From Iocasia fonsfrigidae (GTDB taxonomy: Bacteria; Bacillota; Halanaerobiia; Halanaerobiales; DTU029), in NCBI RefSeq assembly GCF_017751145.1, contig NZ_CP046640.1, positions 2,894,137-2,958,136 of the forward strand: DNA of 64,000 bases, read 5' to 3'. Made by a program: the position numbers and the translations under genes. Of the stretch, positions 1-64,000 are shown one piece after another. Every line of letters starts with the position of its first letter. The first letter of the stretch is position 1. Under the pieces are notes generated by a model that saw only the letters and a list, made by a program, of their open reading frames with translations, was not told the DNA's origin and made no database searches.

Positions 1-574
1 TAAGTTCTGTAGCTTCATATGGTTTTAATAGACCAGCCATATCTTTAAGACAGATTGAATCCGCCCCTACTTTTTTTAATTCTTTAGCAGTTTCAATATA
101 ATGTTCAATATCATGTACAGGACTGGTAGTATAAACAACAGTTGCCTGGGCATGGCCGCCATATTCATTTGTTGCTTCAATAGCAACCTGCATATTCCTA
201 ACATCATTTAAAGCATCAAAGATACGGAAAATATCAATACCATTTTTAATAGCCAACCTGACAAATTCCCTTACAGAATCATCTGGGTAATGTTTATAAC
301 CTACAATATTTTGACCTCTCAAGAGCATCTGGAAAGGGGTATTGGGCATCTTTTCCTTTAATTTCTTTAACCTTTCCCAGGGATCTTCATTGAGGTATCT
401 CATTGCACTGTCAAAGGTAGCACCACCCCACATCTCAACAGAATGATAGCCCGCCTTATCTACCTTTTCAGCAATAGGTAACATATCGTCTGTAGACATT
501 CGTGTTGCCAGTAATGATTGATGGGCATCCCTGAAAATAGTCTCAGTTATACCTACTTTTTTCTTCGCGGTCAT
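1..574 (-). CDS. oadA: Oxaloacetate decarboxylase / pyruvate carboxylase subunit B type carboxyltransferase (N-terminal part)
   Basis: This is the first 191 codons of a biotin-dependent carboxyltransferase; the gene runs off the left edge. The ATG at 574 follows an AGGGAGTG ribosome site. The translation opens with ITETIFRDAHQSLLATRM, then shows VEMWGGATFDSAMRYL and LLRGQNIVGY, all signatures of the TIM-barrel domain shared by OadA and pyruvate carboxylase. It would move CO2 from oxaloacetate (or methylmalonyl-CoA) to the biotin of the carrier encoded at 1783-2145. Last visible gene of the operon oadG-carrier-oadB-oadA. The exact substrate cannot be told from this part. Confidence 0.93.
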   Translation of the reverse strand, partial: MTAKKKVGITETIFRDAHQSLLATRMSTDDMLPIAEKVDKAGYHSVEMWGGATFDSAMRYLNEDPWERLKKLKEKMPNTPFQMLLRGQNIVGYKHYPDDSVREFVRLAIKNGIDIFRIFDALNDVRNMQVAIEATNEYGGHAQATVVYTTSPVHDIEHYIETAKELKKVGADSICLKDMAGLLKPYEATEL

Positions 575-642
575 TTTTTCACTCCCTTTTAATTATCTAA
601 GCACAGTTCTATTATTTCATTTACCATGTATACTATTTTTGA

Positions 643-1755
643 CTAACCAAGTAATGATAACAATGTCCCTGCCGCTATGGCAGAACCAAGAACCCCGGCT
701 ACATTTGGACCCATAGCATGCATAAGCAAGAAATTGCTCGGGTTTTCTTCCTTACCAACCTTTTGGGCAACCCGTGCAGCCATCGGTACTGCAGAAACAC
801 CTGCTGCTCCAATAAGTGGATTCACCTTACCACCACTTAGTTTGTGCATTAATTTACCAAACAATGTCCCAGTAGCTGTTCCAATGGAAAAAGCAATTAA
901 ACCAAGGACAATAATCTTAATAGTACTCAAGCTTAAAAAGCTTTCCGCATTAGCTGTTGCACCAACTGTTAGCCCCAAAAAGATAGTAACAATATTGGTT
1001 AATTCATTCTGGGCAGTTTTAGTTAACCTATCAACAACACCAGATTCTCTCATTAAATTACCAAACATAAGCGCACCAATTAATGCTGCTGCTGAAGGCA
1101 GCAAAAGTATTGTTAAAACCGTTACAATTATAGGAAAAATAATCTTTTCAAGCTTACTTACAGGTCTTAACTGTTCCATTTTAACCTGTCTCTCTTTTTT
1201 AGTAGTTAAGGCCCTCATAATAGGCGGTTGAATAATCGGAACTAAAGCCATATATGAATAAGCAGCTATAGCAATTGGGCCTAATAAATGCGGCGCTAAT
1301 TTGGTAGCCAGAAAGATAGCTGTAGGACCATCAGCACCACCAATAATCCCAATCGAGCCAGCCTCCTGTAAAGTGAATCCCAGTAAGATAGCCCCAATAA
1401 AGGTGACATAAATACCAAATTGGGCTGCCGCACCCAATAAAACACTCTTAGGATTAGCAATTAAAGGACCAAAATCGGTCATAGCCCCAACCCCCATAAA
1501 AATTAATGGTGGATATATTCCCAGTTTAACCCCCTGATATAACCAGTAAAGCAAACCACCGGGTTCCATCAAATCAGCTAATGGGAGATTGGCAAGCAGT
1601 ACCCCAAAACCTATCGGTAAGAGGAGTAGTGGTTCATATTTCTTTTTAATTGCCAGATAGAATAAAACACAGGCAATTATTATCATCACAAACTCTTTAA
1701 ATGTAAGGTTTGCAAAGCCAGTTTCAGCACCAAATTTGAGAAGACTTTCTATCAC
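643..1755 (-). CDS. oadB: Sodium-pumping decarboxylase beta subunit
   Basis: 370 residues, a polytopic membrane protein of the OadB/GcdB/MmdB family. Family signatures seen include [33 protein letters not shown] with its membrane-embedded Asp, and [14 protein letters not shown] near the end. In this family the subunit decarboxylates carboxybiotin and couples the reaction to Na+ export. The start is GTG (1753-1755), preceded by a run of G residues (GAGGGGGGAAAA). It lies between the biotin carrier and oadA, all on the minus strand. The true acid substrate of the pump is not determined by this subunit. Confidence 0.95.
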
Positions 1756-1782
1756 GACTTTTCCCCCCTCTTCATCACTGTT

Positions 1783-2145
1783 TTATCCAATTACTGCTAG
1801 TACATCTCCTGTATCAACAGAGTCTCCATCAGAAACATAAATAGCCTTAACTGTGCCGCTGGCTGTTGCAGCAATCTCATTTTCCATCTTCATTGCCTCT
1901 AATATAAAGATTGTATCACCTTCACTTACTGTATCACCTTCAGCAACCTGTAGACTTATTGTACCTGGTAGTGGGGCTAATATTTCTTCTCCCTCTACAT
2001 CCCCAGGAACAGCCTGAGGTTTTTCAACAGTAGTTTTTTCGACTTTTTCCTCAGCTGGAGTAGTAGTACTTACTGAAGCAGCACCCATTTCTTCTACTTC
2101 AACTTCATAGCTTTTATTATTTATAGTAACTTTAAACTTTTTCAT
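1783..2145 (-). CDS. Biotin carboxyl carrier subunit of the decarboxylase pump
   Basis: 120 residues. An N-terminal segment (about 1-20) is followed by a linker rich in T, E, K and P (about 25-50) and a C-terminal biotinyl domain. The biotinylation motif EAMKMENE sits near residue 85, so the Lys is the expected biotin site. It shuttles CO2 from the OadA carboxyltransferase to the membrane subunit OadB. A separate short carrier is usual when OadA lacks its own biotin domain, as in MmdC and GcdC systems. It is followed 28 bases later by oadB. Confidence 0.93.
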   Translation of the reverse strand: MKKFKVTINNKSYEVEVEEMGAASVSTTTPAEEKVEKTTVEKPQAVPGDVEGEEILAPLPGTISLQVAEGDTVSEGDTIFILEAMKMENEIAATASGTVKAIYVSDGDSVDTGDVLAVIG

Positions 2146-2194
2146 AGTGAAATACCCCTTTCTAGCATAATTACATTTAATAATTAAACAGCCT

Positions 2195-2467
2195 CTAATT
2201 TATAGCTTTAATATTGGCAACATATTCATTATCTTCTAACAGACTGGCCATAACAGCAGTTATTACTGCAACCGTTTCATCTTCTCCCCCTTGACCCTCT
2301 TGAACTCTAACCTTTGATCTTACAGGGCGGGAAGGCTTAGTAACTTTCTCTTCTTTATACAGTAGAGATTCAAATAGCTGTAAGATTAGAGAAAGGAGAA
2401 ATAAAACTAAGAATACTATGCCCATTCCTATAACGGTAACCTGAAGGGTTGTTATTAATAACTCCAT
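2195..2467 (-). CDS. oadG: Decarboxylase pump gamma subunit (OadG family)
   Basis: 90 residues with one N-terminal transmembrane helix (about 8-33, VTVIGMGIVFLVLFLLSLIL) followed by a charged linker and a C-terminal amphipathic segment containing ETVAVITAVMASLL. That layout is typical of OadG/MmdD, the small subunit that holds the carboxyltransferase to the membrane beta subunit. First gene of the pump operon; the promoter at 2727-2755 lies about 260 bases upstream. Such short proteins are poorly conserved, so the assignment rests on topology and position. Confidence 0.85.
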   Translation of the reverse strand: MELLITTLQVTVIGMGIVFLVLFLLSLILQLFESLLYKEEKVTKPSRPVRSKVRVQEGQGGEDETVAVITAVMASLLEDNEYVANIKAIN

Positions 2468-2726
2468 ATGCTAACTTATTACCTCCTTCCCATATTTTAG
2501 AAATGGTTAATAATTTTTTTTAAAAGCAGACTTATCATTATATGAACTAATCACCCCCCTATATCACCACTATAACAAATATAGGTTTTGTTAAAGACAT
2601 TATTAAAAAAATCACATATAGAAAATTTTTGCCAAGAAAAGGTAAAGATATCCTTTTTGTATGATTATTATGTAAATTTAGAGCTTATGTTCAGAATTCA
2701 GTTGTTCACGTCCATATTTCCTGATA

Positions 2727-2755
2727 ATTATATCATCTGTTAAATTCAATTACAA
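2727..2755 (-). promoter_or_regulatory. Sigma-A type promoter of the decarboxylase pump operon
   Basis: On the minus strand, TTGTAA (2750-2755) and TATAAT (2727-2732) are separated by 17 bases. It would give a leader of about 250 bases before oadG. I see no recognisable riboswitch in that leader. Confidence 0.6.
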
Positions 2756-2856
2756 GTAAAAAATCTACAAAAATACGTGGGTTTTAGCTGATGTTTTAGT
2801 GCAATTCACTGAGATAAAATAAATAATTTCCTTATATATAAAATATTATTAGTTCA

Positions 2857-2897
2857 TCAAAAAACCCATACAGAGAATTATTTCCCCTATATGGGTT
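2857..2897 (-). terminator. Rho-independent terminator after ppdK
   Basis: The minus strand reads AACCCATATAGGGG, a loop, then TCTGTATGGGTT and a run of T. The arms 2890-2897 and 2863-2870 pair perfectly and the stem extends with wobble pairs. It starts 13 bases past the ppdK stop codon. Together with the promoter at 2727-2755 it accounts for most of the 443-base gap 2468-2910. Confidence 0.8.
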
Positions 2898-2910
2898 ATC
2901 TTTTATAATA

Positions 2911-5565
2911 CTACTGATGTGGATTATTAACTTCTGCCTGAGCTGCAGCTAAGCGAGCAATCGGCACCCTGAAAGGAGAACAGGATACATAGTTAAGGCC
3001 TACACTATGGCAGAACTTAACAGAAGATGGTTCACCACCATGTTCACCACAAATACCAACCTTTAAATTAGGATTACTTGAACGTCCTTTATTAACACCA
3101 ATCTCAACTAACTGACCTACTCCATCCTGATCAAGTACCTGGAAGGGGTTCTTTTCCAGTACTTCTTCATCAAGATAATGTGCCAGGAACTTACCTTCAG
3201 CATCATCCCTACTAAATCCAAAGGTAGTCTGGGTAAGATCATTAGTTCCAAAGGAGAAAAACTCGGCTTCTTCAGCAATTTGATCAGCAGTTAGTGCAGC
3301 CCTGGGCAGTTCAATCATAGTACCAATTGTATATGATAAATCAACCCCAGCTTCTTTTATTACTGCATCAGCCGCTTTCTTAACTACCCCCTTCATTAAC
3401 TTAAATTCATTAATATGTGCTACAAGGGGAATCATAATCTCTGGATGTACATCAAGACCATCTGCTTTTAATTCACAGGCTGCTTCCATAATAGCCTTAG
3501 CTTGCATTTCATATATCTCTGGGTAAGTCACCCCAAGACGACAGCCCCGGTGGCCGAGCATTGGATTCATTTCGTGTAGATTCTCAATTGTCTTTAATAA
3601 TTCTTCTTTATCACTGGCATCCTTACCACCGGCCTTTAATTTGGTAACTTCTACCAATAATTCATCATGATCAGGTAGGAACTCATGTAATGGGGGATCA
3701 AGCAGTCTAATTGTCACTGGTCTTTCACCCATTGCTTTTAAGATACCTTTAAAATCACCCTTCTGCATTGGCAACAATTTCTCCAGAGCAGACTCCCTGG
3801 CCGCCTTACTATCAGCAAGAATCATATCCTGAACAATAGGTAAACGGTCTTCATCAAAGAACATGTGCTCTGTCCGGCAGAGACCAATCCCTTCTGCACC
3901 AAAATCAACAGCGGCTTCTGCGTCTTCTGGAGTATCAGCATTGGTTCTAACCTGCATTGTCCTGAAGTCATCTGCCCAACCCATCAGTTTCTCAAAGTTT
4001 TCATCCATCTCAGGGTCGATAGTAGGAACTTCTCCCAGATATACATTACCAGTACCACCATCAATTGTAATAAAATCACCCTTTTTAACTACTGTACCAT
4101 CAGGGGTAGTAAATTTCTCTACACTATAGTCAACTTTAATATCCTCACAACCAGCAACAGCAGGCTTACCCATACCACGTGCTACAACAGCAGCATGGCT
4201 GGTCATACCACCACGTGAAGTAAGTACACCCTGTGCTGCCGCCATACCGTGAATATCTTCAGGTGAGGTTTCAGTCCTGACCAGTACTACCTTTTCACCA
4301 GCCTTACCCAGTTCAGCAGCCTCATCAGAATCAAAAACCACTTTACCTGCAGCCGCACCTGGTGAAGCATCAAGGCCTTTAGCCAGTATTGTAAGCTCTG
4401 CATCAGGATCAATCCTCCTGTGGAGCAGTTCATCAAGTTTCTGCGGCTCTATCCTACCTACAGCTGTCCTTTTATCAATCAAACCCTCTTCTTCCAGGTC
4501 AACAGCAATTTTAACAGCCGCCCTGGCAGTTCTTTTGCCAGTACGTGTCTGCAGCATGAAAAGTTCGCCTTCCTGGATAGTAAACTCAACATCCTGTACA
4601 TCAGTATAGTGTTTCTCTAGTTTTTCAAAAATGTCAGTCAGTTGTTTGTAAATCTCAGGCATTTCTTCTTCTAACTGGGCAATAGGTTTAGGGGTTCTAA
4701 TACCGGCAACAACGTCTTCTCCCTGGGCATTTTTCAGGTATTCACCCCAGTATTTGTTTTCCCCGGTTGACGGGTTACGGGTAAAAGCAACACCTGTACC
4801 AGAATTCTCACCCATATTACCATAAACCATAGTTTGCACATTTACTGCTGTACCCCAGTGATGTGGAATATCATTAATATTCCTGTAACTAATAGCCCTT
4901 TCATTGTTCCAGGAACCAAATACAGCATCAATCGCTGCCCATAACTGAGCTTTTGGTTCTTCAGGGAAATCTTCCCCGGTTGTTTCTTTTATATGGGCCT
5001 TAAATTCACCCACCAGTTCCTTTAAAGACTCAGCTGGAATCTCTGTATCATAATCAACACCAAGTTTTTCTTTCTTTTTCTCTAGAATCTCTTCGAACTC
5101 AGCACCATCCATACCTAAAACAACATTACCAAACATCTGCACAAAACGGCGGTATGAGTCATAGGCAAATCTTTCATTATTGGTCTGTTTGATTACTCCC
5201 TGTACTGTTTCATCATTAAGACCAAGATTTAAAACCGTGTCCATCATACCAGGCATTGAAACCCGGGCACCAGAACGAACAGAAAAGAGTAAGGGGTCAT
5301 TAACATCCCCAAATTCCTTACCCATCAACCCCTCTACCTTGGACAGGGCCTCTTCAACTTGTTCATCCAGACCCTCTGGATAATTCTCATTATTTTCATA
5401 ATAAAGGGTACACACATTTGTTGTAATCGTAAAGCCAGGGGGGACATTAATCCCTAGGTTTGTCATCTCAGCCAGGTTAGCACCTTTCCCCCCGAGAAGA
5501 TTCTTTAATTCAGTTTTACCATCAGCTTTTCCACCACCAAAAGAATAAACATACTTTTCTACCAT
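2911..5565 (-). CDS. ppdK: Pyruvate, phosphate dikinase
   Basis: 884 residues, the usual length for PPDK, which interconverts PEP + AMP + PPi and pyruvate + ATP + Pi. Order of domains: N-terminal ATP-grasp nucleotide-binding domain (KNLLGGKGANLAEM at the start; GVAFTRNPSTGENKYWGEYL), the swivelling phosphohistidine domain (GVLTSRGGMTSHAAVVARGM, catalytic His near 455), and the C-terminal PEP/pyruvate TIM barrel (GICGEHGGEPSSVKF near 835). It lies downstream of pyk but 224 bases away, so it probably has its own promoter. Having both PPDK and pyruvate kinase suggests PPi-linked control of the PEP/pyruvate step. Confidence 0.98.
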   Translation of the reverse strand: MVEKYVYSFGGGKADGKTELKNLLGGKGANLAEMTNLGINVPPGFTITTNVCTLYYENNENYPEGLDEQVEEALSKVEGLMGKEFGDVNDPLLFSVRSGARVSMPGMMDTVLNLGLNDETVQGVIKQTNNERFAYDSYRRFVQMFGNVVLGMDGAEFEEILEKKKEKLGVDYDTEIPAESLKELVGEFKAHIKETTGEDFPEEPKAQLWAAIDAVFGSWNNERAISYRNINDIPHHWGTAVNVQTMVYGNMGENSGTGVAFTRNPSTGENKYWGEYLKNAQGEDVVAGIRTPKPIAQLEEEMPEIYKQLTDIFEKLEKHYTDVQDVEFTIQEGELFMLQTRTGKRTARAAVKIAVDLEEEGLIDKRTAVGRIEPQKLDELLHRRIDPDAELTILAKGLDASPGAAAGKVVFDSDEAAELGKAGEKVVLVRTETSPEDIHGMAAAQGVLTSRGGMTSHAAVVARGMGKPAVAGCEDIKVDYSVEKFTTPDGTVVKKGDFITIDGGTGNVYLGEVPTIDPEMDENFEKLMGWADDFRTMQVRTNADTPEDAEAAVDFGAEGIGLCRTEHMFFDEDRLPIVQDMILADSKAARESALEKLLPMQKGDFKGILKAMGERPVTIRLLDPPLHEFLPDHDELLVEVTKLKAGGKDASDKEELLKTIENLHEMNPMLGHRGCRLGVTYPEIYEMQAKAIMEAACELKADGLDVHPEIMIPLVAHINEFKLMKGVVKKAADAVIKEAGVDLSYTIGTMIELPRAALTADQIAEEAEFFSFGTNDLTQTTFGFSRDDAEGKFLAHYLDEEVLEKNPFQVLDQDGVGQLVEIGVNKGRSSNPNLKVGICGEHGGEPSSVKFCHSVGLNYVSCSPFRVPIARLAAAQAEVNNPHQ

Positions 5566-5789
5566 TAAAAAAATACCTCCTTAAGTAAATCTACCTCTTT
5601 TAATCTATTATCTTTATTTTAGATTATAAATATGTAAATTTTTTAAATTTTGCTAACCACCCCCAAGTATAATTATTTCTTAAAATTATATTTAGAACTC
5701 AATCACATAATAACTATTCAAGATAAAAAAACAAATACCTCCTAAAAAATGAATTATAAAAATATTAAAACTTTTACTTATAAACACTA

Positions 5790-7214
5790 CTAAATTACCA
5801 GTACTTCAATCAGATTAGTGGTACCAGACATACTAACAGGTACACCAGCAGTAATAGTAACCAAATCACCCTTTTCAACTAAACCATGTCCTAAAATAGT
5901 AGTAATAGCATTATCAATCATTTCATCTGTAGTCTTACTCTGCGGTACTTTGAGTGGATAAACACCCCAGCAGAGTTTTAAATACCTTATTACTGCCTCA
6001 TTATGTGTAACTGCTATAATAGGTAGCATTGGTCGGTGTTTGGACACCATTCGGGCCGTAAAACCAGAACTGGTTGCAGTAATAATACACCGGGCATTCA
6101 AATCCATTGCTGTTTTACACGAGGCTAAGCTTATAGCTTCAGTTACTGTCTTAGAGGAGGTATTCTCATAACTCTTTATTTTTCCACTATAATGAGTAGA
6201 AAACTCAATCTCCCGGGCTATATTGGCCATAGTATTGACTGTTTCCACTGGATAATCACCTATAGCTGATTCCCCAGAGAGCATGATAGCATCTGTCCCA
6301 TCAAAAATTGCATTAGCCACATCAGAGGCCTCTGCTCTGGTTGGGCGGGGGTTACGTATCATTGAATCCAACATCTGGGTGGCAGTAATCACCGGTTTAG
6401 CAGCCTGCTTACATTTGTTGATTATCGTCTTCTGGATTAAAGGAACCTTTTCCGGCGGTATCTCAACACCCAGGTCTCCCCTTGCAATCATTATACCATC
6501 AGACACCTCAATAATCTCATCTATATTATCTACACCCTCTTGGTTCTCAATTTTAGAGATAATATAGATATCCTCAGCCTTTTCCTCAATTAATAACTTG
6601 CGTATCTCAAGTACATCCCGCGCCTTCCTGACAAATGAAGCAGCAATAAAACTTACCCCATTTTCAATACCAAAACGAATATCATTTTTATCTTTCTCAG
6701 TCAAGGCAGGGAGTTTTAGTGATATACCAGGTAGATTGACACCTTTATGGCTGCCTAAAAATCCTTCATTGAGAATCTCACACCTGATCTCATGATCATT
6801 TATGCCCAACACCTTTAGTTCAATTAGGCCATCATCAATCAAGATCTTGGAGCCTTTTTTAACATCCTCTGGTAAATGATTATAGGAAACAGAAACACTG
6901 GTATTGTTACTGTTAGACTTTTCATCTGTAGTTAGGATAATTTCCCGGCCTCTTTCAAGCTTGACTTGCCCCTCACTCATTGAGCCTGTCCTTATCTCTG
7001 GTCCTTTAGTATCCATCATAATAGGGATTATCTTACCAGTCTCCTTTACTACTTCATGCACAAGTTCAATGCGTTGACCATGTTCATTATAATCACCATG
7101 TGAAAAATTAAGCCTGGCAACATCCATCCCTGCCTTAACCAGCTCAACAATCATTTCTTTAGTACTACTGGCTGGACCCAGTGTACAAACTATTTTTGTC
7201 TTGCGCATTTTCAT
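5790..7214 (-). CDS. pyk: Pyruvate kinase
   Basis: 474 residues. Converts PEP + ADP to pyruvate + ATP. Visible signatures are RKTKIVCTLGPAS at the N terminus, LNFSHGDYNEH, MMDTKGPEIRTG, the active-site block IISKIENQEGVDN and MIARGDLGVEIP. It stops after the normal C domain and lacks the extra PEP-utilising phosphohistidine domain of Bacillus-type enzymes (about 585 residues). Two ATG codons compete for the start (residues 1 and 3); AGGGGTGAT precedes the first. It lies 17 bases after pfkA and is the last gene of accD-accA-pfkA-pyk. Confidence 0.97.
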   Translation of the reverse strand: MKMRKTKIVCTLGPASSTKEMIVELVKAGMDVARLNFSHGDYNEHGQRIELVHEVVKETGKIIPIMMDTKGPEIRTGSMSEGQVKLERGREIILTTDEKSNSNNTSVSVSYNHLPEDVKKGSKILIDDGLIELKVLGINDHEIRCEILNEGFLGSHKGVNLPGISLKLPALTEKDKNDIRFGIENGVSFIAASFVRKARDVLEIRKLLIEEKAEDIYIISKIENQEGVDNIDEIIEVSDGIMIARGDLGVEIPPEKVPLIQKTIINKCKQAAKPVITATQMLDSMIRNPRPTRAEASDVANAIFDGTDAIMLSGESAIGDYPVETVNTMANIAREIEFSTHYSGKIKSYENTSSKTVTEAISLASCKTAMDLNARCIITATSSGFTARMVSKHRPMLPIIAVTHNEAVIRYLKLCWGVYPLKVPQSKTTDEMIDNAITTILGHGLVEKGDLVTITAGVPVSMSGTTNLIEVLVI

Positions 7215-7231
7215 ATCACCCCTGCTGTTTA

Positions 7232-8227
7232 CTAGGAAAGAATCGTTCCTAACTCATATAAACCCATATCTATTTCTTTTTTAGTACTTAAGACTTCACT
7301 AATTTTATGATAAACCAGCTCTCTACCTTCTATACCAATCATTATATTAGATTCACCTGCCAGTAATAATTCCACTGCCTTAGCACCCATTCTGCTGGCA
7401 AGCACCCTGTCTCTAACTGTTGGTGAACCACCCCTCTGTAGGTGTCCCAGGATAATTACCCTGGTCTCCTGACCTGTTTTATCTGATATAAGTCTACTGA
7501 TAAAAAAAGCTGGACTCTCATCCAAATTACGATTAGTCTTAAAGTCCTCACCAACCCCTTCAGCAACCAGTACAATATTATGTAATCTGCCCATTTCCTG
7601 GCGCTTTATCAGCTTATTACAAATATCATCTAGATCATAATTCATCTCTGGTATAAGAATAGCATCTGCTCCACCAGCCAGGGCAGTCATAACTGTCAGA
7701 AAACCACACCTCCTGCCCATTGTTTCTATAACAAAAGTACGTTCATGAGAAGTAGCTGTATCCCTGATCTTATTGATAGCATCAATAACCGTATTCATAG
7801 CGGTATCACAGCCGATAGTTATCTCAGTACCGGCCAGGTCATTATCAATAGTCCCAGGTATACCAATTACTGGAATGCCAAGTTCTTTATCTATTTTTTG
7901 TGCGCCAGTTAATGAACCATCACCACCAATTACTACCAGGGCTTCGATCCCCTCCTGCTGCATATTATGTAGGGCCTTCTGGCGGCCCTCAGGGGTTTTG
8001 AACTCCTCACAGCGGGCAGAAAGCAGGATAGTCCCCCCTCGTTGTATAATATCACTTACCGAACTCCGGTTCATCTGATAGAAATCGCCGTCAATTAAAC
8101 CAGCATATCCCCTCCTGATTCCAACAACATTAAGACCATGATGTAAGGCAACCCTGACAACTGACCTTATTGCTGCATTCATCCCAGGGGCATCCCCACC
8201 ACTTGTTAAAACACCTATCTTATTCAT
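7232..8227 (-). CDS. pfkA: ATP-dependent 6-phosphofructokinase
   Basis: 331 residues. Phosphorylates fructose 6-phosphate, the committed step of glycolysis. Motifs: IGVLTSGGDAPGMNAAIR for phosphate binding, VVIGGDGSLTGA with the GGDGS form typical of ATP-using rather than PPi-using enzymes, the catalytic loop IPGTIDNDLAGT, and ETMGRRCGFL. The start overlaps the accA stop by 4 bases, so the two are translationally coupled. Pairing of acetyl-CoA carboxyltransferase with pfkA and pyk is a common clostridial gene order. Confidence 0.97.
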   Translation of the reverse strand: MNKIGVLTSGGDAPGMNAAIRSVVRVALHHGLNVVGIRRGYAGLIDGDFYQMNRSSVSDIIQRGGTILLSARCEEFKTPEGRQKALHNMQQEGIEALVVIGGDGSLTGAQKIDKELGIPVIGIPGTIDNDLAGTEITIGCDTAMNTVIDAINKIRDTATSHERTFVIETMGRRCGFLTVMTALAGGADAILIPEMNYDLDDICNKLIKRQEMGRLHNIVLVAEGVGEDFKTNRNLDESPAFFISRLISDKTGQETRVIILGHLQRGGSPTVRDRVLASRMGAKAVELLLAGESNIMIGIEGRELVYHKISEVLSTKKEIDMGLYELGTILS

Positions 8228-9231
8228 CTAGCTTCCTCCTTTACTTCCTCAGGTAATGCAATCGTTTCCTTATTTGAGAATTCACCCATATTCCTATATT
8301 TTTTATAGCGTTGTTCAAGTAATTCATCTCTACTTAGTACTGATAGTTCTTTCATATTACTAATAATCTCGTTTTTAAGCAACAGAGCAGCCTTCTTGGG
8401 GTCTTTATGTGCCCCACCAACTGGTTCTGTAACAATTTTATCAATTAAACGCAGCTCCCTTAAAGCATTAGCAGTAATCTTCAAGGCTTCAGCAGCCTCA
8501 GCTGACTTTTCGGCATCCTTCCACAGAATAGCAGCACAGGCCTCGGGCGAAGAAACCGAATAATAAGTATATTCCATCATTAAAATCCTGTCCCCTAGAC
8601 CAATACCTAATGCCCCACCACTACCACCTTCACCTGTCACAACAACTACAATAGGCACTTTAATAGAGGACATCTCCATCAGATTAGTAGCGATAGCTTC
8701 AGCCTGACCCCTTTCCTCAGCACCTATCCCAGGATAGGCCCCTGGTGTATTTATCATTGTTATAATGGGTCTATCAAATTTTTCAGCCTGTTTCATTAGC
8801 CTCAGGGCTTTGCGGTATCCTTCAGGGTGAGCCATTGCAAAATTTCTTCTCAGGTTTTCTTTAGTAGACTTACCCTTTTGGTGACCGAGGAAAGTATACG
8901 GTTTTCCAGCTATTAAACCTATACCCCCAATTAAGGCTTTATCATCACCAAATCTGCGGTCACCATGTAATTCCATAAATTGATCAAAGATATACTCAAT
9001 ATAATCGCGGGCTGTAGGCCTATTCTGGTGTCTGGCAATCTGCAGTATTTGTTTGGTATTTAAATTGGCATATATCTCACAACGCAAATTTTTTGCTCTC
9101 TCACGTAGACGCTTAACCTCTTCACTGAGATCAAGACCTTTTTCATCCATAAACGATTGTAATTCCTTAATTTTCTCCGCTAGTTCAATTAGTGGTTTCT
9201 CAAATTCCAGTACATTATTGGGCATATTCAT
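8224..9231 (-). CDS. accA: Acetyl-CoA carboxylase carboxyltransferase subunit alpha
   Basis: 335 residues. With AccD it forms the carboxyltransferase that moves CO2 from biotin to acetyl-CoA to make malonyl-CoA. Signatures: [55 protein letters not shown] and [16 protein letters not shown], which form the crotonase-like CoA and biotin site. It overlaps accD by 17 bases and pfkA by 4. The biotin carboxylase and carrier (accC, accB) are not in this window. Confidence 0.97.
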
Positions 9232-10105
9232 TCACCCCACTATATTGATGGATCTCTAAAATAGCTTTTAATTCATCACGCATTTTATGACGGGGAGTCA
9301 CTCTATCTACCATACCATGTTCCAGGAGAAATTCTGCCTTTTGAAATCCTTCTGGGAGGTCTGCACTAATAGTCTGTTTAATAACACGAGGCCCGGCAAA
9401 GGCTATTAAAGCCCCTTTTTCAGCAATAATTATGTCAGCCAAGGTGGCAAAACTAGCAGTAACACCACCTGATGTCGGGTCAGTCATTACACAGACATAT
9501 AAAAGCCCAGCCTGATGAATCTTTTTTACAGCAGCACTGGTTTTAGCCATCTGCATCAAAGAAAGAAGGCCCTCCTGCATTCTGGCTCCTCCAGCTGTAC
9601 TAAAGATTATTAAGGGCTTTTTCTTCTCAATAGCCTTCTCTATTGCCAGGGTAATTTTTTCACCAACTACCGACCCCATACTTCCCCCCATAAAATTAAA
9701 ATCCATAATAGCAATTACTATCTGATGTCCGCCAATCAATGCTTCACCAGTAATTACAGCTTCATTTAGATTTGTTTTAATCTTTGCCCTGACCATCTTC
9801 TCTACATAGTTAGGGAAATCAAGCGGGTCTTTACTATATATATCTTCAGCAAACTCCTTAAAGCTGCCCTCATCAACAGTAATTGCCAGCCTATCCCTGG
9901 CAGTCAAACGGAAATGCTTACCACACTTGGGGCAGACCATCAGGTTTTCAACTAGTTTTTTATTAAAGATTATTTCTTTACATTCATTACATTTAGTCCA
10001 GAGGCGGTTATCTGGAGAAGACTCCTCTTTTTTATCACGATTATCTCTTGACTTAACAGTTACATATTTTGACTTGCCAAATAAATCCTTTAACATCACT
10101 TTCAC
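9215..10105 (-). CDS. accD: Acetyl-CoA carboxylase carboxyltransferase subunit beta
   Basis: 296 residues, the partner of AccA. The N terminus carries the four-Cys zinc ribbon (KCNECKEII near 38 and VCPKCGKHF near 58). The crotonase core follows, with [35 protein letters not shown] and [11 protein letters not shown]. The tail overlaps the accA start in another frame. First carboxylase gene of the glycolysis/fatty-acid operon, 24 bases after a short unknown ORF. Confidence 0.97.
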
Positions 10106-10129
10106 CTCAAATTAAAGAAATTAAACCAT

Positions 10130-10303
10130 TCAAATTGTATCACTAAGAATCTGGTAGACTTCTTCTGCTTCAGACTGGGGAACCTTGATTTGAATTGTAC
10201 CATCATCCATTGCCTCTAATTTTACTAAAAAACCCTGTTCAATTAATTTATCTTTAATTGAATTAGCCTCTTTCTCATTAGTAATATAGATAACCTGCCA
10301 CAT
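10130..10303 (-). CDS. Small conserved-type protein of unknown function upstream of accD
   Basis: 57 residues beginning MWQVIYITNEKEANSIKDKL. The reading frame opens 15 bases earlier (10318), but the ATG at 10303 has GGGGGATTTAT in front of it while the first ATG has no spaced ribosome site, so I chose 10303. The pattern (beta strand, helix, strand, IQIKVPQSEAEEVYQIL) resembles small ferredoxin-fold 'signal transducing' DUF2007-like domains, but I cannot name a function. It lies 24 bases ahead of accD on the same strand and is probably co-transcribed with it. Confidence 0.7.
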   Translation of the reverse strand: MWQVIYITNEKEANSIKDKLIEQGFLVKLEAMDDGTIQIKVPQSEAEEVYQILSDTI

Positions 10304-10371
10304 ATAAATCCCCCACATTCCTAATATTATAAAATAATAATCCAGACAGTTCTAGCACCTCTAGTTAAAAG

Positions 10372-10397
10372 AAAAACCAGCCTTAATTGCCTGGTTT
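10372..10397 (-). terminator. Terminator directly after the TRAP gene
   Basis: The minus strand reads AAACCAG, a 10-base loop, CTGGTTT, then TTCTTTT. The upstream arm (10391-10397) overlaps the TRAP stop codon by two bases. It separates the TRAP gene from the ORF-accD-accA-pfkA-pyk transcript, perhaps incompletely. Confidence 0.7.
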
Positions 10398-10614
10398 AAT
10401 CTCCTGAGCCAATTGATCCATTTTTAGTCATAATCTCCGCCTTGCCCCTTATCTTGATAGCAGAGGTGTGGTCTGTAAATTGAGCAAGCAACACTTCTCC
10501 CTTATCCAGCTTTTCTGTATGATGAAATTTAGTTTCTTTACCGCGGGTCAAACCGATTAATGTTACACCATCTTCAAGAGCTTTTACAACAATATAATCA
10601 GCTTTCACATCCAT
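10396..10614 (-). CDS. mtrB: TRAP, tryptophan RNA-binding attenuation protein
   Basis: 72 residues, very close to Bacillus [60 protein letters not shown] forms an 11-subunit ring that, with tryptophan bound, wraps RNA containing (G/U)AG repeats. The three RNA-contacting residues known in B. subtilis (Lys37, Lys56, Arg58) align with Lys35, Lys54 and Arg56 here. The frame opens at 10647, but AAGGGGGTTAATTTT leads directly to the ATG at 10614, which also matches the family length. No folE (mtrA) neighbour, no trp genes and no anti-TRAP are visible. It has its own promoter and terminator. Confidence 0.93.
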
Positions 10615-10638
10615 AAAATTAACCCCCTTATTTTTTTT

Positions 10639-10667
10639 ATAATACACTTTTTTCTATTTAATGTCAA
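10639..10667 (-). promoter_or_regulatory. Sigma-A promoter of the TRAP gene
   Basis: Minus strand TTGACA (10662-10667), 17 bases, TATTAT (10639-10644). A short leader of about 20 bases ends in the strong AAGGGGG ribosome site. Confidence 0.8.
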
Positions 10668-10846
10668 GCCAAACAAGGGGTCAATTTAGTATTATCGCCT
10701 TAGACCCTCTGAATAGAAATCCTTCATTACATAAAAAGCAAGCTTCTTATTTTTTTTATCCCTGGGACAGTAATCCCCTTAGTAACTACTAGAGCAAATT
10801 AAATTTTTTAATCACATATCTATAGGCCTATTAAAAATTTTAAATA

Positions 10847-10874
10847 AACCTGCCTCTTTTTTTAGAAGCAGGTT
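10847..10874 (-). terminator. Terminator downstream of the beta-glucoside operon
   Basis: The arms AACCTGCCTCT (10847-10857, plus strand) and AGAAGCAGGTT (10864-10874) pair almost perfectly around an A/T loop, and the minus strand continues TATTTAAAATTTT. It is the main structured feature in the 450-base gap between the glucosidase and the TRAP promoter; nothing else there is recognisable. Confidence 0.65.
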
Positions 10875-11066
10875 TTCATCTTCACATTTTATTTGAAATT
10901 TCTTGAATTTTAATATTAATAACAGAATCTATATTCTATATAAAGAAGCTAAAAAAACCAAAGAATCTATCGTTAATTGACGGTACACCTATAGAGATAA
11001 GCAGGCTTAAAACTTAATATTAATATAATTTTAAAGAAAATAATGAACGCTTTTACATAACAACAG

Positions 11067-14358
<3,292 letters not shown>

Positions 14359-14380
14359 AATTTATTCCTCCCTTTTTAGT

Positions 14381-14434
14381 TTTATTTATTTTCACAAAAA
14401 AGCATCGACTTTCTTTTTTGTGAAAATAAATAAA
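14381..14434 (-). other. Perfect 22-bp hairpin in the bglF leader
   Basis: Positions 14381-14402 and 14413-14434 are perfect inverted repeats around a 10-base loop. It lies between the antitermination switch and the bglF ribosome site (GGGAGG). The stem is very AT-rich with TTCAC/GTGAA in the middle. It could be a second terminator, an RNA stability element, or an operator. The function is unknown. Confidence 0.6.
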
Positions 14435-14436
14435 AA

Positions 14437-14530
14437 ACCTAAATTCAAGAAAACATAATTGGCTTTTACATTCTCAAGCCGAAATTTATTTTCCATGAAT
14501 TTAGGTATTGCCCTTATACGGTTACAACCC
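14437..14530 (-). promoter_or_regulatory. RAT antiterminator and overlapping terminator before bglF
   Basis: The minus strand reads GGGTTGTAACCGTATAAGGG followed by CAATACCTAAATTC, a good match to the ribonucleic antiterminator of the BglG/LicT family (14497-14530). The end of the RAT overlaps the first arm of a terminator: CCTAAATTCA pairs with TGAATTTAGG near 14437-14446, followed by TTTTTTATTTATTTT. Dimeric LicT bound to the RAT would block the terminator and let bglF be transcribed when beta-glucosides are present. Confidence 0.88.
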
Positions 14531-14572
14531 TTATTTTCTTAACAATATTTATTTTTAATTTTCTTATCATCA

Positions 14573-15418
14573 CTAACCCTTTTTTTCATACTTGATAATA
14601 CGATTAATATGGATCATAAAATATACCATTTCTTCCTTAGAAATCTTGTAGTTGAATTTTTTATCAAAATAAACCTTTATCTTATCTACACACACTTTCT
14701 CTTGTGGACATTTATTTTTCACCTGCTTATATAAAAAGTCATCGTCTGTTGATACTATTTTATTATGGAGCATAAGCCTGGCAAAGTAGCGGATATGTCT
14801 AATAAATCTGCTATAGCTCAAAGATTCTTGGTCATATTCAATATTGAAATGATACTTTACAATGTTTAGCACATCATTTACAATTTCAGTAATCGTCATA
14901 GTTATCTTCATTTTTTCTCCATCCTGCTGTGCATTCACAAAGTGGAGTGCGATAAAGCCCGCTTCATCTGCTGACATTTCAATCCCTTCATAATATTGGA
15001 TGATTTCCAAAGAATGACATGCTGCCTTATATTCTTTTTCATAAATTCTTTTGATTTCCCACAGCAATGCATTTTTCATTTCTATTCCCATCTTATATCT
15101 AGATAAAGCATAGCTCATATGGTCTGTTAATGCAATATAGATACTATCATGAAACTTTACCTTCAATTCTTCTTGTGCCTCATTAACAATTTTTTCTACC
15201 AATTTCACATGATTTAAAGGAACTTCCTGTAATAATTTAACAAAGCTTGAATAAAGCTCAGGAGAATCTAAGATAAAGGTTTTCTCTATTTTTGAAACAT
15301 CAACCTTATCTCCAGCTTTTTTCTTAAAAGCGATTCCACGTCCAAGCAATATTACCTCTAATAATTGTTCATTTTCAGCTAAAAGAATATTATTGTTGTA
15401 TACTTTCTTCACCTTCAT
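14573..15418 (-). CDS. licT: BglG/LicT-family transcription antiterminator
   Basis: 281 residues. The N-terminal CAT RNA-binding domain (about 1-55) contains KVYNNNILLAENEQLLEVILLGRGIAFKKKAGD. Two PRD domains follow, with phosphorylatable histidines in LTDHMSYAL, IALHFVNA, RHIRYFARLML and MIHINRI. It binds the RAT RNA upstream of its own gene and of bglF, and the phosphorylation state of its PRDs links it to PTS sugar flux. The start ATG at 15418 opens directly at the conserved N terminus. Confidence 0.95.
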   Translation of the reverse strand: MKVKKVYNNNILLAENEQLLEVILLGRGIAFKKKAGDKVDVSKIEKTFILDSPELYSSFVKLLQEVPLNHVKLVEKIVNEAQEELKVKFHDSIYIALTDHMSYALSRYKMGIEMKNALLWEIKRIYEKEYKAACHSLEIIQYYEGIEMSADEAGFIALHFVNAQQDGEKMKITMTITEIVNDVLNIVKYHFNIEYDQESLSYSRFIRHIRYFARLMLHNKIVSTDDDFLYKQVKNKCPQEKVCVDKIKVYFDKKFNYKISKEEMVYFMIHINRIIKYEKKG

Positions 15419-15510
15419 CCAATCACACTCTCCACATAGATAACTCAGAAATTAATACTCAACATTTTCAGCAAACAACAAAATTAATATTTATTTTATA
15501 TTTTACTAAA

Positions 15511-15590
15511 AAACACCTAAATTAGCATAGAACACTTCTTTAAGCTGTGTTCTCTCTAATTTAGGTGTTGCCTGTTCCCAGTTACAACCC
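15511..15590 (-). promoter_or_regulatory. RAT antiterminator and terminator before licT
   Basis: The minus strand reads GGGTTGTAACTGGGAACAGG then CAACACCTAAAT (RAT, 15559-15590). The terminator hairpin AACACCTAAATTAG ... CTAATTTAGGTGTT runs down to 15511 and is followed by TTTTTAG. This makes licT autoregulated by antitermination. Confidence 0.88.
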
Positions 15591-15603
15591 TTTAATTTAT
15601 TAT

Positions 15604-15632
15604 ATGATAACATAAATAAAATTATATTTCAA
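15604..15632 (-). promoter_or_regulatory. Promoter of the licT-bglF-bglA operon
   Basis: Minus strand TTGAAA (15627-15632), 17 bases, TATCAT (15604-15609), placing the start of transcription just upstream of the RAT at 15590. Confidence 0.7.
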
Positions 15633-15696
15633 CAAATTATATAAAATAGTTTGAAAATTACTTAAACTTAGATTAGATAACTTAAATTTTCCTCCT

Positions 15697-16185
15697 TTAG
15701 AATATAGCCTTACCTGTAAGACTAAGGATAGTCATTATTATCCCTGCCAGGAATATCCCGGCAATAATAGCCGGAAAAGCATAACGAAACTTAATCTTAA
15801 ACAAAAGTGCTGCCAGGCTGGCTGTCCACGCCCCGGTTGTCGGTAACGGAATCGCCGTAAATAATATTAAGGCTACTGCCCCATATTTCTCTATCTGAGC
15901 ACTTTTATTGATAGTCCTTTTATCCAGCCAGCCAAAAAAAGACTCCATAAAACTGGAGTTGCTTATCAAAAATAATCTAATCGGCCTTAAGTACAATAAT
16001 AATGGTATCACAGGAACCGTATTACCGGCCACTGATAATAAGTAAGCCTTCCAGGGAGAAATACCCAGGGCAATAGCCAGTGGTATCGCTCCCCTGAGCT
16101 CTACAATCGGCAGACAGGCCGTAAAAAAAACAGCCCACTCCTTTGAAAGATATTGATTTAACCAGGAAAAAATCAAATCATTCAT
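15697..16185 (-). CDS. COG2426-type small membrane protein (Sm_multidrug_ex family)
   Basis: 162 residues with about four to five hydrophobic segments. Features: PIVELRGAIPLAIALGISPWKAYLLSVAGN, then LFTAIPLPTTGAWTASLAALLF, typical of the 'small multidrug export' family, whose true role is not established. The frame opens at 16227, but GGAGGAATGCTA precedes the ATG at 16185 with ideal spacing, so I chose that start. It is separated from dnaE by a palindromic element and seems to be a single-gene unit. Confidence 0.85.
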   Translation of the reverse strand: MNDLIFSWLNQYLSKEWAVFFTACLPIVELRGAIPLAIALGISPWKAYLLSVAGNTVPVIPLLLYLRPIRLFLISNSSFMESFFGWLDKRTINKSAQIEKYGAVALILFTAIPLPTTGAWTASLAALLFKIKFRYAFPAIIAGIFLAGIIMTILSLTGKAIF

Positions 16186-16243
16186 TAGCATTCCTCCAAG
16201 TATATAAATTTCATTTAATTTATTCACACTAATGCTTTGTGTA

Positions 16244-16370
16244 AGCCAATTATATTAATGGAGCGACTCTATATTTTTCACGTAGGCAGGACGCCGGAGT
16301 GAAAAATATATGACAGTGAGTGGAGGTACGACGCCGTAACGAACGACAAGCGGAATTAATATAATTGGCT
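16244..16370. repeat. 127-bp palindromic intergenic element
   Basis: Outer arms 16244-16259 and 16355-16370 form a perfect 16-bp inverted repeat (AGCCAATTATATTAAT). Inside, 16270-16281 and 16299-16310 form a perfect 12-bp stem (TATATTTTTCAC). The remaining loops are unusually GC-rich for this genome and repeat the word ACGCCG (GGACGCCGGAG, GACGCCGTAACG). It lies between dnaE and the membrane protein gene. It looks like a folded RNA or a MITE-like interspersed element; no ORF is present. Confidence 0.7.
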
Positions 16371-16411
16371 GGAACGAGAAAGTGCAATATTTAAGTACTA
16401 CTTATATATAT

Positions 16412-19400
16412 TTAATCAAATATTTTTATTTCTATTTCCTTTAAAGGCTCAAAAGCCTGCAGCACTTTACTACTATCTCCTATCCAGTATCTCCTATTAC
16501 TGAGTATTAAATCAGCATAATCCCCTCTATCTACCCTGAAAAAAACAGGATTATCTCCTTTATATTTCTGAAGAATCTCTTTTATTTCTTTAAGACTTTC
16601 TTTACTGGTCAATTCTATCATAAGGTAAGGTATCTCAAGAGAAAGAACCCTATCAGCCAGGACCTTACCCTCATCCAGTCTGCCCATTATCAAAACCTTC
16701 TTGCCTTTTTCCAGGAAATCAGCGTTATCCCTGTAAACACCCGGGAAGACAATTACCTCTATCTTACCAGCCCAGTCTTCTATTGTCAAAAAAGCCATCT
16801 GTTGCTTACGTCGGGTGATATGTTCTTTTTTTTCAATAACCATCCCTGCCACAAGTACCTTTTGAGCAGTATTTTCTTCACTATCAACATCTTTGATAAA
16901 CTGGCTATCACAATTAGTAAAACAAGCTATCTTTTTTTGGAACCTGTCAAGGGGGTGTGCCGAAAGATATATTCCCAGATATTCCCGTTCCTGGGCCAGT
17001 TTCTCTTCCAGGGAAAGCTCCGCAATATCCGGGTATTTAATACTATCTTCAAAAAAATCCTCTTTATTAGCAACTACATCAAAAAACGAGGTCTGTCCTG
17101 TGCTGTGATGACGGCGCCCGGAACTTACCTTCTCATAGATTTCCTCAAACTTGATTAAAATCTGAGACCTCTTTTCTTCAAAGGATGAAAAAGCACCTGC
17201 CTTGATCAATGATTCAATAATCTGGATATTAAGAGGTCTAAGTTCAACTCTTTTGAGAAAATCCTCAAGTGAATGATAGGGTTCTGACTGCCTGCCTTCA
17301 ATAATGGCCTTGATCGCTGCAGTTCCTACATTTTTAATAGCCTTTAAACCAAAGTGGATCTTCCCATCTGACATTGCCCTGAATTCATAGTGGCTTTTAT
17401 TAATATCAGGGGGTAAAACCGCAATCCCCATTTCTTTACATTCACGAATATACTGTCCAACCTTATCCAGGTTGCTCATCACAGATGATAAAACTGCAGC
17501 CATAAATTCTGCTGGATGCTTTTCTTTAAGATAAGCAGTCTGATAGGCCAGCATAGCATAGGCAGCACTATGTGATTTATTAAAACCATATCCTGCAAAA
17601 TATTCCATCTGATCAAAGATTTTATTGGCAATATCCTGCTTAATATCCCTTAATTCTTCAGCACCCCTGACAAACTTTGCCCGCTCATTAGCAATCAGTT
17701 CTTTTTTCTTTTTACCCATACCCCTTCTCAATAGATCAGCTTCACCCATTGTGTAGCCAGCAATCTTACTGGCAATCTCCATCACCTGTTCCTGATAGAG
17801 TATTAAACCAAATGTTTCCTTAAGTATTGGTTCAAGTGATGAATGGAGGTATTCTGGTTTTCTTAAACCATGTCTACTATCAATATACTGATCAACAAGA
17901 CCACTACCAAGTGGTCCTGGACGTCCTAATGCAAGGATGGCAATTAAATCAGAGAACCTATCTGGTTTTAAGCGCTGGTTAAGGTCCTGAAAGAGGTAGG
18001 ATTCCATCTGAAAGACCCCTAAGGTTCTGCCCTGCTGTAATAGTTGATAAACAGCCGGGTCATCTAATGGTATCTGCTCAACCACTATATCATGGCCACA
18101 GTTTACTTTGATATTATCCAGAGCCTTATTAATAATAGTAAGATTCCTTAAACCCAGGAAATCCATTTTCAATAAACCAAGACTCTCCAGGTCATTCATG
18201 GGAAGCTGGGTTATGACAGCTTCATCCTGGGTCTGAAGTGGTATTAATTCACTTAAATCCCTGGAGCCGATAATAATACCTGCTGCATGTGTGGAAATAT
18301 GTCTTGGTAATCCCTCAACACCTCTAGCAAAATCCACCAAGCGGGCAATTTCTTGATCACTTTGATAATAATTTAATAGCTTTTCATTCATCTTCAGGGC
18401 TTCATCCAGACTAATACCCGGCCTTGACGGCACCATTTTAGCAACCCGATCAACTCTTTTTAATGGTATATTTAAAACACGTCCCACATCACGGATAGCG
18501 GCCCTGGCTGCCATAGTCCCAAAAGTCCCAATCTGGGCAACTTTCTCATCTCCATACCTTTCCCGTACATATTCTATTATCTCATCCCTTCGTTCATCAA
18601 AATCTATATCAATATCAGGCATGGTTACCCTTTCAGGGTTTAAAAACCTCTCAAAAATAAGATTATACTCCAAGGGATTAATACGGGTTATCCCCAGGAG
18701 ATACGAAACCAGACTCCCGGCTGCTGAACCCCTACCCGGACCTACTCTAATATCATTTCTAACAGCATAGTCAACAAAATCCCAGACAATCAAGAAATAA
18801 GAGACATAACCCATCTCTTCAATTACCTTTAATTCATACTCAAGCCTTTCCTGGGCTACTTTATTATCAGCCAGTCCTTTATCAAGTAGACCATCCTGAC
18901 ACTTTCTTCTCAACAATTTTGCTGCAGCCTCTTTACCCCCGGCATCAGGGTAATCAGGCAGATAAAAGGTATTAAAGTCAAGTTTTACTTCACTACGTTC
19001 TGCTAAATCAACTGTATTCTGGTAAATTTCTGACAGTGATGGAAAAAGCCTGAACATTTCAGCAGGTTTCTTAAAATAAAATTTATCATTAGGAAAGGTC
19101 ATTCTATTTTCATCATCTACTGTCTTACCTGTCTGCATTGCCAGCAAAACATCATGGAGTTCAGCATCACTTTGTTTTAAGTAGTGTACATCATTAGTAA
19201 CCAGTAGTGGAATATTAAGCTCCTTACCCAGTTTAATCAAATGACTATTAACCTTTTTTTCATCTCCCAGGTGGTGGTCCTGTAATTCAAAATAGAAATT
19301 ACCTTTACCAAATATCTCCCTATATTCCAGGGATGTTTCTCTGGCCTTTTCCTCTTTTCCCTTTAAAATCAATTGTGGTATTTCACCCTGAACACAGGCC

Positions 19401-19801
19401 GATAGAGCAACCAGTCCCTTGTGATGTTCGTATAATAAATCCTTATCTACCCTCGGCTTATAATAAAAACCTTCCAGCCAGGCTTGTGATACCAATTTTA
19501 TCAGATTATGGTAACCCTCATTATCCATAGCCAGTAATACCAAATGGTATCTCTCTCTCTTACTCTTCTCAAATCTAGAACCAGGGGCTAAATAAACCTC
19601 ACAACCGATAATTGGTTTAATACCTTCCCGAACAGCCTGCCGGTAAAAGTCTACTGCACCATATAAAACCCCATGATCGGTCATAGCCACTGCCGGCATA
19701 GCCAGCTCTTTACTATACTGAACAAGGTCCTTGATGCGCAGAGCTCCGTCCAGAAGACTATATTCAGTATGGACGTGTAAGTGAACAAAGTTAGCTGTCA
19801 T
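16412..19801 (-). CDS. dnaE: DNA polymerase III alpha subunit
   Basis: 1129 residues. Replicative polymerase of the DnaE type. The N-terminal PHP domain starts VHLHVHTEYSLLDGALRI; the polymerase palm has GPGRGSAAGSLVSYLLGIT and the catalytic Asp pair in MPDIDIDFDERRDEI; FSDLIAILALGRPGPLGSG, YQEQVM and GYGFNKSHSAAYA follow. The tandem HhH region and an OB-fold (KVLVAGMVIEKKEHITRRKQQMAFLTIED) are near residue 1000. Divergent from ytrH with only 43 bases between. Confidence 0.98.
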   Translation of the reverse strand: MTANFVHLHVHTEYSLLDGALRIKDLVQYSKELAMPAVAMTDHGVLYGAVDFYRQAVREGIKPIIGCEVYLAPGSRFEKSKRERYHLVLLAMDNEGYHNLIKLVSQAWLEGFYYKPRVDKDLLYEHHKGLVALSACVQGEIPQLILKGKEEKARETSLEYREIFGKGNFYFELQDHHLGDEKKVNSHLIKLGKELNIPLLVTNDVHYLKQSDAELHDVLLAMQTGKTVDDENRMTFPNDKFYFKKPAEMFRLFPSLSEIYQNTVDLAERSEVKLDFNTFYLPDYPDAGGKEAAAKLLRRKCQDGLLDKGLADNKVAQERLEYELKVIEEMGYVSYFLIVWDFVDYAVRNDIRVGPGRGSAAGSLVSYLLGITRINPLEYNLIFERFLNPERVTMPDIDIDFDERRDEIIEYVRERYGDEKVAQIGTFGTMAARAAIRDVGRVLNIPLKRVDRVAKMVPSRPGISLDEALKMNEKLLNYYQSDQEIARLVDFARGVEGLPRHISTHAAGIIIGSRDLSELIPLQTQDEAVITQLPMNDLESLGLLKMDFLGLRNLTIINKALDNIKVNCGHDIVVEQIPLDDPAVYQLLQQGRTLGVFQMESYLFQDLNQRLKPDRFSDLIAILALGRPGPLGSGLVDQYIDSRHGLRKPEYLHSSLEPILKETFGLILYQEQVMEIASKIAGYTMGEADLLRRGMGKKKKELIANERAKFVRGAEELRDIKQDIANKIFDQMEYFAGYGFNKSHSAAYAMLAYQTAYLKEKHPAEFMAAVLSSVMSNLDKVGQYIRECKEMGIAVLPPDINKSHYEFRAMSDGKIHFGLKAIKNVGTAAIKAIIEGRQSEPYHSLEDFLKRVELRPLNIQIIESLIKAGAFSSFEEKRSQILIKFEEIYEKVSSGRRHHSTGQTSFFDVVANKEDFFEDSIKYPDIAELSLEEKLAQEREYLGIYLSAHPLDRFQKKIACFTNCDSQFIKDVDSEENTAQKVLVAGMVIEKKEHITRRKQQMAFLTIEDWAGKIEVIVFPGVYRDNADFLEKGKKVLIMGRLDEGKVLADRVLSLEIPYLMIELTSKESLKEIKEILQKYKGDNPVFFRVDRGDYADLILSNRRYWIGDSSKVLQAFEPLKEIEIKIFD

Positions 19802-19844
19802 AATTATCCTTCTTTCAAATTATAATTATAATGAGGTGAAATAA

Positions 19845-20156
19845 ATGAACCGTGTCATACCTGTTTTTTTTATTGCCCTTGGAGTAGTCTTAGGGGGGTC
19901 TTTTATCGGCAGTATTGGTGGGTTAATTATCAATCAATCCCCCCTCAAAATAATGGTCGATATAGCTGATGACCTTAAACTATACGCCATCATAAGTGCT
20001 ATCGGTGGTACATTTGCCAATCTCCGTTTATTGGAAGGAGTCATCTTTCAAGGACAGTTAAGCATTATTGTTGAACAATTCTTTATACTCTTAAGCGCCT
20101 TTTTGGGGGGGCAGCTGGGTTACTGGATAATAATAGTCTTCTGTGGGGGCAAGTAA
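19845..20156 (+). CDS. ytrH: Sporulation membrane protein YtrH
   Basis: 103 residues, hydrophobic, with about three membrane segments (6-28, 44-60, 78-100). GGSFIGSIGGLI and DDLKLYAIISAIGGTFANLRLLEGVIF match the YtrH family, a sporulation-specific inner-membrane protein of the mother cell in Bacillus. The position next to dnaE and followed by a YtrI-like gene is the same as in bacilli and many clostridia. Confidence 0.88.
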   Translation: MNRVIPVFFIALGVVLGGSFIGSIGGLIINQSPLKIMVDIADDLKLYAIISAIGGTFANLRLLEGVIFQGQLSIIVEQFFILLSAFLGGQLGYWIIIVFCGGK

Positions 20157-20157
20157 T

Positions 20158-20646
20158 TTGCTTAACTCTTTTCTAGTCTTTACAAAAAAAGAATTTATCT
20201 ATATAATCGTTATCTTCTTACTGGGTATTATTACAGGAGCAACCTTTTTAAACCTATATTCCGGCCGGATAATCGACCAGCTTATCCTGGAAAGAAACGA
20301 ATTGACAGTTAAAAACAGAGAACAGTCAGAACAAATCAAACAATTAGAAGAAAAATTCAACAGGTTTAGAAAAACATTTATCAATAAGATTAATATTGAA
20401 CTGGATGCTGATGTCAATAAACATACCCAGCAGGCCATCAAAACAAAGATAAGTGATCTGCTGGCTGGTTTAATGGGGAAAGAAATCGAAGAAATAGACC
20501 CCCTGCTACTTAAAGATGTAATTCACCAGCGTTTCATAATTATTGAAGATAAAACCTACCAGTTAGAACTACTCTATATGGTTATCAGTGACCAGCTAAG
20601 CTTTTATATAAAGGTCGGTCCACCAAAGGTAGAAGAAAAAGAATAA
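20158..20646 (+). CDS. ytrI: YtrI-like sporulation membrane protein
   Basis: About 162 residues. One N-terminal transmembrane helix (IYIIVIFLLGIITGATFL), then a coiled coil (RNELTVKNREQSEQIKQLEEKF) and a soluble C-terminal domain. The frame opens with a GTG at 20143, but GGGGGCAAGTAA puts a TTG at 20158 at the best distance from a ribosome site, one base after the ytrH stop. The name rests on position after ytrH and on topology, so it is less certain than ytrH. Confidence 0.7.
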   Translation: MLNSFLVFTKKEFIYIIVIFLLGIITGATFLNLYSGRIIDQLILERNELTVKNREQSEQIKQLEEKFNRFRKTFINKINIELDADVNKHTQQAIKTKISDLLAGLMGKEIEEIDPLLLKDVIHQRFIIIEDKTYQLELLYMVISDQLSFYIKVGPPKVEEKE

Positions 20647-20685
20647 ATTCCAGCTTATAGATTGCTTTATTTTTACTAATAATAA

Positions 20686-20694
20686 TGTTATAAT
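20686..20694 (+). promoter_or_regulatory. Extended -10 promoter of the Nfu gene
   Basis: TGTTATAAT (20686-20694) is an extended -10 element. No convincing -35 is present at 17 bases (TTTATT). It lies 35 bases ahead of the GGGGGTG ribosome site of the Nfu gene. Confidence 0.5.
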
Positions 20695-20728
20695 AAGTTA
20701 AAGAAAAGTTCAATAGGGGGTGTAAAAT

Positions 20729-20950
20729 ATGCAAGAAGAAGTAGTAAAAATTCTTGATAAAATAAAACCAGGTCTTCAGGCTGATGGTGGTGATGTAGAG
20801 CTAGTTGAAGTTACTGAAGATGGTGTTGTTAAAGTCAAACTACTTGGTGCCTGCCAGGGATGTCCCATGTCTACCCTGACTGTTAAAAATGGGATTGAAC
20901 GTACCCTCAAAGAACACGTACCAGGGGTAAAAGAAGTTCAACAGGTATAA
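20729..20950 (+). CDS. NifU C-terminal-domain (Nfu) iron-sulfur scaffold protein
   Basis: 73 residues, only the Nfu domain. [16 protein letters not shown] and the metal-binding [20 protein letters not shown] with CxxC are diagnostic. Such proteins carry or deliver Fe-S clusters in the cytoplasm, relevant in a genome rich in hydrogenases. Single gene, convergent with the YlbF-like gene through a shared terminator. Confidence 0.94.
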
Positions 20951-20960
20951 GGAATAAATA

Positions 20961-20992
20961 AAAAGCACCCCATCAATCAGTAGGGTGCTTTT
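20961..20992. terminator. Bidirectional terminator between convergent genes
   Basis: AAAAGCACCC (20961-20970) and GGGTGCTTTT (20983-20992) form a perfect 10-bp stem with a 12-base loop, with T runs in both directions. The YlbF-family stop codon (20973) lies inside the loop, so the last codons of that gene are part of the terminator. Confidence 0.88.
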
Positions 20993-21335
20993 CTTCATCC
21001 TGAGGTAATCCTATCTCCAGGTCACCAAATAATATTTCCTGTACATCATTAAGTAAGATTGTTACCCTGTATTCAGCCTCCATATACTTCTTGATGACAT
21101 TATTAAGATTAACTATCTCCTGGAGATTAGTCAGTCTTTTTTTATCATCCTCATCGATCTCCTGACCAGAAAATTGCTTGGCCTGTAGTTTATATTGCTC
21201 TTTTTTAAAATCAAGTAACATCTCTTTAGTCTTCTCATCTGTCATCACCTGTTTTCTTGCCTCTAGATAAGCCTTATACTCATCAGATTTCTTCAACATT
21301 TTAGCCAGACGGTGGCTGAGGTCATATACAGCCAT
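20973..21335 (-). CDS. YlbF/YmcA (DUF964) family protein
   Basis: 120 residues, mostly helical. VYDLSHRLAKMLKKSDEYKAYLEARKQVMTDEKTKEMLLDFKKEQY is the typical start of the Com_YlbF domain. In Bacillus, YlbF, YmcA and YaaT form a complex that affects RNase Y and development. A small unpaired homologue like this cannot be assigned to a specific partner. It lies 11 bases downstream of the phosphodiesterase gene. Confidence 0.85.
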   Translation of the reverse strand: MAVYDLSHRLAKMLKKSDEYKAYLEARKQVMTDEKTKEMLLDFKKEQYKLQAKQFSGQEIDEDDKKRLTNLQEIVNLNNVIKKYMEAEYRVTILLNDVQEILFGDLEIGLPQDEEKHPTD

Positions 21336-21346
21336 TATTATCCCTC

Positions 21347-21826
21347 CTAATAATAAATAATCTCTCTTTCAATCCTGTCGTGCAGAGTAATAATCCCGAT
21401 AGAATGTTTCGCCTGAAGTCGCCGGTCAGTTGCTGATCCTGGATTAAAATAAAGCTGTCCATTTATTACTTCATTACAGGGTCGATGTGTATGACCAAAG
21501 ATTATTATATCGGCCTTAGGAAAAACATAAGCTATCCGTTCCATAATATGTCCCTTAAGGTTATGCCCGTGGGTAACACCAATCTGATAACCATTAAGTT
21601 CAATCCTTAATCTCTCTGGCAGTCCACGGCATAATTCAGGTGGGTCAACATTACCATAAACTGCCTTAACAGGGGCTAATACTGCTAAATCATCCAACAC
21701 TTCCTGTGATGTAATATCCCCAGCATGTATAATTAAATCAATATCTCTAAACTTATCAAATACTATATCCGGTATCTTTTTTGCTTTAGACGGGATATGA
21801 GTATCTGAAATTACCCCAATTTTCAT
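21347..21826 (-). CDS. YfcE/MJ0936-family metallophosphoesterase
   Basis: 159 residues of the calcineurin-like fold. Metal-binding motifs are visible in order: GVISDTHI, IIHAGDI, VYGNVD, IGVTHGHN and IIFGHTHRP, ending NPGSATDRR. Members hydrolyse phosphodiesters; the natural substrate is usually unknown. It begins 25 bases after the DUF362 gene and is probably in one transcript with it and the YlbF-like gene. Confidence 0.92.
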   Translation of the reverse strand: MKIGVISDTHIPSKAKKIPDIVFDKFRDIDLIIHAGDITSQEVLDDLAVLAPVKAVYGNVDPPELCRGLPERLRIELNGYQIGVTHGHNLKGHIMERIAYVFPKADIIIFGHTHRPCNEVINGQLYFNPGSATDRRLQAKHSIGIITLHDRIEREIIYY

Positions 21827-21851
21827 TTTTTCACCCCATGACCAGTTTCTA

Positions 21852-22994
21852 CTATAGTCTAAATAATAAGTTGCCCAATAACGGGCGTTTTATCTCTACT
21901 GCCTGGTACTTACATAACTCCTGACAGCAAAAACACCTAATACAATTTTCAAGATCAACCTCGGGTCCTTTTTCTTTCATAGTAATTACATCCGCTGGAC
22001 AGTTTCGACAACAATCAGCACAGTTAGTACATTTCTCATGATGAAAAACTGGCCGTGGCCTTAAAAGAGGAGAAAGCCAGTTGCTGATATTCTTAGGTAA
22101 TCTCCTATCAATCAAATTAGAACTTTTTTCGATAGCAGGTATTTTTACATCCCTTAATACCCCGAGTTTATCACCAGCAAGCTCTATATCAGCAATCGAA
22201 GAGGACAGTCCTCTTTCATGTGCAGCCTGAATAGTCGGCAGATCTGTTAAAGGGTCTATCCCCAGTAAATATGCAGCAGCAGTATCTACTGCAAAAGGGG
22301 ATAAACCAGCTATTATATACCCAAATTTTCGCGGATCACCAGCTGAAGGTCCCTCACCTTCCATACCTATAATCGCATCCATAATTGTCAAATCAGGTTT
22401 AAGACAGAGAGCAAGGTCAATTAACATGCCCGCAAAAAGATCAATCCGCGGCATTTTTAAATGATATTCTGCCTTTAATAAACCTGGTATAGCCCCAAAA
22501 AGGTTTTTAACTGCTCCAGTCATCATAGCCATACCATGTGTCTTTAATTTGGGGAGGTTAATTACAAAATCAGCCTTTGTATAATATTTAGCAATAATAA
22601 ATGACCTTTTATATTTACCTCCTGTAAAGGATATATTTTCCTGGGCTAAATCATAATTTAACTCGATCCCCTCTTCATCAGCCAACTCATAGAGACCTGT
22701 TTGCTGATAGATTTTTTTTAATAAACCAGCAGTGAAGGGCCCGCCAGGACTGTCCCCAATTATTACTTCTGCCCCCAGCTCGCGTACAAGACGTGCCAGC
22801 GCTTTAACAAATATAGGATTGGTAGTAACAGCAGCCTCAGGAGGTTTATCTGTCAGAAGGTTTACCTTGAGCAAGACAGACTTACCAGGTTTAATATAAT
22901 CTGCCACCTTATATTTAGCAAAGATTGCCCTGAGCTGTTTTATTATTGCTTCAAAATTATAATCCTTACATTGACTAATACTTACCGTTTCCAT
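21852..22994 (-). CDS. DUF362 protein with two C-terminal 4Fe-4S clusters
   Basis: 380 residues. The DUF362 domain (about 35-290) contains KPGKSVLLKVNLLTDKPPEAAVTTNP, GDSPGGPF, INLPKLKTHGMAMMTGAVKNLFG and MDAIIGMEGEGPSAGDPR. The C terminus (about 318-372) is a 2[4Fe-4S] ferredoxin (CTNCADCCRNCPADVITM; CIRCFCCQELCKYQAVEI). Proteins of this kind are soluble redox proteins of unknown substrate. Alone upstream of the phosphodiesterase. Confidence 0.9.
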   Translation of the reverse strand: METVSISQCKDYNFEAIIKQLRAIFAKYKVADYIKPGKSVLLKVNLLTDKPPEAAVTTNPIFVKALARLVRELGAEVIIGDSPGGPFTAGLLKKIYQQTGLYELADEEGIELNYDLAQENISFTGGKYKRSFIIAKYYTKADFVINLPKLKTHGMAMMTGAVKNLFGAIPGLLKAEYHLKMPRIDLFAGMLIDLALCLKPDLTIMDAIIGMEGEGPSAGDPRKFGYIIAGLSPFAVDTAAAYLLGIDPLTDLPTIQAAHERGLSSSIADIELAGDKLGVLRDVKIPAIEKSSNLIDRRLPKNISNWLSPLLRPRPVFHHEKCTNCADCCRNCPADVITMKEKGPEVDLENCIRCFCCQELCKYQAVEIKRPLLGNLLFRL

Positions 22995-23070
22995 AATTCC
23001 CCCACAACAACTTTTTAAGATAATTATATCACATTAAAGTGCTATAAAAAAGGGTTATCGGTACTAAAAA

Positions 23071-24429
23071 CTAAAGTGCAAAGGTTCCTTTTTCACCCAT
23101 AATCACTTTTAGTATCTGTTCTTCTTCACCTGTTTGGGCATTTACATATATTAGATATGTCTCCCCTCCAATAGTTCCTCTAACCTCATAAGTTAAGGTT
23201 TCCTTTAAACTCGCCTGTGGAATAAGCGCTAATCTAATATTCTCAATTTGCTCCAGGGTTTTACTGGCCCTTTCCCTGGCATCATTTTCACCTATCTCGG
23301 CTTCCTCAAGGTCACGGGAATGATGTGACATCAAATAACTTAACGCTTCAACTGCCAGTATTTGTCCGTTATCCAGTGCTACCTGCACATTAATAATATC
23401 TGGATAGATTATAATACCTTTTTCTTTATAGGCAAAAGAAATATAGGCAATATTATCCTTTATCTCTGAATAAGTTGATTCCATATTGGGGTAATTGTTT
23501 ATAGCAAGAAAATCGCCTGCCTTATCAACTGCTTCACTCTGTGAAATACTGGATTTATCAACCTCCCGATTATTTAACATTGTAACCAGGTGGCCACCTT
23601 TTTTGGATATATCTATTGAATATGTGCCCTCATCTCCAGCATCAATCTGGAAATTATATGAAGGTATTTTACTATTTATAGTTGTACCCTGTGAGATACT
23701 CTCCTCATTAGAAATATTAACTACTTTAGCAGCCCTTTGCCGGGCATCATCCCTGCTTATCTCTTCACCTTTCAAATCCTGCGGTTTTCTATTTACAATA
23801 TGGTCAGAAAAAGGTCCGTCATAGATTAGTACAGGCATATTGTCCATCTCATCTGTAATACTATCCAAACTATCATTGACATTATCTGGCAGGTTATTAT
23901 CTCCATTATCGAGACTATTTTTGGCACTCTTTACTAATTCCACCCAGTTAACATTTCCTGCAAAAACCTGGTTTTCAACATTATGTAGATTATCTGCCAC
24001 CTTAATAGCCTGCTGACGGAGTTGTTCTAGTTGTTTGCGATTTCCATCTGTCAATGCTTTACCCTCAGCATTCTGACGAGCTGCAGCATGACAATAATCA
24101 CCTGTCTGACTCAAAAATTTAGCAGTTTGATACACCGTTTGGGCAGCCAGAGGCAGTTTGTTTAGTTCTGCTTGTGCTGTATTGGCATGACTCCAGACAT
24201 CTGTTAAAAGCATAATGTTTTGTCGTTCAGAGGTGGATACCAAGCTCTTACCCAGTAATACCTGTAATTGTTCTACATGCTCAACCAGCTCATAAAAAGC
24301 CTGCTGGTATTTATTCCCCATATATACCTCAAGTTGTTCCTTTTCACGATACTGGTTATAGCCCCAGTAACCTGTTACACCAACAACCAGAAGACCAACC
24401 AGTAAAGGTATAACCCAAGATCTTTTAAT
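23071..24429 (-). CDS. ypeB: Germination protein YpeB
   Basis: About 452 residues. N-terminal membrane anchor (VIPLLVGLLVVGVTGYWGYNQY), long helical region, then PepSY-type repeats in the C-terminal half (SRDDARQRAAKV, SQSEAVDKAGDFL, GENDARERASKTL), ending TYLIYVNAQTGEEEQIL. In Bacillus YpeB is needed for localisation and control of the lytic enzyme SleB. The open frame extends to an ATG at 24519 inside sleB, but that has no ribosome site. AAGGGGG followed eight bases later by ATT (24427-24429) is the only well-placed start after the sleB stop, and it gives almost the length of B. subtilis YpeB. Confidence 0.88.
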   Translation of the reverse strand: MKRSWVIPLLVGLLVVGVTGYWGYNQYREKEQLEVYMGNKYQQAFYELVEHVEQLQVLLGKSLVSTSERQNIMLLTDVWSHANTAQAELNKLPLAAQTVYQTAKFLSQTGDYCHAAARQNAEGKALTDGNRKQLEQLRQQAIKVADNLHNVENQVFAGNVNWVELVKSAKNSLDNGDNNLPDNVNDSLDSITDEMDNMPVLIYDGPFSDHIVNRKPQDLKGEEISRDDARQRAAKVVNISNEESISQGTTINSKIPSYNFQIDAGDEGTYSIDISKKGGHLVTMLNNREVDKSSISQSEAVDKAGDFLAINNYPNMESTYSEIKDNIAYISFAYKEKGIIIYPDIINVQVALDNGQILAVEALSYLMSHHSRDLEEAEIGENDARERASKTLEQIENIRLALIPQASLKETLTYEVRGTIGGETYLIYVNAQTGEEEQILKVIMGEKGTFAL

Positions 24430-24461
24430 TTTTAAAACCCCCTTATTTACTTTTTTTAATA

Positions 24462-25166
24462 CTAACGGGCAAAGACATGACTGCCTATCCTCCTTACAAT
24501 CTGTCGTGACCATATCCATTGATTAACAGGTTTAGAAGGATTCCAGAAAAAGAGTGAACCGTGTGTTGGGTCCCATCCATTAATTGCTGACCTGGCCGCC
24601 CTGATATTATCATTATTTGGTGCTAAATTAAATTGACCATTGGCTACTGATTCAAAAGCCAGTGGTTGGTAAATAACTCCACTTATAGTATTAGGAAATG
24701 AAGGACTATCAACCCTATTTAGTAAAATAGCAGCTACTGCCACCTGTCCCTCATATGGTTCACCCCTGGCCTCAGCGTGAACTAACCTGGCAATCATCTC
24801 AACATTATTACTCCTACTCACTCCAGCACTTCCTGATACCCTGGTTGTTCGGTCTCTACCACCGCCCTCATAGCCCAGTGCTGCCCAGGTTTCTGCCCCA
24901 ACTACTCCATCAACCCTTAATCTGTTTTTACGCTGAAAATTGACTACTGCACGGTATGTTTCACTACCAAAGGTACCATCAATACTACCTGAATAATAAC
25001 CCCAGTTCCGAAGTTTCCTCTGTAATACAATCACCCCTGAGCCTCTACTCCCCCAGCTAACTGTCGGTTGAGCAGCCTGGCTCTTAGAGATATAAAATAC
25101 TGCAAGGAATATAACGATTAAACCCACAGAAATAACAACACATATTGTGGATAGCCGTTTTGACAT
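24462..25166 (-). CDS. sleB: Spore cortex-lytic enzyme SleB
   Basis: 234 residues. Signal peptide or anchor (about 8-32), then a peptidoglycan-binding PG_binding_1 domain (RGSGVIVLQRKLRNWGYYSGSIDGTFGSETYRAVVNFQ, about 42-100) and a Hydrolase_2 lytic transglycosylase domain (about 125-234) with VEMIARLVHAEARGEPYEGQVAVAAILLNRV, the Glu being the expected catalytic residue. It degrades cortex peptidoglycan during spore germination. It is followed by ypeB, as in spore-forming bacilli and clostridia. Confidence 0.95.
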   Translation of the reverse strand: MSKRLSTICVVISVGLIVIFLAVFYISKSQAAQPTVSWGSRGSGVIVLQRKLRNWGYYSGSIDGTFGSETYRAVVNFQRKNRLRVDGVVGAETWAALGYEGGGRDRTTRVSGSAGVSRSNNVEMIARLVHAEARGEPYEGQVAVAAILLNRVDSPSFPNTISGVIYQPLAFESVANGQFNLAPNNDNIRAARSAINGWDPTHGSLFFWNPSKPVNQWIWSRQIVRRIGSHVFAR

Positions 25167-25261
25167 ATATCTTATAACCCCCTTTATCTGTTTTTAATAG
25201 CTTACCTCAAGCAGGCTATATTTTATTCTAAAATTTTAAAATATACTCTGGTTAAATAAAC

Positions 25262-25286
25262 CAAAAACCGGGGAAACCCCGGTTTA
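25262..25286 (-). terminator. Terminator after the DUF523 gene
   Basis: The minus strand reads AAACCGGGG TTT CCCCGGTTT then TTGGTTTATTT. A second, weaker hairpin (AATGCCAG / CTGGCATT, about 25304-25336) directly follows the stop codon at 25337. Confidence 0.85.
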
Positions 25287-25336
25287 ATAGTATTTTAAAT
25301 TATAAAATGCCAGGCTAATAATCTCAGCTGGCATTT

Positions 25337-25804
25337 CTATTTCATTAAACCTATAATTTTATCAATTTCTTCCTCTGTATAAACTGCTATACCTTTACCC
25401 TTTAAAAAAGCTGCCGTAACACCAGAGCCCTTTTTCAATTTTCCATCAAATTTCCCGGAATAAATCTTATTGACCCCACATGAAGGGCTTCTGGATTTTA
25501 AAACAGCAAATTCTACCTCAGTAAAATCAATCCCGGCCAAAGCCTTCTGGCAGCCCCTGATAAAACTATCAGTTACATCCTCCCCCTTTTTATTAAGGAC
25601 CTGCGCCTTTTTCTGCAAAACATCACAGCCATCACCTTTAATAATCTCTGCTGGGGGACGTGGTGTATTTAATCCAGCCTCTACCTCCGGACATAGCAAA
25701 GAAATATCCTTATCTTTCAATAATTTAATTAATTTCAAATCCTTTTGATTACCACCATCATAGCGGCAGTTCTTACCCATTAAACAAGCACTGACCAGTA
25801 TCAT
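25337..25804 (-). CDS. DUF523 protein (TudS-like thiouracil desulfidase family)
   Basis: 155 residues. ILVSACLMGKNCRYDGGNQ at the start and VLKSRSPSCGVNKIYSG in the second half give the conserved Cys residues. Some DUF523 proteins are [4Fe-4S]-dependent 2-thiouracil desulfidases (TudS), so that role is possible here but not proven. CPEVEAGLNTPRPPAEI is another family signature. The start overlaps the stop of the FmdB-type gene by one base. Confidence 0.85.
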   Translation of the reverse strand: MILVSACLMGKNCRYDGGNQKDLKLIKLLKDKDISLLCPEVEAGLNTPRPPAEIIKGDGCDVLQKKAQVLNKKGEDVTDSFIRGCQKALAGIDFTEVEFAVLKSRSPSCGVNKIYSGKFDGKLKKGSGVTAAFLKGKGIAVYTEEEIDKIIGLMK

Positions 25805-26061
25805 TAAGATACCTTTTCTTGTTTAGCACCACTGTTCTCTGTCTTTTCTTCCTTATTATTTTCAGTTTTAGTAGTACTATTATCACTACTTTTATTATCT
25901 GTCACATAAAAACCAGAACCCTTAAAGATAATACCTGGTGAACCAATAATCCTTTTTACAGTACCATCACACTTAGGACAGGTCTCCAGTGGTTCCTCTG
26001 TAATTTTTTGAAATTCTTCAAACCGTCCGCAATTTTCACACTCATAGAGATAAGTTGGCAT
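25804..26061 (-). CDS. FmdB-family zinc ribbon protein
   Basis: 85 residues. MPTYLYECENCGRFEEFQKI and TCPKCDGTVKRIIGSPGIIFKGSGFYVTDNK form the CxxC...CxxC zinc ribbon and the usual tail motif. The last 30 residues are low-complexity (N, T, K, E). Function is unknown; a regulatory role in amide and formamide metabolism gave the family its name. Coupled to the DUF523 gene. Confidence 0.92.
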   Translation of the reverse strand: MPTYLYECENCGRFEEFQKITEEPLETCPKCDGTVKRIIGSPGIIFKGSGFYVTDNKSSDNSTTKTENNKEEKTENSGAKQEKVS

Positions 26062-26175
26062 AGTAAATCATCCTTTCTTTAGAAAATATTTTATTAACAT
26101 ATACTTAGATATTTAATTGATATTTTACCCTACTCTATATTTTATATCAATTTTTAAAAGACTGTCAAGTACTTA

Positions 26176-26460
26176 TCACTCATTGTCTTCCCTCTTTTCA
26201 GTCTGTAAATGACCCCAGTAATTATACCCCTGTATAAATAGAAATAAAAACAATAAGACCCACTCCCTAACTACAATAAAAAAACCACTACCAATAACAG
26301 TACTCAATACTATAGCAAATATATTATAATTACTGCCTTTCTTTAACCTAATAATCTGCCAGGGCAGGAGGCCCAACCCCACAAAAACACCAGTCTCCAC
26401 CTTATAGATTAACCCTGCTATACCGATAAAAACAAAAAAAATAGATAGAAAAAAACTCAT
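26176..26460 (-). CDS. Small membrane protein of unknown function
   Basis: 94 residues, about four hydrophobic segments (3-20, 25-38, 47-65, 68-84), with charged KKGS and EKREDNE segments. I do not recognise a family. It starts with an ATG (26460) preceded by GGAGGGGATACT, so it is likely expressed. It lies between rlmD and the FmdB gene, all on the minus strand. Confidence 0.6.
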   Translation of the reverse strand: MSFFLSIFFVFIGIAGLIYKVETGVFVGLGLLPWQIIRLKKGSNYNIFAIVLSTVIGSGFFIVVREWVLLFLFLFIQGYNYWGHLQTEKREDNE

Positions 26461-26507
26461 AGTATCCCCTCCACAAAAAACTTTCTATGCTATAACTTCT
26501 ATTTATC

Positions 26508-27887
26508 TCATAAAATACCTTCTTTTAGCTGCAAAGATACCACTGTTTCCACATGATAAGTCTGAGGAAACATGTCTACCGGCTGGATAGCTTTTATCTC
26601 ATAATTTTCCTTCATCCTAGCCAGATCTCTACTCAGGGTTGCAGGATTACAGGAAACATAAATAATCCTGGCAGGTTGTATTTTATTGATAACCTTAATC
26701 ACTCTTTCATCAAGGCCTTTTCTGGGAGGGTCAAAAACCACCAGATCAGGCTTTAAGCCGTCTTTGACCAGTCTGGGGAGTATTTCTTCTACCCTGCCGG
26801 TTATGAATTGACAGTTATCAATATTATTTAAACGGGCATTTTCTCTGGCATCCTCAATGGCCATTACTACCACTTCAATTCCAATTATTTTTTTGGCACC
26901 ATCAGCCAGGTATAATGCGATACTCCCAATACCACAGTAAGCATCAAGGACTGTTTCCTTACCGGCCAAATTAGCGTATTTTTTAACAATGTCATATAAC
27001 TTCCTGGTTTGTAGTGTATTTACCTGAAAAAAAGAAAATGGTGAGATTTTGAATCGTACATTCCCAATAAAGTCTAGATAATAATCCTGACCTGCCAGTA
27101 TAATATTTTTACCGCCCATAATTACATTGGTTTTTTCCCGGTTAATATTCTGGATTACTCCCACCAGTTCCGGAATTTGCTGTAATAGCTTGCTGGCAAT
27201 CTCTTTGCCATCCTTAAACGTCTTCCTACTGGTTACAATTGTTAAAAGTGCCTGGTTGGTACAGACTCCTGTTCTAATCACCAAATGCCTTAATAAACCA
27301 CGGTGAGTCCTTTCATTGTAGACACTCATTTCATAATCATTTAACACAGCAAGTGTTCTGGCAACAATCCTGTTTATCAGGGGATGCTGAATTATACAAC
27401 TTTCATTTACAACCACATTATGGCTGCCCTTTTTATAAAAACCTGTTGCAATTTTTTTGTCTTCAGTTTTAGTCAGTGGAAATTGGGCTTTATTGCGATA
27501 ATTAAAAGGATAGTCTACTCCAATAGGCTCATTGACTTTTATATTTTCAAAGCCACCGATTCTTTTTAATAAATCAATAACCATTTGTTTTTTATGTAAT
27601 AATTGTTCTTGATAATCTACATGCTGCAGCTGACATCCTCCACAGCCATCAGCCACAGAGCATACTGGTTCAGTCCTGGTCTCAACAGGTTGTAAAACTT
27701 TCAATAACTCACCCCTGGCATAGTTTTTCTTTTTAACAGTAATTCTTATTTTAACCCGCTCTCCAGGAATCCCGCCAGGAACAAAAACAGCTAATCCATC
27801 AGCAAAATGCCCGACACACTCACCACCATGAGCAAGATTATCAAGCTCTATTTCAACAATATCACCTTTTTTTAATTCAGTAGTCAT
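26508..27887 (-). CDS. rlmD: 23S rRNA (uracil-C5)-methyltransferase, RlmD/RumA family
   Basis: 459 residues. N-terminal TRAM domain (about 5-60), then a [4Fe-4S] Cys set (CSVADGCGGCQLQHVDYQEQL), and a SAM-dependent methyltransferase domain with DAYCGIGSIALYLA (SAM site), VVFDPPRKGLD and the catalytic Cys in IYVSCNPATLSRDLARM. It methylates uracil C5 in 23S rRNA (1939-type or 747/1939 as in clostridial RlmCD). The exact target base cannot be read from the sequence. Confidence 0.93.
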   Translation of the reverse strand: MTTELKKGDIVEIELDNLAHGGECVGHFADGLAVFVPGGIPGERVKIRITVKKKNYARGELLKVLQPVETRTEPVCSVADGCGGCQLQHVDYQEQLLHKKQMVIDLLKRIGGFENIKVNEPIGVDYPFNYRNKAQFPLTKTEDKKIATGFYKKGSHNVVVNESCIIQHPLINRIVARTLAVLNDYEMSVYNERTHRGLLRHLVIRTGVCTNQALLTIVTSRKTFKDGKEIASKLLQQIPELVGVIQNINREKTNVIMGGKNIILAGQDYYLDFIGNVRFKISPFSFFQVNTLQTRKLYDIVKKYANLAGKETVLDAYCGIGSIALYLADGAKKIIGIEVVVMAIEDARENARLNNIDNCQFITGRVEEILPRLVKDGLKPDLVVFDPPRKGLDERVIKVINKIQPARIIYVSCNPATLSRDLARMKENYEIKAIQPVDMFPQTYHVETVVSLQLKEGIL

Positions 27888-27916
27888 CTTATCACCTCAT
27901 TATACCCTCTGTTGAA

Positions 27917-27945
27917 AATATATCTTTATATTATCGTAATGTCAA
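27917..27945 (-). promoter_or_regulatory. Sigma-A promoter of rlmD
   Basis: Minus strand TTGACA (27940-27945), 17 bases, TATATT (27917-27922), about 30 bases ahead of the ATG at 27887. Confidence 0.75.
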
Positions 27946-28103
27946 GTTTTCTACTATAAAATCTAAGTATAAACCTGTGTCTAAGTATTTTTTAATTATA
28001 ATTAATGATAATAACCATGTTCACTTATTTTTAATTAATCCTATTTTATCTTTTAAATTTAATATTTACCTTTCTTTTCTTGTTCTATTCTCCTTGATAT
28101 TTT

Positions 28104-28994
28104 TCATTTAGATTTTAGACCTCCCCAGGCTGTTTCTATTGTCTTAATCTTTTCATTTAATAATCTAATATAATCCGGCGAATCCCAAAAAGGCTGTTCT
28201 TTAAATAAAAGATGAAAACTCATGCTTAATGTATCATCAACCTTACTAGAATGTTGAGAAGCAAAATCTTTTACTATCTTTATATATCCAGTTTCAAATT
28301 GTAAATTATCAGGATTAACATAACCTGCCTCTATAGCAGCTTGAGTTTTACGAATACATTTACAACTGCCATGTTTATTTAACAAACTGCATCTCTCATC
28401 TATATAAGACCTCAATTGTTTTCTTGCTCTTGATAATATCTTTCGGAAATTTTCAGGACTAATTTCCATAATTTCTCCACCTATTTTTGAGCTTGTTGAA
28501 AAAACCGACCCCAGGATAAAAACTAGTCTTTGTTTTCTATCCAGACAAAGAATCATACCCATAAGACAACGAACTTTTGTCTCTTCAACCAATACCTTCT
28601 GCTCTATATTCCTAATATAAGAATCATCCAGTCTCATATCAGGGGAATGTTTCAGTAAATTTCTATGTTCCTCAAAAGACGAAAAAAGGTATTCCTGCTT
28701 TTTCCTATTCATATTAAATACATGATTTGCCACAATACGATACAGCCAGGTACGAAAGCTGCTCTTGCCATTGAATGTAGAGAGTCTAGTTAATATTTTA
28801 ATCAAAATCTCCTGTGTAGTATCTTCAGCATCATGAATACTTCCTGTCATACGCAAAGAAATATTGTAAATCCAGGACTGATGTTTTAAGACCAGTTCTT
28901 CCAGCGCCTCTAATTTACCTTGTTTTGCCAATTCTACAAGTATTTTGTCATTTGTATCATTACTATAATTATTACTAAAAATATTTTCTGCCAT
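28104..28994 (-). CDS. ECF-like sigma-70 factor with a cysteine motif tail
   Basis: 296 residues. Region 2 (about 35-100) has WIYNISLRMTGSIHDAEDTTQEILIKILTRLSTFNGKSSFRTWLYRIV; region 4 (about 145-200) has CLDRKQRLVFILGSVFSTSSKIGGEIMEISPENFRKILSRARKQLRSY. After it comes RCSLLNKHGSCKCIRKT, a possible metal-binding CxnCxC motif, and about 80 further residues. The open frame starts at 29069, but AAGGGGTGTAATTTT points to the ATG at 28994. No anti-sigma gene is next to it. A paralogue lies at 29628-30398. Confidence 0.85.
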   Translation of the reverse strand: MAENIFSNNYSNDTNDKILVELAKQGKLEALEELVLKHQSWIYNISLRMTGSIHDAEDTTQEILIKILTRLSTFNGKSSFRTWLYRIVANHVFNMNRKKQEYLFSSFEEHRNLLKHSPDMRLDDSYIRNIEQKVLVEETKVRCLMGMILCLDRKQRLVFILGSVFSTSSKIGGEIMEISPENFRKILSRARKQLRSYIDERCSLLNKHGSCKCIRKTQAAIEAGYVNPDNLQFETGYIKIVKDFASQHSSKVDDTLSMSFHLLFKEQPFWDSPDYIRLLNEKIKTIETAWGGLKSK

Positions 28995-29094
28995 AAAATT
29001 ACACCCCTTTGCACTGACAGTATAACTGCTTAAGTTTATCACAAAATAAGGAGAGGCAATCGGTTCCAATTAAACCTCTCCTGTTGCAATTATT

Positions 29095-29367
29095 TTATAT
29101 CTTATTCATTAACATCTTCATTGATTCTTCAGGTAATACAACTGGTGAAATCTCATAAATTTCTTCATAATATTCTTTAAATGGAGCAAATTTTTCCTCA
29201 AAAATCTCACTGTCTTCTACTTCCCAGATACTAATCCCAACAGCAGGGTCATCTTTTAAACAATGTGTCATCTGAATATTACTTTTATCAAGCTCTCCTG
29301 TCTCAAGTTTTTTACCTAATTCCACAATTTTCTTTTCATCAATTCTTACTTTAGCTAAAAATAACAT
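29095..29367 (-). CDS. Small alpha/beta-barrel-like protein of unknown function
   Basis: 90 residues. MLFLAKVRIDEKKIVELGKKL, then WEVEDSEIFEEKFAPFKEYYEEIYEISPVV. The strand-helix-strand pattern and the F.P...YYEEIYEISPV segment resemble dimeric alpha/beta-barrel proteins of the DUF3303 or YciI type. I cannot name a substrate. GGAGGT precedes the ATG. It lies between the two sigma factor genes, which may be linked to it. Confidence 0.65.
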   Translation of the reverse strand: MLFLAKVRIDEKKIVELGKKLETGELDKSNIQMTHCLKDDPAVGISIWEVEDSEIFEEKFAPFKEYYEEIYEISPVVLPEESMKMLMNKI

Positions 29368-29627
29368 AAAGACCTCCTTTTCTTTTCGATATTTTTGTTT
29401 TTAAAGAACTATTAATACTATCGTCTTTTTTAAATTCTTCAAATCATTGACTATACCGGCATTGTTCCATTAGGAACAGTTTGTTTTGTATTTTTTACAT
29501 AGATAACCCTCCTTTTTTAGTATCTTAATTACCACTTCATTACTTTAGATACTAAACTCAGAGATTTATTTCACTTTTTTTGAAAAAATTTTTAATCTAT
29601 CTTCTTCCAGCATATTTTTAATCTTTT

Positions 29628-30398
29628 TTATAAACTCATTAGTAGGTTTTTTTCTAAATCTTTATATAAATAGATTATCTTTTTTAGACCCATAAGTTCA
29701 TTTTCAATTCTTTCAAGACTAAGATCAGGAATCCCATCAACCTTATCAGGAGAAGACTCTTCTATCCAACCCCGTTTTAAAGAAAACTCTATTAAATTCT
29801 CACACTTACAGAAATTATTACTATTATAAAGGAAACAATTTCTACAAAGGAATGACTTTATGTTTTTTTTGGATCTATGAATTAAAATTCTGGTAGCATT
29901 TTCAGATTTATCAAGTATTTGTGCTAGATATTTTATCTCAACATCAAAGAGTACATTTAATATAAAGACTGCTCTTTGATAAAAAGAAAGACACTTTAAT
30001 AAACCTATAAGGCATCCTTCTTTTATCTGATTAATGTAAAACTTCTTTTCAATAGCAGAAAATGATTTTGCCGCTTTCTCTGACTGTTCCTTATAAATTA
30101 TTTTTTCTAGAGAACTAAATGAACTTCTTTTTTTATCCTGAAGATGTTTTAGACACAGATTTTTAGTAATTCGATATACCCAGGTATAAAGGCTACTATT
30201 ACCTTTAAAGCCCTTAATATTACAATATACTTGAACTATAGTATCCTGTGTAATATCTTCAGCATCTTCCCTGTTTCCTAACATTTTATATGCTAGATTG
30301 TAAATCTCACTGCTATAATTATCACAAAAAAACAAATAAGCTTCTTTATCTCCCTCTTTCAACTTATTAACAAGCATATTTTGAGAAAACGGCATCAC
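29628..30398 (-). CDS. Second ECF-like sigma-70 factor with a cysteine motif tail
   Basis: 256 residues. Region 2: EIYNLAYKMLGNREDAEDITQDTIVQVYCNIKGFKGNSSLYTWVYRITKNLCLKHL. Region 4: CLSFYQRAVFILNVLFDVEIKYLAQILDKSENATRILIHRSKKNIKSFL. Then CRNCFLYNSNNFCKCENLI, the same position and pattern of cysteines as in the factor at 28104-28994. The start is GTG at 30398 or ATG at 30395, behind AAAGGGGG. Extracytoplasmic or redox control is a guess from the cysteines; the targets are unknown. Confidence 0.85.
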   Translation of the reverse strand: MMPFSQNMLVNKLKEGDKEAYLFFCDNYSSEIYNLAYKMLGNREDAEDITQDTIVQVYCNIKGFKGNSSLYTWVYRITKNLCLKHLQDKKRSSFSSLEKIIYKEQSEKAAKSFSAIEKKFYINQIKEGCLIGLLKCLSFYQRAVFILNVLFDVEIKYLAQILDKSENATRILIHRSKKNIKSFLCRNCFLYNSNNFCKCENLIEFSLKRGWIEESSPDKVDGIPDLSLERIENELMGLKKIIYLYKDLEKNLLMSL

Positions 30399-30419
30399 AG
30401 TTAAAATCCCCCTTTATAT

Positions 30420-30989
30420 TTAATCATGTAATAATGCTTTTACCATTTTATCTGCATTTTCTTGGGCCCTTTCTTCAAAATCAGGTGCTGCACTAAATGG
30501 AATAATATATTTCCCTACTATATTAGTTTTTAGCACACCTGCAAAATTCCTGTAAAATATTTCTTGGACCAAATCTGCATTATCATCAGAATTATCAGCA
30601 CAAGTAATCAAAAGTAAAGTTCGTTTCCCTTTAATTACTGATGACATATTTGGAGTAGCAAAATCTGTTACCAGACAAAGATGTCTATCAAGTAAAGGTT
30701 TTATCTGTGCTGTAAAATCAAAACCATATATTGGTGATGCATATATAACAGCATCTGCAGCAACTATCTTTTTCAGAATCAATAGTACATCATCATTTTG
30801 AACACAATTTGGTTTATCTTCTTTTGTTTGACAGAAGTAGCAGCCTTGACATCCATTCATTTCATAATCTACCACATGAATTCTTTCTACAATACCCCCT
30901 TTTGAGACAATCTTCTCTTCAAACAGGTCAAGGGCTTTTGCTGTCTTCCCTTTTTTCTTTGGACTTCCCAGAATTGTTATCACTTTCAT
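30420..30989 (-). CDS. NADPH-dependent FMN reductase / iron-sulfur flavoprotein-like protein
   Basis: 189 residues with a flavodoxin fold. ITILGSPKKKGKTAKALDLFEE is the FMN phosphate loop, and NGCQGCYFCQTKEDKPNCVQNDD has the compact Cys cluster (CxxCxxC...C) of archaeal-type iron-sulfur flavoproteins. YASPIYGFDFTAQIKPLLDRH is the family isoalloxazine-contact block. It would shuttle electrons or reduce small oxidants in the cytoplasm. It lies 21 bases ahead of the sigma factor gene, perhaps in one operon with it. Confidence 0.88.
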   Translation of the reverse strand: MKVITILGSPKKKGKTAKALDLFEEKIVSKGGIVERIHVVDYEMNGCQGCYFCQTKEDKPNCVQNDDVLLILKKIVAADAVIYASPIYGFDFTAQIKPLLDRHLCLVTDFATPNMSSVIKGKRTLLLITCADNSDDNADLVQEIFYRNFAGVLKTNIVGKYIIPFSAAPDFEERAQENADKMVKALLHD

Positions 30990-31212
30990 TGTAATTTCCC
31001 CTTTCCTTAAATAATTACCTCTCTATATTATTAGACACATCAGAAAAAGGGTTGTGACAATACTATTAGGATTTTCTTTAGTTTTAACTCTAAATTAATG
31101 CTACCATAGAACAATTAATAATCACTTAATATATAATTATATCTTCAAAAAGTTATTAAATTAAGATACTAAAGTGTTGTTTGCAGGTATTATTTTATGT
31201 TTTAAATTATCA

Positions 31213-32037
31213 TTAATTACTTTTTTGAACTAACCCAAATCTTCTATATACAATCTTTTTGAATATGTTAAACGGTAATACTTTCTTAAATAGATAAGAA
31301 GGCTTAACCCCATTTCCAGCTAAATATCTTAATTTATTTTTTCCATCACTTACCGCTTTATATATATCTTTAGCAATCACCTCAGGTCTTTCACCATTAG
31401 CTAAATATTCTTTCATTTTTGACATTACATTATTATTAAAATAACTATATTCTACTAAATCTGGATCCTTAAAAAACCTGGTCGATGATAAAAAGTTCGA
31501 TTTAACAGCAGATAATAAGACAAGCTTTATTTTTACATTGATTGCACTTAACTCATACATCAAAGATTCTGAAATGCCTTCTATAGCAAATTTTGTAGAA
31601 TTATATATACTATTTAAAGGCGCTCCAACAACACCCGACTGAGAACTAATATTAATAATAGTCCCATCCTTTTTGCTGCGGAAGTATGGCAAAATAGCCC
31701 ACATAACGTTCATTACACCGAATACATTAACCTCAAATTGATCTTTGGCCTCTTCCTTGTTAGCTGCTTCAAAAAGCCCTTTTGTTCCATAACCAGCATT
31801 ATTTACTACTACATCAATTCCTTCAAAATAACGTATAGTTTCTTCAATAGCTGTCTCAATTGAATCCTTATCTGTTACATCCAGTTTGAAACATTTAACA
31901 TTTTCTAAATTATTAAGTTCATTTTCTTTTTCTGGAGAACGCATTGTAGCTGCTACATTCCACCCCTTTTTTTGAAATAATTTTGCTGTTTCTTTTCCAA
32001 TCCCTGATGATGAACCCGTAATTAAAACTGTTTTCAA
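31213..32037 (-). CDS. Short-chain dehydrogenase/reductase
   Basis: 274 residues, classical SDR. TGSSSGIGKETAKLF (NAD(P) loop), VNNAGYGTKG, ISSQSGVVGAPLNSIYNSTKFAIEG with the catalytic Ser and YxxxK. The tail after residue 200 (MSKMKEYLANGERPEVIAKDIYKAV) is as in clostridial SDRs acting on unknown alcohols or lipids. It lies 28 bases after a second SDR and downstream of a MarR regulator. Confidence 0.9.
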   Translation of the reverse strand: MKTVLITGSSSGIGKETAKLFQKKGWNVAATMRSPEKENELNNLENVKCFKLDVTDKDSIETAIEETIRYFEGIDVVVNNAGYGTKGLFEAANKEEAKDQFEVNVFGVMNVMWAILPYFRSKKDGTIINISSQSGVVGAPLNSIYNSTKFAIEGISESLMYELSAINVKIKLVLLSAVKSNFLSSTRFFKDPDLVEYSYFNNNVMSKMKEYLANGERPEVIAKDIYKAVSDGKNKLRYLAGNGVKPSYLFKKVLPFNIFKKIVYRRFGLVQKSN

Positions 32038-32065
32038 TTCTTTCTCCCCTTTCGTTAACTATAAA

Positions 32066-32839
32066 CTACTTTTTATTCATAATATATTTTCCTATACTTA
32101 ATAGAAGGCTTCGCGGTGTAAATCGATAAGAGATAGCCATCAACTTGTTACTAAAACCAGGCACAACCACCCTTTTCCCTTTCATTAAAGCTTTATACCC
32201 AATCATAGCTACCTTCCTTGAATCCATCATTCGAGAGAACAATCTTGTATTAGTCATTTGGGCCTTTTTAGCAAACTCAGATTTAGTAGGTCCAGGACAT
32301 AGTGTGGTTACTGTTATTCCTGATCCTTCCAGATCTTTCTTAATTCCCTCCGAAAAATGTAAAACAAAGGCTTTTGAAGCACAATAAATTGAATTAAGTG
32401 GCACAGGCATAAATGCACCTGTAGATGCTAAATTTAAGATTCTCCCTTTACCCTTTTCTTTCATCTGATTTACTGCCAGTTTAGTTAAACAAACCAGTGA
32501 GTTAACATTAACCTGCATCATCTTCATTTCTTTATCAAGGTCAGTTTCTAAAAAATTGCCATAAACCTGAGTGCCGGCACTATTAACTAAAATATCAATA
32601 TTTATATTCTCCTTTCTTAATTCTTCAAATATTTCCTCCGAAGATGTTAACATAGATAAATCTTTGGGAATTACTTTAACCTCAGCCTTATATTTTTTTC
32701 CTAACTCTTTTGCTAAACTCTTCAGTTTCTCTTCCCTACGTGCTACTAAAACCAGATTATAGCCTTTTTCTGCAAATATTCTGGCAAAATCCATTCCTAT
32801 TCCACTTGAAGCACCTGTAACAAGTACCATTTCTTTCAT
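32066..32839 (-). CDS. Short-chain dehydrogenase/reductase
   Basis: 257 residues, DltE/YqjQ-like SDR. VTGASSGIGMDFARIFAEKGYNLVLVARREEKL with Arg after the second strand suggests NADPH. Then VNSAGTQVYG, ASTGAFMPVPLNSIYCASKAFVLHFSEG (Ser, Tyr, Lys catalytic set) and CPGPTKSEF. It is the first gene after the MarR regulator (162-base AT-rich gap containing palindromes) and is likely under its control. Confidence 0.9.
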   Translation of the reverse strand: MKEMVLVTGASSGIGMDFARIFAEKGYNLVLVARREEKLKSLAKELGKKYKAEVKVIPKDLSMLTSSEEIFEELRKENINIDILVNSAGTQVYGNFLETDLDKEMKMMQVNVNSLVCLTKLAVNQMKEKGKGRILNLASTGAFMPVPLNSIYCASKAFVLHFSEGIKKDLEGSGITVTTLCPGPTKSEFAKKAQMTNTRLFSRMMDSRKVAMIGYKALMKGKRVVVPGFSNKLMAISYRFTPRSLLLSIGKYIMNKK

Positions 32840-33001
32840 TCGTATTTTCTCCCTTCAAAAGATATATAATATATTTAGTTTAATTAATTAACTTTATAAT
32901 AATATTTTTATATTTTAATTTTTACTTAATATAATAAATATTATTGCCATTTTATATTATTTAATTAATTTAATTAACTTTTTCATTAAAAAATAATATA
33001 A

Positions 33002-33439
33002 TTATTTCTTTTTTTGTCCACCAGATATAATCTGTTCTGAAAGTTCAATAAATTTCTTCAATTCTTTTTCATTAAGAGAATTCATTACATAGTCAGCAAA
33101 ATCTAAGTATCCTTTCTGATAAACCGAAGAAACCTTTTTTCCTTCCTCAGTTAAATGAATAAAATAAACACGTCTATCTTCTACAGACTGACTCTTATAT
33201 ACGATATCTTCTTCTATTAATTTATTAACAATTGCTGTTATTGCAGGTTTACTTAAATTTAACGATTCTGCTAAATCACTAAAAGTAGGATTTTCTAGTT
33301 GATCAATCATATTTATATAATGAAAAAATTGCATTGAAAGGTCACCTGCTTTAGTACCCTCAAATGATTTCTCTTTGAATTCCATCAATATATTTGTCAA
33401 TCCCTGTGTTATTTTTAGTATTTTTTCTCTTTCATCCAT
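33002..33439 (-). CDS. MarR-family transcriptional regulator
   Basis: 145 residues. The winged HTH is near 55-110: PTFSDLAESLNLSKPAITAIVNKLIEEDIVYKSQSVEDRRVYFIHLTEEGKKV, with the DRR wing typical of MarR. It likely represses itself and the two downstream SDR genes. A perfect palindrome (TTTAGTTAACTAAA) lies on its own -10 region. The ligand is unknown. Confidence 0.93.
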   Translation of the reverse strand: MDEREKILKITQGLTNILMEFKEKSFEGTKAGDLSMQFFHYINMIDQLENPTFSDLAESLNLSKPAITAIVNKLIEEDIVYKSQSVEDRRVYFIHLTEEGKKVSSVYQKGYLDFADYVMNSLNEKELKKFIELSEQIISGGQKKK

Positions 33440-33485
33440 GGCTTTACCTAAGACTCCTCTATATTTTATGTTATAAATTAATTAG

Positions 33486-33527
33486 TTTAGTTAACTAAAT
33501 TATAACTTAAAACTATATTACTGTCAA
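33486..33527 (-). promoter_or_regulatory. MarR gene promoter with operator palindrome on the -10 region
   Basis: Minus strand TTGACA (33522-33527), 17 bases, TATAAT (33499-33504). The perfect 14-bp palindrome TTTAGTTAACTAAA (33486-33499) directly adjoins the -10, a position suited to autorepression. Similar AT-rich palindromes (TTAATTAATTAA cores) occur ahead of the SDR gene at about 32876-32895 and 32960-32980. Confidence 0.75.
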
Positions 33528-33545
33528 GGATTTAAATAAAATCCT

Positions 33546-33668
33546 TCACCACCAAAAAAAGTTGCAACTAAACTAACAAAAGAATTAGGATTAAGTAAAC
33601 CAACAGTTACAATAATGGTCAATAAAATAATAGAAATCAGTATTTTTGCTACAAACTCTATAAATTAA
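33546..33668 (+). pseudogene. Fragment of a MarR-type winged helix gene
   Basis: The plus strand translates without a stop as KKVATKLTKELGLSKP then TVTIMVNKIIE and ISIFATNSIN-stop. The first 27 residues match the recognition-helix region of MarR regulators (compare LAESLNLSKPAITAIVNKLIE in the neighbouring regulator). There is no start codon, ribosome site or rest of the domain, so it is a gene fragment. It lies antisense to the last 25 codons of the methyltransferase frame. Confidence 0.65.
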
Positions 33669-34460
33669 TAATCTATGTGCTTTCCTGGCAGCAGAAAATA
33701 TATTTGCAATTTTGAACATAATTCTATTAGTGATACTTAAATAATCAATTCCTTCATAATCAGTGAAATACTCTTCATCAATTAGTTTAATCCCTAATCC
33801 CCAATTTTCAAGTTCTTCAGGATTATTAATACCCCAATTTATTTTTGCACCAGTTTTCTTTAAAGAAGGATGCCTATTTGCATTTTTTGCTGTAAGTACA
33901 CTATAAGCATCAAAAATCAAGGTATAATTACCAATTCTATCTTTTAGACGACTTAACAACTCTTTTATTTCATTTTCTTTTAGATACATAAACAAGCCTT
34001 CTGCAATAATAATATAATGGTCTTTTTCTTGTGGTATTCTTTCTATCCACTCAGATTCTGTAACAGACGATGCTATCATATGATACTTACCTGTTTCCTT
34101 AAAAAAATGTTGGCGAATAGTAATAACCTCTTTGAAATCAAGATCATACCAATTAACATTATTATTTTTAATTCTATAATACCTACTATCAAGCCCGCAT
34201 CCTAAATGTAAGGCAACATTATTTTTGGTAACTGAAAGAAAACTTTTAACGTGATTATCAATGAGTTTTGCTCGTATACACATCATTATGTTTGTTTTTT
34301 CAAAAATTTTTAATGAGTTAAAGTTATAATCAATTTTCTCAACAATTTCAGTAGCTTTCTTATCATTTAAAATTGGATTTTCCTTTTTATTATCCTGTGC
34401 TTTTCCTAATAATGGTATAAGTAAAGTTTCCTTTTCTTCAGTTAAGGTAATCTTATTCAC
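33591..34460 (-). CDS. Class I SAM methyltransferase of the leucine carboxyl methyltransferase (PPM1-like) family, with altered C terminus
   Basis: 289 residues. Family signatures: IMMCIRAKLIDNHVKSFL, ALHLGCGLDSRYYRI (SAM loop), WYDLDFKEVITIRQ and IIIAEGLFMYLKENEIKELL. These bacterial members methylate carboxyl or other groups on unknown small molecules. The start is GTG at 34460 behind GGGGAGGAATTATA. The last 25 or so codons are the complement of a MarR gene fragment, so the native stop has been lost and the tail is chimeric; the catalytic domain looks intact up to RLLIY. Confidence 0.82.
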   Translation of the reverse strand: MNKITLTEEKETLLIPLLGKAQDNKKENPILNDKKATEIVEKIDYNFNSLKIFEKTNIMMCIRAKLIDNHVKSFLSVTKNNVALHLGCGLDSRYYRIKNNNVNWYDLDFKEVITIRQHFFKETGKYHMIASSVTESEWIERIPQEKDHYIIIAEGLFMYLKENEIKELLSRLKDRIGNYTLIFDAYSVLTAKNANRHPSLKKTGAKINWGINNPEELENWGLGIKLIDEEYFTDYEGIDYLSITNRIMFKIANIFSAARKAHRLLIYRVCSKNTDFYYFIDHYCNCWFT

Positions 34461-34481
34461 TATAATTCCTCCCCTCTCAAT

Positions 34482-34713
34482 CTACTTCCAATTCCATGCA
34501 TACCAGACAGTTAACACATTAAACACAAGACCTACACTTATCAAAAATTTTTCATAAAGAGAAGGATAACCGGGTAAGCCAATAAGATTAAAAGAAAAAA
34601 GCTATTTCACCGACAATAAAATCACCGCTAAATATTCTTAAGACATCCCCCAATAGATAAGTTAACACTAAAACCACCCATATAATTGAAAGCTTAATTT
34701 TAAGCTCATCCAT
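34482..34713 (-). pseudogene. Decayed DUF6326-family membrane protein gene
   Basis: A good ribosome site (GGGGAGGGTTAGT) precedes ATG at 34713, and the first 41 codons (MDELKIKLSIIWVVLVLTY, then LLGDVLRIFSG) resemble DUF6326 proteins. The frame then stops, continues in other frames with ILLAYPVILLFMKNF and ends ISVGLVFNVLTVWYAWNWK, matching the family's final WYAWKW signature. The whole is shorter than the roughly 130-residue family, so it carries frameshifts and an internal deletion. Confidence 0.6.
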
Positions 34714-34730
34714 ACTAACCCTCCCCCCTT

Positions 34731-34961
34731 CTATTCCCTGGTTCCTTTAATTAATAGTCATAAAATCATAGAAAATTGTCCTATAGATAGAGGCAGCATT
34801 AATATATTCGAAACTATATCATGATACTGAGGAAAAAACAATCCTATAGAACTATCTGCTAAATAGGCAAAACACCCGATTATTAGAAATATCCCGAGAA
34901 CAAAGTAGTTACGTATCGAGAAATTTTCCCTTGGTTTATATATTAACTTAAAGAGGGGCAT
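34731..34961 (-). pseudogene. DUF4386 membrane protein fragment with a nonsense codon
   Basis: The frame from 34961 encodes LIYKPRENFSIRNYFVLGIF, then IGCFAYLADSSIGLFFPQYHD and LPLSIGQFSMIL, the C-terminal third of DUF4386 proteins. It stops at a TGA (34758-34760) exactly where the family has Trp of WLLIKG; reading on gives LLIKGTRE and a second stop at 34731. The N-terminal two thirds are missing. This is therefore a truncated gene with a Trp-to-stop change. Confidence 0.7.
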
Positions 34962-34964
34962 TTT

Positions 34965-35087
34965 ATGTTTTTACGCACTACTTTAAAGAGTCTTAAAACT
35001 CCAGTTGATAGTAGAAAAACAGAAAAATACTATATCGAAACTAAAGAACAAGCAATAGTGAACTATTATTTGTTTGGCAGGTATTAA
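34965..35087 (+). CDS. Possible 40-residue ORF, unknown
   Basis: ATG at 34965 follows GAGGGGCATTTT, a plausible ribosome site. It encodes 40 residues (MFLRTTLKSLKTPVDS ... NYYLFGRY) and is followed by a strong plus-strand terminator at 35106-35136. I do not recognise it. It may be a real small gene or the remains of a mobile element, since the neighbouring sequence is full of gene fragments. Confidence 0.3.
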   Translation: MFLRTTLKSLKTPVDSRKTEKYYIETKEQAIVNYYLFGRY

Positions 35088-35105
35088 TATTCTGAAAACC
35101 TGAGA

Positions 35106-35136
35106 AACCGGAGGTTATTTTAGCCTCCGGTTTTTT
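35106..35136. terminator. Terminator between rex and the decayed region
   Basis: AACCGGAGG (35106-35114) and CCTCCGGTT (35124-35132), extended through wobble pairs, with TTTTTT on the plus strand. It can stop plus-strand transcripts of the short ORF; on the minus strand it lies just after the rex stop codon (35144). Confidence 0.8.
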
Positions 35137-35143
35137 CTTCTAT

Positions 35144-35788
35144 CTAAAGATTTTTTATTACCTTTGTTTCCAACTGGTTGATATAAAATACTAAACCAAC
35201 CAAACTTGACGACAGATCTTCATGGTATATAATAACATCAGGGGGTAGATTTAATGGTGTGGGTGCAAAATTCCAGATTGCCTTTATTCCCACTTTCACA
35301 AGCCTTTCAGCTACCCCCTGTGCCTCTTCAACAGGAACAGCCAGAATCCCAATTTGTATTCCTCGACTAATAATACTATCCAGATTCTTAACATTTTTCA
35401 CAACTAAATTCCCTACATTGTTACCGATTTTATCCAAGTCATAATCAAACACCTCAACTATTTCCAGCCTCATCTTCTTAAACTCTTGATAGTTAATCAA
35501 AGCCCTACCCAGATTACCTGCTCCCAGCAGGACAACTGGCCAGCTTCGGTTTAACCCTAGAATCACCTCCAGAGATTTCTTTAGACCCTGTATATCATAA
35601 CCAACACCTTTACAACCAAATTCTCCGAAATATGAAAGGTCTTTTCGTACCTGGGCTGATGATGTGCCTACATCATGGCCAAGCTTTTTTGAACAGATTA
35701 CTGTCTGATCATTATTGCCTGCCAATCTTTTTAAATGACGGTAATAAGCAACTAACCGATGAATAGTTGGCTGTGGGACACTTTTCAT
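35144..35788 (-). CDS. rex: Redox-sensing transcriptional repressor Rex
   Basis: 214 residues. N-terminal winged helix (about 1-75): VPQPTIHRLVAYYRHLKRLAG, SSAQVRKDLSYFGEFGCKGVGY. C-terminal Rossmann domain with the NAD(H) motif VVLLGAGNLGRALINY (about 85-100) and the domain-swap helix at the end. Rex senses the NADH/NAD+ ratio and represses fermentation and hydrogenase genes. It begins 4 bases after the hydA stop at 35792, so it is the last gene of hydC-hydB-hydA-rex. Confidence 0.96.
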   Translation of the reverse strand: MKSVPQPTIHRLVAYYRHLKRLAGNNDQTVICSKKLGHDVGTSSAQVRKDLSYFGEFGCKGVGYDIQGLKKSLEVILGLNRSWPVVLLGAGNLGRALINYQEFKKMRLEIVEVFDYDLDKIGNNVGNLVVKNVKNLDSIISRGIQIGILAVPVEEAQGVAERLVKVGIKAIWNFAPTPLNLPPDVIIYHEDLSSSLVGLVFYINQLETKVIKNL

Positions 35789-35791
35789 ATC

Positions 35792-37504
35792 TTATACACC
35801 CCTGGCTGTATAACTGGTATGGAGTAGTTCATGGGCCCTGTGACTTCCTGGTTTTCCAAGATAATCATCATATAGTTTCTGGACATAAGAATTCTCATGT
35901 GATTTCCTCATTTTTTTCCCTTTATCAATCTCATAGATGGCTTTCATTCTTCTGGTCCGGGTTTCTTCATTTGTAGGTATTGGCTGGCCGCCACCACCCA
36001 GACAACCACCAGGGCAGGCCATTAATTCAATAAAGTGGAATTCTTCCCCGGATTTTATCCTATCCATCAGTTTTCTAACATTTCCTAACCCGTGTGCTAC
36101 ACCTCCTTTGACTTTCAAACCATTTATATCTATTTCTGCAACTTTAATACCTTCTAATCCTCTAACCATTTCAAAATCCAGTTTTTCTAATTCTTCACCA
36201 GTGATTAATTCATAAGCCGTTCTCAGTGCTGCTTCCATAACTCCACCAGTAGCACCAAAAATATCTGCTGCTCCACTGGAAACACCCATTAAGTTATCAT
36301 ATTCCTCTTCCTCTAATGCTAACATATCTATTCCAGCTGTTTTAATCATTCTGGCCAGTTCTCTGGTTGTTAAAACAAAGTCTACATCACCTTCCATCTC
36401 TGGCCGACGGGCTTCAAACTTCTTGGCAGTACAGGGCATAACAGATACTACGACTAAATCTTCAAGAGGTATATTATTTTTTTCTGCATAATATGTTTTA
36501 GCTACTGCTCCAAACATCTGCTGTGGGGATTTACAGCTGGATATATTCGGTAACAAGTCAGGATAAAAATGCTCTATAAATTTTATCCAGCCAGGGCTGC
36601 AGGAAGTTAATAAAGGTAGGATACCACCATTATTAATTCTTTCAATTAATTCTGTTCCTTCTTCCATGATCGTTAAATCAGCAGTAAAGTTAGTATCAAA
36701 AACACGGTCAAAACCTAATCTCCTCAAAGCAGCAACCATCTGCCCAGTCGCAACAGCACCTGGTTCTGCTCCAAATGGCTCGGAAATAGCTACCCTGACA
36801 GCAGGTGCAGTCTGAACTACAACATGTTTTGACGGGTCGTTAAGAACATCCCAGACATTTTCATAATGGTAGACTTCATGTAAAGCCCCTGTAGGACAGG
36901 AATGGATACACTGTCCGCAATTAGTACACTCTACATTACCCATACCCTTATCCTCAAAAGTAGTAACTATAGTAGCAGGACCCCTATTGGCCATAGTAAA
37001 TATGCCAATGCCCTGCACTTCTTCACATTTTCTAATACAACGACCACAGGTTATACATTTATTCGGTTCCCTGATAATTGAATAGCTTGATCTATCCTCT
37101 GAATAACCCTTATCCCGGGATTTTAGCCTGACCTGATTTATTCCAATGATATCCGCTGCCTGCCGTAACTCACAATTACCATTTTTACTACAGGTCAAAC
37201 AATTTAATTTGCAACTAATATCATGTGAAGCAATAATTAATTCAAAAAGGTTTCTTCTAACCTCCTGAACTTTAGGAGAATGGGTTTTTATAACCATTCC
37301 CTCCTTTATTTCCGTAGCACAGGCAGGCTGAAGAAGTCTTTCACCCTCAATTTCCACAACACACAATCTACATCCACCATAAATTGATAATCCCTCTTCA
37401 TAGCACAGGGTAGGTATTTTAATATGGGCTTTACCAGCTGCTTCCAGGATGGAACTTCCCTCATTGACGTTATAGGTCTTACCGTCAATATTTACTTGTA
37501 ACAT
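35792..37504 (-). CDS. hydA: [FeFe]-hydrogenase catalytic subunit, multimeric NAD(P)-linked type (operon 1)
   Basis: 570 residues. Order: N-terminal [2Fe-2S] domain (LCYEEGLSIYGGCRLCVVEIEG), His/Cys3 [4Fe-4S] segment (SHDISCKLNCLTCSKNGNCELR), 2[4Fe-4S] ferredoxin (CITCGRCIRKCEEVQ, CTNCGQCIHSCPTGA), H-cluster domain with TSCSPGW, MPCTAKKFE and ELMACPGGCLGGGGQP, then the small-subunit tail ending HELLHTSYTARGV. The TSCSP form is common in NAD(P)-linked multimeric enzymes. I chose the ATG at 37504 (GGTGG eight bases upstream) over the GTG at 37516. It overlaps hydB by 20 bases. Confidence 0.95.
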   Translation of the reverse strand: MLQVNIDGKTYNVNEGSSILEAAGKAHIKIPTLCYEEGLSIYGGCRLCVVEIEGERLLQPACATEIKEGMVIKTHSPKVQEVRRNLFELIIASHDISCKLNCLTCSKNGNCELRQAADIIGINQVRLKSRDKGYSEDRSSYSIIREPNKCITCGRCIRKCEEVQGIGIFTMANRGPATIVTTFEDKGMGNVECTNCGQCIHSCPTGALHEVYHYENVWDVLNDPSKHVVVQTAPAVRVAISEPFGAEPGAVATGQMVAALRRLGFDRVFDTNFTADLTIMEEGTELIERINNGGILPLLTSCSPGWIKFIEHFYPDLLPNISSCKSPQQMFGAVAKTYYAEKNNIPLEDLVVVSVMPCTAKKFEARRPEMEGDVDFVLTTRELARMIKTAGIDMLALEEEEYDNLMGVSSGAADIFGATGGVMEAALRTAYELITGEELEKLDFEMVRGLEGIKVAEIDINGLKVKGGVAHGLGNVRKLMDRIKSGEEFHFIELMACPGGCLGGGGQPIPTNEETRTRRMKAIYEIDKGKKMRKSHENSYVQKLYDDYLGKPGSHRAHELLHTSYTARGV

Positions 37505-38729
37505 AATGCTCACCACCCTTTAACTTCAATTCATCCCCAAATTTATCAAATACTGAGCCGATAAAATTAAGTGAGGTCTGACCCAAACCACAGCGGGCAG
37601 CTAGATGAATTGTAGTCCCAACATTTTTGATAAGCTCTACATCTTTTTCTGTAAACCCTTCTTTTCCTTCTTTAAGCATGTGGTAGACCTGTCTGTTCCC
37701 TTCACGGCAGGGGAAACAGGTTCCACAGGTTTCATCCATAAAAAATCTGGATACATTTAGCATTAGATCAACTAAGTCATGTCCCTCATCAACCACAATC
37801 ACTGCACCTGAACCCAGAGCACTCCCAGCACTGGCTATTCCCTCATAGGTATAGGGAACATTAAGTTCTGCTGGGGTTAAAACCTGTGTTGAAATACCTC
37901 CAGGAACAAGAAATTTAAGGGGAACATAATTCCTGATACCTTTACCAAATTGTTCAATAATCTCTCCAAGTGTTACCTGCCCAAATTCAACTTCATAGAC
38001 TCCCGGTTGATTAACGTCCCCACTTAAACAGACCAATTTGGTACCTCTACTATTTTCTGTACCTAATTCTAGATACTTATCAAGACCTTGATTGATTATC
38101 TCAACTGCAGAAACCAATGTTTCTACATTATTAACCACTGTAGGTTTATCAAAAAGTCCTTTTGCTATGGGATATGGTGGCTTTATTCTGGAACGACCCC
38201 TCTTACCTTCAATAGAATTTATTAATGATGTTTCATCACCACATACATATGCCCCAGCACCTTTCACCAGATAAAGATTAAAATTAAAACCACTATCCAG
38301 AATATTCTCTCCCAGTATCCCAGTAGCCTCTGCTTCATTAATAACCTTTTCAAAAATGTTGATGGGTCCAAGATACTCTCCCCTGATATAACAATACCCT
38401 TCGTCAGCACCAATGGCATAAGCAACAATTAAAATACCCTCCAGGACTTTAACCGGATTGTTTTCCAGTAAATAACGGTCTTTAAAGGTACCCGGTTCTC
38501 CTTCATCACCATTACAGATAATATATTTTTTGTCAGCTTCCTCTTGATAGGCAAGTTCCCATTTTAAGCCTGTCGGAAATCCTGCTCCTCCTCTACCCTT
38601 CAATCCAGATTGTTTAATGATATCTATAACCTTTTCCCGACCTAATTTCAAAGCCTTTTTCAAGTTGGAGAATTCATAATTACTAAGCTCTTTTTTCATA
38701 TCTTTTTTCAGAAATAAAGTCTCTTCCAT
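37485..38729 (-). CDS. hydB: NuoF-like flavin subunit of [FeFe]-hydrogenase (operon 1)
   Basis: 414 residues. Binds FMN and NAD(H) (SGLKGRGGAGFPTGLKW, NGDEGEPGTFKDRYLLENNPVKVLEG), has the SLBB domain and the [4Fe-4S] site ETCGTCFPCREGNRQ...CGLG. It lacks both the N-terminal thioredoxin-like [2Fe-2S] domain and the C-terminal ferredoxin of longer HydB proteins, so it is close to plain NuoF. It joins hydrogen metabolism to NAD(H). It lies 12 bases after hydC. Confidence 0.94.
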   Translation of the reverse strand: MEETLFLKKDMKKELSNYEFSNLKKALKLGREKVIDIIKQSGLKGRGGAGFPTGLKWELAYQEEADKKYIICNGDEGEPGTFKDRYLLENNPVKVLEGILIVAYAIGADEGYCYIRGEYLGPINIFEKVINEAEATGILGENILDSGFNFNLYLVKGAGAYVCGDETSLINSIEGKRGRSRIKPPYPIAKGLFDKPTVVNNVETLVSAVEIINQGLDKYLELGTENSRGTKLVCLSGDVNQPGVYEVEFGQVTLGEIIEQFGKGIRNYVPLKFLVPGGISTQVLTPAELNVPYTYEGIASAGSALGSGAVIVVDEGHDLVDLMLNVSRFFMDETCGTCFPCREGNRQVYHMLKEGKEGFTEKDVELIKNVGTTIHLAARCGLGQTSLNFIGSVFDKFGDELKLKGGEHYVTSKY

Positions 38730-38741
38730 GGCAATCCCCCC

Positions 38742-39152
38742 CTAAACACATTTTTTCAATATTTCAAGAGCCATGCTTTCATTTACATGTATATAGACGT
38801 GCTCATTAACCATCATTACCGGTCCTTCACCACAATAACCCAGACATTCTACTACTTCCAGAGTAAATAATTTATCTTTAGTTGTTTGCCCATCTTCCAG
38901 TCCCAGGTATGTTTTAATTGTCTCCAGTAATTGGTGTGAACTATTGATATGACAGGATAAACTATCACAAATTCTAATTATATACTTTCCCGTCGGTTCT
39001 GTATGGAACATAGAATAGAATTTGATGGTACCATAAACCTTTGCCCGGGGGATATTAAAATCCCTGGCAATCTTATCAATCTCTGTTTCGGGAATATATC
39101 CATAGGTGTCCTGGACATTATGCATTCTCTCCAAGAAACAGCCATAATTCAT
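38742..39152 (-). CDS. hydC: NuoE-like [2Fe-2S] subunit of [FeFe]-hydrogenase (operon 1)
   Basis: 136 residues, thioredoxin-like [2Fe-2S] ferredoxin. MHNVQDTYGYIPETEIDKIARDFNIPRAKVYGTIKFYSMF, then cluster Cys pairs in RICDSLSCHI and VECLGYCGEGPVMMVN. It is shorter at the N terminus than its operon 2 counterpart. First gene of operon 1. A sigma-54 promoter lies about 120 bases upstream (39271-39286). Confidence 0.94.
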   Translation of the reverse strand: MNYGCFLERMHNVQDTYGYIPETEIDKIARDFNIPRAKVYGTIKFYSMFHTEPTGKYIIRICDSLSCHINSSHQLLETIKTYLGLEDGQTTKDKLFTLEVVECLGYCGEGPVMMVNEHVYIHVNESMALEILKKCV

Positions 39153-39270
39153 TTTTCTATACCTCCTTTTGTGAAAATATTCCCTTTTTTAGCGATAAAA
39201 AAATAACATTTCCCCTCCTTTTTTTAATACTTGAAAATATTTTCACCTATTTTTTTGTAATACTTATAAG

Positions 39271-39286
39271 TGCATCAGCTGTGCCA
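39271..39286 (-). promoter_or_regulatory. Sigma-54 (-24/-12) promoter of hydrogenase operon 1
   Basis: The minus strand reads TGGCACAGCTGATGCA. TGGCAC is the exact -24 consensus, and GG is followed after 10 bases by the GC of the -12 (ATGCA). Transcription should begin near 39260, giving a leader of about 108 bases to hydC. I saw no TTGACA/TATAAT pair nearby that would explain the operon instead. Confidence 0.78.
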
Positions 39287-39460
39287 GTTATTAATAAAAA
39301 AGCTATAACACCTGTTATAACGTTACTTATATCTATTAACATTAAATATATAATTAAATAGACCAGGTAGTTAATAATGCTTGCTGACATTATCTTTAAT
39401 TGCTTTTTGCCTTTATTTGCCATTATTATTTGCGAAAAAATTAATGTTGTATGTCATTAC

Positions 39461-39482
39461 AATAATGCAGTTTTGCATTATT
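39461..39482 (-). promoter_or_regulatory. Putative enhancer site of the hydrogenase activator (operon 1)
   Basis: AATGCA-GTTT-TGCATT (39464-39479), inside a 9-bp-arm palindrome (39461-39482). It lies about 210 bases upstream of the predicted sigma-54 start. The same pattern occurs three times ahead of operon 2, which makes it a good candidate for the binding site of the sigma-54 activator at 45775-48396. Confidence 0.65.
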
Positions 39483-39530
39483 CTTTTAAAAAATAACCCT
39501 TTTCATGAAAGTAATATTACTTTCAATCAC

Positions 39531-39610
39531 TTAGTTCTGTGAATCAGTGGTAAATAACGAGTAACGAGTTTAGCACGCCGGTTGCAAATGCAGTAATGAG
39601 TATGAACTAA
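39531..39610. repeat. Partly palindromic GC-richer intergenic segment
   Basis: TTAGTTC (39531-39537) and GAACTAA (39604-39610) could close a stem around a loop with two GAGTAACGAG-like words and CACGCCGG. It recalls the 127-bp element at 16244-16370 in composition but is not a copy. It fills part of the 595-base gap between the two hydrogenase operons, together with the terminator, enhancer site and promoter noted separately. Confidence 0.35.
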
Positions 39611-39633
39611 TTGACTACTCTCCTCTCTAAACA

Positions 39634-39661
39634 AAAAGACTGGAATTATATCCAGTCTTTT
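39634..39661 (-). terminator. Terminator after hydrogenase operon 2
   Basis: AAAAGACTGGA (39634-39644) and TCCAGTCTTTT (39651-39661) form a perfect 11-bp stem with a 6-base loop. The minus strand continues TTGTTT. It ends the transcript after the rex remnant. Confidence 0.82.
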
Positions 39662-39747
39662 AAAAATTAATTTTTTAAATTTTTTAATACACAATCCTCT
39701 GATCATTGTTTCAGTTCTGACATAATGAATTATCTTCCTTGTTTAGT

Positions 39748-39936
39748 CTAAAAAATAAACTGCCAATATCGGAAGATAAATCTTTTTCTAATTTGAGTTG
39801 CGAAAACCCCTACCCCTTTACCAAGCATAACTGAGGAAATAACTTGTTCTTCATCCTTACTCTCCAGTTCATCCAGGTAACGGTAATATTGAACAAGTCT
39901 CTTAACAGTCGGGTCAGGTACCTCTTTCACTTTCAA
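39748..39936 (-). pseudogene. Truncated, frameshifted rex
   Basis: The frame begins VKEVPDPTVKRLVQYYRYLDEL and continues VISSVMLGKGVGVFATQIRK, clearly the Rex winged helix. After QIRK the open frame turns to RFIFRYWQFIF and stops; in the next frame one reads DLSSDIGSLFFRLN, so a frameshift plus a deletion has removed the Rossmann domain. It sits just after hydA as the intact rex does in operon 1. Confidence 0.88.
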
Positions 39937-41645
39937 ACCCCTCTAACCACATAATGGGTATGAAGTAATTCATGGGATTTATGGCTGCCTGGTTTTTCCA
40001 GGTACTCATCATATATCTTTTTAATATAGGGGTTTTCATGGGACTTACGTATTTCTTTGTTCTGGTCAATCTCATAAAGACCTGCCCTCCGTTTGGCAAT
40101 ATTATCTTCAGTAGCAGGTAAGGGCTGACCACCCCCACCAATACAACCTCCCGGACAGGCCATAAACTCAACAAAGTGGTATTCTGCCCCATCTTTTATT
40201 CTTTCCAACAGTTCCCTGGCATTACCTAAACCATGGGCAACTGCAACCTTTAAAGTTAGATCAGCAATTGCTACTTCAGCCTCTTTGATACCATCAGCAC
40301 CCCTGACCTGAGTAAAATCTAATTCCCTAAGTTCTTCACCAGTCAAAATTTCATAAGCTGTTCTCAGGGCAGCTTCCATTACACCACCAGTAGTCCCGAA
40401 TATATCAGCCGCTCCTGAAGACACACCAAGTAACTTATCATAATCACCTTCAGGTAGATTCAAAATATCTATTCCAGCCTGTTTGATCATCCGCCCTAAT
40501 TCACGAGTAGTCAGTGCATAATCTACATCACCATTCATTTCAGACCTGCTTGCCTCAAATTTCTTCGCTGTACAGGGCATAATCGAGACTACTATCAGGT
40601 CATCTACTGAAATATCATTTTTTTCCGCATAATATGTTTTAGCAACCGAACCAAACATCTGCTGTGGTGACTTACAGGTAGAGAGATTATAAATAAATTC
40701 CGGATAATAATGCTCCAAAAACTTTATCCAACCTGGGCTACATGAAGTAAAAAGTGGTAGTGTTTCATTGTTTTTTATCCTGTCAATTAATTCTGTTCCT
40801 TCTTCCATAATTGTTAAATCTGCAGTAAAATTAGTATCAAAAACCTTATCAAAACCGAGTTCTCTCAGAGCTGAAACCATCTGACCTGTTACAATCGTAC
40901 CTGGCTCTTTCCCAAAGGCCTCTGACAGGGCGACCCGAACAGCTGGGGCAGTCTGAACAATCACATGCTTAGCAGGGTCATAAATAGCTTCCCAGACATC
41001 ATCAATATATTCTCTCTCTGTGATCGCCCCTGTTGGACATACCACTGAACACTGACCACATAAAACACAGGGACTTTCTGAAAGGCTGTTATAAAAAGCA
41101 GGTTCAACAACTGTCATAAACCCTCTTCCCTCTGGTACAATAGCCTTTACTGACTGAACTTCATGACAGACACTGACACAGCGCCTACAGAGAATACACT
41201 TTTCAGGGTCTCTATATAGAGATGGTGTTGAGACATCCTTAGTAAAAGTACTTTTTTCACCTATAAAACGAATATCACGGATCCCCATCTGTTCCGCCAG
41301 TTCTCTTAGTTCACAATCATCACTCTTAAGACAGGTAGGACAGTCTACTTTATGGTTTGATAAAAGGAATTCTAAATTCAGTCTTCTTGTCTTTCTTACC
41401 CGGGCAGTATTTGTCTTGACTCTCATGCCATCAACTGCCGGTGTTATACAGGAAGCTACTAATTTACCTGAGTCCTCTAATTCAACCAGACATAAACGAC
41501 AGGCTCCAACCTCATTTAATTCCTTTAAATAACATAATGTCGGTATATCCCTACCGGCCATCTTGGCTGCTTCCAGGAGTGTAGTACCCTGATCAACTTC
41601 AAGCTCTTCTTCATCTATCCATAGTTTTATTTTATTATCAGTCAT
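39933..41645 (-). CDS. hydA: [FeFe]-hydrogenase catalytic subunit, multimeric type (operon 2)
   Basis: 570 residues, a close paralogue of the enzyme at 35792-37504 with the same order: [2Fe-2S] (CYLKELNEVGACRLCLVELED), His/Cys3 (SNHKVDCPTCLKSDDCELR), two 4Fe-4S (CILCRRCVSVCHEVQ, CVLCGQCSVVCPTGA), H-cluster motifs TSCSPGW, MPCTAKKFE and EFMACPGGCIGGGGQP, and the small-subunit tail. The ATG at 41645 follows GAGGGGGATCGCA; the frame is open to a GTG at 41660. It adjoins the broken rex downstream. Confidence 0.95.
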   Translation of the reverse strand: MTDNKIKLWIDEEELEVDQGTTLLEAAKMAGRDIPTLCYLKELNEVGACRLCLVELEDSGKLVASCITPAVDGMRVKTNTARVRKTRRLNLEFLLSNHKVDCPTCLKSDDCELRELAEQMGIRDIRFIGEKSTFTKDVSTPSLYRDPEKCILCRRCVSVCHEVQSVKAIVPEGRGFMTVVEPAFYNSLSESPCVLCGQCSVVCPTGAITEREYIDDVWEAIYDPAKHVIVQTAPAVRVALSEAFGKEPGTIVTGQMVSALRELGFDKVFDTNFTADLTIMEEGTELIDRIKNNETLPLFTSCSPGWIKFLEHYYPEFIYNLSTCKSPQQMFGSVAKTYYAEKNDISVDDLIVVSIMPCTAKKFEASRSEMNGDVDYALTTRELGRMIKQAGIDILNLPEGDYDKLLGVSSGAADIFGTTGGVMEAALRTAYEILTGEELRELDFTQVRGADGIKEAEVAIADLTLKVAVAHGLGNARELLERIKDGAEYHFVEFMACPGGCIGGGGQPLPATEDNIAKRRAGLYEIDQNKEIRKSHENPYIKKIYDEYLEKPGSHKSHELLHTHYVVRGV

Positions 41646-41656
41646 TGCGATCCCCC

Positions 41657-44600
41657 TCACTTATTTTTTACATCACAGCGCAGACAACGTCTGGCCTCTT
41701 CAACTGCCTGGTCTTCTGAATAACCCTTTTCAACCTCTTTAAAACCCCTCTTCCGTTCTGACAACAATATAGTAGGCATCTTCACTCTTGGTCTTTCATC
41801 TTCAAGAATAGAGCCAGATACTTTGCGGTCAATCCTCTGACGGACAACTAGCTTTCCATCACCACCTAAGTATTTATCAATTGAACGGGCAGCCTCTTTA
41901 CCACCCTGGATCGCCTCTACAACAGTTGCTGGACCACTAACACAGTCCCCACCTGCAAAAACCCAGGGTATACTGGTAGTATACTGCCTGTCTATTTCAA
42001 TTAGAGCCCTATCAGTCAGACCAATACTTAATTCTCCCTCATTAAAATCTTCTTCCACATTCTGCCCGACAGCAGAGATAACCAGGTCAGCCTCCAGGAT
42101 ATAATTAGAATCCTTAACTGTTAATGGTTTTCTGCGGCCGCTATTATCAAATTCACCGCCCTTTATCCTGACACATTCCAGGCCAGTAACCCGACCATCT
42201 TCACCAATCACTTTCACCGGGTTAACCAGACAGTGTAGTTTTACTTCCTCATATTCTGCTTCTTCAATTTCTTCTCGGTGGGCAGGCATATCCTCTCTGG
42301 TCCTTCTATAAACAACATTAACTTCTTCTGCCCCTAACCTTACTACATTTCTGGCAACATCGATCGCCGCATTGCCACCACCAACAATAGCTACCTTTTT
42401 TTTCTCAATATCAAGCCTTTTACCCAGATTAATATCCCTGAGTACCTCAATACCTGAATATACACCAGTTAAATCCTCTCCATCAATACCCAGTTTACGG
42501 TCCTGATGGGCCCCAACAGCCAGGAAAACCGCTTGATAACCACTTTCTTTGAGTTCAGTTAAAGTTATATCTCTACCTATTTTGGTATCAACCACTATTT
42601 CTACTCCCATAGTGGTAAGTACTGTTATTTCTTCATTGAGAAGCTCTTTCGGCAAACGATACTCTGGTATTCCTACTGCCAGCATACCCCCAACTACTGG
42701 TAGGGCTTCAAAAATTGTTACCTGATAACCCTTTTTACGCAAATAAAAGGCAGCACTTAGTCCAGCAGGACCAGAACCTACAATAGCAATTTTTTCCCTC
42801 TTCTCCTCTTTAATTGACGGTACAGGGAACCCCCCCTCATTTTTCAGGACATAATCACTGGCAAATCTTTTTAGTTCACGTATGGCCAGTGATTCATCAA
42901 GGGAATTTCTATTACAGGCCTGTTCACAGAGATTATAACAAACCCGACCACAAATAAGAACCAGAGGATTTTCTTCCTGGACAATCTTATAGGCCTCCTT
43001 ATACTTGCCCTGTCTTATTAAATCAATATAAACAGGTATATCCACATTTGCCGGACATGAATTCTGACATGGTGAATTAAATAATGGTGCACACCTGGAG
43101 GCCTCACAATAATTATTCTCAATATGGTCAAGATACTCATCTCTAAAATACCTGATTGTACTCAAAACTGGATTTGGGGCTGTCTGTCCGAGACCACAGA
43201 AAGCAGAATCCTTTATCTGTTCACCCATTTCAATTAATAAATCCAGGTCATCTCTACTTCCCTCTCCATTAGATATTTTCTGTAAGATCTCCAGCATTCT
43301 GGTTGTCCCTATACGGCAGGGAGTACATTTACCACATGATTCATCTTTACAAAAATCAACAAAATATTTGGCCAGGTCAACCATACAGGTCTGTTCATCC
43401 ATCACAATCAGACCCCCTGAACCCATAATCGTCCCCAGTTCTTGGAGGGAATCGTAATCAATAGGCACATTCAAATACTGTACAGGTATACACCCGCCAG
43501 AAGGACCACCTGTCTGGGCCGCCTTGAACCTACCATTGTTTTCAAGACCACCACCAATATCAAAGATAATTTCTCCCAGTTTTGTACCCATCGGTATTTC
43601 AACCAGACCATTGTTTTTCACCTTCCCTGCCAGGGCAAATACCTTTGTACCAGGGCTATCTTCAGTCCCAATCGATTTAAACCACTCTTTACCCCTGTAA
43701 ATAATATCTGGGACATTGGCCAGGGTCTCAACATTATTTATAATAGTGGGTTTACCCCAGAGACCAGCTTCAGCTGGAAAGGGTGGTTTAGGTTTTGGCT
43801 CCCCCCTCTTTCCTTCAATTGAAGCCATCAAGGCTGTCTCTTCACCACAGACAAAAGCCCCTGCCCCTAGTCTAATATCAAGATGAAAATTAAAACCACT
43901 GTTAAAGATATTCTTTCCTAACAAACCTAAAATCTCTGCCTCAGCAATTGCTTTTTTGAGGCGTTTAATGGCCAGTGGATACTCTGCCCGACAGTATATA
44001 TACCCCTGACTGGCCCCAATAGCATAAGCAGCAATAGCCATTCCTTCTATTAAACGGTGTGGGTCACCTTCCAGAACACTCCTATCCATAAAAGCACCAG
44101 GGTCTCCCTCATCAGCATTACAGATAATGTACTTTTGAGCACTTTCATTATTATAAGCAAATCTCCATTTAACACCTGTAGGAAAGCCTGCACCACCCCG
44201 CCCCCTGAGCCTGGCATCACTTATTTCCTGAATGACTTCCTCGGGACTCATCTCTGTTAGGGCCTTAGCAAGGCCCATATAGGCATCACTGGCAATAGCC
44301 TCCTCAATATCTTCGGGATTAATGAGGCCGCAATTTTTCAAAACAATTCTATACTGTGGTTCAAAAAAGGGGTCATCCTCATCAATTGTCCATCTCTCTA
44401 TAATCCTGCCTTCAATTACATTTTCATTTACAATTTCCTTGGCCTTCTCCCTGTTTACATTTCCATAAATAACCCTGGTATTACCCTGCCTTATCTCCAG
44501 TAACGGCTCCCTAGCACACAAACCCAGACAACCAGTCTGTTTTACAGACACATTCTTTATATTCTGCTTATCAAGCTCCTCAAGGACTATATCCCAGACA

Positions 44601-44752
44601 TCCTGAGCCCCGGCAGCAATTCCACAGGTTCCCATGCCTATAATTATTTTCATACTATGATCAGTGTTTTTTTCTTTAAGGAATTTTTGTTTAATATCAC
44701 CAAGATTACTTAATGAATTTACCCTGTTTATTTTCAAATCCTTAACTGCCAT
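41657..44752 (-). CDS. hydB: NuoF-GltD fusion: flavin subunit of [FeFe]-hydrogenase (operon 2)
   Basis: 1031 residues in four parts: thioredoxin-like [2Fe-2S] domain (about 30-115; GTCGIAAGAQ, TGCLGLCAREP); NuoF FMN/NADH module (about 180-470; RGRGGAGFPTGVKW, CNADEGDPGAFMDRSVLEGDP); [4Fe-4S] site ESCGKCTPCRIGTTR; then instead of the usual ferredoxin a GltD/NfnB-like module (about 555-1031) with CQNSCPANVDIPVYIDLIRQG, ICGRVCYNLCEQACNR, two Rossmann loops (VGSGPAGLSAAFYL, VGGGNAAIDVARNV) and RRCLRCD. The second flavoprotein suggests NADP(H) use or flavin-based bifurcation. Overlaps hydA only in its alternative start. Confidence 0.95.
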   Translation of the reverse strand: MAVKDLKINRVNSLSNLGDIKQKFLKEKNTDHSMKIIIGMGTCGIAAGAQDVWDIVLEELDKQNIKNVSVKQTGCLGLCAREPLLEIRQGNTRVIYGNVNREKAKEIVNENVIEGRIIERWTIDEDDPFFEPQYRIVLKNCGLINPEDIEEAIASDAYMGLAKALTEMSPEEVIQEISDARLRGRGGAGFPTGVKWRFAYNNESAQKYIICNADEGDPGAFMDRSVLEGDPHRLIEGMAIAAYAIGASQGYIYCRAEYPLAIKRLKKAIAEAEILGLLGKNIFNSGFNFHLDIRLGAGAFVCGEETALMASIEGKRGEPKPKPPFPAEAGLWGKPTIINNVETLANVPDIIYRGKEWFKSIGTEDSPGTKVFALAGKVKNNGLVEIPMGTKLGEIIFDIGGGLENNGRFKAAQTGGPSGGCIPVQYLNVPIDYDSLQELGTIMGSGGLIVMDEQTCMVDLAKYFVDFCKDESCGKCTPCRIGTTRMLEILQKISNGEGSRDDLDLLIEMGEQIKDSAFCGLGQTAPNPVLSTIRYFRDEYLDHIENNYCEASRCAPLFNSPCQNSCPANVDIPVYIDLIRQGKYKEAYKIVQEENPLVLICGRVCYNLCEQACNRNSLDESLAIRELKRFASDYVLKNEGGFPVPSIKEEKREKIAIVGSGPAGLSAAFYLRKKGYQVTIFEALPVVGGMLAVGIPEYRLPKELLNEEITVLTTMGVEIVVDTKIGRDITLTELKESGYQAVFLAVGAHQDRKLGIDGEDLTGVYSGIEVLRDINLGKRLDIEKKKVAIVGGGNAAIDVARNVVRLGAEEVNVVYRRTREDMPAHREEIEEAEYEEVKLHCLVNPVKVIGEDGRVTGLECVRIKGGEFDNSGRRKPLTVKDSNYILEADLVISAVGQNVEEDFNEGELSIGLTDRALIEIDRQYTTSIPWVFAGGDCVSGPATVVEAIQGGKEAARSIDKYLGGDGKLVVRQRIDRKVSGSILEDERPRVKMPTILLSERKRGFKEVEKGYSEDQAVEEARRCLRCDVKNK

Positions 44753-44763
44753 GATAACCCTCC

Positions 44764-45342
44764 TTAGATCTCTCCCTTTTTGTATTTTTCAACAATATTG
44801 ACGGCTTTTTCTGGATTCAATAAACCGTGCGCCTTACCATTTACTGTCATAACCGGTCCTAATCCACAGGCACCAAGACACCTGACTACTTCAAGTGATA
44901 ACAAACCATCATCTGTTGTTTCACCAGCCTCAAGATTATATTTTGACTTTATTTTTTCTATAATTTCCGCTGAGCCCTTAACATAACAGGCAGTTCCTTT
45001 ACAAAGTGCAATCTGATACTTACCCTTGGGCCTTTCCGAAAAATGTGCATAAAAAGACATAACACTGGCTACCTCACCTGGGGTTATCTTTAATCCCCTG
45101 GCAATCTTTTTCTGAACAGCCTTAGGAACAAAACCTATTAATTCCTGTGCCTGGTGAAGGACTTCCAACAGGGCATCTTCCTGTCCCCTGTTTTTTTCTA
45201 TAATCCCCTCCAGTTCCTGATGTACAATATCAATTACTGATTCCTCTTCCCGTTCTTTTACTATCTCTGCTAATTTAGTACTCACCCGACTCCAATCCAC
45301 TTCCTTTAGTTCCTGGAGTTCTTTTTCAAGTAGTGCTGACAT
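44764..45342 (-). CDS. hydC: NuoE-like [2Fe-2S] subunit of [FeFe]-hydrogenase (operon 2)
   Basis: 192 residues. The first 60 are a helical extension (LLEKELQELKEVDWSRVSTKLAEIVKER), then the NuoE domain: LLEVLHQAQELIGFVPKAVQKKIARGLKITPGEVASVMSFYAHF with cluster Cys in ALCKGTACYVKG and VRCLGACGLGPVMTVN. First gene of operon 2; a sigma-54 promoter is about 145 bases upstream. It is 56 residues longer than the paralogue in operon 1. Confidence 0.94.
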   Translation of the reverse strand: MSALLEKELQELKEVDWSRVSTKLAEIVKEREEESVIDIVHQELEGIIEKNRGQEDALLEVLHQAQELIGFVPKAVQKKIARGLKITPGEVASVMSFYAHFSERPKGKYQIALCKGTACYVKGSAEIIEKIKSKYNLEAGETTDDGLLSLEVVRCLGACGLGPVMTVNGKAHGLLNPEKAVNIVEKYKKGEI

Positions 45343-45442
45343 AATATGCCCCCTTAATAGTTAAATTTGGTTTGTGAACGTGATATTTTTCTCAATCCCT
45401 TACTGAAAAAACCACCACCTTACTCTAGATACTATTTAAATC

Positions 45443-45463
45443 TTATGAAAAACATTTCACAAA
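45443..45463 (-). promoter_or_regulatory. Imperfect Rex-like palindrome in the leader of operon 2
   Basis: The minus strand reads TTGTGAAATGTTTTTCATAA, with half sites TTGTGAA and TTCATAA but a 6-base rather than 4-base gap. Related words occur in the leader of operon 1: GTGAAAATATTTTCAAG (about 39231-39246) and a half site TTTTGTGAAAATATTCC (about 39168-39183). They could bind Rex or another repressor. The match is imperfect. Confidence 0.35.
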
Positions 45464-45484
45464 TATCTGACATTATTATTTATA

Positions 45485-45500
45485 TGCAGAAGGTATACCA
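45485..45500 (-). promoter_or_regulatory. Sigma-54 (-24/-12) promoter of hydrogenase operon 2
   Basis: The minus strand reads TGGTATACCTTCTGCA. GG and GC are 10 bases apart and the sequence fits the degenerate consensus TGGYAYR-N4-YTGCW, though it is weaker than that of operon 1. The start of transcription would be near 45474. Confidence 0.65.
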
Positions 45501-45613
45501 GAAATAGTATCAAGAGATTTATTAATAAAACTTATTATTTAACAAACGCTAAGATAACTATTATACCAGATAATTTAACAGTAAATTTAGATCAATTATT
45601 TTATTTTACGTAT

Positions 45614-45640
45614 AATAAAAAGCCCCATCAAATGGGTCTT
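45614..45640 (-). terminator. Weak terminator after the sigma-54 activator gene
   Basis: The minus strand reads GACCCATTTGATGGGGC followed by TTTTTATTA. The stem is short (5 bp plus extension past one mismatch). It would separate the activator transcript from the hydrogenase promoter. Confidence 0.5.
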
Positions 45641-45650
45641 CAAGGGGGAA

Positions 45651-45776
45651 TAATGCATATATGCATTAAATATTATGTTTAAATATATTTTGCCTTATTT
45701 TAATAACTAATATATCGGCAAGTGTGATATCATACATTTTCATGCAGTAGTGCATTGAATAATGCGCTACTGCATT
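45651..45776 (-). promoter_or_regulatory. Three putative enhancer sites upstream of hydrogenase operon 2
   Basis: AATGCA-TATA-TGCATT (45652-45667, inside an 18-bp perfect palindrome), CATGCA-GTAG-TGCATT (45741-45756) and AATGCG-CTAC-TGCATT (45761-45776). The last two are 20 bp apart centre to centre, so on the same face of the helix; the third overlaps the activator stop codon. They lie about 185, 275 and 295 bases upstream of the predicted start, normal distances for sigma-54 enhancers. Confidence 0.65.
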
Positions 45777-48396
45777 AAGAAAAATATTTCTTTAGTTTCC
45801 GAACAATAGTAGACTGATTCACCCCCAGCATTTCAGCCATATCATAAGTTGTCTTTCCCTTTTCTCTGGCCAGTATTAATAATTTCTTTTCCAGCTGGCT
45901 AACAGCATCCTGTAGAGGTATAATACCTTTAATCTCTACTTCAGTATCACTGTTAATCCTTTCAAACTCAATAAACCTCTCTAAAAAATCCTTATCTATC
46001 AAACCACCATCAGCTGTAACAACAACCCTTTCCAGTAAATTGGCTACTTCCCTTACATTACCAGGCCAATCATAATCCAACAAGAGCTCACTTAGGTCAT
46101 CATTCAGTTTTATATCTTTACCGTATTTATTATTAAATAGATTCAAAAAATATCTCACCAGTGCCAGAATATCCTCAGGCCTTTTCCGTAAAGGGGGAAT
46201 AGTTATGGGAACAACATTTAAACGGTAATATAAATCCTCACGAAAACAATTTTTCTCCACCATTTCCTTTAGATTTTTATTAGTAGCGGTTATTAAACGA
46301 AAATCTACTTTAATAGCCTCTATCCCACCAATCCTGGTCAAGCTGTGTTCCTGCAAAACCTGAAGTAACTTAGCCTGCATATTTAAAGGCATTTCTCCAA
46401 TTTCATCAAGAAATAATGTCCCTCCATCGGCTTTTTCTATCAAACCCTGTTTGCCTTCTCTTTTGGCACCACTAAAGGCCCCTGTTTCATATCCAAAAAG
46501 CTCTGATTCCAGAAGGCTTTCCGGGATAGCAGCACAATTTATTTTCACCAGCACATCCCTGGCCTGACTCTGTTCATGAATATAACGGGCAATAACCTCT
46601 TTACCTACCCCTGACTCACCCATTAGTAAGACACTTGAATCTGTATTACTTATCTTTCTAGCCAGGTTCAAAATATTCTCCATAATAACCGAATTAGCTA
46701 TTATATGACCTAGATTATCATCATTATCATGATTTATATCTCCCTGCAGGTATTCCCTTAATTTCTCTTTCTCATTACTACTCTCATTAAGTTTATTTAA
46801 TTCAGAGAGGTTTCTAGTATTAGCTACAACATGTAATACATCACCAGCATTATCCAGCAGTGGGCTGCCTGTTGTCAGCAATCGCTGCCCATTTTTAGTA
46901 TTTTGTATCAAGGTAATTTCCCGTTTTTCCCGAAGACACAGCCTGGAAACCGAAGGGTAAATATATCTCTCTTCCTCCAATTGAAGGACATTCTTATGGA
47001 GTATTTCTTCTTTTGAAAGACCAAGTAAAGATAAATAGGCCTCATTTACCCTCTCAATCTCCCCTTTCTTATTTACCATAATCATACCATCATATGATGT
47101 ATTAATAAGGGTATCCAGCTCCCTGTTTAGCTCCTGAACCCTTTTTATCTCTGTTCTTTTTTCACTTAAGAGGTAAGGCAGGCACATTTCTACCTCTGCT
47201 AATCCCTGATAAACAGCTACTGCCTTTTCTCTACATGATGAATATCCACAGGCCCCACAATCAAGTAAATCACTCTCATCATATTTACCAGTCTGAGCTA
47301 AAATACGCCATATTTCCTTCTCAAGAGGCTGGTCAAGTTCTTTATAGTCAATCTGAAATGAGGTTGATAGGTCAAGTAATCCTATCTTATCCCATGAATA
47401 GACTCCTGTCCTGTCCAAGGCCTGATTATTAATATAATCATCAACTGCCCTCTCTTTTTTAAAATAATTCCCCTGGGCAAGGTCAACACCATTTATACAA
47501 CCATCACAAAATAATATATCAACAAATTCCGGAGATATCTCTTTATCCAGCAGGCTATTAAATAATTCAAAAACCTTTTGACTGCCTTCAACCTTCAGGA
47601 AAGAATTTATACTACGATCATAATTACTACTGACAGCTGTTAATAAACCACCTGCCAGAGGCAAAGCCCTGGCCTCATCTGTAGGCTGAATCACCCTGGA
47701 AACAGCAGTATCCAAATCTTTCTCTTTAGATTCAGGGACTTTAAACCCTTTTAAACTGTTAATCTCACTAAAGGTTAAGACAAAACAATCTTTGAGATCA
47801 TTAAACTCACCTTTTTTTGCCAGACATGGACCGATCATTACTACCTTAGCATCAGGGCCCTCTATTAGTTTAATATAACGATAAAGAGCCATCATCGGTG
47901 AAACAATAGGCACCAGATTTTCTACCAGTTGAGGGTAATGTTTTTGTATAAGATTTACTATCACAGGGCAGGCAGAACTAATCAGGGGTTTATCAGCTTT
48001 AGTCTTTAATAATTTACTATATTCCTCAATTATTAACTGGGCCCCCCAGGCCACTTCATATACCTCAGCAAAACCAATAGAATAAAGCATAGCTATCCAG
48101 TCATCTGCAGTAAAAACACCTTCCACTTCATATGATGGAAAACTGGGGGCAATTCCCGCAATTACCCTCTCCCCAGCTGCCAGCAGTTTCCTTACCTCTG
48201 CTGTTTCATCACGGACTTTTTTGGCCCCCTGTGAACAAACCCGAACACAATTTCCACAGTGAATACATCTATCCCCTAAAACCTCAGCTTGACCATCTTT
48301 AACCCTAACTGCCTTGGCAGGGCAATTCCTGACACAGGCATAACACTCATGACATCTATCTTCAATAGTCCGAATTAAATTGACTGGATCTGCCAT
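45775..48396 (-). CDS. Sigma-54 enhancer-binding regulator with an [FeFe]-hydrogenase sensor module
   Basis: 873 residues. Two 4Fe-4S clusters (Cys 15/18/21/25 and 44/47/50/54); [FeFe]-hydrogenase-like domain (about 75-350) with SSACP (Cys143), GPCLAKK (Cys191) and FCDGC (Cys297, Cys300), so the H-cluster Cys ligands seem kept while Ala142 stands where classic enzymes have the proton-transfer Cys; a CGACGYSSC cluster domain (380-405); PAS (about 425-530); AAA+ sigma-54 domain with Walker A GESGVGKE (593), GAFSGA (639-644, Ser instead of Thr) and Walker B LFLDEI; C-terminal TyrR-like HTH (848-870). It probably senses H2 or redox state and activates the adjacent hydrogenase operons. AGGGGTGAAATAA precedes the ATG. 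Confidence 0.93.
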   Translation of the reverse strand: MADPVNLIRTIEDRCHECYACVRNCPAKAVRVKDGQAEVLGDRCIHCGNCVRVCSQGAKKVRDETAEVRKLLAAGERVIAGIAPSFPSYEVEGVFTADDWIAMLYSIGFAEVYEVAWGAQLIIEEYSKLLKTKADKPLISSACPVIVNLIQKHYPQLVENLVPIVSPMMALYRYIKLIEGPDAKVVMIGPCLAKKGEFNDLKDCFVLTFSEINSLKGFKVPESKEKDLDTAVSRVIQPTDEARALPLAGGLLTAVSSNYDRSINSFLKVEGSQKVFELFNSLLDKEISPEFVDILFCDGCINGVDLAQGNYFKKERAVDDYINNQALDRTGVYSWDKIGLLDLSTSFQIDYKELDQPLEKEIWRILAQTGKYDESDLLDCGACGYSSCREKAVAVYQGLAEVEMCLPYLLSEKRTEIKRVQELNRELDTLINTSYDGMIMVNKKGEIERVNEAYLSLLGLSKEEILHKNVLQLEEERYIYPSVSRLCLREKREITLIQNTKNGQRLLTTGSPLLDNAGDVLHVVANTRNLSELNKLNESSNEKEKLREYLQGDINHDNDDNLGHIIANSVIMENILNLARKISNTDSSVLLMGESGVGKEVIARYIHEQSQARDVLVKINCAAIPESLLESELFGYETGAFSGAKREGKQGLIEKADGGTLFLDEIGEMPLNMQAKLLQVLQEHSLTRIGGIEAIKVDFRLITATNKNLKEMVEKNCFREDLYYRLNVVPITIPPLRKRPEDILALVRYFLNLFNNKYGKDIKLNDDLSELLLDYDWPGNVREVANLLERVVVTADGGLIDKDFLERFIEFERINSDTEVEIKGIIPLQDAVSQLEKKLLILAREKGKTTYDMAEMLGVNQSTIVRKLKKYFS

Positions 48397-48441
48397 TTAT
48401 TTCACCCCTTCTTGTCTTGTAAACAGTCTTACTTCTTCCCT

Positions 48442-48470
48442 TTGACACACAAGCTAAGACATGTTAAAAT
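48442..48470 (+). promoter_or_regulatory. Sigma-A promoter of the AEC transporter gene
   Basis: TTGACA (48442-48447), 17 bases, TAAAAT (48465-48470), plus strand, divergent from the sigma-54 activator gene. Confidence 0.8.
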
Positions 48471-48534
48471 AACTAAAAGAATATGAATCTAGCATAAATA
48501 GGTATAAGCTGCTATAAGAAAGGAACGATTCTTC

Positions 48535-49467
48535 TTGAGTTTAGAAATAGTAATTAATCAGATACTGGTTTTATTTTTTATTATCCTGATCGGCTATGCA
48601 GCCAGAAAAAAAGATTTAATTAGTGAGGAGATAAATAAGGGTCTTTCCCGCATAATGATGGATATAACCCTACCTGCCTTGATTATATATAATATAATAA
48701 GTGTAGAGTTAAGCACTGAATTGCTGAACAATCTAATTTTACTAACAGTTATTACATTTATTAGTTACCTCTTTGTTTTAGTATTATCCAGTATAACATC
48801 AAATAAGATAACAAAGGATCCACATAGAAAGACTGTCTTTAAAACCCTGCTTATTTTTGCTAATGTAGGTTATATGGGCCTACCAGTCCTTAATGCTATC
48901 TATCCTGATAGGGGCATATTGTACGGCATTATTAATAATATTATCTTCAATATTATTCTCTGGACATATGGTGTCTATATCTTTATCCAACAAGATAACC
49001 CTTCTTCCAAGGGGATTAAACTTAATAAAATACTTAGTAATGGTCTGCTGGCTGTAATCATTGGTTTTATTTTATTAGGACTAAATATCAAATTAGGCCC
49101 TATTAAAGACGCCCTTAACAGTCTGGGAGGAATGACCTTTCCACTATCTATGCTCATTATCGGCAGCTCTCTGACTAATGTCAAATTAAGCACCATTATC
49201 AAAGATAAACACATTTATTACCTGTCACTTTTAAAACTTATTATCATTCCAATTATTGGTCTTTTCATCTTAAATCAATTTAATATTCCTGATATTTTAA
49301 GGAATATTAGTGTTATACTACTTGCTATGCCATCAGGTGCTATTGGTGTAATCCTTGCCGAACAATATAATGGAGACTATAAATTCGCTTCAGAAGGGGT
49401 CTTTATCACCACACTCTGCTCTATAGTTACTATCCCCTTAATAATCGTATTAATAGATATTCTATAA
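48535..49467 (+). CDS. AEC-family (auxin efflux carrier-like) transporter
   Basis: 310 residues, about ten membrane helices in two halves. Family marks: GYAARKKDLISEEINKGLSRIMMDITLPALIIYNI, ANVGYMGLPVLNAIY, GGMTFPLSMLIIGSSL, and LAMPSGAIGVILAEQYNGD near the end. AEC members export or import organic acids such as malate. The start is TTG at 48535, ten bases after AAGGA. It is divergent from the hydrogenase activator, which may be coincidence or shared control. Confidence 0.88.
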   Translation: MSLEIVINQILVLFFIILIGYAARKKDLISEEINKGLSRIMMDITLPALIIYNIISVELSTELLNNLILLTVITFISYLFVLVLSSITSNKITKDPHRKTVFKTLLIFANVGYMGLPVLNAIYPDRGILYGIINNIIFNIILWTYGVYIFIQQDNPSSKGIKLNKILSNGLLAVIIGFILLGLNIKLGPIKDALNSLGGMTFPLSMLIIGSSLTNVKLSTIIKDKHIYYLSLLKLIIIPIIGLFILNQFNIPDILRNISVILLAMPSGAIGVILAEQYNGDYKFASEGVFITTLCSIVTIPLIIVLIDIL

Positions 49468-49471
49468 GCAA

Positions 49472-50053
49472 CTAATTATCAAGTTTATAACTGAGCAGGC
49501 ATTTTTCTTCAGAATCTGGAACCGGACTCCACACCTCAAGGGTATCGGCCCAACCAGTATAGGTTTGATCCCCTTGGCCCTCAAGGTAAGAACAAAGTTC
49601 GTTAAAGTCCAGCTCTGGAATAGGTCTGCGAGCAAAGAGATTACTGATTATGGTAATATGAAACTCCCATTCCCGGTAGTTCTTCAGAGAGGAAATACCC
49701 CTTTTCGCTAGCCCTTCATGTAAGTCCACCGCAAATCCCCGCAAGGATTTTGTCTCTTTCAACTTCAAAACCAGAAAATTATTCTCTGATTTATTAAAAC
49801 AGGAAAAACTATCCAGACCAAGCTCTACTACTTTACTTTTTTTGACAAAATTATCAATAATCTTTTTAGCCTCAGCTAAGTGGTCTTTTTTAATCCTATC
49901 AATAGTAATATGAAGTTGTGGATAATACCCCTCTTGATACACCTGAAAAGTATCAGCTATTTGTTTTTGTAAATAAGCTGTCCTTTCTAAAACACCGCCA
50001 GCTGGCAGTAAAACAACAAATAATTCTTCCGCCAGCACCGCACTTTCTATCAT
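49472..50053 (-). CDS. 2H phosphoesterase (2'-5' RNA ligase-like) protein
   Basis: 193 residues. The two HxT motifs of the superfamily are seen as QLHITIDRI (near 50) and EFHITIISN (near 135), separated by about 85 residues. Such proteins hydrolyse cyclic phosphodiesters or ligate RNA ends; the substrate here is unknown. Convergent with the AEC gene and only 4 bases from it. Confidence 0.8.
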   Translation of the reverse strand: MIESAVLAEELFVVLLPAGGVLERTAYLQKQIADTFQVYQEGYYPQLHITIDRIKKDHLAEAKKIIDNFVKKSKVVELGLDSFSCFNKSENNFLVLKLKETKSLRGFAVDLHEGLAKRGISSLKNYREWEFHITIISNLFARRPIPELDFNELCSYLEGQGDQTYTGWADTLEVWSPVPDSEEKCLLSYKLDN

Positions 50054-50210
50054 ATTTGAAACCCCTTATTAGAATTTTAATTAATTATATCACAAATTCA
50101 CCCAAATCATCAATCAACCCTTTTTATGAATTTAAATATCAAAATGGATAAATTTCATGAGAGTGAAAAAACTAAATTAACAGTACACTTTATATAGAAA
50201 GGGTAATATC

Positions 50211-51587
50211 ATGTCAAAAAAATATAATAATTCTGAAGATAAAAGAAAGGCTATCTTCAGAGAATTAGTTAGACTTGCCTATGATAAAAGACTTAAAGAA
50301 AAAATCAATGAAATCCCCTACCGTTTCTCTAAAAATAAAACTGATCAAAATGAAATAGCTTCCCTGAAAAATAATATCTTAGTCGGTATGGGGCTGAACC
50401 CTACTGCTAAGTATGATACTGAAATGGCTGATAGCCTTGAGACTGCTTTTGAACTGGAAAGTATTAAAGAACCTATTGTAACAGTTAACAAAAACATCTG
50501 TGAAGAATGCCATGATAATTCCTGTACAGATATCTGTGTTAACAACACAGAAGAAGGGCTTTTAATTGATAGTGGAAGGTGTATCTCCTGTGGTAAATGC
50601 ATTACCCACTGCCCTTCCAGAGCTATTGCTGACAAAATTGAATTTATTCCCATAGTAAAATACTTTGAAGAAGGGATCCCTGTTTACGCAAATGTCGCCC
50701 CAGCCATTGCCGGCCAATTCGGTGATCATGTAACAATGGGTATGCTACGTACTGCCCTTAAAAATATTGGTTTTACAGACATGGTTGAAGTGGCTCTTTT
50801 TGCCGATATATTAAGTCTAAGAGAGGCTGATGAATACAATAAACTGGTTAATCATCAGGATGACTTTTTAATAACCTCCTGCTGTTGCCCAGTATGGATT
50901 AACCTCCTAACTAAAAGCTACTCAGAACTAAATGATAGATTAACTAAAACCGTTTCACCAATGATTGCTTCAGGGAGATTTATCAAAACTATCTTTCCTG
51001 ATGCTGTCACCGTCTTCATCGGCCCCTGTGTAGCCAAAAAAGCCGAAGCAAAGGTTCCAGAGTTAAAAGGTGCCATCGATTATGTGCTTACTTTTGATGA
51101 GCTTAAAGAAATATTTCAGGCTTTGACAATTGATTTAACTACTTTAGAAGAAGATAATAAAGAACAGTCTTCTTATGGTGGAAGGGTATATGCCAGGACA
51201 GGTGGTGTAAGTGAGGCAGTAAAAATAACAGTTGAGCGTATTAACCCGGATCGAAGATTAAAATTCAAAGCACGACAGGCAGATGGGGTTAAAGACTGTA
51301 AAAAACTCCTGGATGACATTATAAATGGTAATATTGAGGCAAACTTTATAGAAGGTATGGGTTGTAAGGGGGGATGTGTAGGGGGACCAAAACGAAATAT
51401 TAATATTGATAAAGGCCGAATACAGGTGAACAAGTATGGGGAACAGGCAGTTATCAAAAATCCTATTGACAATATGAATATTGTTCATATCTTAAAATAC
51501 ATCAGTGGAGTGAGTAAAAAAGAAGAGAAAATAATCGATCAATTATCATATGACAATTTACTCCTCCGTGAATATGAAAAAGATTGA
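50211..51587 (+). CDS. Group-B-like monomeric [FeFe]-hydrogenase
   Basis: 458 residues. After a 90-residue N-terminal part come two 4Fe-4S clusters (ICEECHDNSCTDICV, with a modified spacing, and CISCGKCITHCPSRA), then the H-cluster domain: ITSCCCPVW (near 227), SPMIASGRFIK, FIGPCVAKKAEAK and EGMGCKGGCVGGPKR. The TSCCCPxW, SPMIASGR and C-terminal CKGGCxGGP forms fit group B enzymes of clostridia, whose physiological role is unsettled. It lacks the small-subunit tail and any diaphorase partner. A ribosome site AAAGGGTAATATC is present. Confidence 0.88.
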   Translation: MSKKYNNSEDKRKAIFRELVRLAYDKRLKEKINEIPYRFSKNKTDQNEIASLKNNILVGMGLNPTAKYDTEMADSLETAFELESIKEPIVTVNKNICEECHDNSCTDICVNNTEEGLLIDSGRCISCGKCITHCPSRAIADKIEFIPIVKYFEEGIPVYANVAPAIAGQFGDHVTMGMLRTALKNIGFTDMVEVALFADILSLREADEYNKLVNHQDDFLITSCCCPVWINLLTKSYSELNDRLTKTVSPMIASGRFIKTIFPDAVTVFIGPCVAKKAEAKVPELKGAIDYVLTFDELKEIFQALTIDLTTLEEDNKEQSSYGGRVYARTGGVSEAVKITVERINPDRRLKFKARQADGVKDCKKLLDDIINGNIEANFIEGMGCKGGCVGGPKRNINIDKGRIQVNKYGEQAVIKNPIDNMNIVHILKYISGVSKKEEKIIDQLSYDNLLLREYEKD

Positions 51588-51597
51588 CTTTTACGTG

Positions 51598-51626
51598 TTG
51601 ACACAACTGATAATCTAATATATCAT
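51598..51626 (+). promoter_or_regulatory. Promoter of the MATE transporter gene
   Basis: TTGACA (51598-51603), 17 bases, TATCAT (51621-51626). The -35 is within GTTGACACAAC, a short palindrome that could be an operator. Confidence 0.7.
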
Positions 51627-51676
51627 GAATATTATGTTGTCTTACATAAAAGTTGTGAAAATATGAGGTGAGTATT

Positions 51677-53041
51677 TTGCAATCAGCTAAAAAGTCGGAC
51701 CGTCTGGGCCAGGAAGCAATTATACCCTTACTCTTTAGATTAGCTATACCATCAATTATTGCTATGTTTATTCAATCAATGTATAATGTAGTAGACAGTA
51801 TTTATGTAGGGCGTTATAGTAAGGAAGCCCTAGCAGCACTCTCACTGGCCTACCCTGTTCAGCTTATCCTAATAGCTATTGCTGTAGGGACAGGTGTTGG
51901 TACCAGTACATATATATCACGTCAGTTAGGTCAAGGTAATAAAGATAACGCTGAAAATGCTGCTGAACACATTCTACACATAACAGCAGTCTACGGTATT
52001 ATTGTTGCTTTATTTGGGTATTTTTTCTCTGACATATTAATGGCCTGGTTTACAGATGATCAACAACTTATCACTATGGGGACTGAATATATTAGAATTA
52101 TATTAATCGGTGCGATAGCACTCTTTATCCCTATGATTGGTAATAATATTTTGCGTGGTGAAGGAAATACCTTCCTACCAATGATCACTATGCTGATCGG
52201 TTCTGTTATAAATATTGTACTTGACCCTTTTTTAATCTTTGGAATTGGCTTTTTCCCCAGAATGGGTGTTAGCGGGGCTGCCCTGGCAACAGTTTTTTCC
52301 AGGGTTATTAGTGGTTCTTTTCTATTATTTATTCTCTTTAGCAATAAAAATGAATTAAAGATAAATCTAAGAAAAATGGATTTCAACTTATCTATTATTA
52401 AATCCATATATATTGTTGGCCTACCAGCTATGGTTATGCAACTGTTAGCAAGTGCTATGCTGATTGCTATCAACAAATTCATCTTAGCCCCTCATTCCGA
52501 TGTTGCTATTGCAGTGGGGGGAATCTATATCAGGTTACAATCCTTTGTATTTATGCCAGTCTTTGGTTTAAATCAGGGGTATATGCCTATCATGGGCTAT
52601 AATTTTGGTCACAAAAACCCTGAACGCATGAAAAAAACCATGAAAGCAGCCTTTTTGATTGCTACTGCTTTTACCTTGCTGGGTTTTTTAATTTTTCAAC
52701 TCTTCCCCAAACAACTGATAATGGCCTTTAGTGAAGATACTGATTTGATAACCATGGGTACAACAGCCTTAAAAAGAATCAGCCTGGCTTTTCCCATAAT
52801 TGGCATTTCAATTATTATCTCTACTACCTTTCAGTCACTTGGTAGTGGTCTTCCTAGCCTTCTATTGTCGATTATAAGACAAATAATAATCCTACTACCT
52901 GTCATGTACTACTTAGGTCAATGGTTTGGCTTTAACAAGATCTGGTATGCCTTTCCCCTATCAGAATTCATTAGTTTAATTCTGGGAGCAGGTTGGCTGT
53001 ATTTTAGATTAAAAAAAGTTTTCTCCTACCTTAGAGAGTGA
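51677..53041 (+). CDS. MATE-family multidrug/sodium antiporter
   Basis: 454 residues, twelve predicted membrane helices in two MatE halves. PLLFRLAIPSIIAMFIQSMYNVVDSIYVGRYSKEALAALSLAYPVQ, GEGNTFLPMITMLIGSVINIVLDPFLIFG and LNQGYMPIMGYNFG are typical. It exports drugs or metabolites in exchange for H+ or Na+. The frame opens with GTG at 51668, but GAGGTGAGTATT leads to the TTG at 51677, which I prefer. Confidence 0.93.
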   Translation: MQSAKKSDRLGQEAIIPLLFRLAIPSIIAMFIQSMYNVVDSIYVGRYSKEALAALSLAYPVQLILIAIAVGTGVGTSTYISRQLGQGNKDNAENAAEHILHITAVYGIIVALFGYFFSDILMAWFTDDQQLITMGTEYIRIILIGAIALFIPMIGNNILRGEGNTFLPMITMLIGSVINIVLDPFLIFGIGFFPRMGVSGAALATVFSRVISGSFLLFILFSNKNELKINLRKMDFNLSIIKSIYIVGLPAMVMQLLASAMLIAINKFILAPHSDVAIAVGGIYIRLQSFVFMPVFGLNQGYMPIMGYNFGHKNPERMKKTMKAAFLIATAFTLLGFLIFQLFPKQLIMAFSEDTDLITMGTTALKRISLAFPIIGISIIISTTFQSLGSGLPSLLLSIIRQIIILLPVMYYLGQWFGFNKIWYAFPLSEFISLILGAGWLYFRLKKVFSYLRE

Positions 53042-53053
53042 CAGGGGGACGAC

Positions 53054-53085
53054 GTTTCGTTTGTCACATCCATGACAAACGAAAC
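53054..53085. repeat. Perfect 13-bp inverted repeat between convergent genes
   Basis: 53054-53066 (GTTTCGTTTGTCA) and 53073-53085 are exact inverted repeats with a 6-base loop. It lies between the MATE gene and the convergent DUF4130 gene. No T run follows on either strand, so it is not a textbook terminator. Confidence 0.6.
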
Positions 53086-53109
53086 ACTCCCTTATCATTA
53101 CTTGTCATA

Positions 53110-53856
53110 CTAGCTCTTTTCAATTAAATATTTCCAGTAACGCTCTGGCATAAACTGCCGTTGCAGCCTACTATTTTTCCTGTTTTCAATAGCAACACTA
53201 TCAAAAAAGCCCCTCCATAACTCCTGATATTCTATCTCTTCAGCTGTTAACCTGCCTTGATCCAGTCTCTTTTTCAAATCAGTTAATACCCATTCCTGCT
53301 GATTATAGATAACTGCTTTTTCACGTTTGAGGTCATGGATAATCCAGTTTTGATCAACCAGCCTTTTGGCAAAATGTGGTGCCATTAAGGTAATAACATT
53401 ATGATCCGGTTCAAAAGGGGCATAATATATATCTCCTGCTATCTTTCTAAAACGCAACAACCCTAGTAGACGGTGGCGTTCACCACTTACTTTATTGTAA
53501 ATTTTATTTAATTTTAATACCAGCTTATTACTTAAATGGCCGTCTATTTTCTTTCCAATAGTAAATCCCATTCTTAAATACCGGTAGATTTTCATCTCAA
53601 TATCATCTAATTCAGATAAGTAGGCATAATAAATCTTTTGTAATGACCTATTTGATATTTTCTTTTTAACTGCTTGATAAACACGGTCAAATTTCTTCAT
53701 ATCTGTTTTTATTATTACCTTTTCAGCAAATAATGCTGGCTGATATTTATTGGAACTGATAATGTAATTCGGTTTATGTTCATAGTAATAAGCCTGATAA
53801 ATAGCAGTCATTAGTCCAGGAAAACTGCCATCATATAGATAATAATAAAGAGGCAT
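53110..53856 (-). CDS. DUF4130/TIGR03915-type putative DNA metabolism protein
   Basis: 248 residues. YYYLYDGSFPGLMTAIYQAYY at the start and RHRLLGLLRFRKIAGDIYYAPFEPDHNVITLMAPHFAKRL in the middle are the DUF4130 signatures, a family related to uracil-DNA glycosylase-like proteins. It is almost always paired with a radical SAM protein like that encoded directly upstream (its start follows the upstream stop with no gap). A role in DNA repair or modification is proposed for the pair but not proven. Confidence 0.9.
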   Translation of the reverse strand: MPLYYYLYDGSFPGLMTAIYQAYYYEHKPNYIISSNKYQPALFAEKVIIKTDMKKFDRVYQAVKKKISNRSLQKIYYAYLSELDDIEMKIYRYLRMGFTIGKKIDGHLSNKLVLKLNKIYNKVSGERHRLLGLLRFRKIAGDIYYAPFEPDHNVITLMAPHFAKRLVDQNWIIHDLKREKAVIYNQQEWVLTDLKKRLDQGRLTAEEIEYQELWRGFFDSVAIENRKNSRLQRQFMPERYWKYLIEKS

Positions 53857-55146
53857 CTATTCACCACTCTCCAGAAAGGCCAGGGATCTGGTCTCTTTCC
53901 CGACCGGCTCCTGAAATAGTGATAATTGCTCTCCAGTTTCACTTTTTCCATTTATAAGTCTTGATTTGATCAGGTCTTCCCTAATCGGTATACCACCATA
54001 ATATTTCCCTTTACAGGTAATAAAGTACCTTGCCCTTTTTAAGACTGTTCCAAAGTTCTTTAAATCATCATAATCAATACTGCCTGTCTTCCGGGCAGAC
54101 ATAATTCGGCGGGCAGATTTCACCCCTAAACCAGGAATTCTAAGTAATTGTTGATAACTGGCTGTATTGATCTCCAGGGGAAATACTTCTAAATGATTCA
54201 AAGCCCAATTGGCCTTAGGATCAAGGTCAGCATCAAAATTAGGATTCTTATTATCAAGGAGTTCTTCAGCATTAAACCCATAAAACCTTAACAACCAGTC
54301 AGCCTGATATAATCTGTGTTCACGTAATAATGGCGGGTTTTTTATAGCAGGTAATGTTGGGGTATTATTTACCGGAACATAGGCAGAATAATAAACCCTT
54401 TTCATGCTCAACTTATTATATAAACCTTCTGATAACTTTAAAATATGAAAATCAGATTCTGGACTGGCCCCAACAATCAACTGGGTACTCTGCCCGGCTG
54501 GCACAAATTTGAGCACTTTCTTTTTAGAATTTTTCTCTTCCTTATTATTTTTAATCATTGTACCAATTTCTCTCATTGGTTCTATAATAGCATTCATTTC
54601 TTTCTGGGGGGCCAGTAATTTTAAACTTTTTTGTGATGGGAGTTCGATATTAACACTCATTCTATCCGCATATCTGCCTGCTGCCAATATTAGTGAATAA
54701 TCAGCACCTGGTATTGCCTTAAGGTGTATATAACCGTTAAACTTAAATTCTTCGCGTAATTTGCGTACAGTCTGCAAGAGTAATTCCATGGTATAATCTG
54801 GACTCTTAATCACAGCAGAACTTAAAAACAGGCCTTCTATGTAATTCCTGCGATAAAAATTAACTGTTAAATTAACAACTTCATCAGGTGTAAAAGCAGC
54901 CCTCGGCAGGTCATTTGAAGAACGGTTAACACAATATTCACAGTCATAGATACAGTAGTTAGTAAAAAGTATCTTCAATAGTGAGATACACCGTCCATCA
55001 TCTGACCAGCTGTGACAGATACCACTAACAGCTGCATTCCCGATTCCACCAGGGGTATTACGTCGTTTACTCCCACTGGAAGAACAAGAAACATCATATT
55101 TAGCTGCAGCTGATAGGATATTTAGTTTATCTAATAAATCCATCAC
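53857..55146 (-). CDS. Putative DNA modification/repair radical SAM protein (TIGR03916 type)
   Basis: 429 residues. The radical SAM cluster motif is in FTNYCIYDCEYCVNRSSND (CxxxCxxC near 75). YIHLKAIPGADYSLI, RMSVNIELPS and RVYYSAYVPVN are seen in the family. The C-terminal LLRIPGLGVKSARRIMSARK (near 340) is a helix-hairpin-helix DNA-binding motif. The adjacent DUF4130 gene is its constant partner. The substrate is unknown; sulfur or methyl insertion cannot be judged from sequence. Confidence 0.92.
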   Translation of the reverse strand: MMDLLDKLNILSAAAKYDVSCSSSGSKRRNTPGGIGNAAVSGICHSWSDDGRCISLLKILFTNYCIYDCEYCVNRSSNDLPRAAFTPDEVVNLTVNFYRRNYIEGLFLSSAVIKSPDYTMELLLQTVRKLREEFKFNGYIHLKAIPGADYSLILAAGRYADRMSVNIELPSQKSLKLLAPQKEMNAIIEPMREIGTMIKNNKEEKNSKKKVLKFVPAGQSTQLIVGASPESDFHILKLSEGLYNKLSMKRVYYSAYVPVNNTPTLPAIKNPPLLREHRLYQADWLLRFYGFNAEELLDNKNPNFDADLDPKANWALNHLEVFPLEINTASYQQLLRIPGLGVKSARRIMSARKTGSIDYDDLKNFGTVLKRARYFITCKGKYYGGIPIREDLIKSRLINGKSETGEQLSLFQEPVGKETRSLAFLESGE

Positions 55147-55296
55147 AAACTCTCCCTTACCTTATAATTAATCAAACAGTTATTTGCTTATTTTTAATTA
55201 TAGCATACACACGTTCCTGCTGCAAGAAAATCAAAACACACCCTTTCCAATAAACTAAATAATAAAGTAACTATAGTGACAGACAACATTTCTTTT

Positions 55297-55330
55297 AAAA
55301 AACCCCCAAGGATATTTTCCCTGGGAGTTT
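55297..55330 (-). terminator. Terminator after the CoA-disulfide reductase gene
   Basis: The minus strand reads CTCCCAGGGA, a short loop, TCCTTGGGGG, then TTTTTTA. It starts 11 bases past the stop codon at 55342. Confidence 0.85.
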
Positions 55331-55341
55331 TATATACAGTA

Positions 55342-57828
55342 TTAAATAAAAAGACTCATATTTGCTTCATCAGATTCACCTAAGAAAGTAGCTACACCAC
55401 CAACCTCTACTCCATCAATAAGCTCTTCCTTTTTTATCCCCATAACATCCATTGACATCTGGCAAGCTACCATTTTAACACCATTTGCTTTAGCTTGACC
55501 TATCAAGTCTTCAAGGGAATCAACACCCTTTTCCTTCATTACACGCCTAATCATTTGAGCCCCAAAACCAAACATATTCATATTGGAAAGGGGTAGTTTA
55601 TTGCTACCTCGGGGCATCATCTTGCCAAACATCTTATCCATAAAACTCTTATTAACATCAACCCGCTGATCTTTTCTTAAAATGTTTAAACCCCAGAAAG
55701 TAAAAAACATTGTAATCTCATTACCCATAGCAGCAGCCCCATTAGCAATTATAAAAGAAGCAATAGCCCTATCTAGTTCACCACTAAAAACAACCATGGT
55801 CTTTTTCTTTTTAGGCTGTTGTTTATTAGCCATAGTCTCTGTCTCATCTAAACCCTTCATAATAGAAACCATATATTTACCATTTTCTTCTTTACTTTCC
55901 ATTAGCCTATTACCAGTGTTTTTACACCAGGCAGCAATATCATGAGAAAAACCAGCATCAGTAGCAGTAACTTCTAGAATGTCGCCCTCGTCAAGGGTTT
56001 CTATCATCTGATAGACCTGCATGATTGGACCGGGACACTGCAAGCCACAGGCATCAAGTTCTACTGTCTGGCCTGCCTTTTTTTGCAAAACTTTCTCCCC
56101 TACTATTTTTCCTTCTTCAGGATTAGAAGCAGAGTATACCTCTTCTTGACCTGGTTCTTCAGCAAGCTCTTTATTATTCATCTCTACAGCACTATAAAGT
56201 TTATAACCACCTACCAGGTTTTTAACCTTATTAAAACCATGTTGTAGTAAAATACGACAGGCAATATATCCCCTGAGTCCTACAGCACAATACACAACAA
56301 CCTCCTTATTCTTATCTAGCTCATCAAGCCTATCCCGTAGACTATTTACTGGAATATGGATAGCACCCTCTATCATTCCCAGCTGTACCTCTACATCTTC
56401 TCGTACATCAAGTAATATTACATTATCATCCAGCTTATCTATTTCATGATATTGAATAGGTTCTACTATATTTTTCAGAATATTACCAGCAGCAAAACCA
56501 GCCATATTAACTGGATCTTTAGCAGAACCATATGGTGGGGCATAGGCCAGTTCTAATTCCTGTAGATCAAATACAGTAAGACCATGTCTAACCGCTGTTG
56601 CCAGTATATCTATTCTTTTATCAACACCATCATGCCCAATAATCTGTGCCCCCAGTAATTTACCCTCTTGAGCGGTAAAGATTATTTTAATAAACATAGG
56701 ACTGGCCCCTGGATAATAACCAGCATGATTATTAGAATTTGTATAGGAAACCTGATATGCTAGATCATCCTCTTTTAATAATTTCTCATTATTTCCAGTA
56801 GTAGCAACAGTCATCTCAAATACCTTGGCAATTGATGTAGCCTGGGTCGCCCGATATTTTTCTTTATTACCATGAGTAATATTATTAGCAGTTATCCTTC
56901 CCTGTTTATTGGCCGGACCGGCCAGTGGTAAAAGGGATGGTTTACCACTAATCAGATTATTCACCTCAATTGCATCACCAAGGGCATATATATTCTCAGC
57001 AGAAGTCTGTAAATACTCATTTACCTTAATACCGCCAGTAGGTCCTAATGCCAGTTCAGCCCCTTCTGCTAACTCTACATTTGGTCTGACCCCAATTGAC
57101 ATAATAACCATGTCTGTGGCTATCTCTTGACCACTTTCTAGTACAACATTAGTATTACCATTTCTATTTTTAACTGCTTTAATACCATCTTTTAAATACA
57201 GTTTAATTCCTTTCATTCTGAGGTGATTATGAACCATAGCAGCCATTTCATAGTCTAAAGGACTGAGAACCTGGTCTAACATCTCCACCAGAGATACCTC
57301 TAATCCCCTTTCCTGAAGATTTTCTGCCATTTCAATACCAATATAACCCCCGCCAACTACTACAGCTTTTTTAGGGGCTTTAGATTTTAAATAGTCATTT
57401 ATTCTATCAGTATCTGGTATGTTTCTCAAGGTAAAAACATTATTACTATCAATACCTTCAATTGCTGGTTTAAATGGTTCAGCACCAGGTGAAAGAACCA
57501 GATAATCATAACTTTCAGTAAAAGTCTGGTCATTTTTTAAATCTTTTACTAAAACTTCTTTCTTTTCCTTATCAATAGACTTAACTTCATGCTTTACTTT
57601 AACACTTATATTAAAACGGGCTTCCATTGCCTCTGGTGTCTGTACTAGTAATCTTTCTCTATCTTTAATAACTCCACCAATATGATAGGGCAGACCACAG
57701 TTGGCAAAGGATATATGGTCTCCTCTTTCATAAATAACAATATCTGCCTCTTCGTCAAGTCTTCTCAAACGAGCAGCTGTACTAGCACCCCCTGCAACAC
57801 CACCAACAATAACAACCTTCTTGACCAT
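55342..57828 (-). CDS. CoA-disulfide/persulfide reductase with rhodanese, TusA and DsrE-like domains
   Basis: 828 residues in four parts: FAD/NAD(P)H disulfide reductase (about 1-450; IVGGVAGGASTAARLRRLDE, active Cys in FANCGLPYHIGG near 44, VVGGGYIGIEMAENL); rhodanese (about 460-545; active Cys in VVYCAVGLRGY); TusA/SirA domain (about 585-655; LDACGLQCPGPIMQVYQMIE); and a DsrE/DrsH-like domain (about 670-828) with CQMSMDVMG. It would reduce CoA persulfides or polysulfide and pass sulfane sulfur along its own Cys chain. It is under an ArsR regulator 16 bases upstream. Confidence 0.94.
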   Translation of the reverse strand: MVKKVVIVGGVAGGASTAARLRRLDEEADIVIYERGDHISFANCGLPYHIGGVIKDRERLLVQTPEAMEARFNISVKVKHEVKSIDKEKKEVLVKDLKNDQTFTESYDYLVLSPGAEPFKPAIEGIDSNNVFTLRNIPDTDRINDYLKSKAPKKAVVVGGGYIGIEMAENLQERGLEVSLVEMLDQVLSPLDYEMAAMVHNHLRMKGIKLYLKDGIKAVKNRNGNTNVVLESGQEIATDMVIMSIGVRPNVELAEGAELALGPTGGIKVNEYLQTSAENIYALGDAIEVNNLISGKPSLLPLAGPANKQGRITANNITHGNKEKYRATQATSIAKVFEMTVATTGNNEKLLKEDDLAYQVSYTNSNNHAGYYPGASPMFIKIIFTAQEGKLLGAQIIGHDGVDKRIDILATAVRHGLTVFDLQELELAYAPPYGSAKDPVNMAGFAAGNILKNIVEPIQYHEIDKLDDNVILLDVREDVEVQLGMIEGAIHIPVNSLRDRLDELDKNKEVVVYCAVGLRGYIACRILLQHGFNKVKNLVGGYKLYSAVEMNNKELAEEPGQEEVYSASNPEEGKIVGEKVLQKKAGQTVELDACGLQCPGPIMQVYQMIETLDEGDILEVTATDAGFSHDIAAWCKNTGNRLMESKEENGKYMVSIMKGLDETETMANKQQPKKKKTMVVFSGELDRAIASFIIANGAAAMGNEITMFFTFWGLNILRKDQRVDVNKSFMDKMFGKMMPRGSNKLPLSNMNMFGFGAQMIRRVMKEKGVDSLEDLIGQAKANGVKMVACQMSMDVMGIKKEELIDGVEVGGVATFLGESDEANMSLFI

Positions 57829-57843
57829 TATAACTCCTCCTTA

Positions 57844-58146
57844 TTAATAATCAAATAGAGTCTGAATAACCCTGCGTGCTTCCTCATTAATTACATAATA
57901 ATTAACATTAAGTCCATCCCTTTCTCCCTTTAATATACCCATATCTTTTAGTTTGATTAGGTGTTGTGAGAGAGTGGATTGAGGTATATCAAGACAATAC
58001 TGTATCTTGGAAACATTACAACCTTCTTCCTTAATTAACCCCTTAACAATACACAGCCTTATTGGATGAGATAAGGCCTTAAAGAGCCTGGCACCCTCCT
58101 TAATCTGCTCCATTTCATCTGTTATATTCTTCACTAAACTACACAT
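57844..58146 (-). CDS. ArsR-family regulator, probably sulfur responsive
   Basis: 100 residues. LFKALSHPIRLCIVKGLIKEEGCNVSKIQYCLDIPQSTLSQHLIKLKDMGILKGERDGLNVNYYV is the ArsR winged helix. It lacks the classical metal motif ELCVCDL but has Cys near 42 and 51, a feature compatible with thiol/persulfide sensing as in BigR or SqrR. Position directly ahead of the persulfide reductase supports this, though it is inference. Confidence 0.88.
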   Translation of the reverse strand: MCSLVKNITDEMEQIKEGARLFKALSHPIRLCIVKGLIKEEGCNVSKIQYCLDIPQSTLSQHLIKLKDMGILKGERDGLNVNYYVINEEARRVIQTLFDY

Positions 58147-58180
58147 CCTTTGTGAAATTAATATTTATCTTTATATTTAT

Positions 58181-58209
58181 ATATTAAGATATTGTGATAT
58201 AAATGTCAA
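58181..58209 (-). promoter_or_regulatory. Promoter of the ArsR-reductase operon
   Basis: Minus strand TTGACA (58204-58209), 17 bases, TAATAT (58181-58186). AT-rich repeats of ATATTTATC/TATAAATAT around and downstream of the -10 may be the ArsR operator. Confidence 0.75.
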
Positions 58210-58260
58210 GTATAATCTTTATATTTCTGTAATATTTTTTACAAATACTTAATAATATCC

Positions 58261-58521
58261 CTAGTCATCGAAACGTATTTCCATCTTTTTAACCTTGACC
58301 CGATAAACCTCTGTTAGCTCCTGCTGCAATTTATCAATCTCCCCATCTTCTCCACACAAATGCAGAATAATCAAACCCTCTTCTGCACACTCCCCGGTCT
58401 GATGCAAACCTATCCTACTACTGATGATACAACCGTATTTAGTGAGAATCTCCTGTACAGTTGGAGCTGCATCTGTCCTTTTATCAAGTAGAACTGCCAT
58501 TATTGTTGAACAATTAGTCAT
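58261..58521 (-). CDS. TM1266-family iron-only hydrogenase system regulator
   Basis: 86 residues of ACT-like fold. MAVLLDKRTDAAPTVQEILTKYGCIISSRIGLHQ and GLIILHLCGEDGEIDKLQQEL match the family TIGR03959, usually found with hydrogenase maturation genes (hydE, hydF, hydG). No maturation gene is in this window. AGGGGTGATTAGTT precedes the ATG. It supports an [FeFe]-hydrogenase network but its mechanism is unknown. Confidence 0.88.
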   Translation of the reverse strand: MTNCSTIMAVLLDKRTDAAPTVQEILTKYGCIISSRIGLHQTGECAEEGLIILHLCGEDGEIDKLQQELTEVYRVKVKKMEIRFDD

Positions 58522-58591
58522 AACTAATCACCCCTATTTTTAATTAATGTATATTCCTTTAGTATAAACTAAAGCCAATAAATTATACCAA

Positions 58592-58625
58592 AAGGACCAT
58601 TAACCCCGGGGGAATCAACAGTCCT
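58592..58625 (-). terminator. Terminator after gatB
   Basis: The minus strand reads AAGGAC, an inner GC-rich CCCC/GGGG stem, then GTCCTTTTGG. It lies about 35 bases past the gatB stop. The T run is short. Confidence 0.6.
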
Positions 58626-58658
58626 TCTCATTTATACTTATTCTACAGCAAAACAACA

Positions 58659-60104
58659 CTAATCCATCAATTTGTCCCGTAACAACTGATTAACCATACC
58701 AGGATTGGCCTTGCCCCTGGTCTCCTTCATAACCTGTCCGACAAGAAAACCAATGGCTTTACCCTTACCACTCTTAATATCTTCGACAGCCTCAGGGTTA
58801 TCACTGATAACCTGATCAACTATCTCTTCAATCTTACTCTCATCACTGATCTGTTTTAGACCCTTTTCCTCAACAATAGTTTCAGGGTCTTTTCCAGTCT
58901 TGAACATCTCTTTAAAAACAGTCTTGGCAATCTTACTGCTGATAGTACCAGCATCCATCAACTGCAGCATCTTACCCAGCAATTCACCACTTAATTTGCT
59001 CTCTTCAACTGCTATATTCTCCTCTTTCACCAAACGGAGAAAATCTCCCATAATCCAGTTGCTTACCCCTTTGGGGTCATCATAGGCCGTTACCCCTTCC
59101 TCAAAAAGCTCAGCCAGGGCTTTAGTATCTGTAAGTACTTCAGCATCATACTGAGGGAGGCCATATGCTGTCACAAAGCGTTTCATCTTTTCAACCGGAA
59201 GTTCAGGTAAACTATCAGACAGTTCTTTAACCCACTCTTTATCTACTTCCATGGGGACAAGGTCAGGTTCAGGGAAATATCGGTAATCATGAGCCTCCTC
59301 TTTTCCCCTCATAGAAATAGTTTTATTTAGACTATCATCCCAGGTCCTGGTCTCCTGAACTACTTCATCACCACGTCCAAGAACTATCTTCTGCCTTTCT
59401 ACTTCATATTCCAGGGCCTTCTCAACTGCCTTAAAGGAATTCATATTTTTAAGCTCCGCTTTAGTACCAAACTCTTTTTGACCTACCGGTCTAATAGAAA
59501 CATTGGCATCACAGCGGAGTGAACCCTCTTCCATATTACAATCAGACACCTCTAAATACTCAAGTACCTTTTTTAACTGGGTCAGATATGCCCTGGCCTC
59601 AGCAGGTGTCCTCATATCTGGTTCACTTACAATCTCAATTAAAGGGACACCTGTCCGGTTATAATCTACCAGACTCCCTGTTGATTTATCAATACTACCT
59701 TCATGTATTAATTTACCGGCATCTTCCTCCATATGTATCCGGGTAATACCTATCTCTTTCTTCCCTTCTTCTGTCTCAATCTCTATAGAGCCATGTTCAC
59801 AGATAGGGAGATCAAACTGAGAGATCTGATATGCCTTGGGCAGGTCAGGATAAAAGTAGTTCTTTCGATCAAACTTACTGTATTCACTTATTTCACAATT
59901 CAAAGCCAGACCAGCCATAATAGCATACTCCAGTACTTTTTTATTCAGAACAGGTAAAGTGCCGGGTAATCCCAAACATACAGGACAGACATGGGTATTA
60001 GGAGCAGCCCCGAACTCAGTACTACAATCACAGAATATCTTTGACTCAGTAGCTAACTGGGCATGAACCTCTAAACCAATAACTACCTCATATTCTACAC
60101 TCAT
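58659..60104 (-). CDS. gatB: Aspartyl/glutamyl-tRNA amidotransferase subunit B
   Basis: 481 residues. With GatA and GatC it converts Glu-tRNA(Gln) or Asp-tRNA(Asn) to the correct amide. Signatures: [59 protein letters not shown] and RHMEEDAGK-like [10 protein letters not shown]. The C-terminal GatB/YqeY tRNA-binding region ends [25 protein letters not shown]. The start overlaps the gatA stop by 4 bases. Confidence 0.98.
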
Positions 60105-61546
60105 TTTGACACCTCCACTTTTGCCCTCTTATCCTTTATATTTAACAACTGTTCCAGTGTATAGGCAGCCTGTAATATCTTACCCTCTCCAAAATGCGGC
60201 CCCATTATCTGTAAACCAATAGGCAAACCTGCACTATCAAATCCAGAAGGTAGGGAAATAGCAGGTATTCCTGCTATATTAATAGGCACAGTAAAGATAT
60301 CCATCTGGTACATTTCCAGAGGATCACTCATCTCACCTAGTTTAAAAGCAGTTGTTGGGGTGGTTGGCGAAATAAGCAGGTCATATTCTTTAAATAATTT
60401 ATCAAAATCTTCCTTGATGAGTGTTCTCACTTTCTGGGCCTTTAAGTAATAAGCATCATAATAACCAGAACTCAGCACATAGGTCCCCAGCATAATTCTC
60501 CTTTTAACCTCATCACCAAACCCCTGATTCCTGGTAGTAGTAAACATTTCACTTACATTACTGGCCTGTTCACTGCGAAATCCATATCTAACCCCATCAT
60601 ATCTGGCCAGGTTTGAACTGGCTTCAGCAGGAGCAATTATATAATAAGCAGCCAGAGCATATTCAGCACTGGGAAGACTAACCTCCTCAACAATGGCACC
60701 GGCTTCTTCCATTTTTTTAACAGCAGTTAAGACACTCTCTTTAACCTCAGAATTAATCTCTAATGAAAAATACTCTTCAGGCAGACCTATTTTTAATCCT
60801 TTAACATCCTCTTTAATAAACTCAGTATAATCCGGTTTATCAATCTTAACTGATGTTGAATCCATAGGGTCATGTCCTGTTATGGCATTAAGTAAAATAG
60901 CTGAATCCTTTACATCCTTAGTAATTGGGCCGATCTGATCAAGTGAAGAAGCAAAAGCTACTAAACCATAACGCGAAACATTACCATAAGTAGGTTTTAA
61001 ACCAACAACCCCACAATAGGCAGCCGGCTGGCGGATCGAACCACCTGTATCAGACCCTAAAGCCCCTGCTGCTTCTCCAGCAGCAACTGCAGCAGCTGAC
61101 CCACCACTGGACCCGCCTGGTGCATGGTCAAGATTCCAGGGGTTATGTGTCTTAAAAAAACCGGAGTTTTCAGTAGAAGAACCCATAGCAAACTCATCCA
61201 TATTGGCTTTACCAAGCATTATAGCTCCAGCCTCTTTTAGTTTTTTAACAACTGTAGCATCATATGGTGGTCGATAGTTATTAAGAATATTTGAAGAACA
61301 AGTAGTCTTAATCCCCTCTGTAGACATATTATCTTTAATTGCCAGTGGAATACCAGCCAGTGAACCAGTAAGATCCTCCCCTGCTCTTTGATAAGCCTCA
61401 TCCCTGGTCAGGCTGACATATGCCCTAACACTATCATCCACCTGGTCTATTCTCTCATAGAAAGTGTTTAATACCTCAGTAACTGAAATCTCTTGATCAA
61501 CCAGTCTTTCCTTTAATTCGTGAATCGTTAAATCATATAACTCCAA
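60101..61546 (-). CDS. gatA: Aspartyl/glutamyl-tRNA amidotransferase subunit A
   Basis: 481 residues, an amidase-signature enzyme that releases ammonia from glutamine. The catalytic Lys is in [12 protein letters not shown], and the Ser-cisSer-Lys motif in [36 protein letters not shown]. It is in the middle of gatC-gatA-gatB and is coupled to gatB. Confidence 0.98.
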
Positions 61547-61574
61547 ATTAATAACCTCCTTTACTTATCACAAC

Positions 61575-61862
61575 TTATTCACTAATAATTGGTGGCACCC
61601 TGAACTGACCATCCTTTTTATCCGGGGCGTTTGCTAAAGCCTTATCCCGCTCAATTGATGGTTCTGCCTTATCTTCCCTAAAGACATTTTTCATGGGCAC
61701 AGTATAGGCAGTAGGGACAACACCATCCGTATCAAGTTCATTTAACTTTTCTACATATTCCAGAATATCACCAAGTTGTTTGGCAAAGACATCTTTGTCA
61801 GCTTCATCAACCTTCAGATTGGCTAAGTTGGCAATATACTCTACATCCTTCTTGCTAATCAT
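61575..61862 (-). CDS. gatC: Aspartyl/glutamyl-tRNA amidotransferase subunit C
   Basis: 95 residues. ISKKDVEYIANLANLKVDEADKDVFAKQLGDILEYVEKLNELDTDGV and FREDKAEPS are the family pattern. It is a structural subunit that stabilises GatA. It follows ligA by 41 bases and gatA by 28, so ligA-gatC-gatA-gatB may be one operon. Confidence 0.97.
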   Translation of the reverse strand: MISKKDVEYIANLANLKVDEADKDVFAKQLGDILEYVEKLNELDTDGVVPTAYTVPMKNVFREDKAEPSIERDKALANAPDKKDGQFRVPPIISE

Positions 61863-61903
61863 CTAATTCACCCTCTCCTGATTATTTATACTAAATTTAT
61901 TAC

Positions 61904-63937
<2,034 letters not shown>

Positions 63938-64000
63938 CTAAAACAAGTTTTATTTATTTCCAATTTAATATTAATTATACGTTTATTAAAATATAAAGTC

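Follow-up and report, generated by a model that had tools for sequence, protein, structure and literature searches.

What was the short open frame directly behind the second of two hydrogenase operons in the salt-loving bacterium Iocasia fonsfrigidae, and can it still act? The window analyzed here is a stretch of 64,000 nucleotides of this genome (G000:C1:2894137-2958136). It carries two tandem [FeFe]-hydrogenase operons, both on the minus strand, and the frame of interest has 62 codons (39748..39936, minus strand). The original prediction was that this locus is a dead copy of rex behind the second hydrogenase. Our analysis agrees with it: the frame matches PF06971, both ends of the gene are present, the middle is missing and the frames of the two ends disagree. 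The locus is very probably a pseudogene of a rex that once ended operon 2 (hydC2-hydB2-hydA2-rex) and whose middle was removed by an internal deletion. The way in which the gene was broken differs from that originally proposed.

Results

Two tandem hydrogenase operons

All genes described here are on the minus strand. Operon 2 consists of hydC2 (44764..45342), encoding a thioredoxin-like [2Fe-2S] subunit (Pfam PF01257), hydB2 (41657..44752) and hydA2 (39933..41660). The hydB2 product is a NuoF-type subunit of 1031 aa fused to a GltD-like pyridine-nucleotide oxidoreductase (diaphorase), with the Pfam domains Complex1_51K, NADH_4Fe-4S, Fer4_20 and Pyr_redox_2. The hydA2 product is the [FeFe] hydrogenase large subunit, identified by Pfam and by the NCBIfam model FeFe_hydrog_A6 (888.4 bits, cut-off 765). 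Operon 1 (35792..39152; Pfam) contains hydC1 (38742..39152), hydB1 (37485..38729) and hydA1 (35792..37516), and its hydB1 encodes a 414-aa core without the fusion found in hydB2. As originally predicted, an intact rex occupies the matching place in operon 1. This gene, rex1 (35144..35788), encodes 214 aa with both PF06971 and PF02629, scores 250.9 bits against NCBIfam NF003995 (cut-off 126) and is located ~4 kb from the remnant, which lies directly 3' of hydA2. The genome has three full-length rex genes besides the remnant. Apart from rex1, a full rex (G000:C1:3006820; L003 1501-3493) is found directly behind a hydrogenase-like stretch (~29% to HydA2). Downstream of the remnant, a stem-loop with a T-rich 3' arm (39634..39661, minus strand) is a possible terminator of operon 2. 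Its predicted RNA fold has an energy of -15.1 kcal/mol (z -3.77), which was equalled by 0 of 200 shuffles; a terminator scan reported none.

The 5' part of the remnant

The 62-codon frame matches the Pfam family Put_DNA-bind_N (PF06971) with an E value of 8.4e-15 and 55.0 bits (cut-off 27), and the match spans frame residues 5-51 and profile positions 1-46 of 49. When the remnant is aligned with its relatives, its start is a GTG at 39930, and the mechanical ORF start is a TTG at 39936. The 5' part of the remnant (39784..39930, minus strand) therefore has 49 codons. It encodes the Rex N-terminal domain and ends in the recognition helix at QIRK. It had been proposed that the DNA-binding domain is readable up to QIRK. 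The N-terminal domain is indeed readable, but QIRK falls within the recognition helix and precedes the wing. The glycine-rich wing is absent, since the sequence stops at QIRK and is followed by out-of-frame residues. The predicted loss of the NADH domain was borne out: no Pfam match to the NAD(H)-binding Rossmann domain (PF02629), which is present in rex1, was found in the 62-codon frame. Against the NCBIfam Rex models, the remnant reached 44.2 bits at best, below the cut-off of 126, and the operon-2 rex of a sister genus (L035) reached 252.9 bits.

Over 49 residues, the remnant and rex1 share 47% identity (tblastn E 2.9e-10), and a comparison of the two at the DNA level gave no real match. 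The paralogue is thus too diverged, and a sister orthologue is needed as the reference. G001 and G004, two sister genera in the same family as I. fonsfrigidae (G000), share this tandem arrangement of operon 2 and operon 1, and in both genera each operon is followed by an intact rex. The operon-2 rex genes of G001 and G004 encode 208 aa each. The 5' part of the remnant shares 96/147 bases and 32/49 residues with the one in G001, and 98/147 bases and 33/49 residues with the one in G004. Identity to the four operon-1 rex compared is 23-27/49 residues.

The tail is the Rex C-terminus

The 3' part of the remnant (39711..39782, minus strand) encodes the last helix of Rex, DLSSDIGSLFFRLNKEDNSLCQN, followed by a stop codon, as judged by blastn, shuffles and register. 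This swapped-helix coding stretch is out of frame with the 5' part. The tail matched the 3' end of the sister rex (L035, G001) in blastn at 35/48 bases (E 3e-5). In ungapped comparison with each sister operon-2 rex, the tail fitted best at base 573 of 627, with 32/45 identical bases in G001 and 29/45 in G004; the next best registers gave 24 and 21. The local score of the tail against the C-terminal 70 bases was matched by 0/2000 shuffles for G001 and 13/2000 for G004, whereas that against the wing stretch was matched by 197/2000 and 392/2000, respectively. At the protein level, the tail DLSSDIGSLFFRLNKE scored highest against the C-termini DLSSGIGSLIYRLKQV and DLSSGIGCLIFNLKNI. The match between tail and C-terminus is weaker for G004 than for G001.

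The tail was also considered as a continuation into the wing (RKDLSYFG of intact Rex), a reading ruled out by the shuffle control and the register at base 573 of 627.

Because the tail is the Rex C-terminus, the damage is an internal deletion; the 3' end was not lost behind a frameshift. The original prediction had placed a frameshift after QIRK, with DLSSDIGS continuing in the next frame. The frame does change, at a run of five A in the minus-strand reading (39783..39787) that is the deletion junction, but DLSSDIGS belongs to the C-terminal end and does not continue the domain. The last 11 residues of the 62-codon frame come from an out-of-frame reading of the 3' part. Judged from the sequence, the remnant is longer (to 39711) and differently broken than had been held.

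A deletion of 425 bp

In the remnant, 147 bases from the 5' end run directly into the equivalent of the final 54 bases in the sister genes. Compared with either sister operon-2 rex, 425 bp (3n+2) are missing. In the sister genes, the two breakpoints fall in sequences that resemble each other and code for R-K-D-L-S and E-D-L-S-S. We propose that an internal deletion of ~425 bp began midway through the recognition helix and stopped shortly before the last helix, and that the ends would have been joined out of frame in the A-run in one event. Alternatively, the similar RKDLS and EDLSS stretches may first have been joined in frame, with a one-base slip afterwards. Either history fits, and the NAD(H) domain is gone both ways.

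The rex gene is intact in the sister genera and the frame change sits in a homopolymer, as might be expected if the assembly or the reads were at fault and the organism had an intact rex. A one-base error at the run of five A could hide an in-frame join; it could not explain ~425 missing bases, and a 425-bp gap with clean ends in one contig would be an unusual error. In addition, none of the 17 rex compared shares more than 33/49 residues with the 5' part, and a chimeric origin from another copy is thereby ruled out. An artefact is therefore highly improbable.

On the sequence as it stands, the wing, the linker, the NAD(H) domain and the reading frame are lost from operon 2. A functional repressor would no longer be made, and the operon-2 mRNA would still include the remnant at its 3' end. 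The remaining Rex proteins, most simply rex1, may have taken over control of the operons together with the sigma-54 type activator encoded nearby. With three full-length rex genes left in the genome, the decay of a redundant regulator is plausible.

Intact rex genes behind hydA2 in relatives

A search for hydB2 covered 61 genomes, consisting of that of I. fonsfrigidae and 60 relatives, and among the matches listed the full-length hydB2 fusion was found in at least 18 of them, including its own. The place behind hydA2 was read in 16 of the 17 relatives. The other relative, G022, was dropped as its contig ends just behind hydB2; it has a rex on another contig. The comparison with related genomes that had been suggested with the original prediction proved informative: rex is intact behind hydA2 in the sister genera G001 and G004, and also in G010 and G019. 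The remaining 12 relatives have no rex at this place. A six-frame search with a 36-sequence Rex profile (E <=1) found no rex remnant behind hydA2 in these 12, one of which (G008) offers only 640 bp of downstream sequence. The sole weak hit was antisense (E 0.69) and came from G019, which has an intact rex. Matches to operon-2 rex contained one inner stop in G001 and two in G019. These stops reflect over-extended alignments, because the rex frames (208 aa in G001, 205 aa in G019) end there.

In a Rex tree of 18 rows, the operon-2 rex of G001 and G004 form a group with the remnant (96/93), and no other branch is starred; in this analysis the remnant fills only 23% of the columns, two rows are long-branched and the bootstrap is not fully settled. 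The rex genes of operon 1 and operon 2 together form one group (86/100), and those of operon 2 form another (94/91). The branch length of the remnant is 0.60, compared with 0.37 and 0.35. The HydA tree was built by a quick method from 22 rows, with 12 of the 18 operon-2 HydA and with partial operon-1 rows for G001 and G004. In it, the operon-1 HydA of G000, G001, G004 and G012 are one clade (100), which is sister to the operon-2 HydA rows of the order (joint support 98). The HydA2 of three genomes from outside the Halanaerobiales branch outside both operon groups.

The HydA tree suggests that the operons are related by a duplication older than the split of these Halanaerobiales families. The loss of rex from operon 2 came later, on the branch of G000 and long after the duplication; the genus Iocasia is represented by one genome, that of the window. 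Strains NS-1 and SP3-1 (CP032760) of I. fonsfrigidae have an ANI of 97.64% (PMC9587714). The original prediction of an operon duplication with decay of rex thus holds for the duplication, as seen in both trees, but the duplication is old and the decay is a separate, later event. Had the whole operon been duplicated recently, with the second rex decaying at once as redundant, the HydA and Rex of both operons would also be sister groups, as they are. However, HydA1 and HydA2 are only ~60% identical and the two hydB products differ in length (414 and 1031 aa). The tandem with both rex intact is common to G001 and G004, and the remnant groups with the operon-2 rex of these genera and not with rex1. 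Together with the trees, the shared tandem indicates that the decay of rex did not follow directly from a recent duplication; we consider a recent duplication of this kind extremely improbable.

Possible residual function of the remnant

In the accessible text of a study of Thermotoga maritima Rex (PMC8836258), the recognition helix comprises residues 43-54 and the wing residues 55-65. The last helix of Rex reaches into the partner subunit and helps to form the dimer, as described there and, for the swapped helix, in the accessible text of a second paper (PMC8063818). Through the alignment with rex1, the remnant ends at the residue aligned with T. maritima Lys49. The remnant therefore lacks the entire wing, roughly half of the recognition helix and the regions that form the dimer. 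An AlphaFold model of rex1 has the recognition helix at residues 44-52 and the last helix at 194-213; it is a mediocre model (3-row alignment; best mean pLDDT 79, other four 51-58) and serves to place helices only.

It had been suggested that a truncated Rex wing could still be made and compete for DNA. This idea fails since the wing itself is deleted and the last, dimer-swapping helix is out of frame. A related possibility is that the remnant makes a short helix-turn-helix protein of ~60 residues, which would act as a dominant-negative form or a mini-regulator by competing for DNA or subunits. By eye, an AGAGGGG stretch precedes the GTG start of the open frame, the 49 kept codons contain zero stops, and the residues aligned with the DNA contacts Gln46, Arg48 and Lys49 of T. 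maritima Rex are retained. Changes unique to the remnant amount to 7/80 at codon positions 1 and 2, which is no excess, and 13/20 at position 3. The corresponding counts for the intact orthologues are 8/81 and 10/17 in G001 and 6/79 and 10/17 in G004. This intact-like pattern could reflect either a recent deletion or remaining constraint, and the counts are too small to tell which. The loss of the wing and half of the recognition helix, of the Rossmann domain and of an in-frame last helix argues against such a protein. Moreover, five inner residues of the remnant are seen in 0/36 other Rex, among them F43, which precedes the recognition helix; this count has no intact-Rex baseline. These residues and the longer branch point to a relaxed state. 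A short protein acting in this manner is very unlikely. We give equally little credence to selection on the 49 codons for a mini helix-turn-helix peptide, made from the operon-2 mRNA, that would tune the remaining Rex, by which a redundant repressor would have turned into an anti-repressor.

Elements upstream of the operons

Seven upstream regions were compared, those of hydC1 and hydC2 in G000, G001 and G004 and that of hydC2 in G010. All seven contain a sigma-54-like element that reads TGGYA-N6-WTGC or closely resembles it, 134-165 bases before the set start codon. In G000 it is located at 39272-39286 for hydC1 and at 45486-45500 for hydC2, the latter with two departures from TGGCA-N6-TTGC. 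Upstream of this element is a palindrome, TAATGC-N6-GCATTA, with no mismatch in five regions and one mismatch in two. Its positions in G000 (39462-39481, 45650-45669 and 45759-45778) mark a candidate enhancer site. Across the whole G000 genome, TTAATGC-N6-GCATTAW with at most one mismatch occurs at six places, and the backwards control at 0. Two of these are perfect and lie upstream of operon 2; one with one mismatch lies upstream of operon 1 and three with one mismatch are elsewhere. A sigma-54 activator with hydrogenase-like H-cluster, FeS and PAS domains (45775..48396, minus strand; Pfam) is encoded just upstream of operon 2, and its relatives are found upstream of hydC2 in several of the related genomes. 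It is possibly a one-protein H2-sensing activator and would be the obvious candidate to bind the palindrome. A sigma-70 scan between the operons gave 4 matches against a shuffle mean of 4.0, and hence no excess.

Downstream of the sigma-54-like element, GTGAAA is found (TGTGAAA in six of the seven regions), and TTCACAA starts 51-83 bases later. These two leader elements, TGTGAAA and TTCACAA, resemble the halves of the S. aureus Rex box, given as TTGTGAAW4TTCACAA in the accessible text of its report (PMC2883068). In the operon 1 leader (39150-39252, minus strand), GTGAAAATATTTTCAA and AATATTTTCACAA are ~62 bp apart. Their sequences would suit either two Rex-box-like sites or the arms of a long RNA hairpin extending to the ribosome-binding site. 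RNA folding of this leader gave z values of -4.7 (G000), -3.9 (G001) and -2.1 (G004); those of the operon 2 leader were moderate at best, at -1.7, -1.7 and +0.7, respectively. A search of the G000 genome for TTGTGAA-N4-TTCACAA with at most two mismatches showed weak enrichment (30 places, compared with 19 in the backwards control), and the leader elements of both operons were not among these matches. For these reasons, we regard the leader elements as candidate Rex operators and do not claim them as proven. Palindromes with perfect arms, TTGTTAA-N4-TTAACAA, a form of clostridial Rex operators, are found at G000:C1:1267714, 1267971, 2538562 and 3012345.

Discussion

Our analysis provides a clear case in which one of two tandem hydrogenase operons lost its local redox repressor, with two sister genera retaining both rex genes. 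It also cautions against taking an out-of-frame tail for a surviving DNA-binding wing. For studies of hydrogenase control in the Halanaerobiales, the presence or absence of a dedicated rex in operon 2 offers a natural comparison.

Among the titles and abstract beginnings surveyed, none described a rex pseudogene in a hydrogenase operon. The process is ordinary gene decay, a pseudogene beside a working copy, with both ends kept and the middle gone. Compared with the redox-sensing transcriptional repressor Rex as defined by NCBIfam NF003995 and by PF06971 with PF02629, the remnant shares the first 49 residues, the last helix and the place behind a hydrogenase operon that rex has in the sister genera. 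It differs in having no wing, linker or NAD(H) domain and in the different frames of its two ends. rex1, intact behind the neighbouring operon, is its paralogue. The closest counterparts are the operon-2 rex genes of the sister genera (L035/L069 in G001 and L070 in G004). They are intact, occupy the orthologous place behind hydA2, and are 65% and 68% identical to the remnant over the N-terminal stretch.
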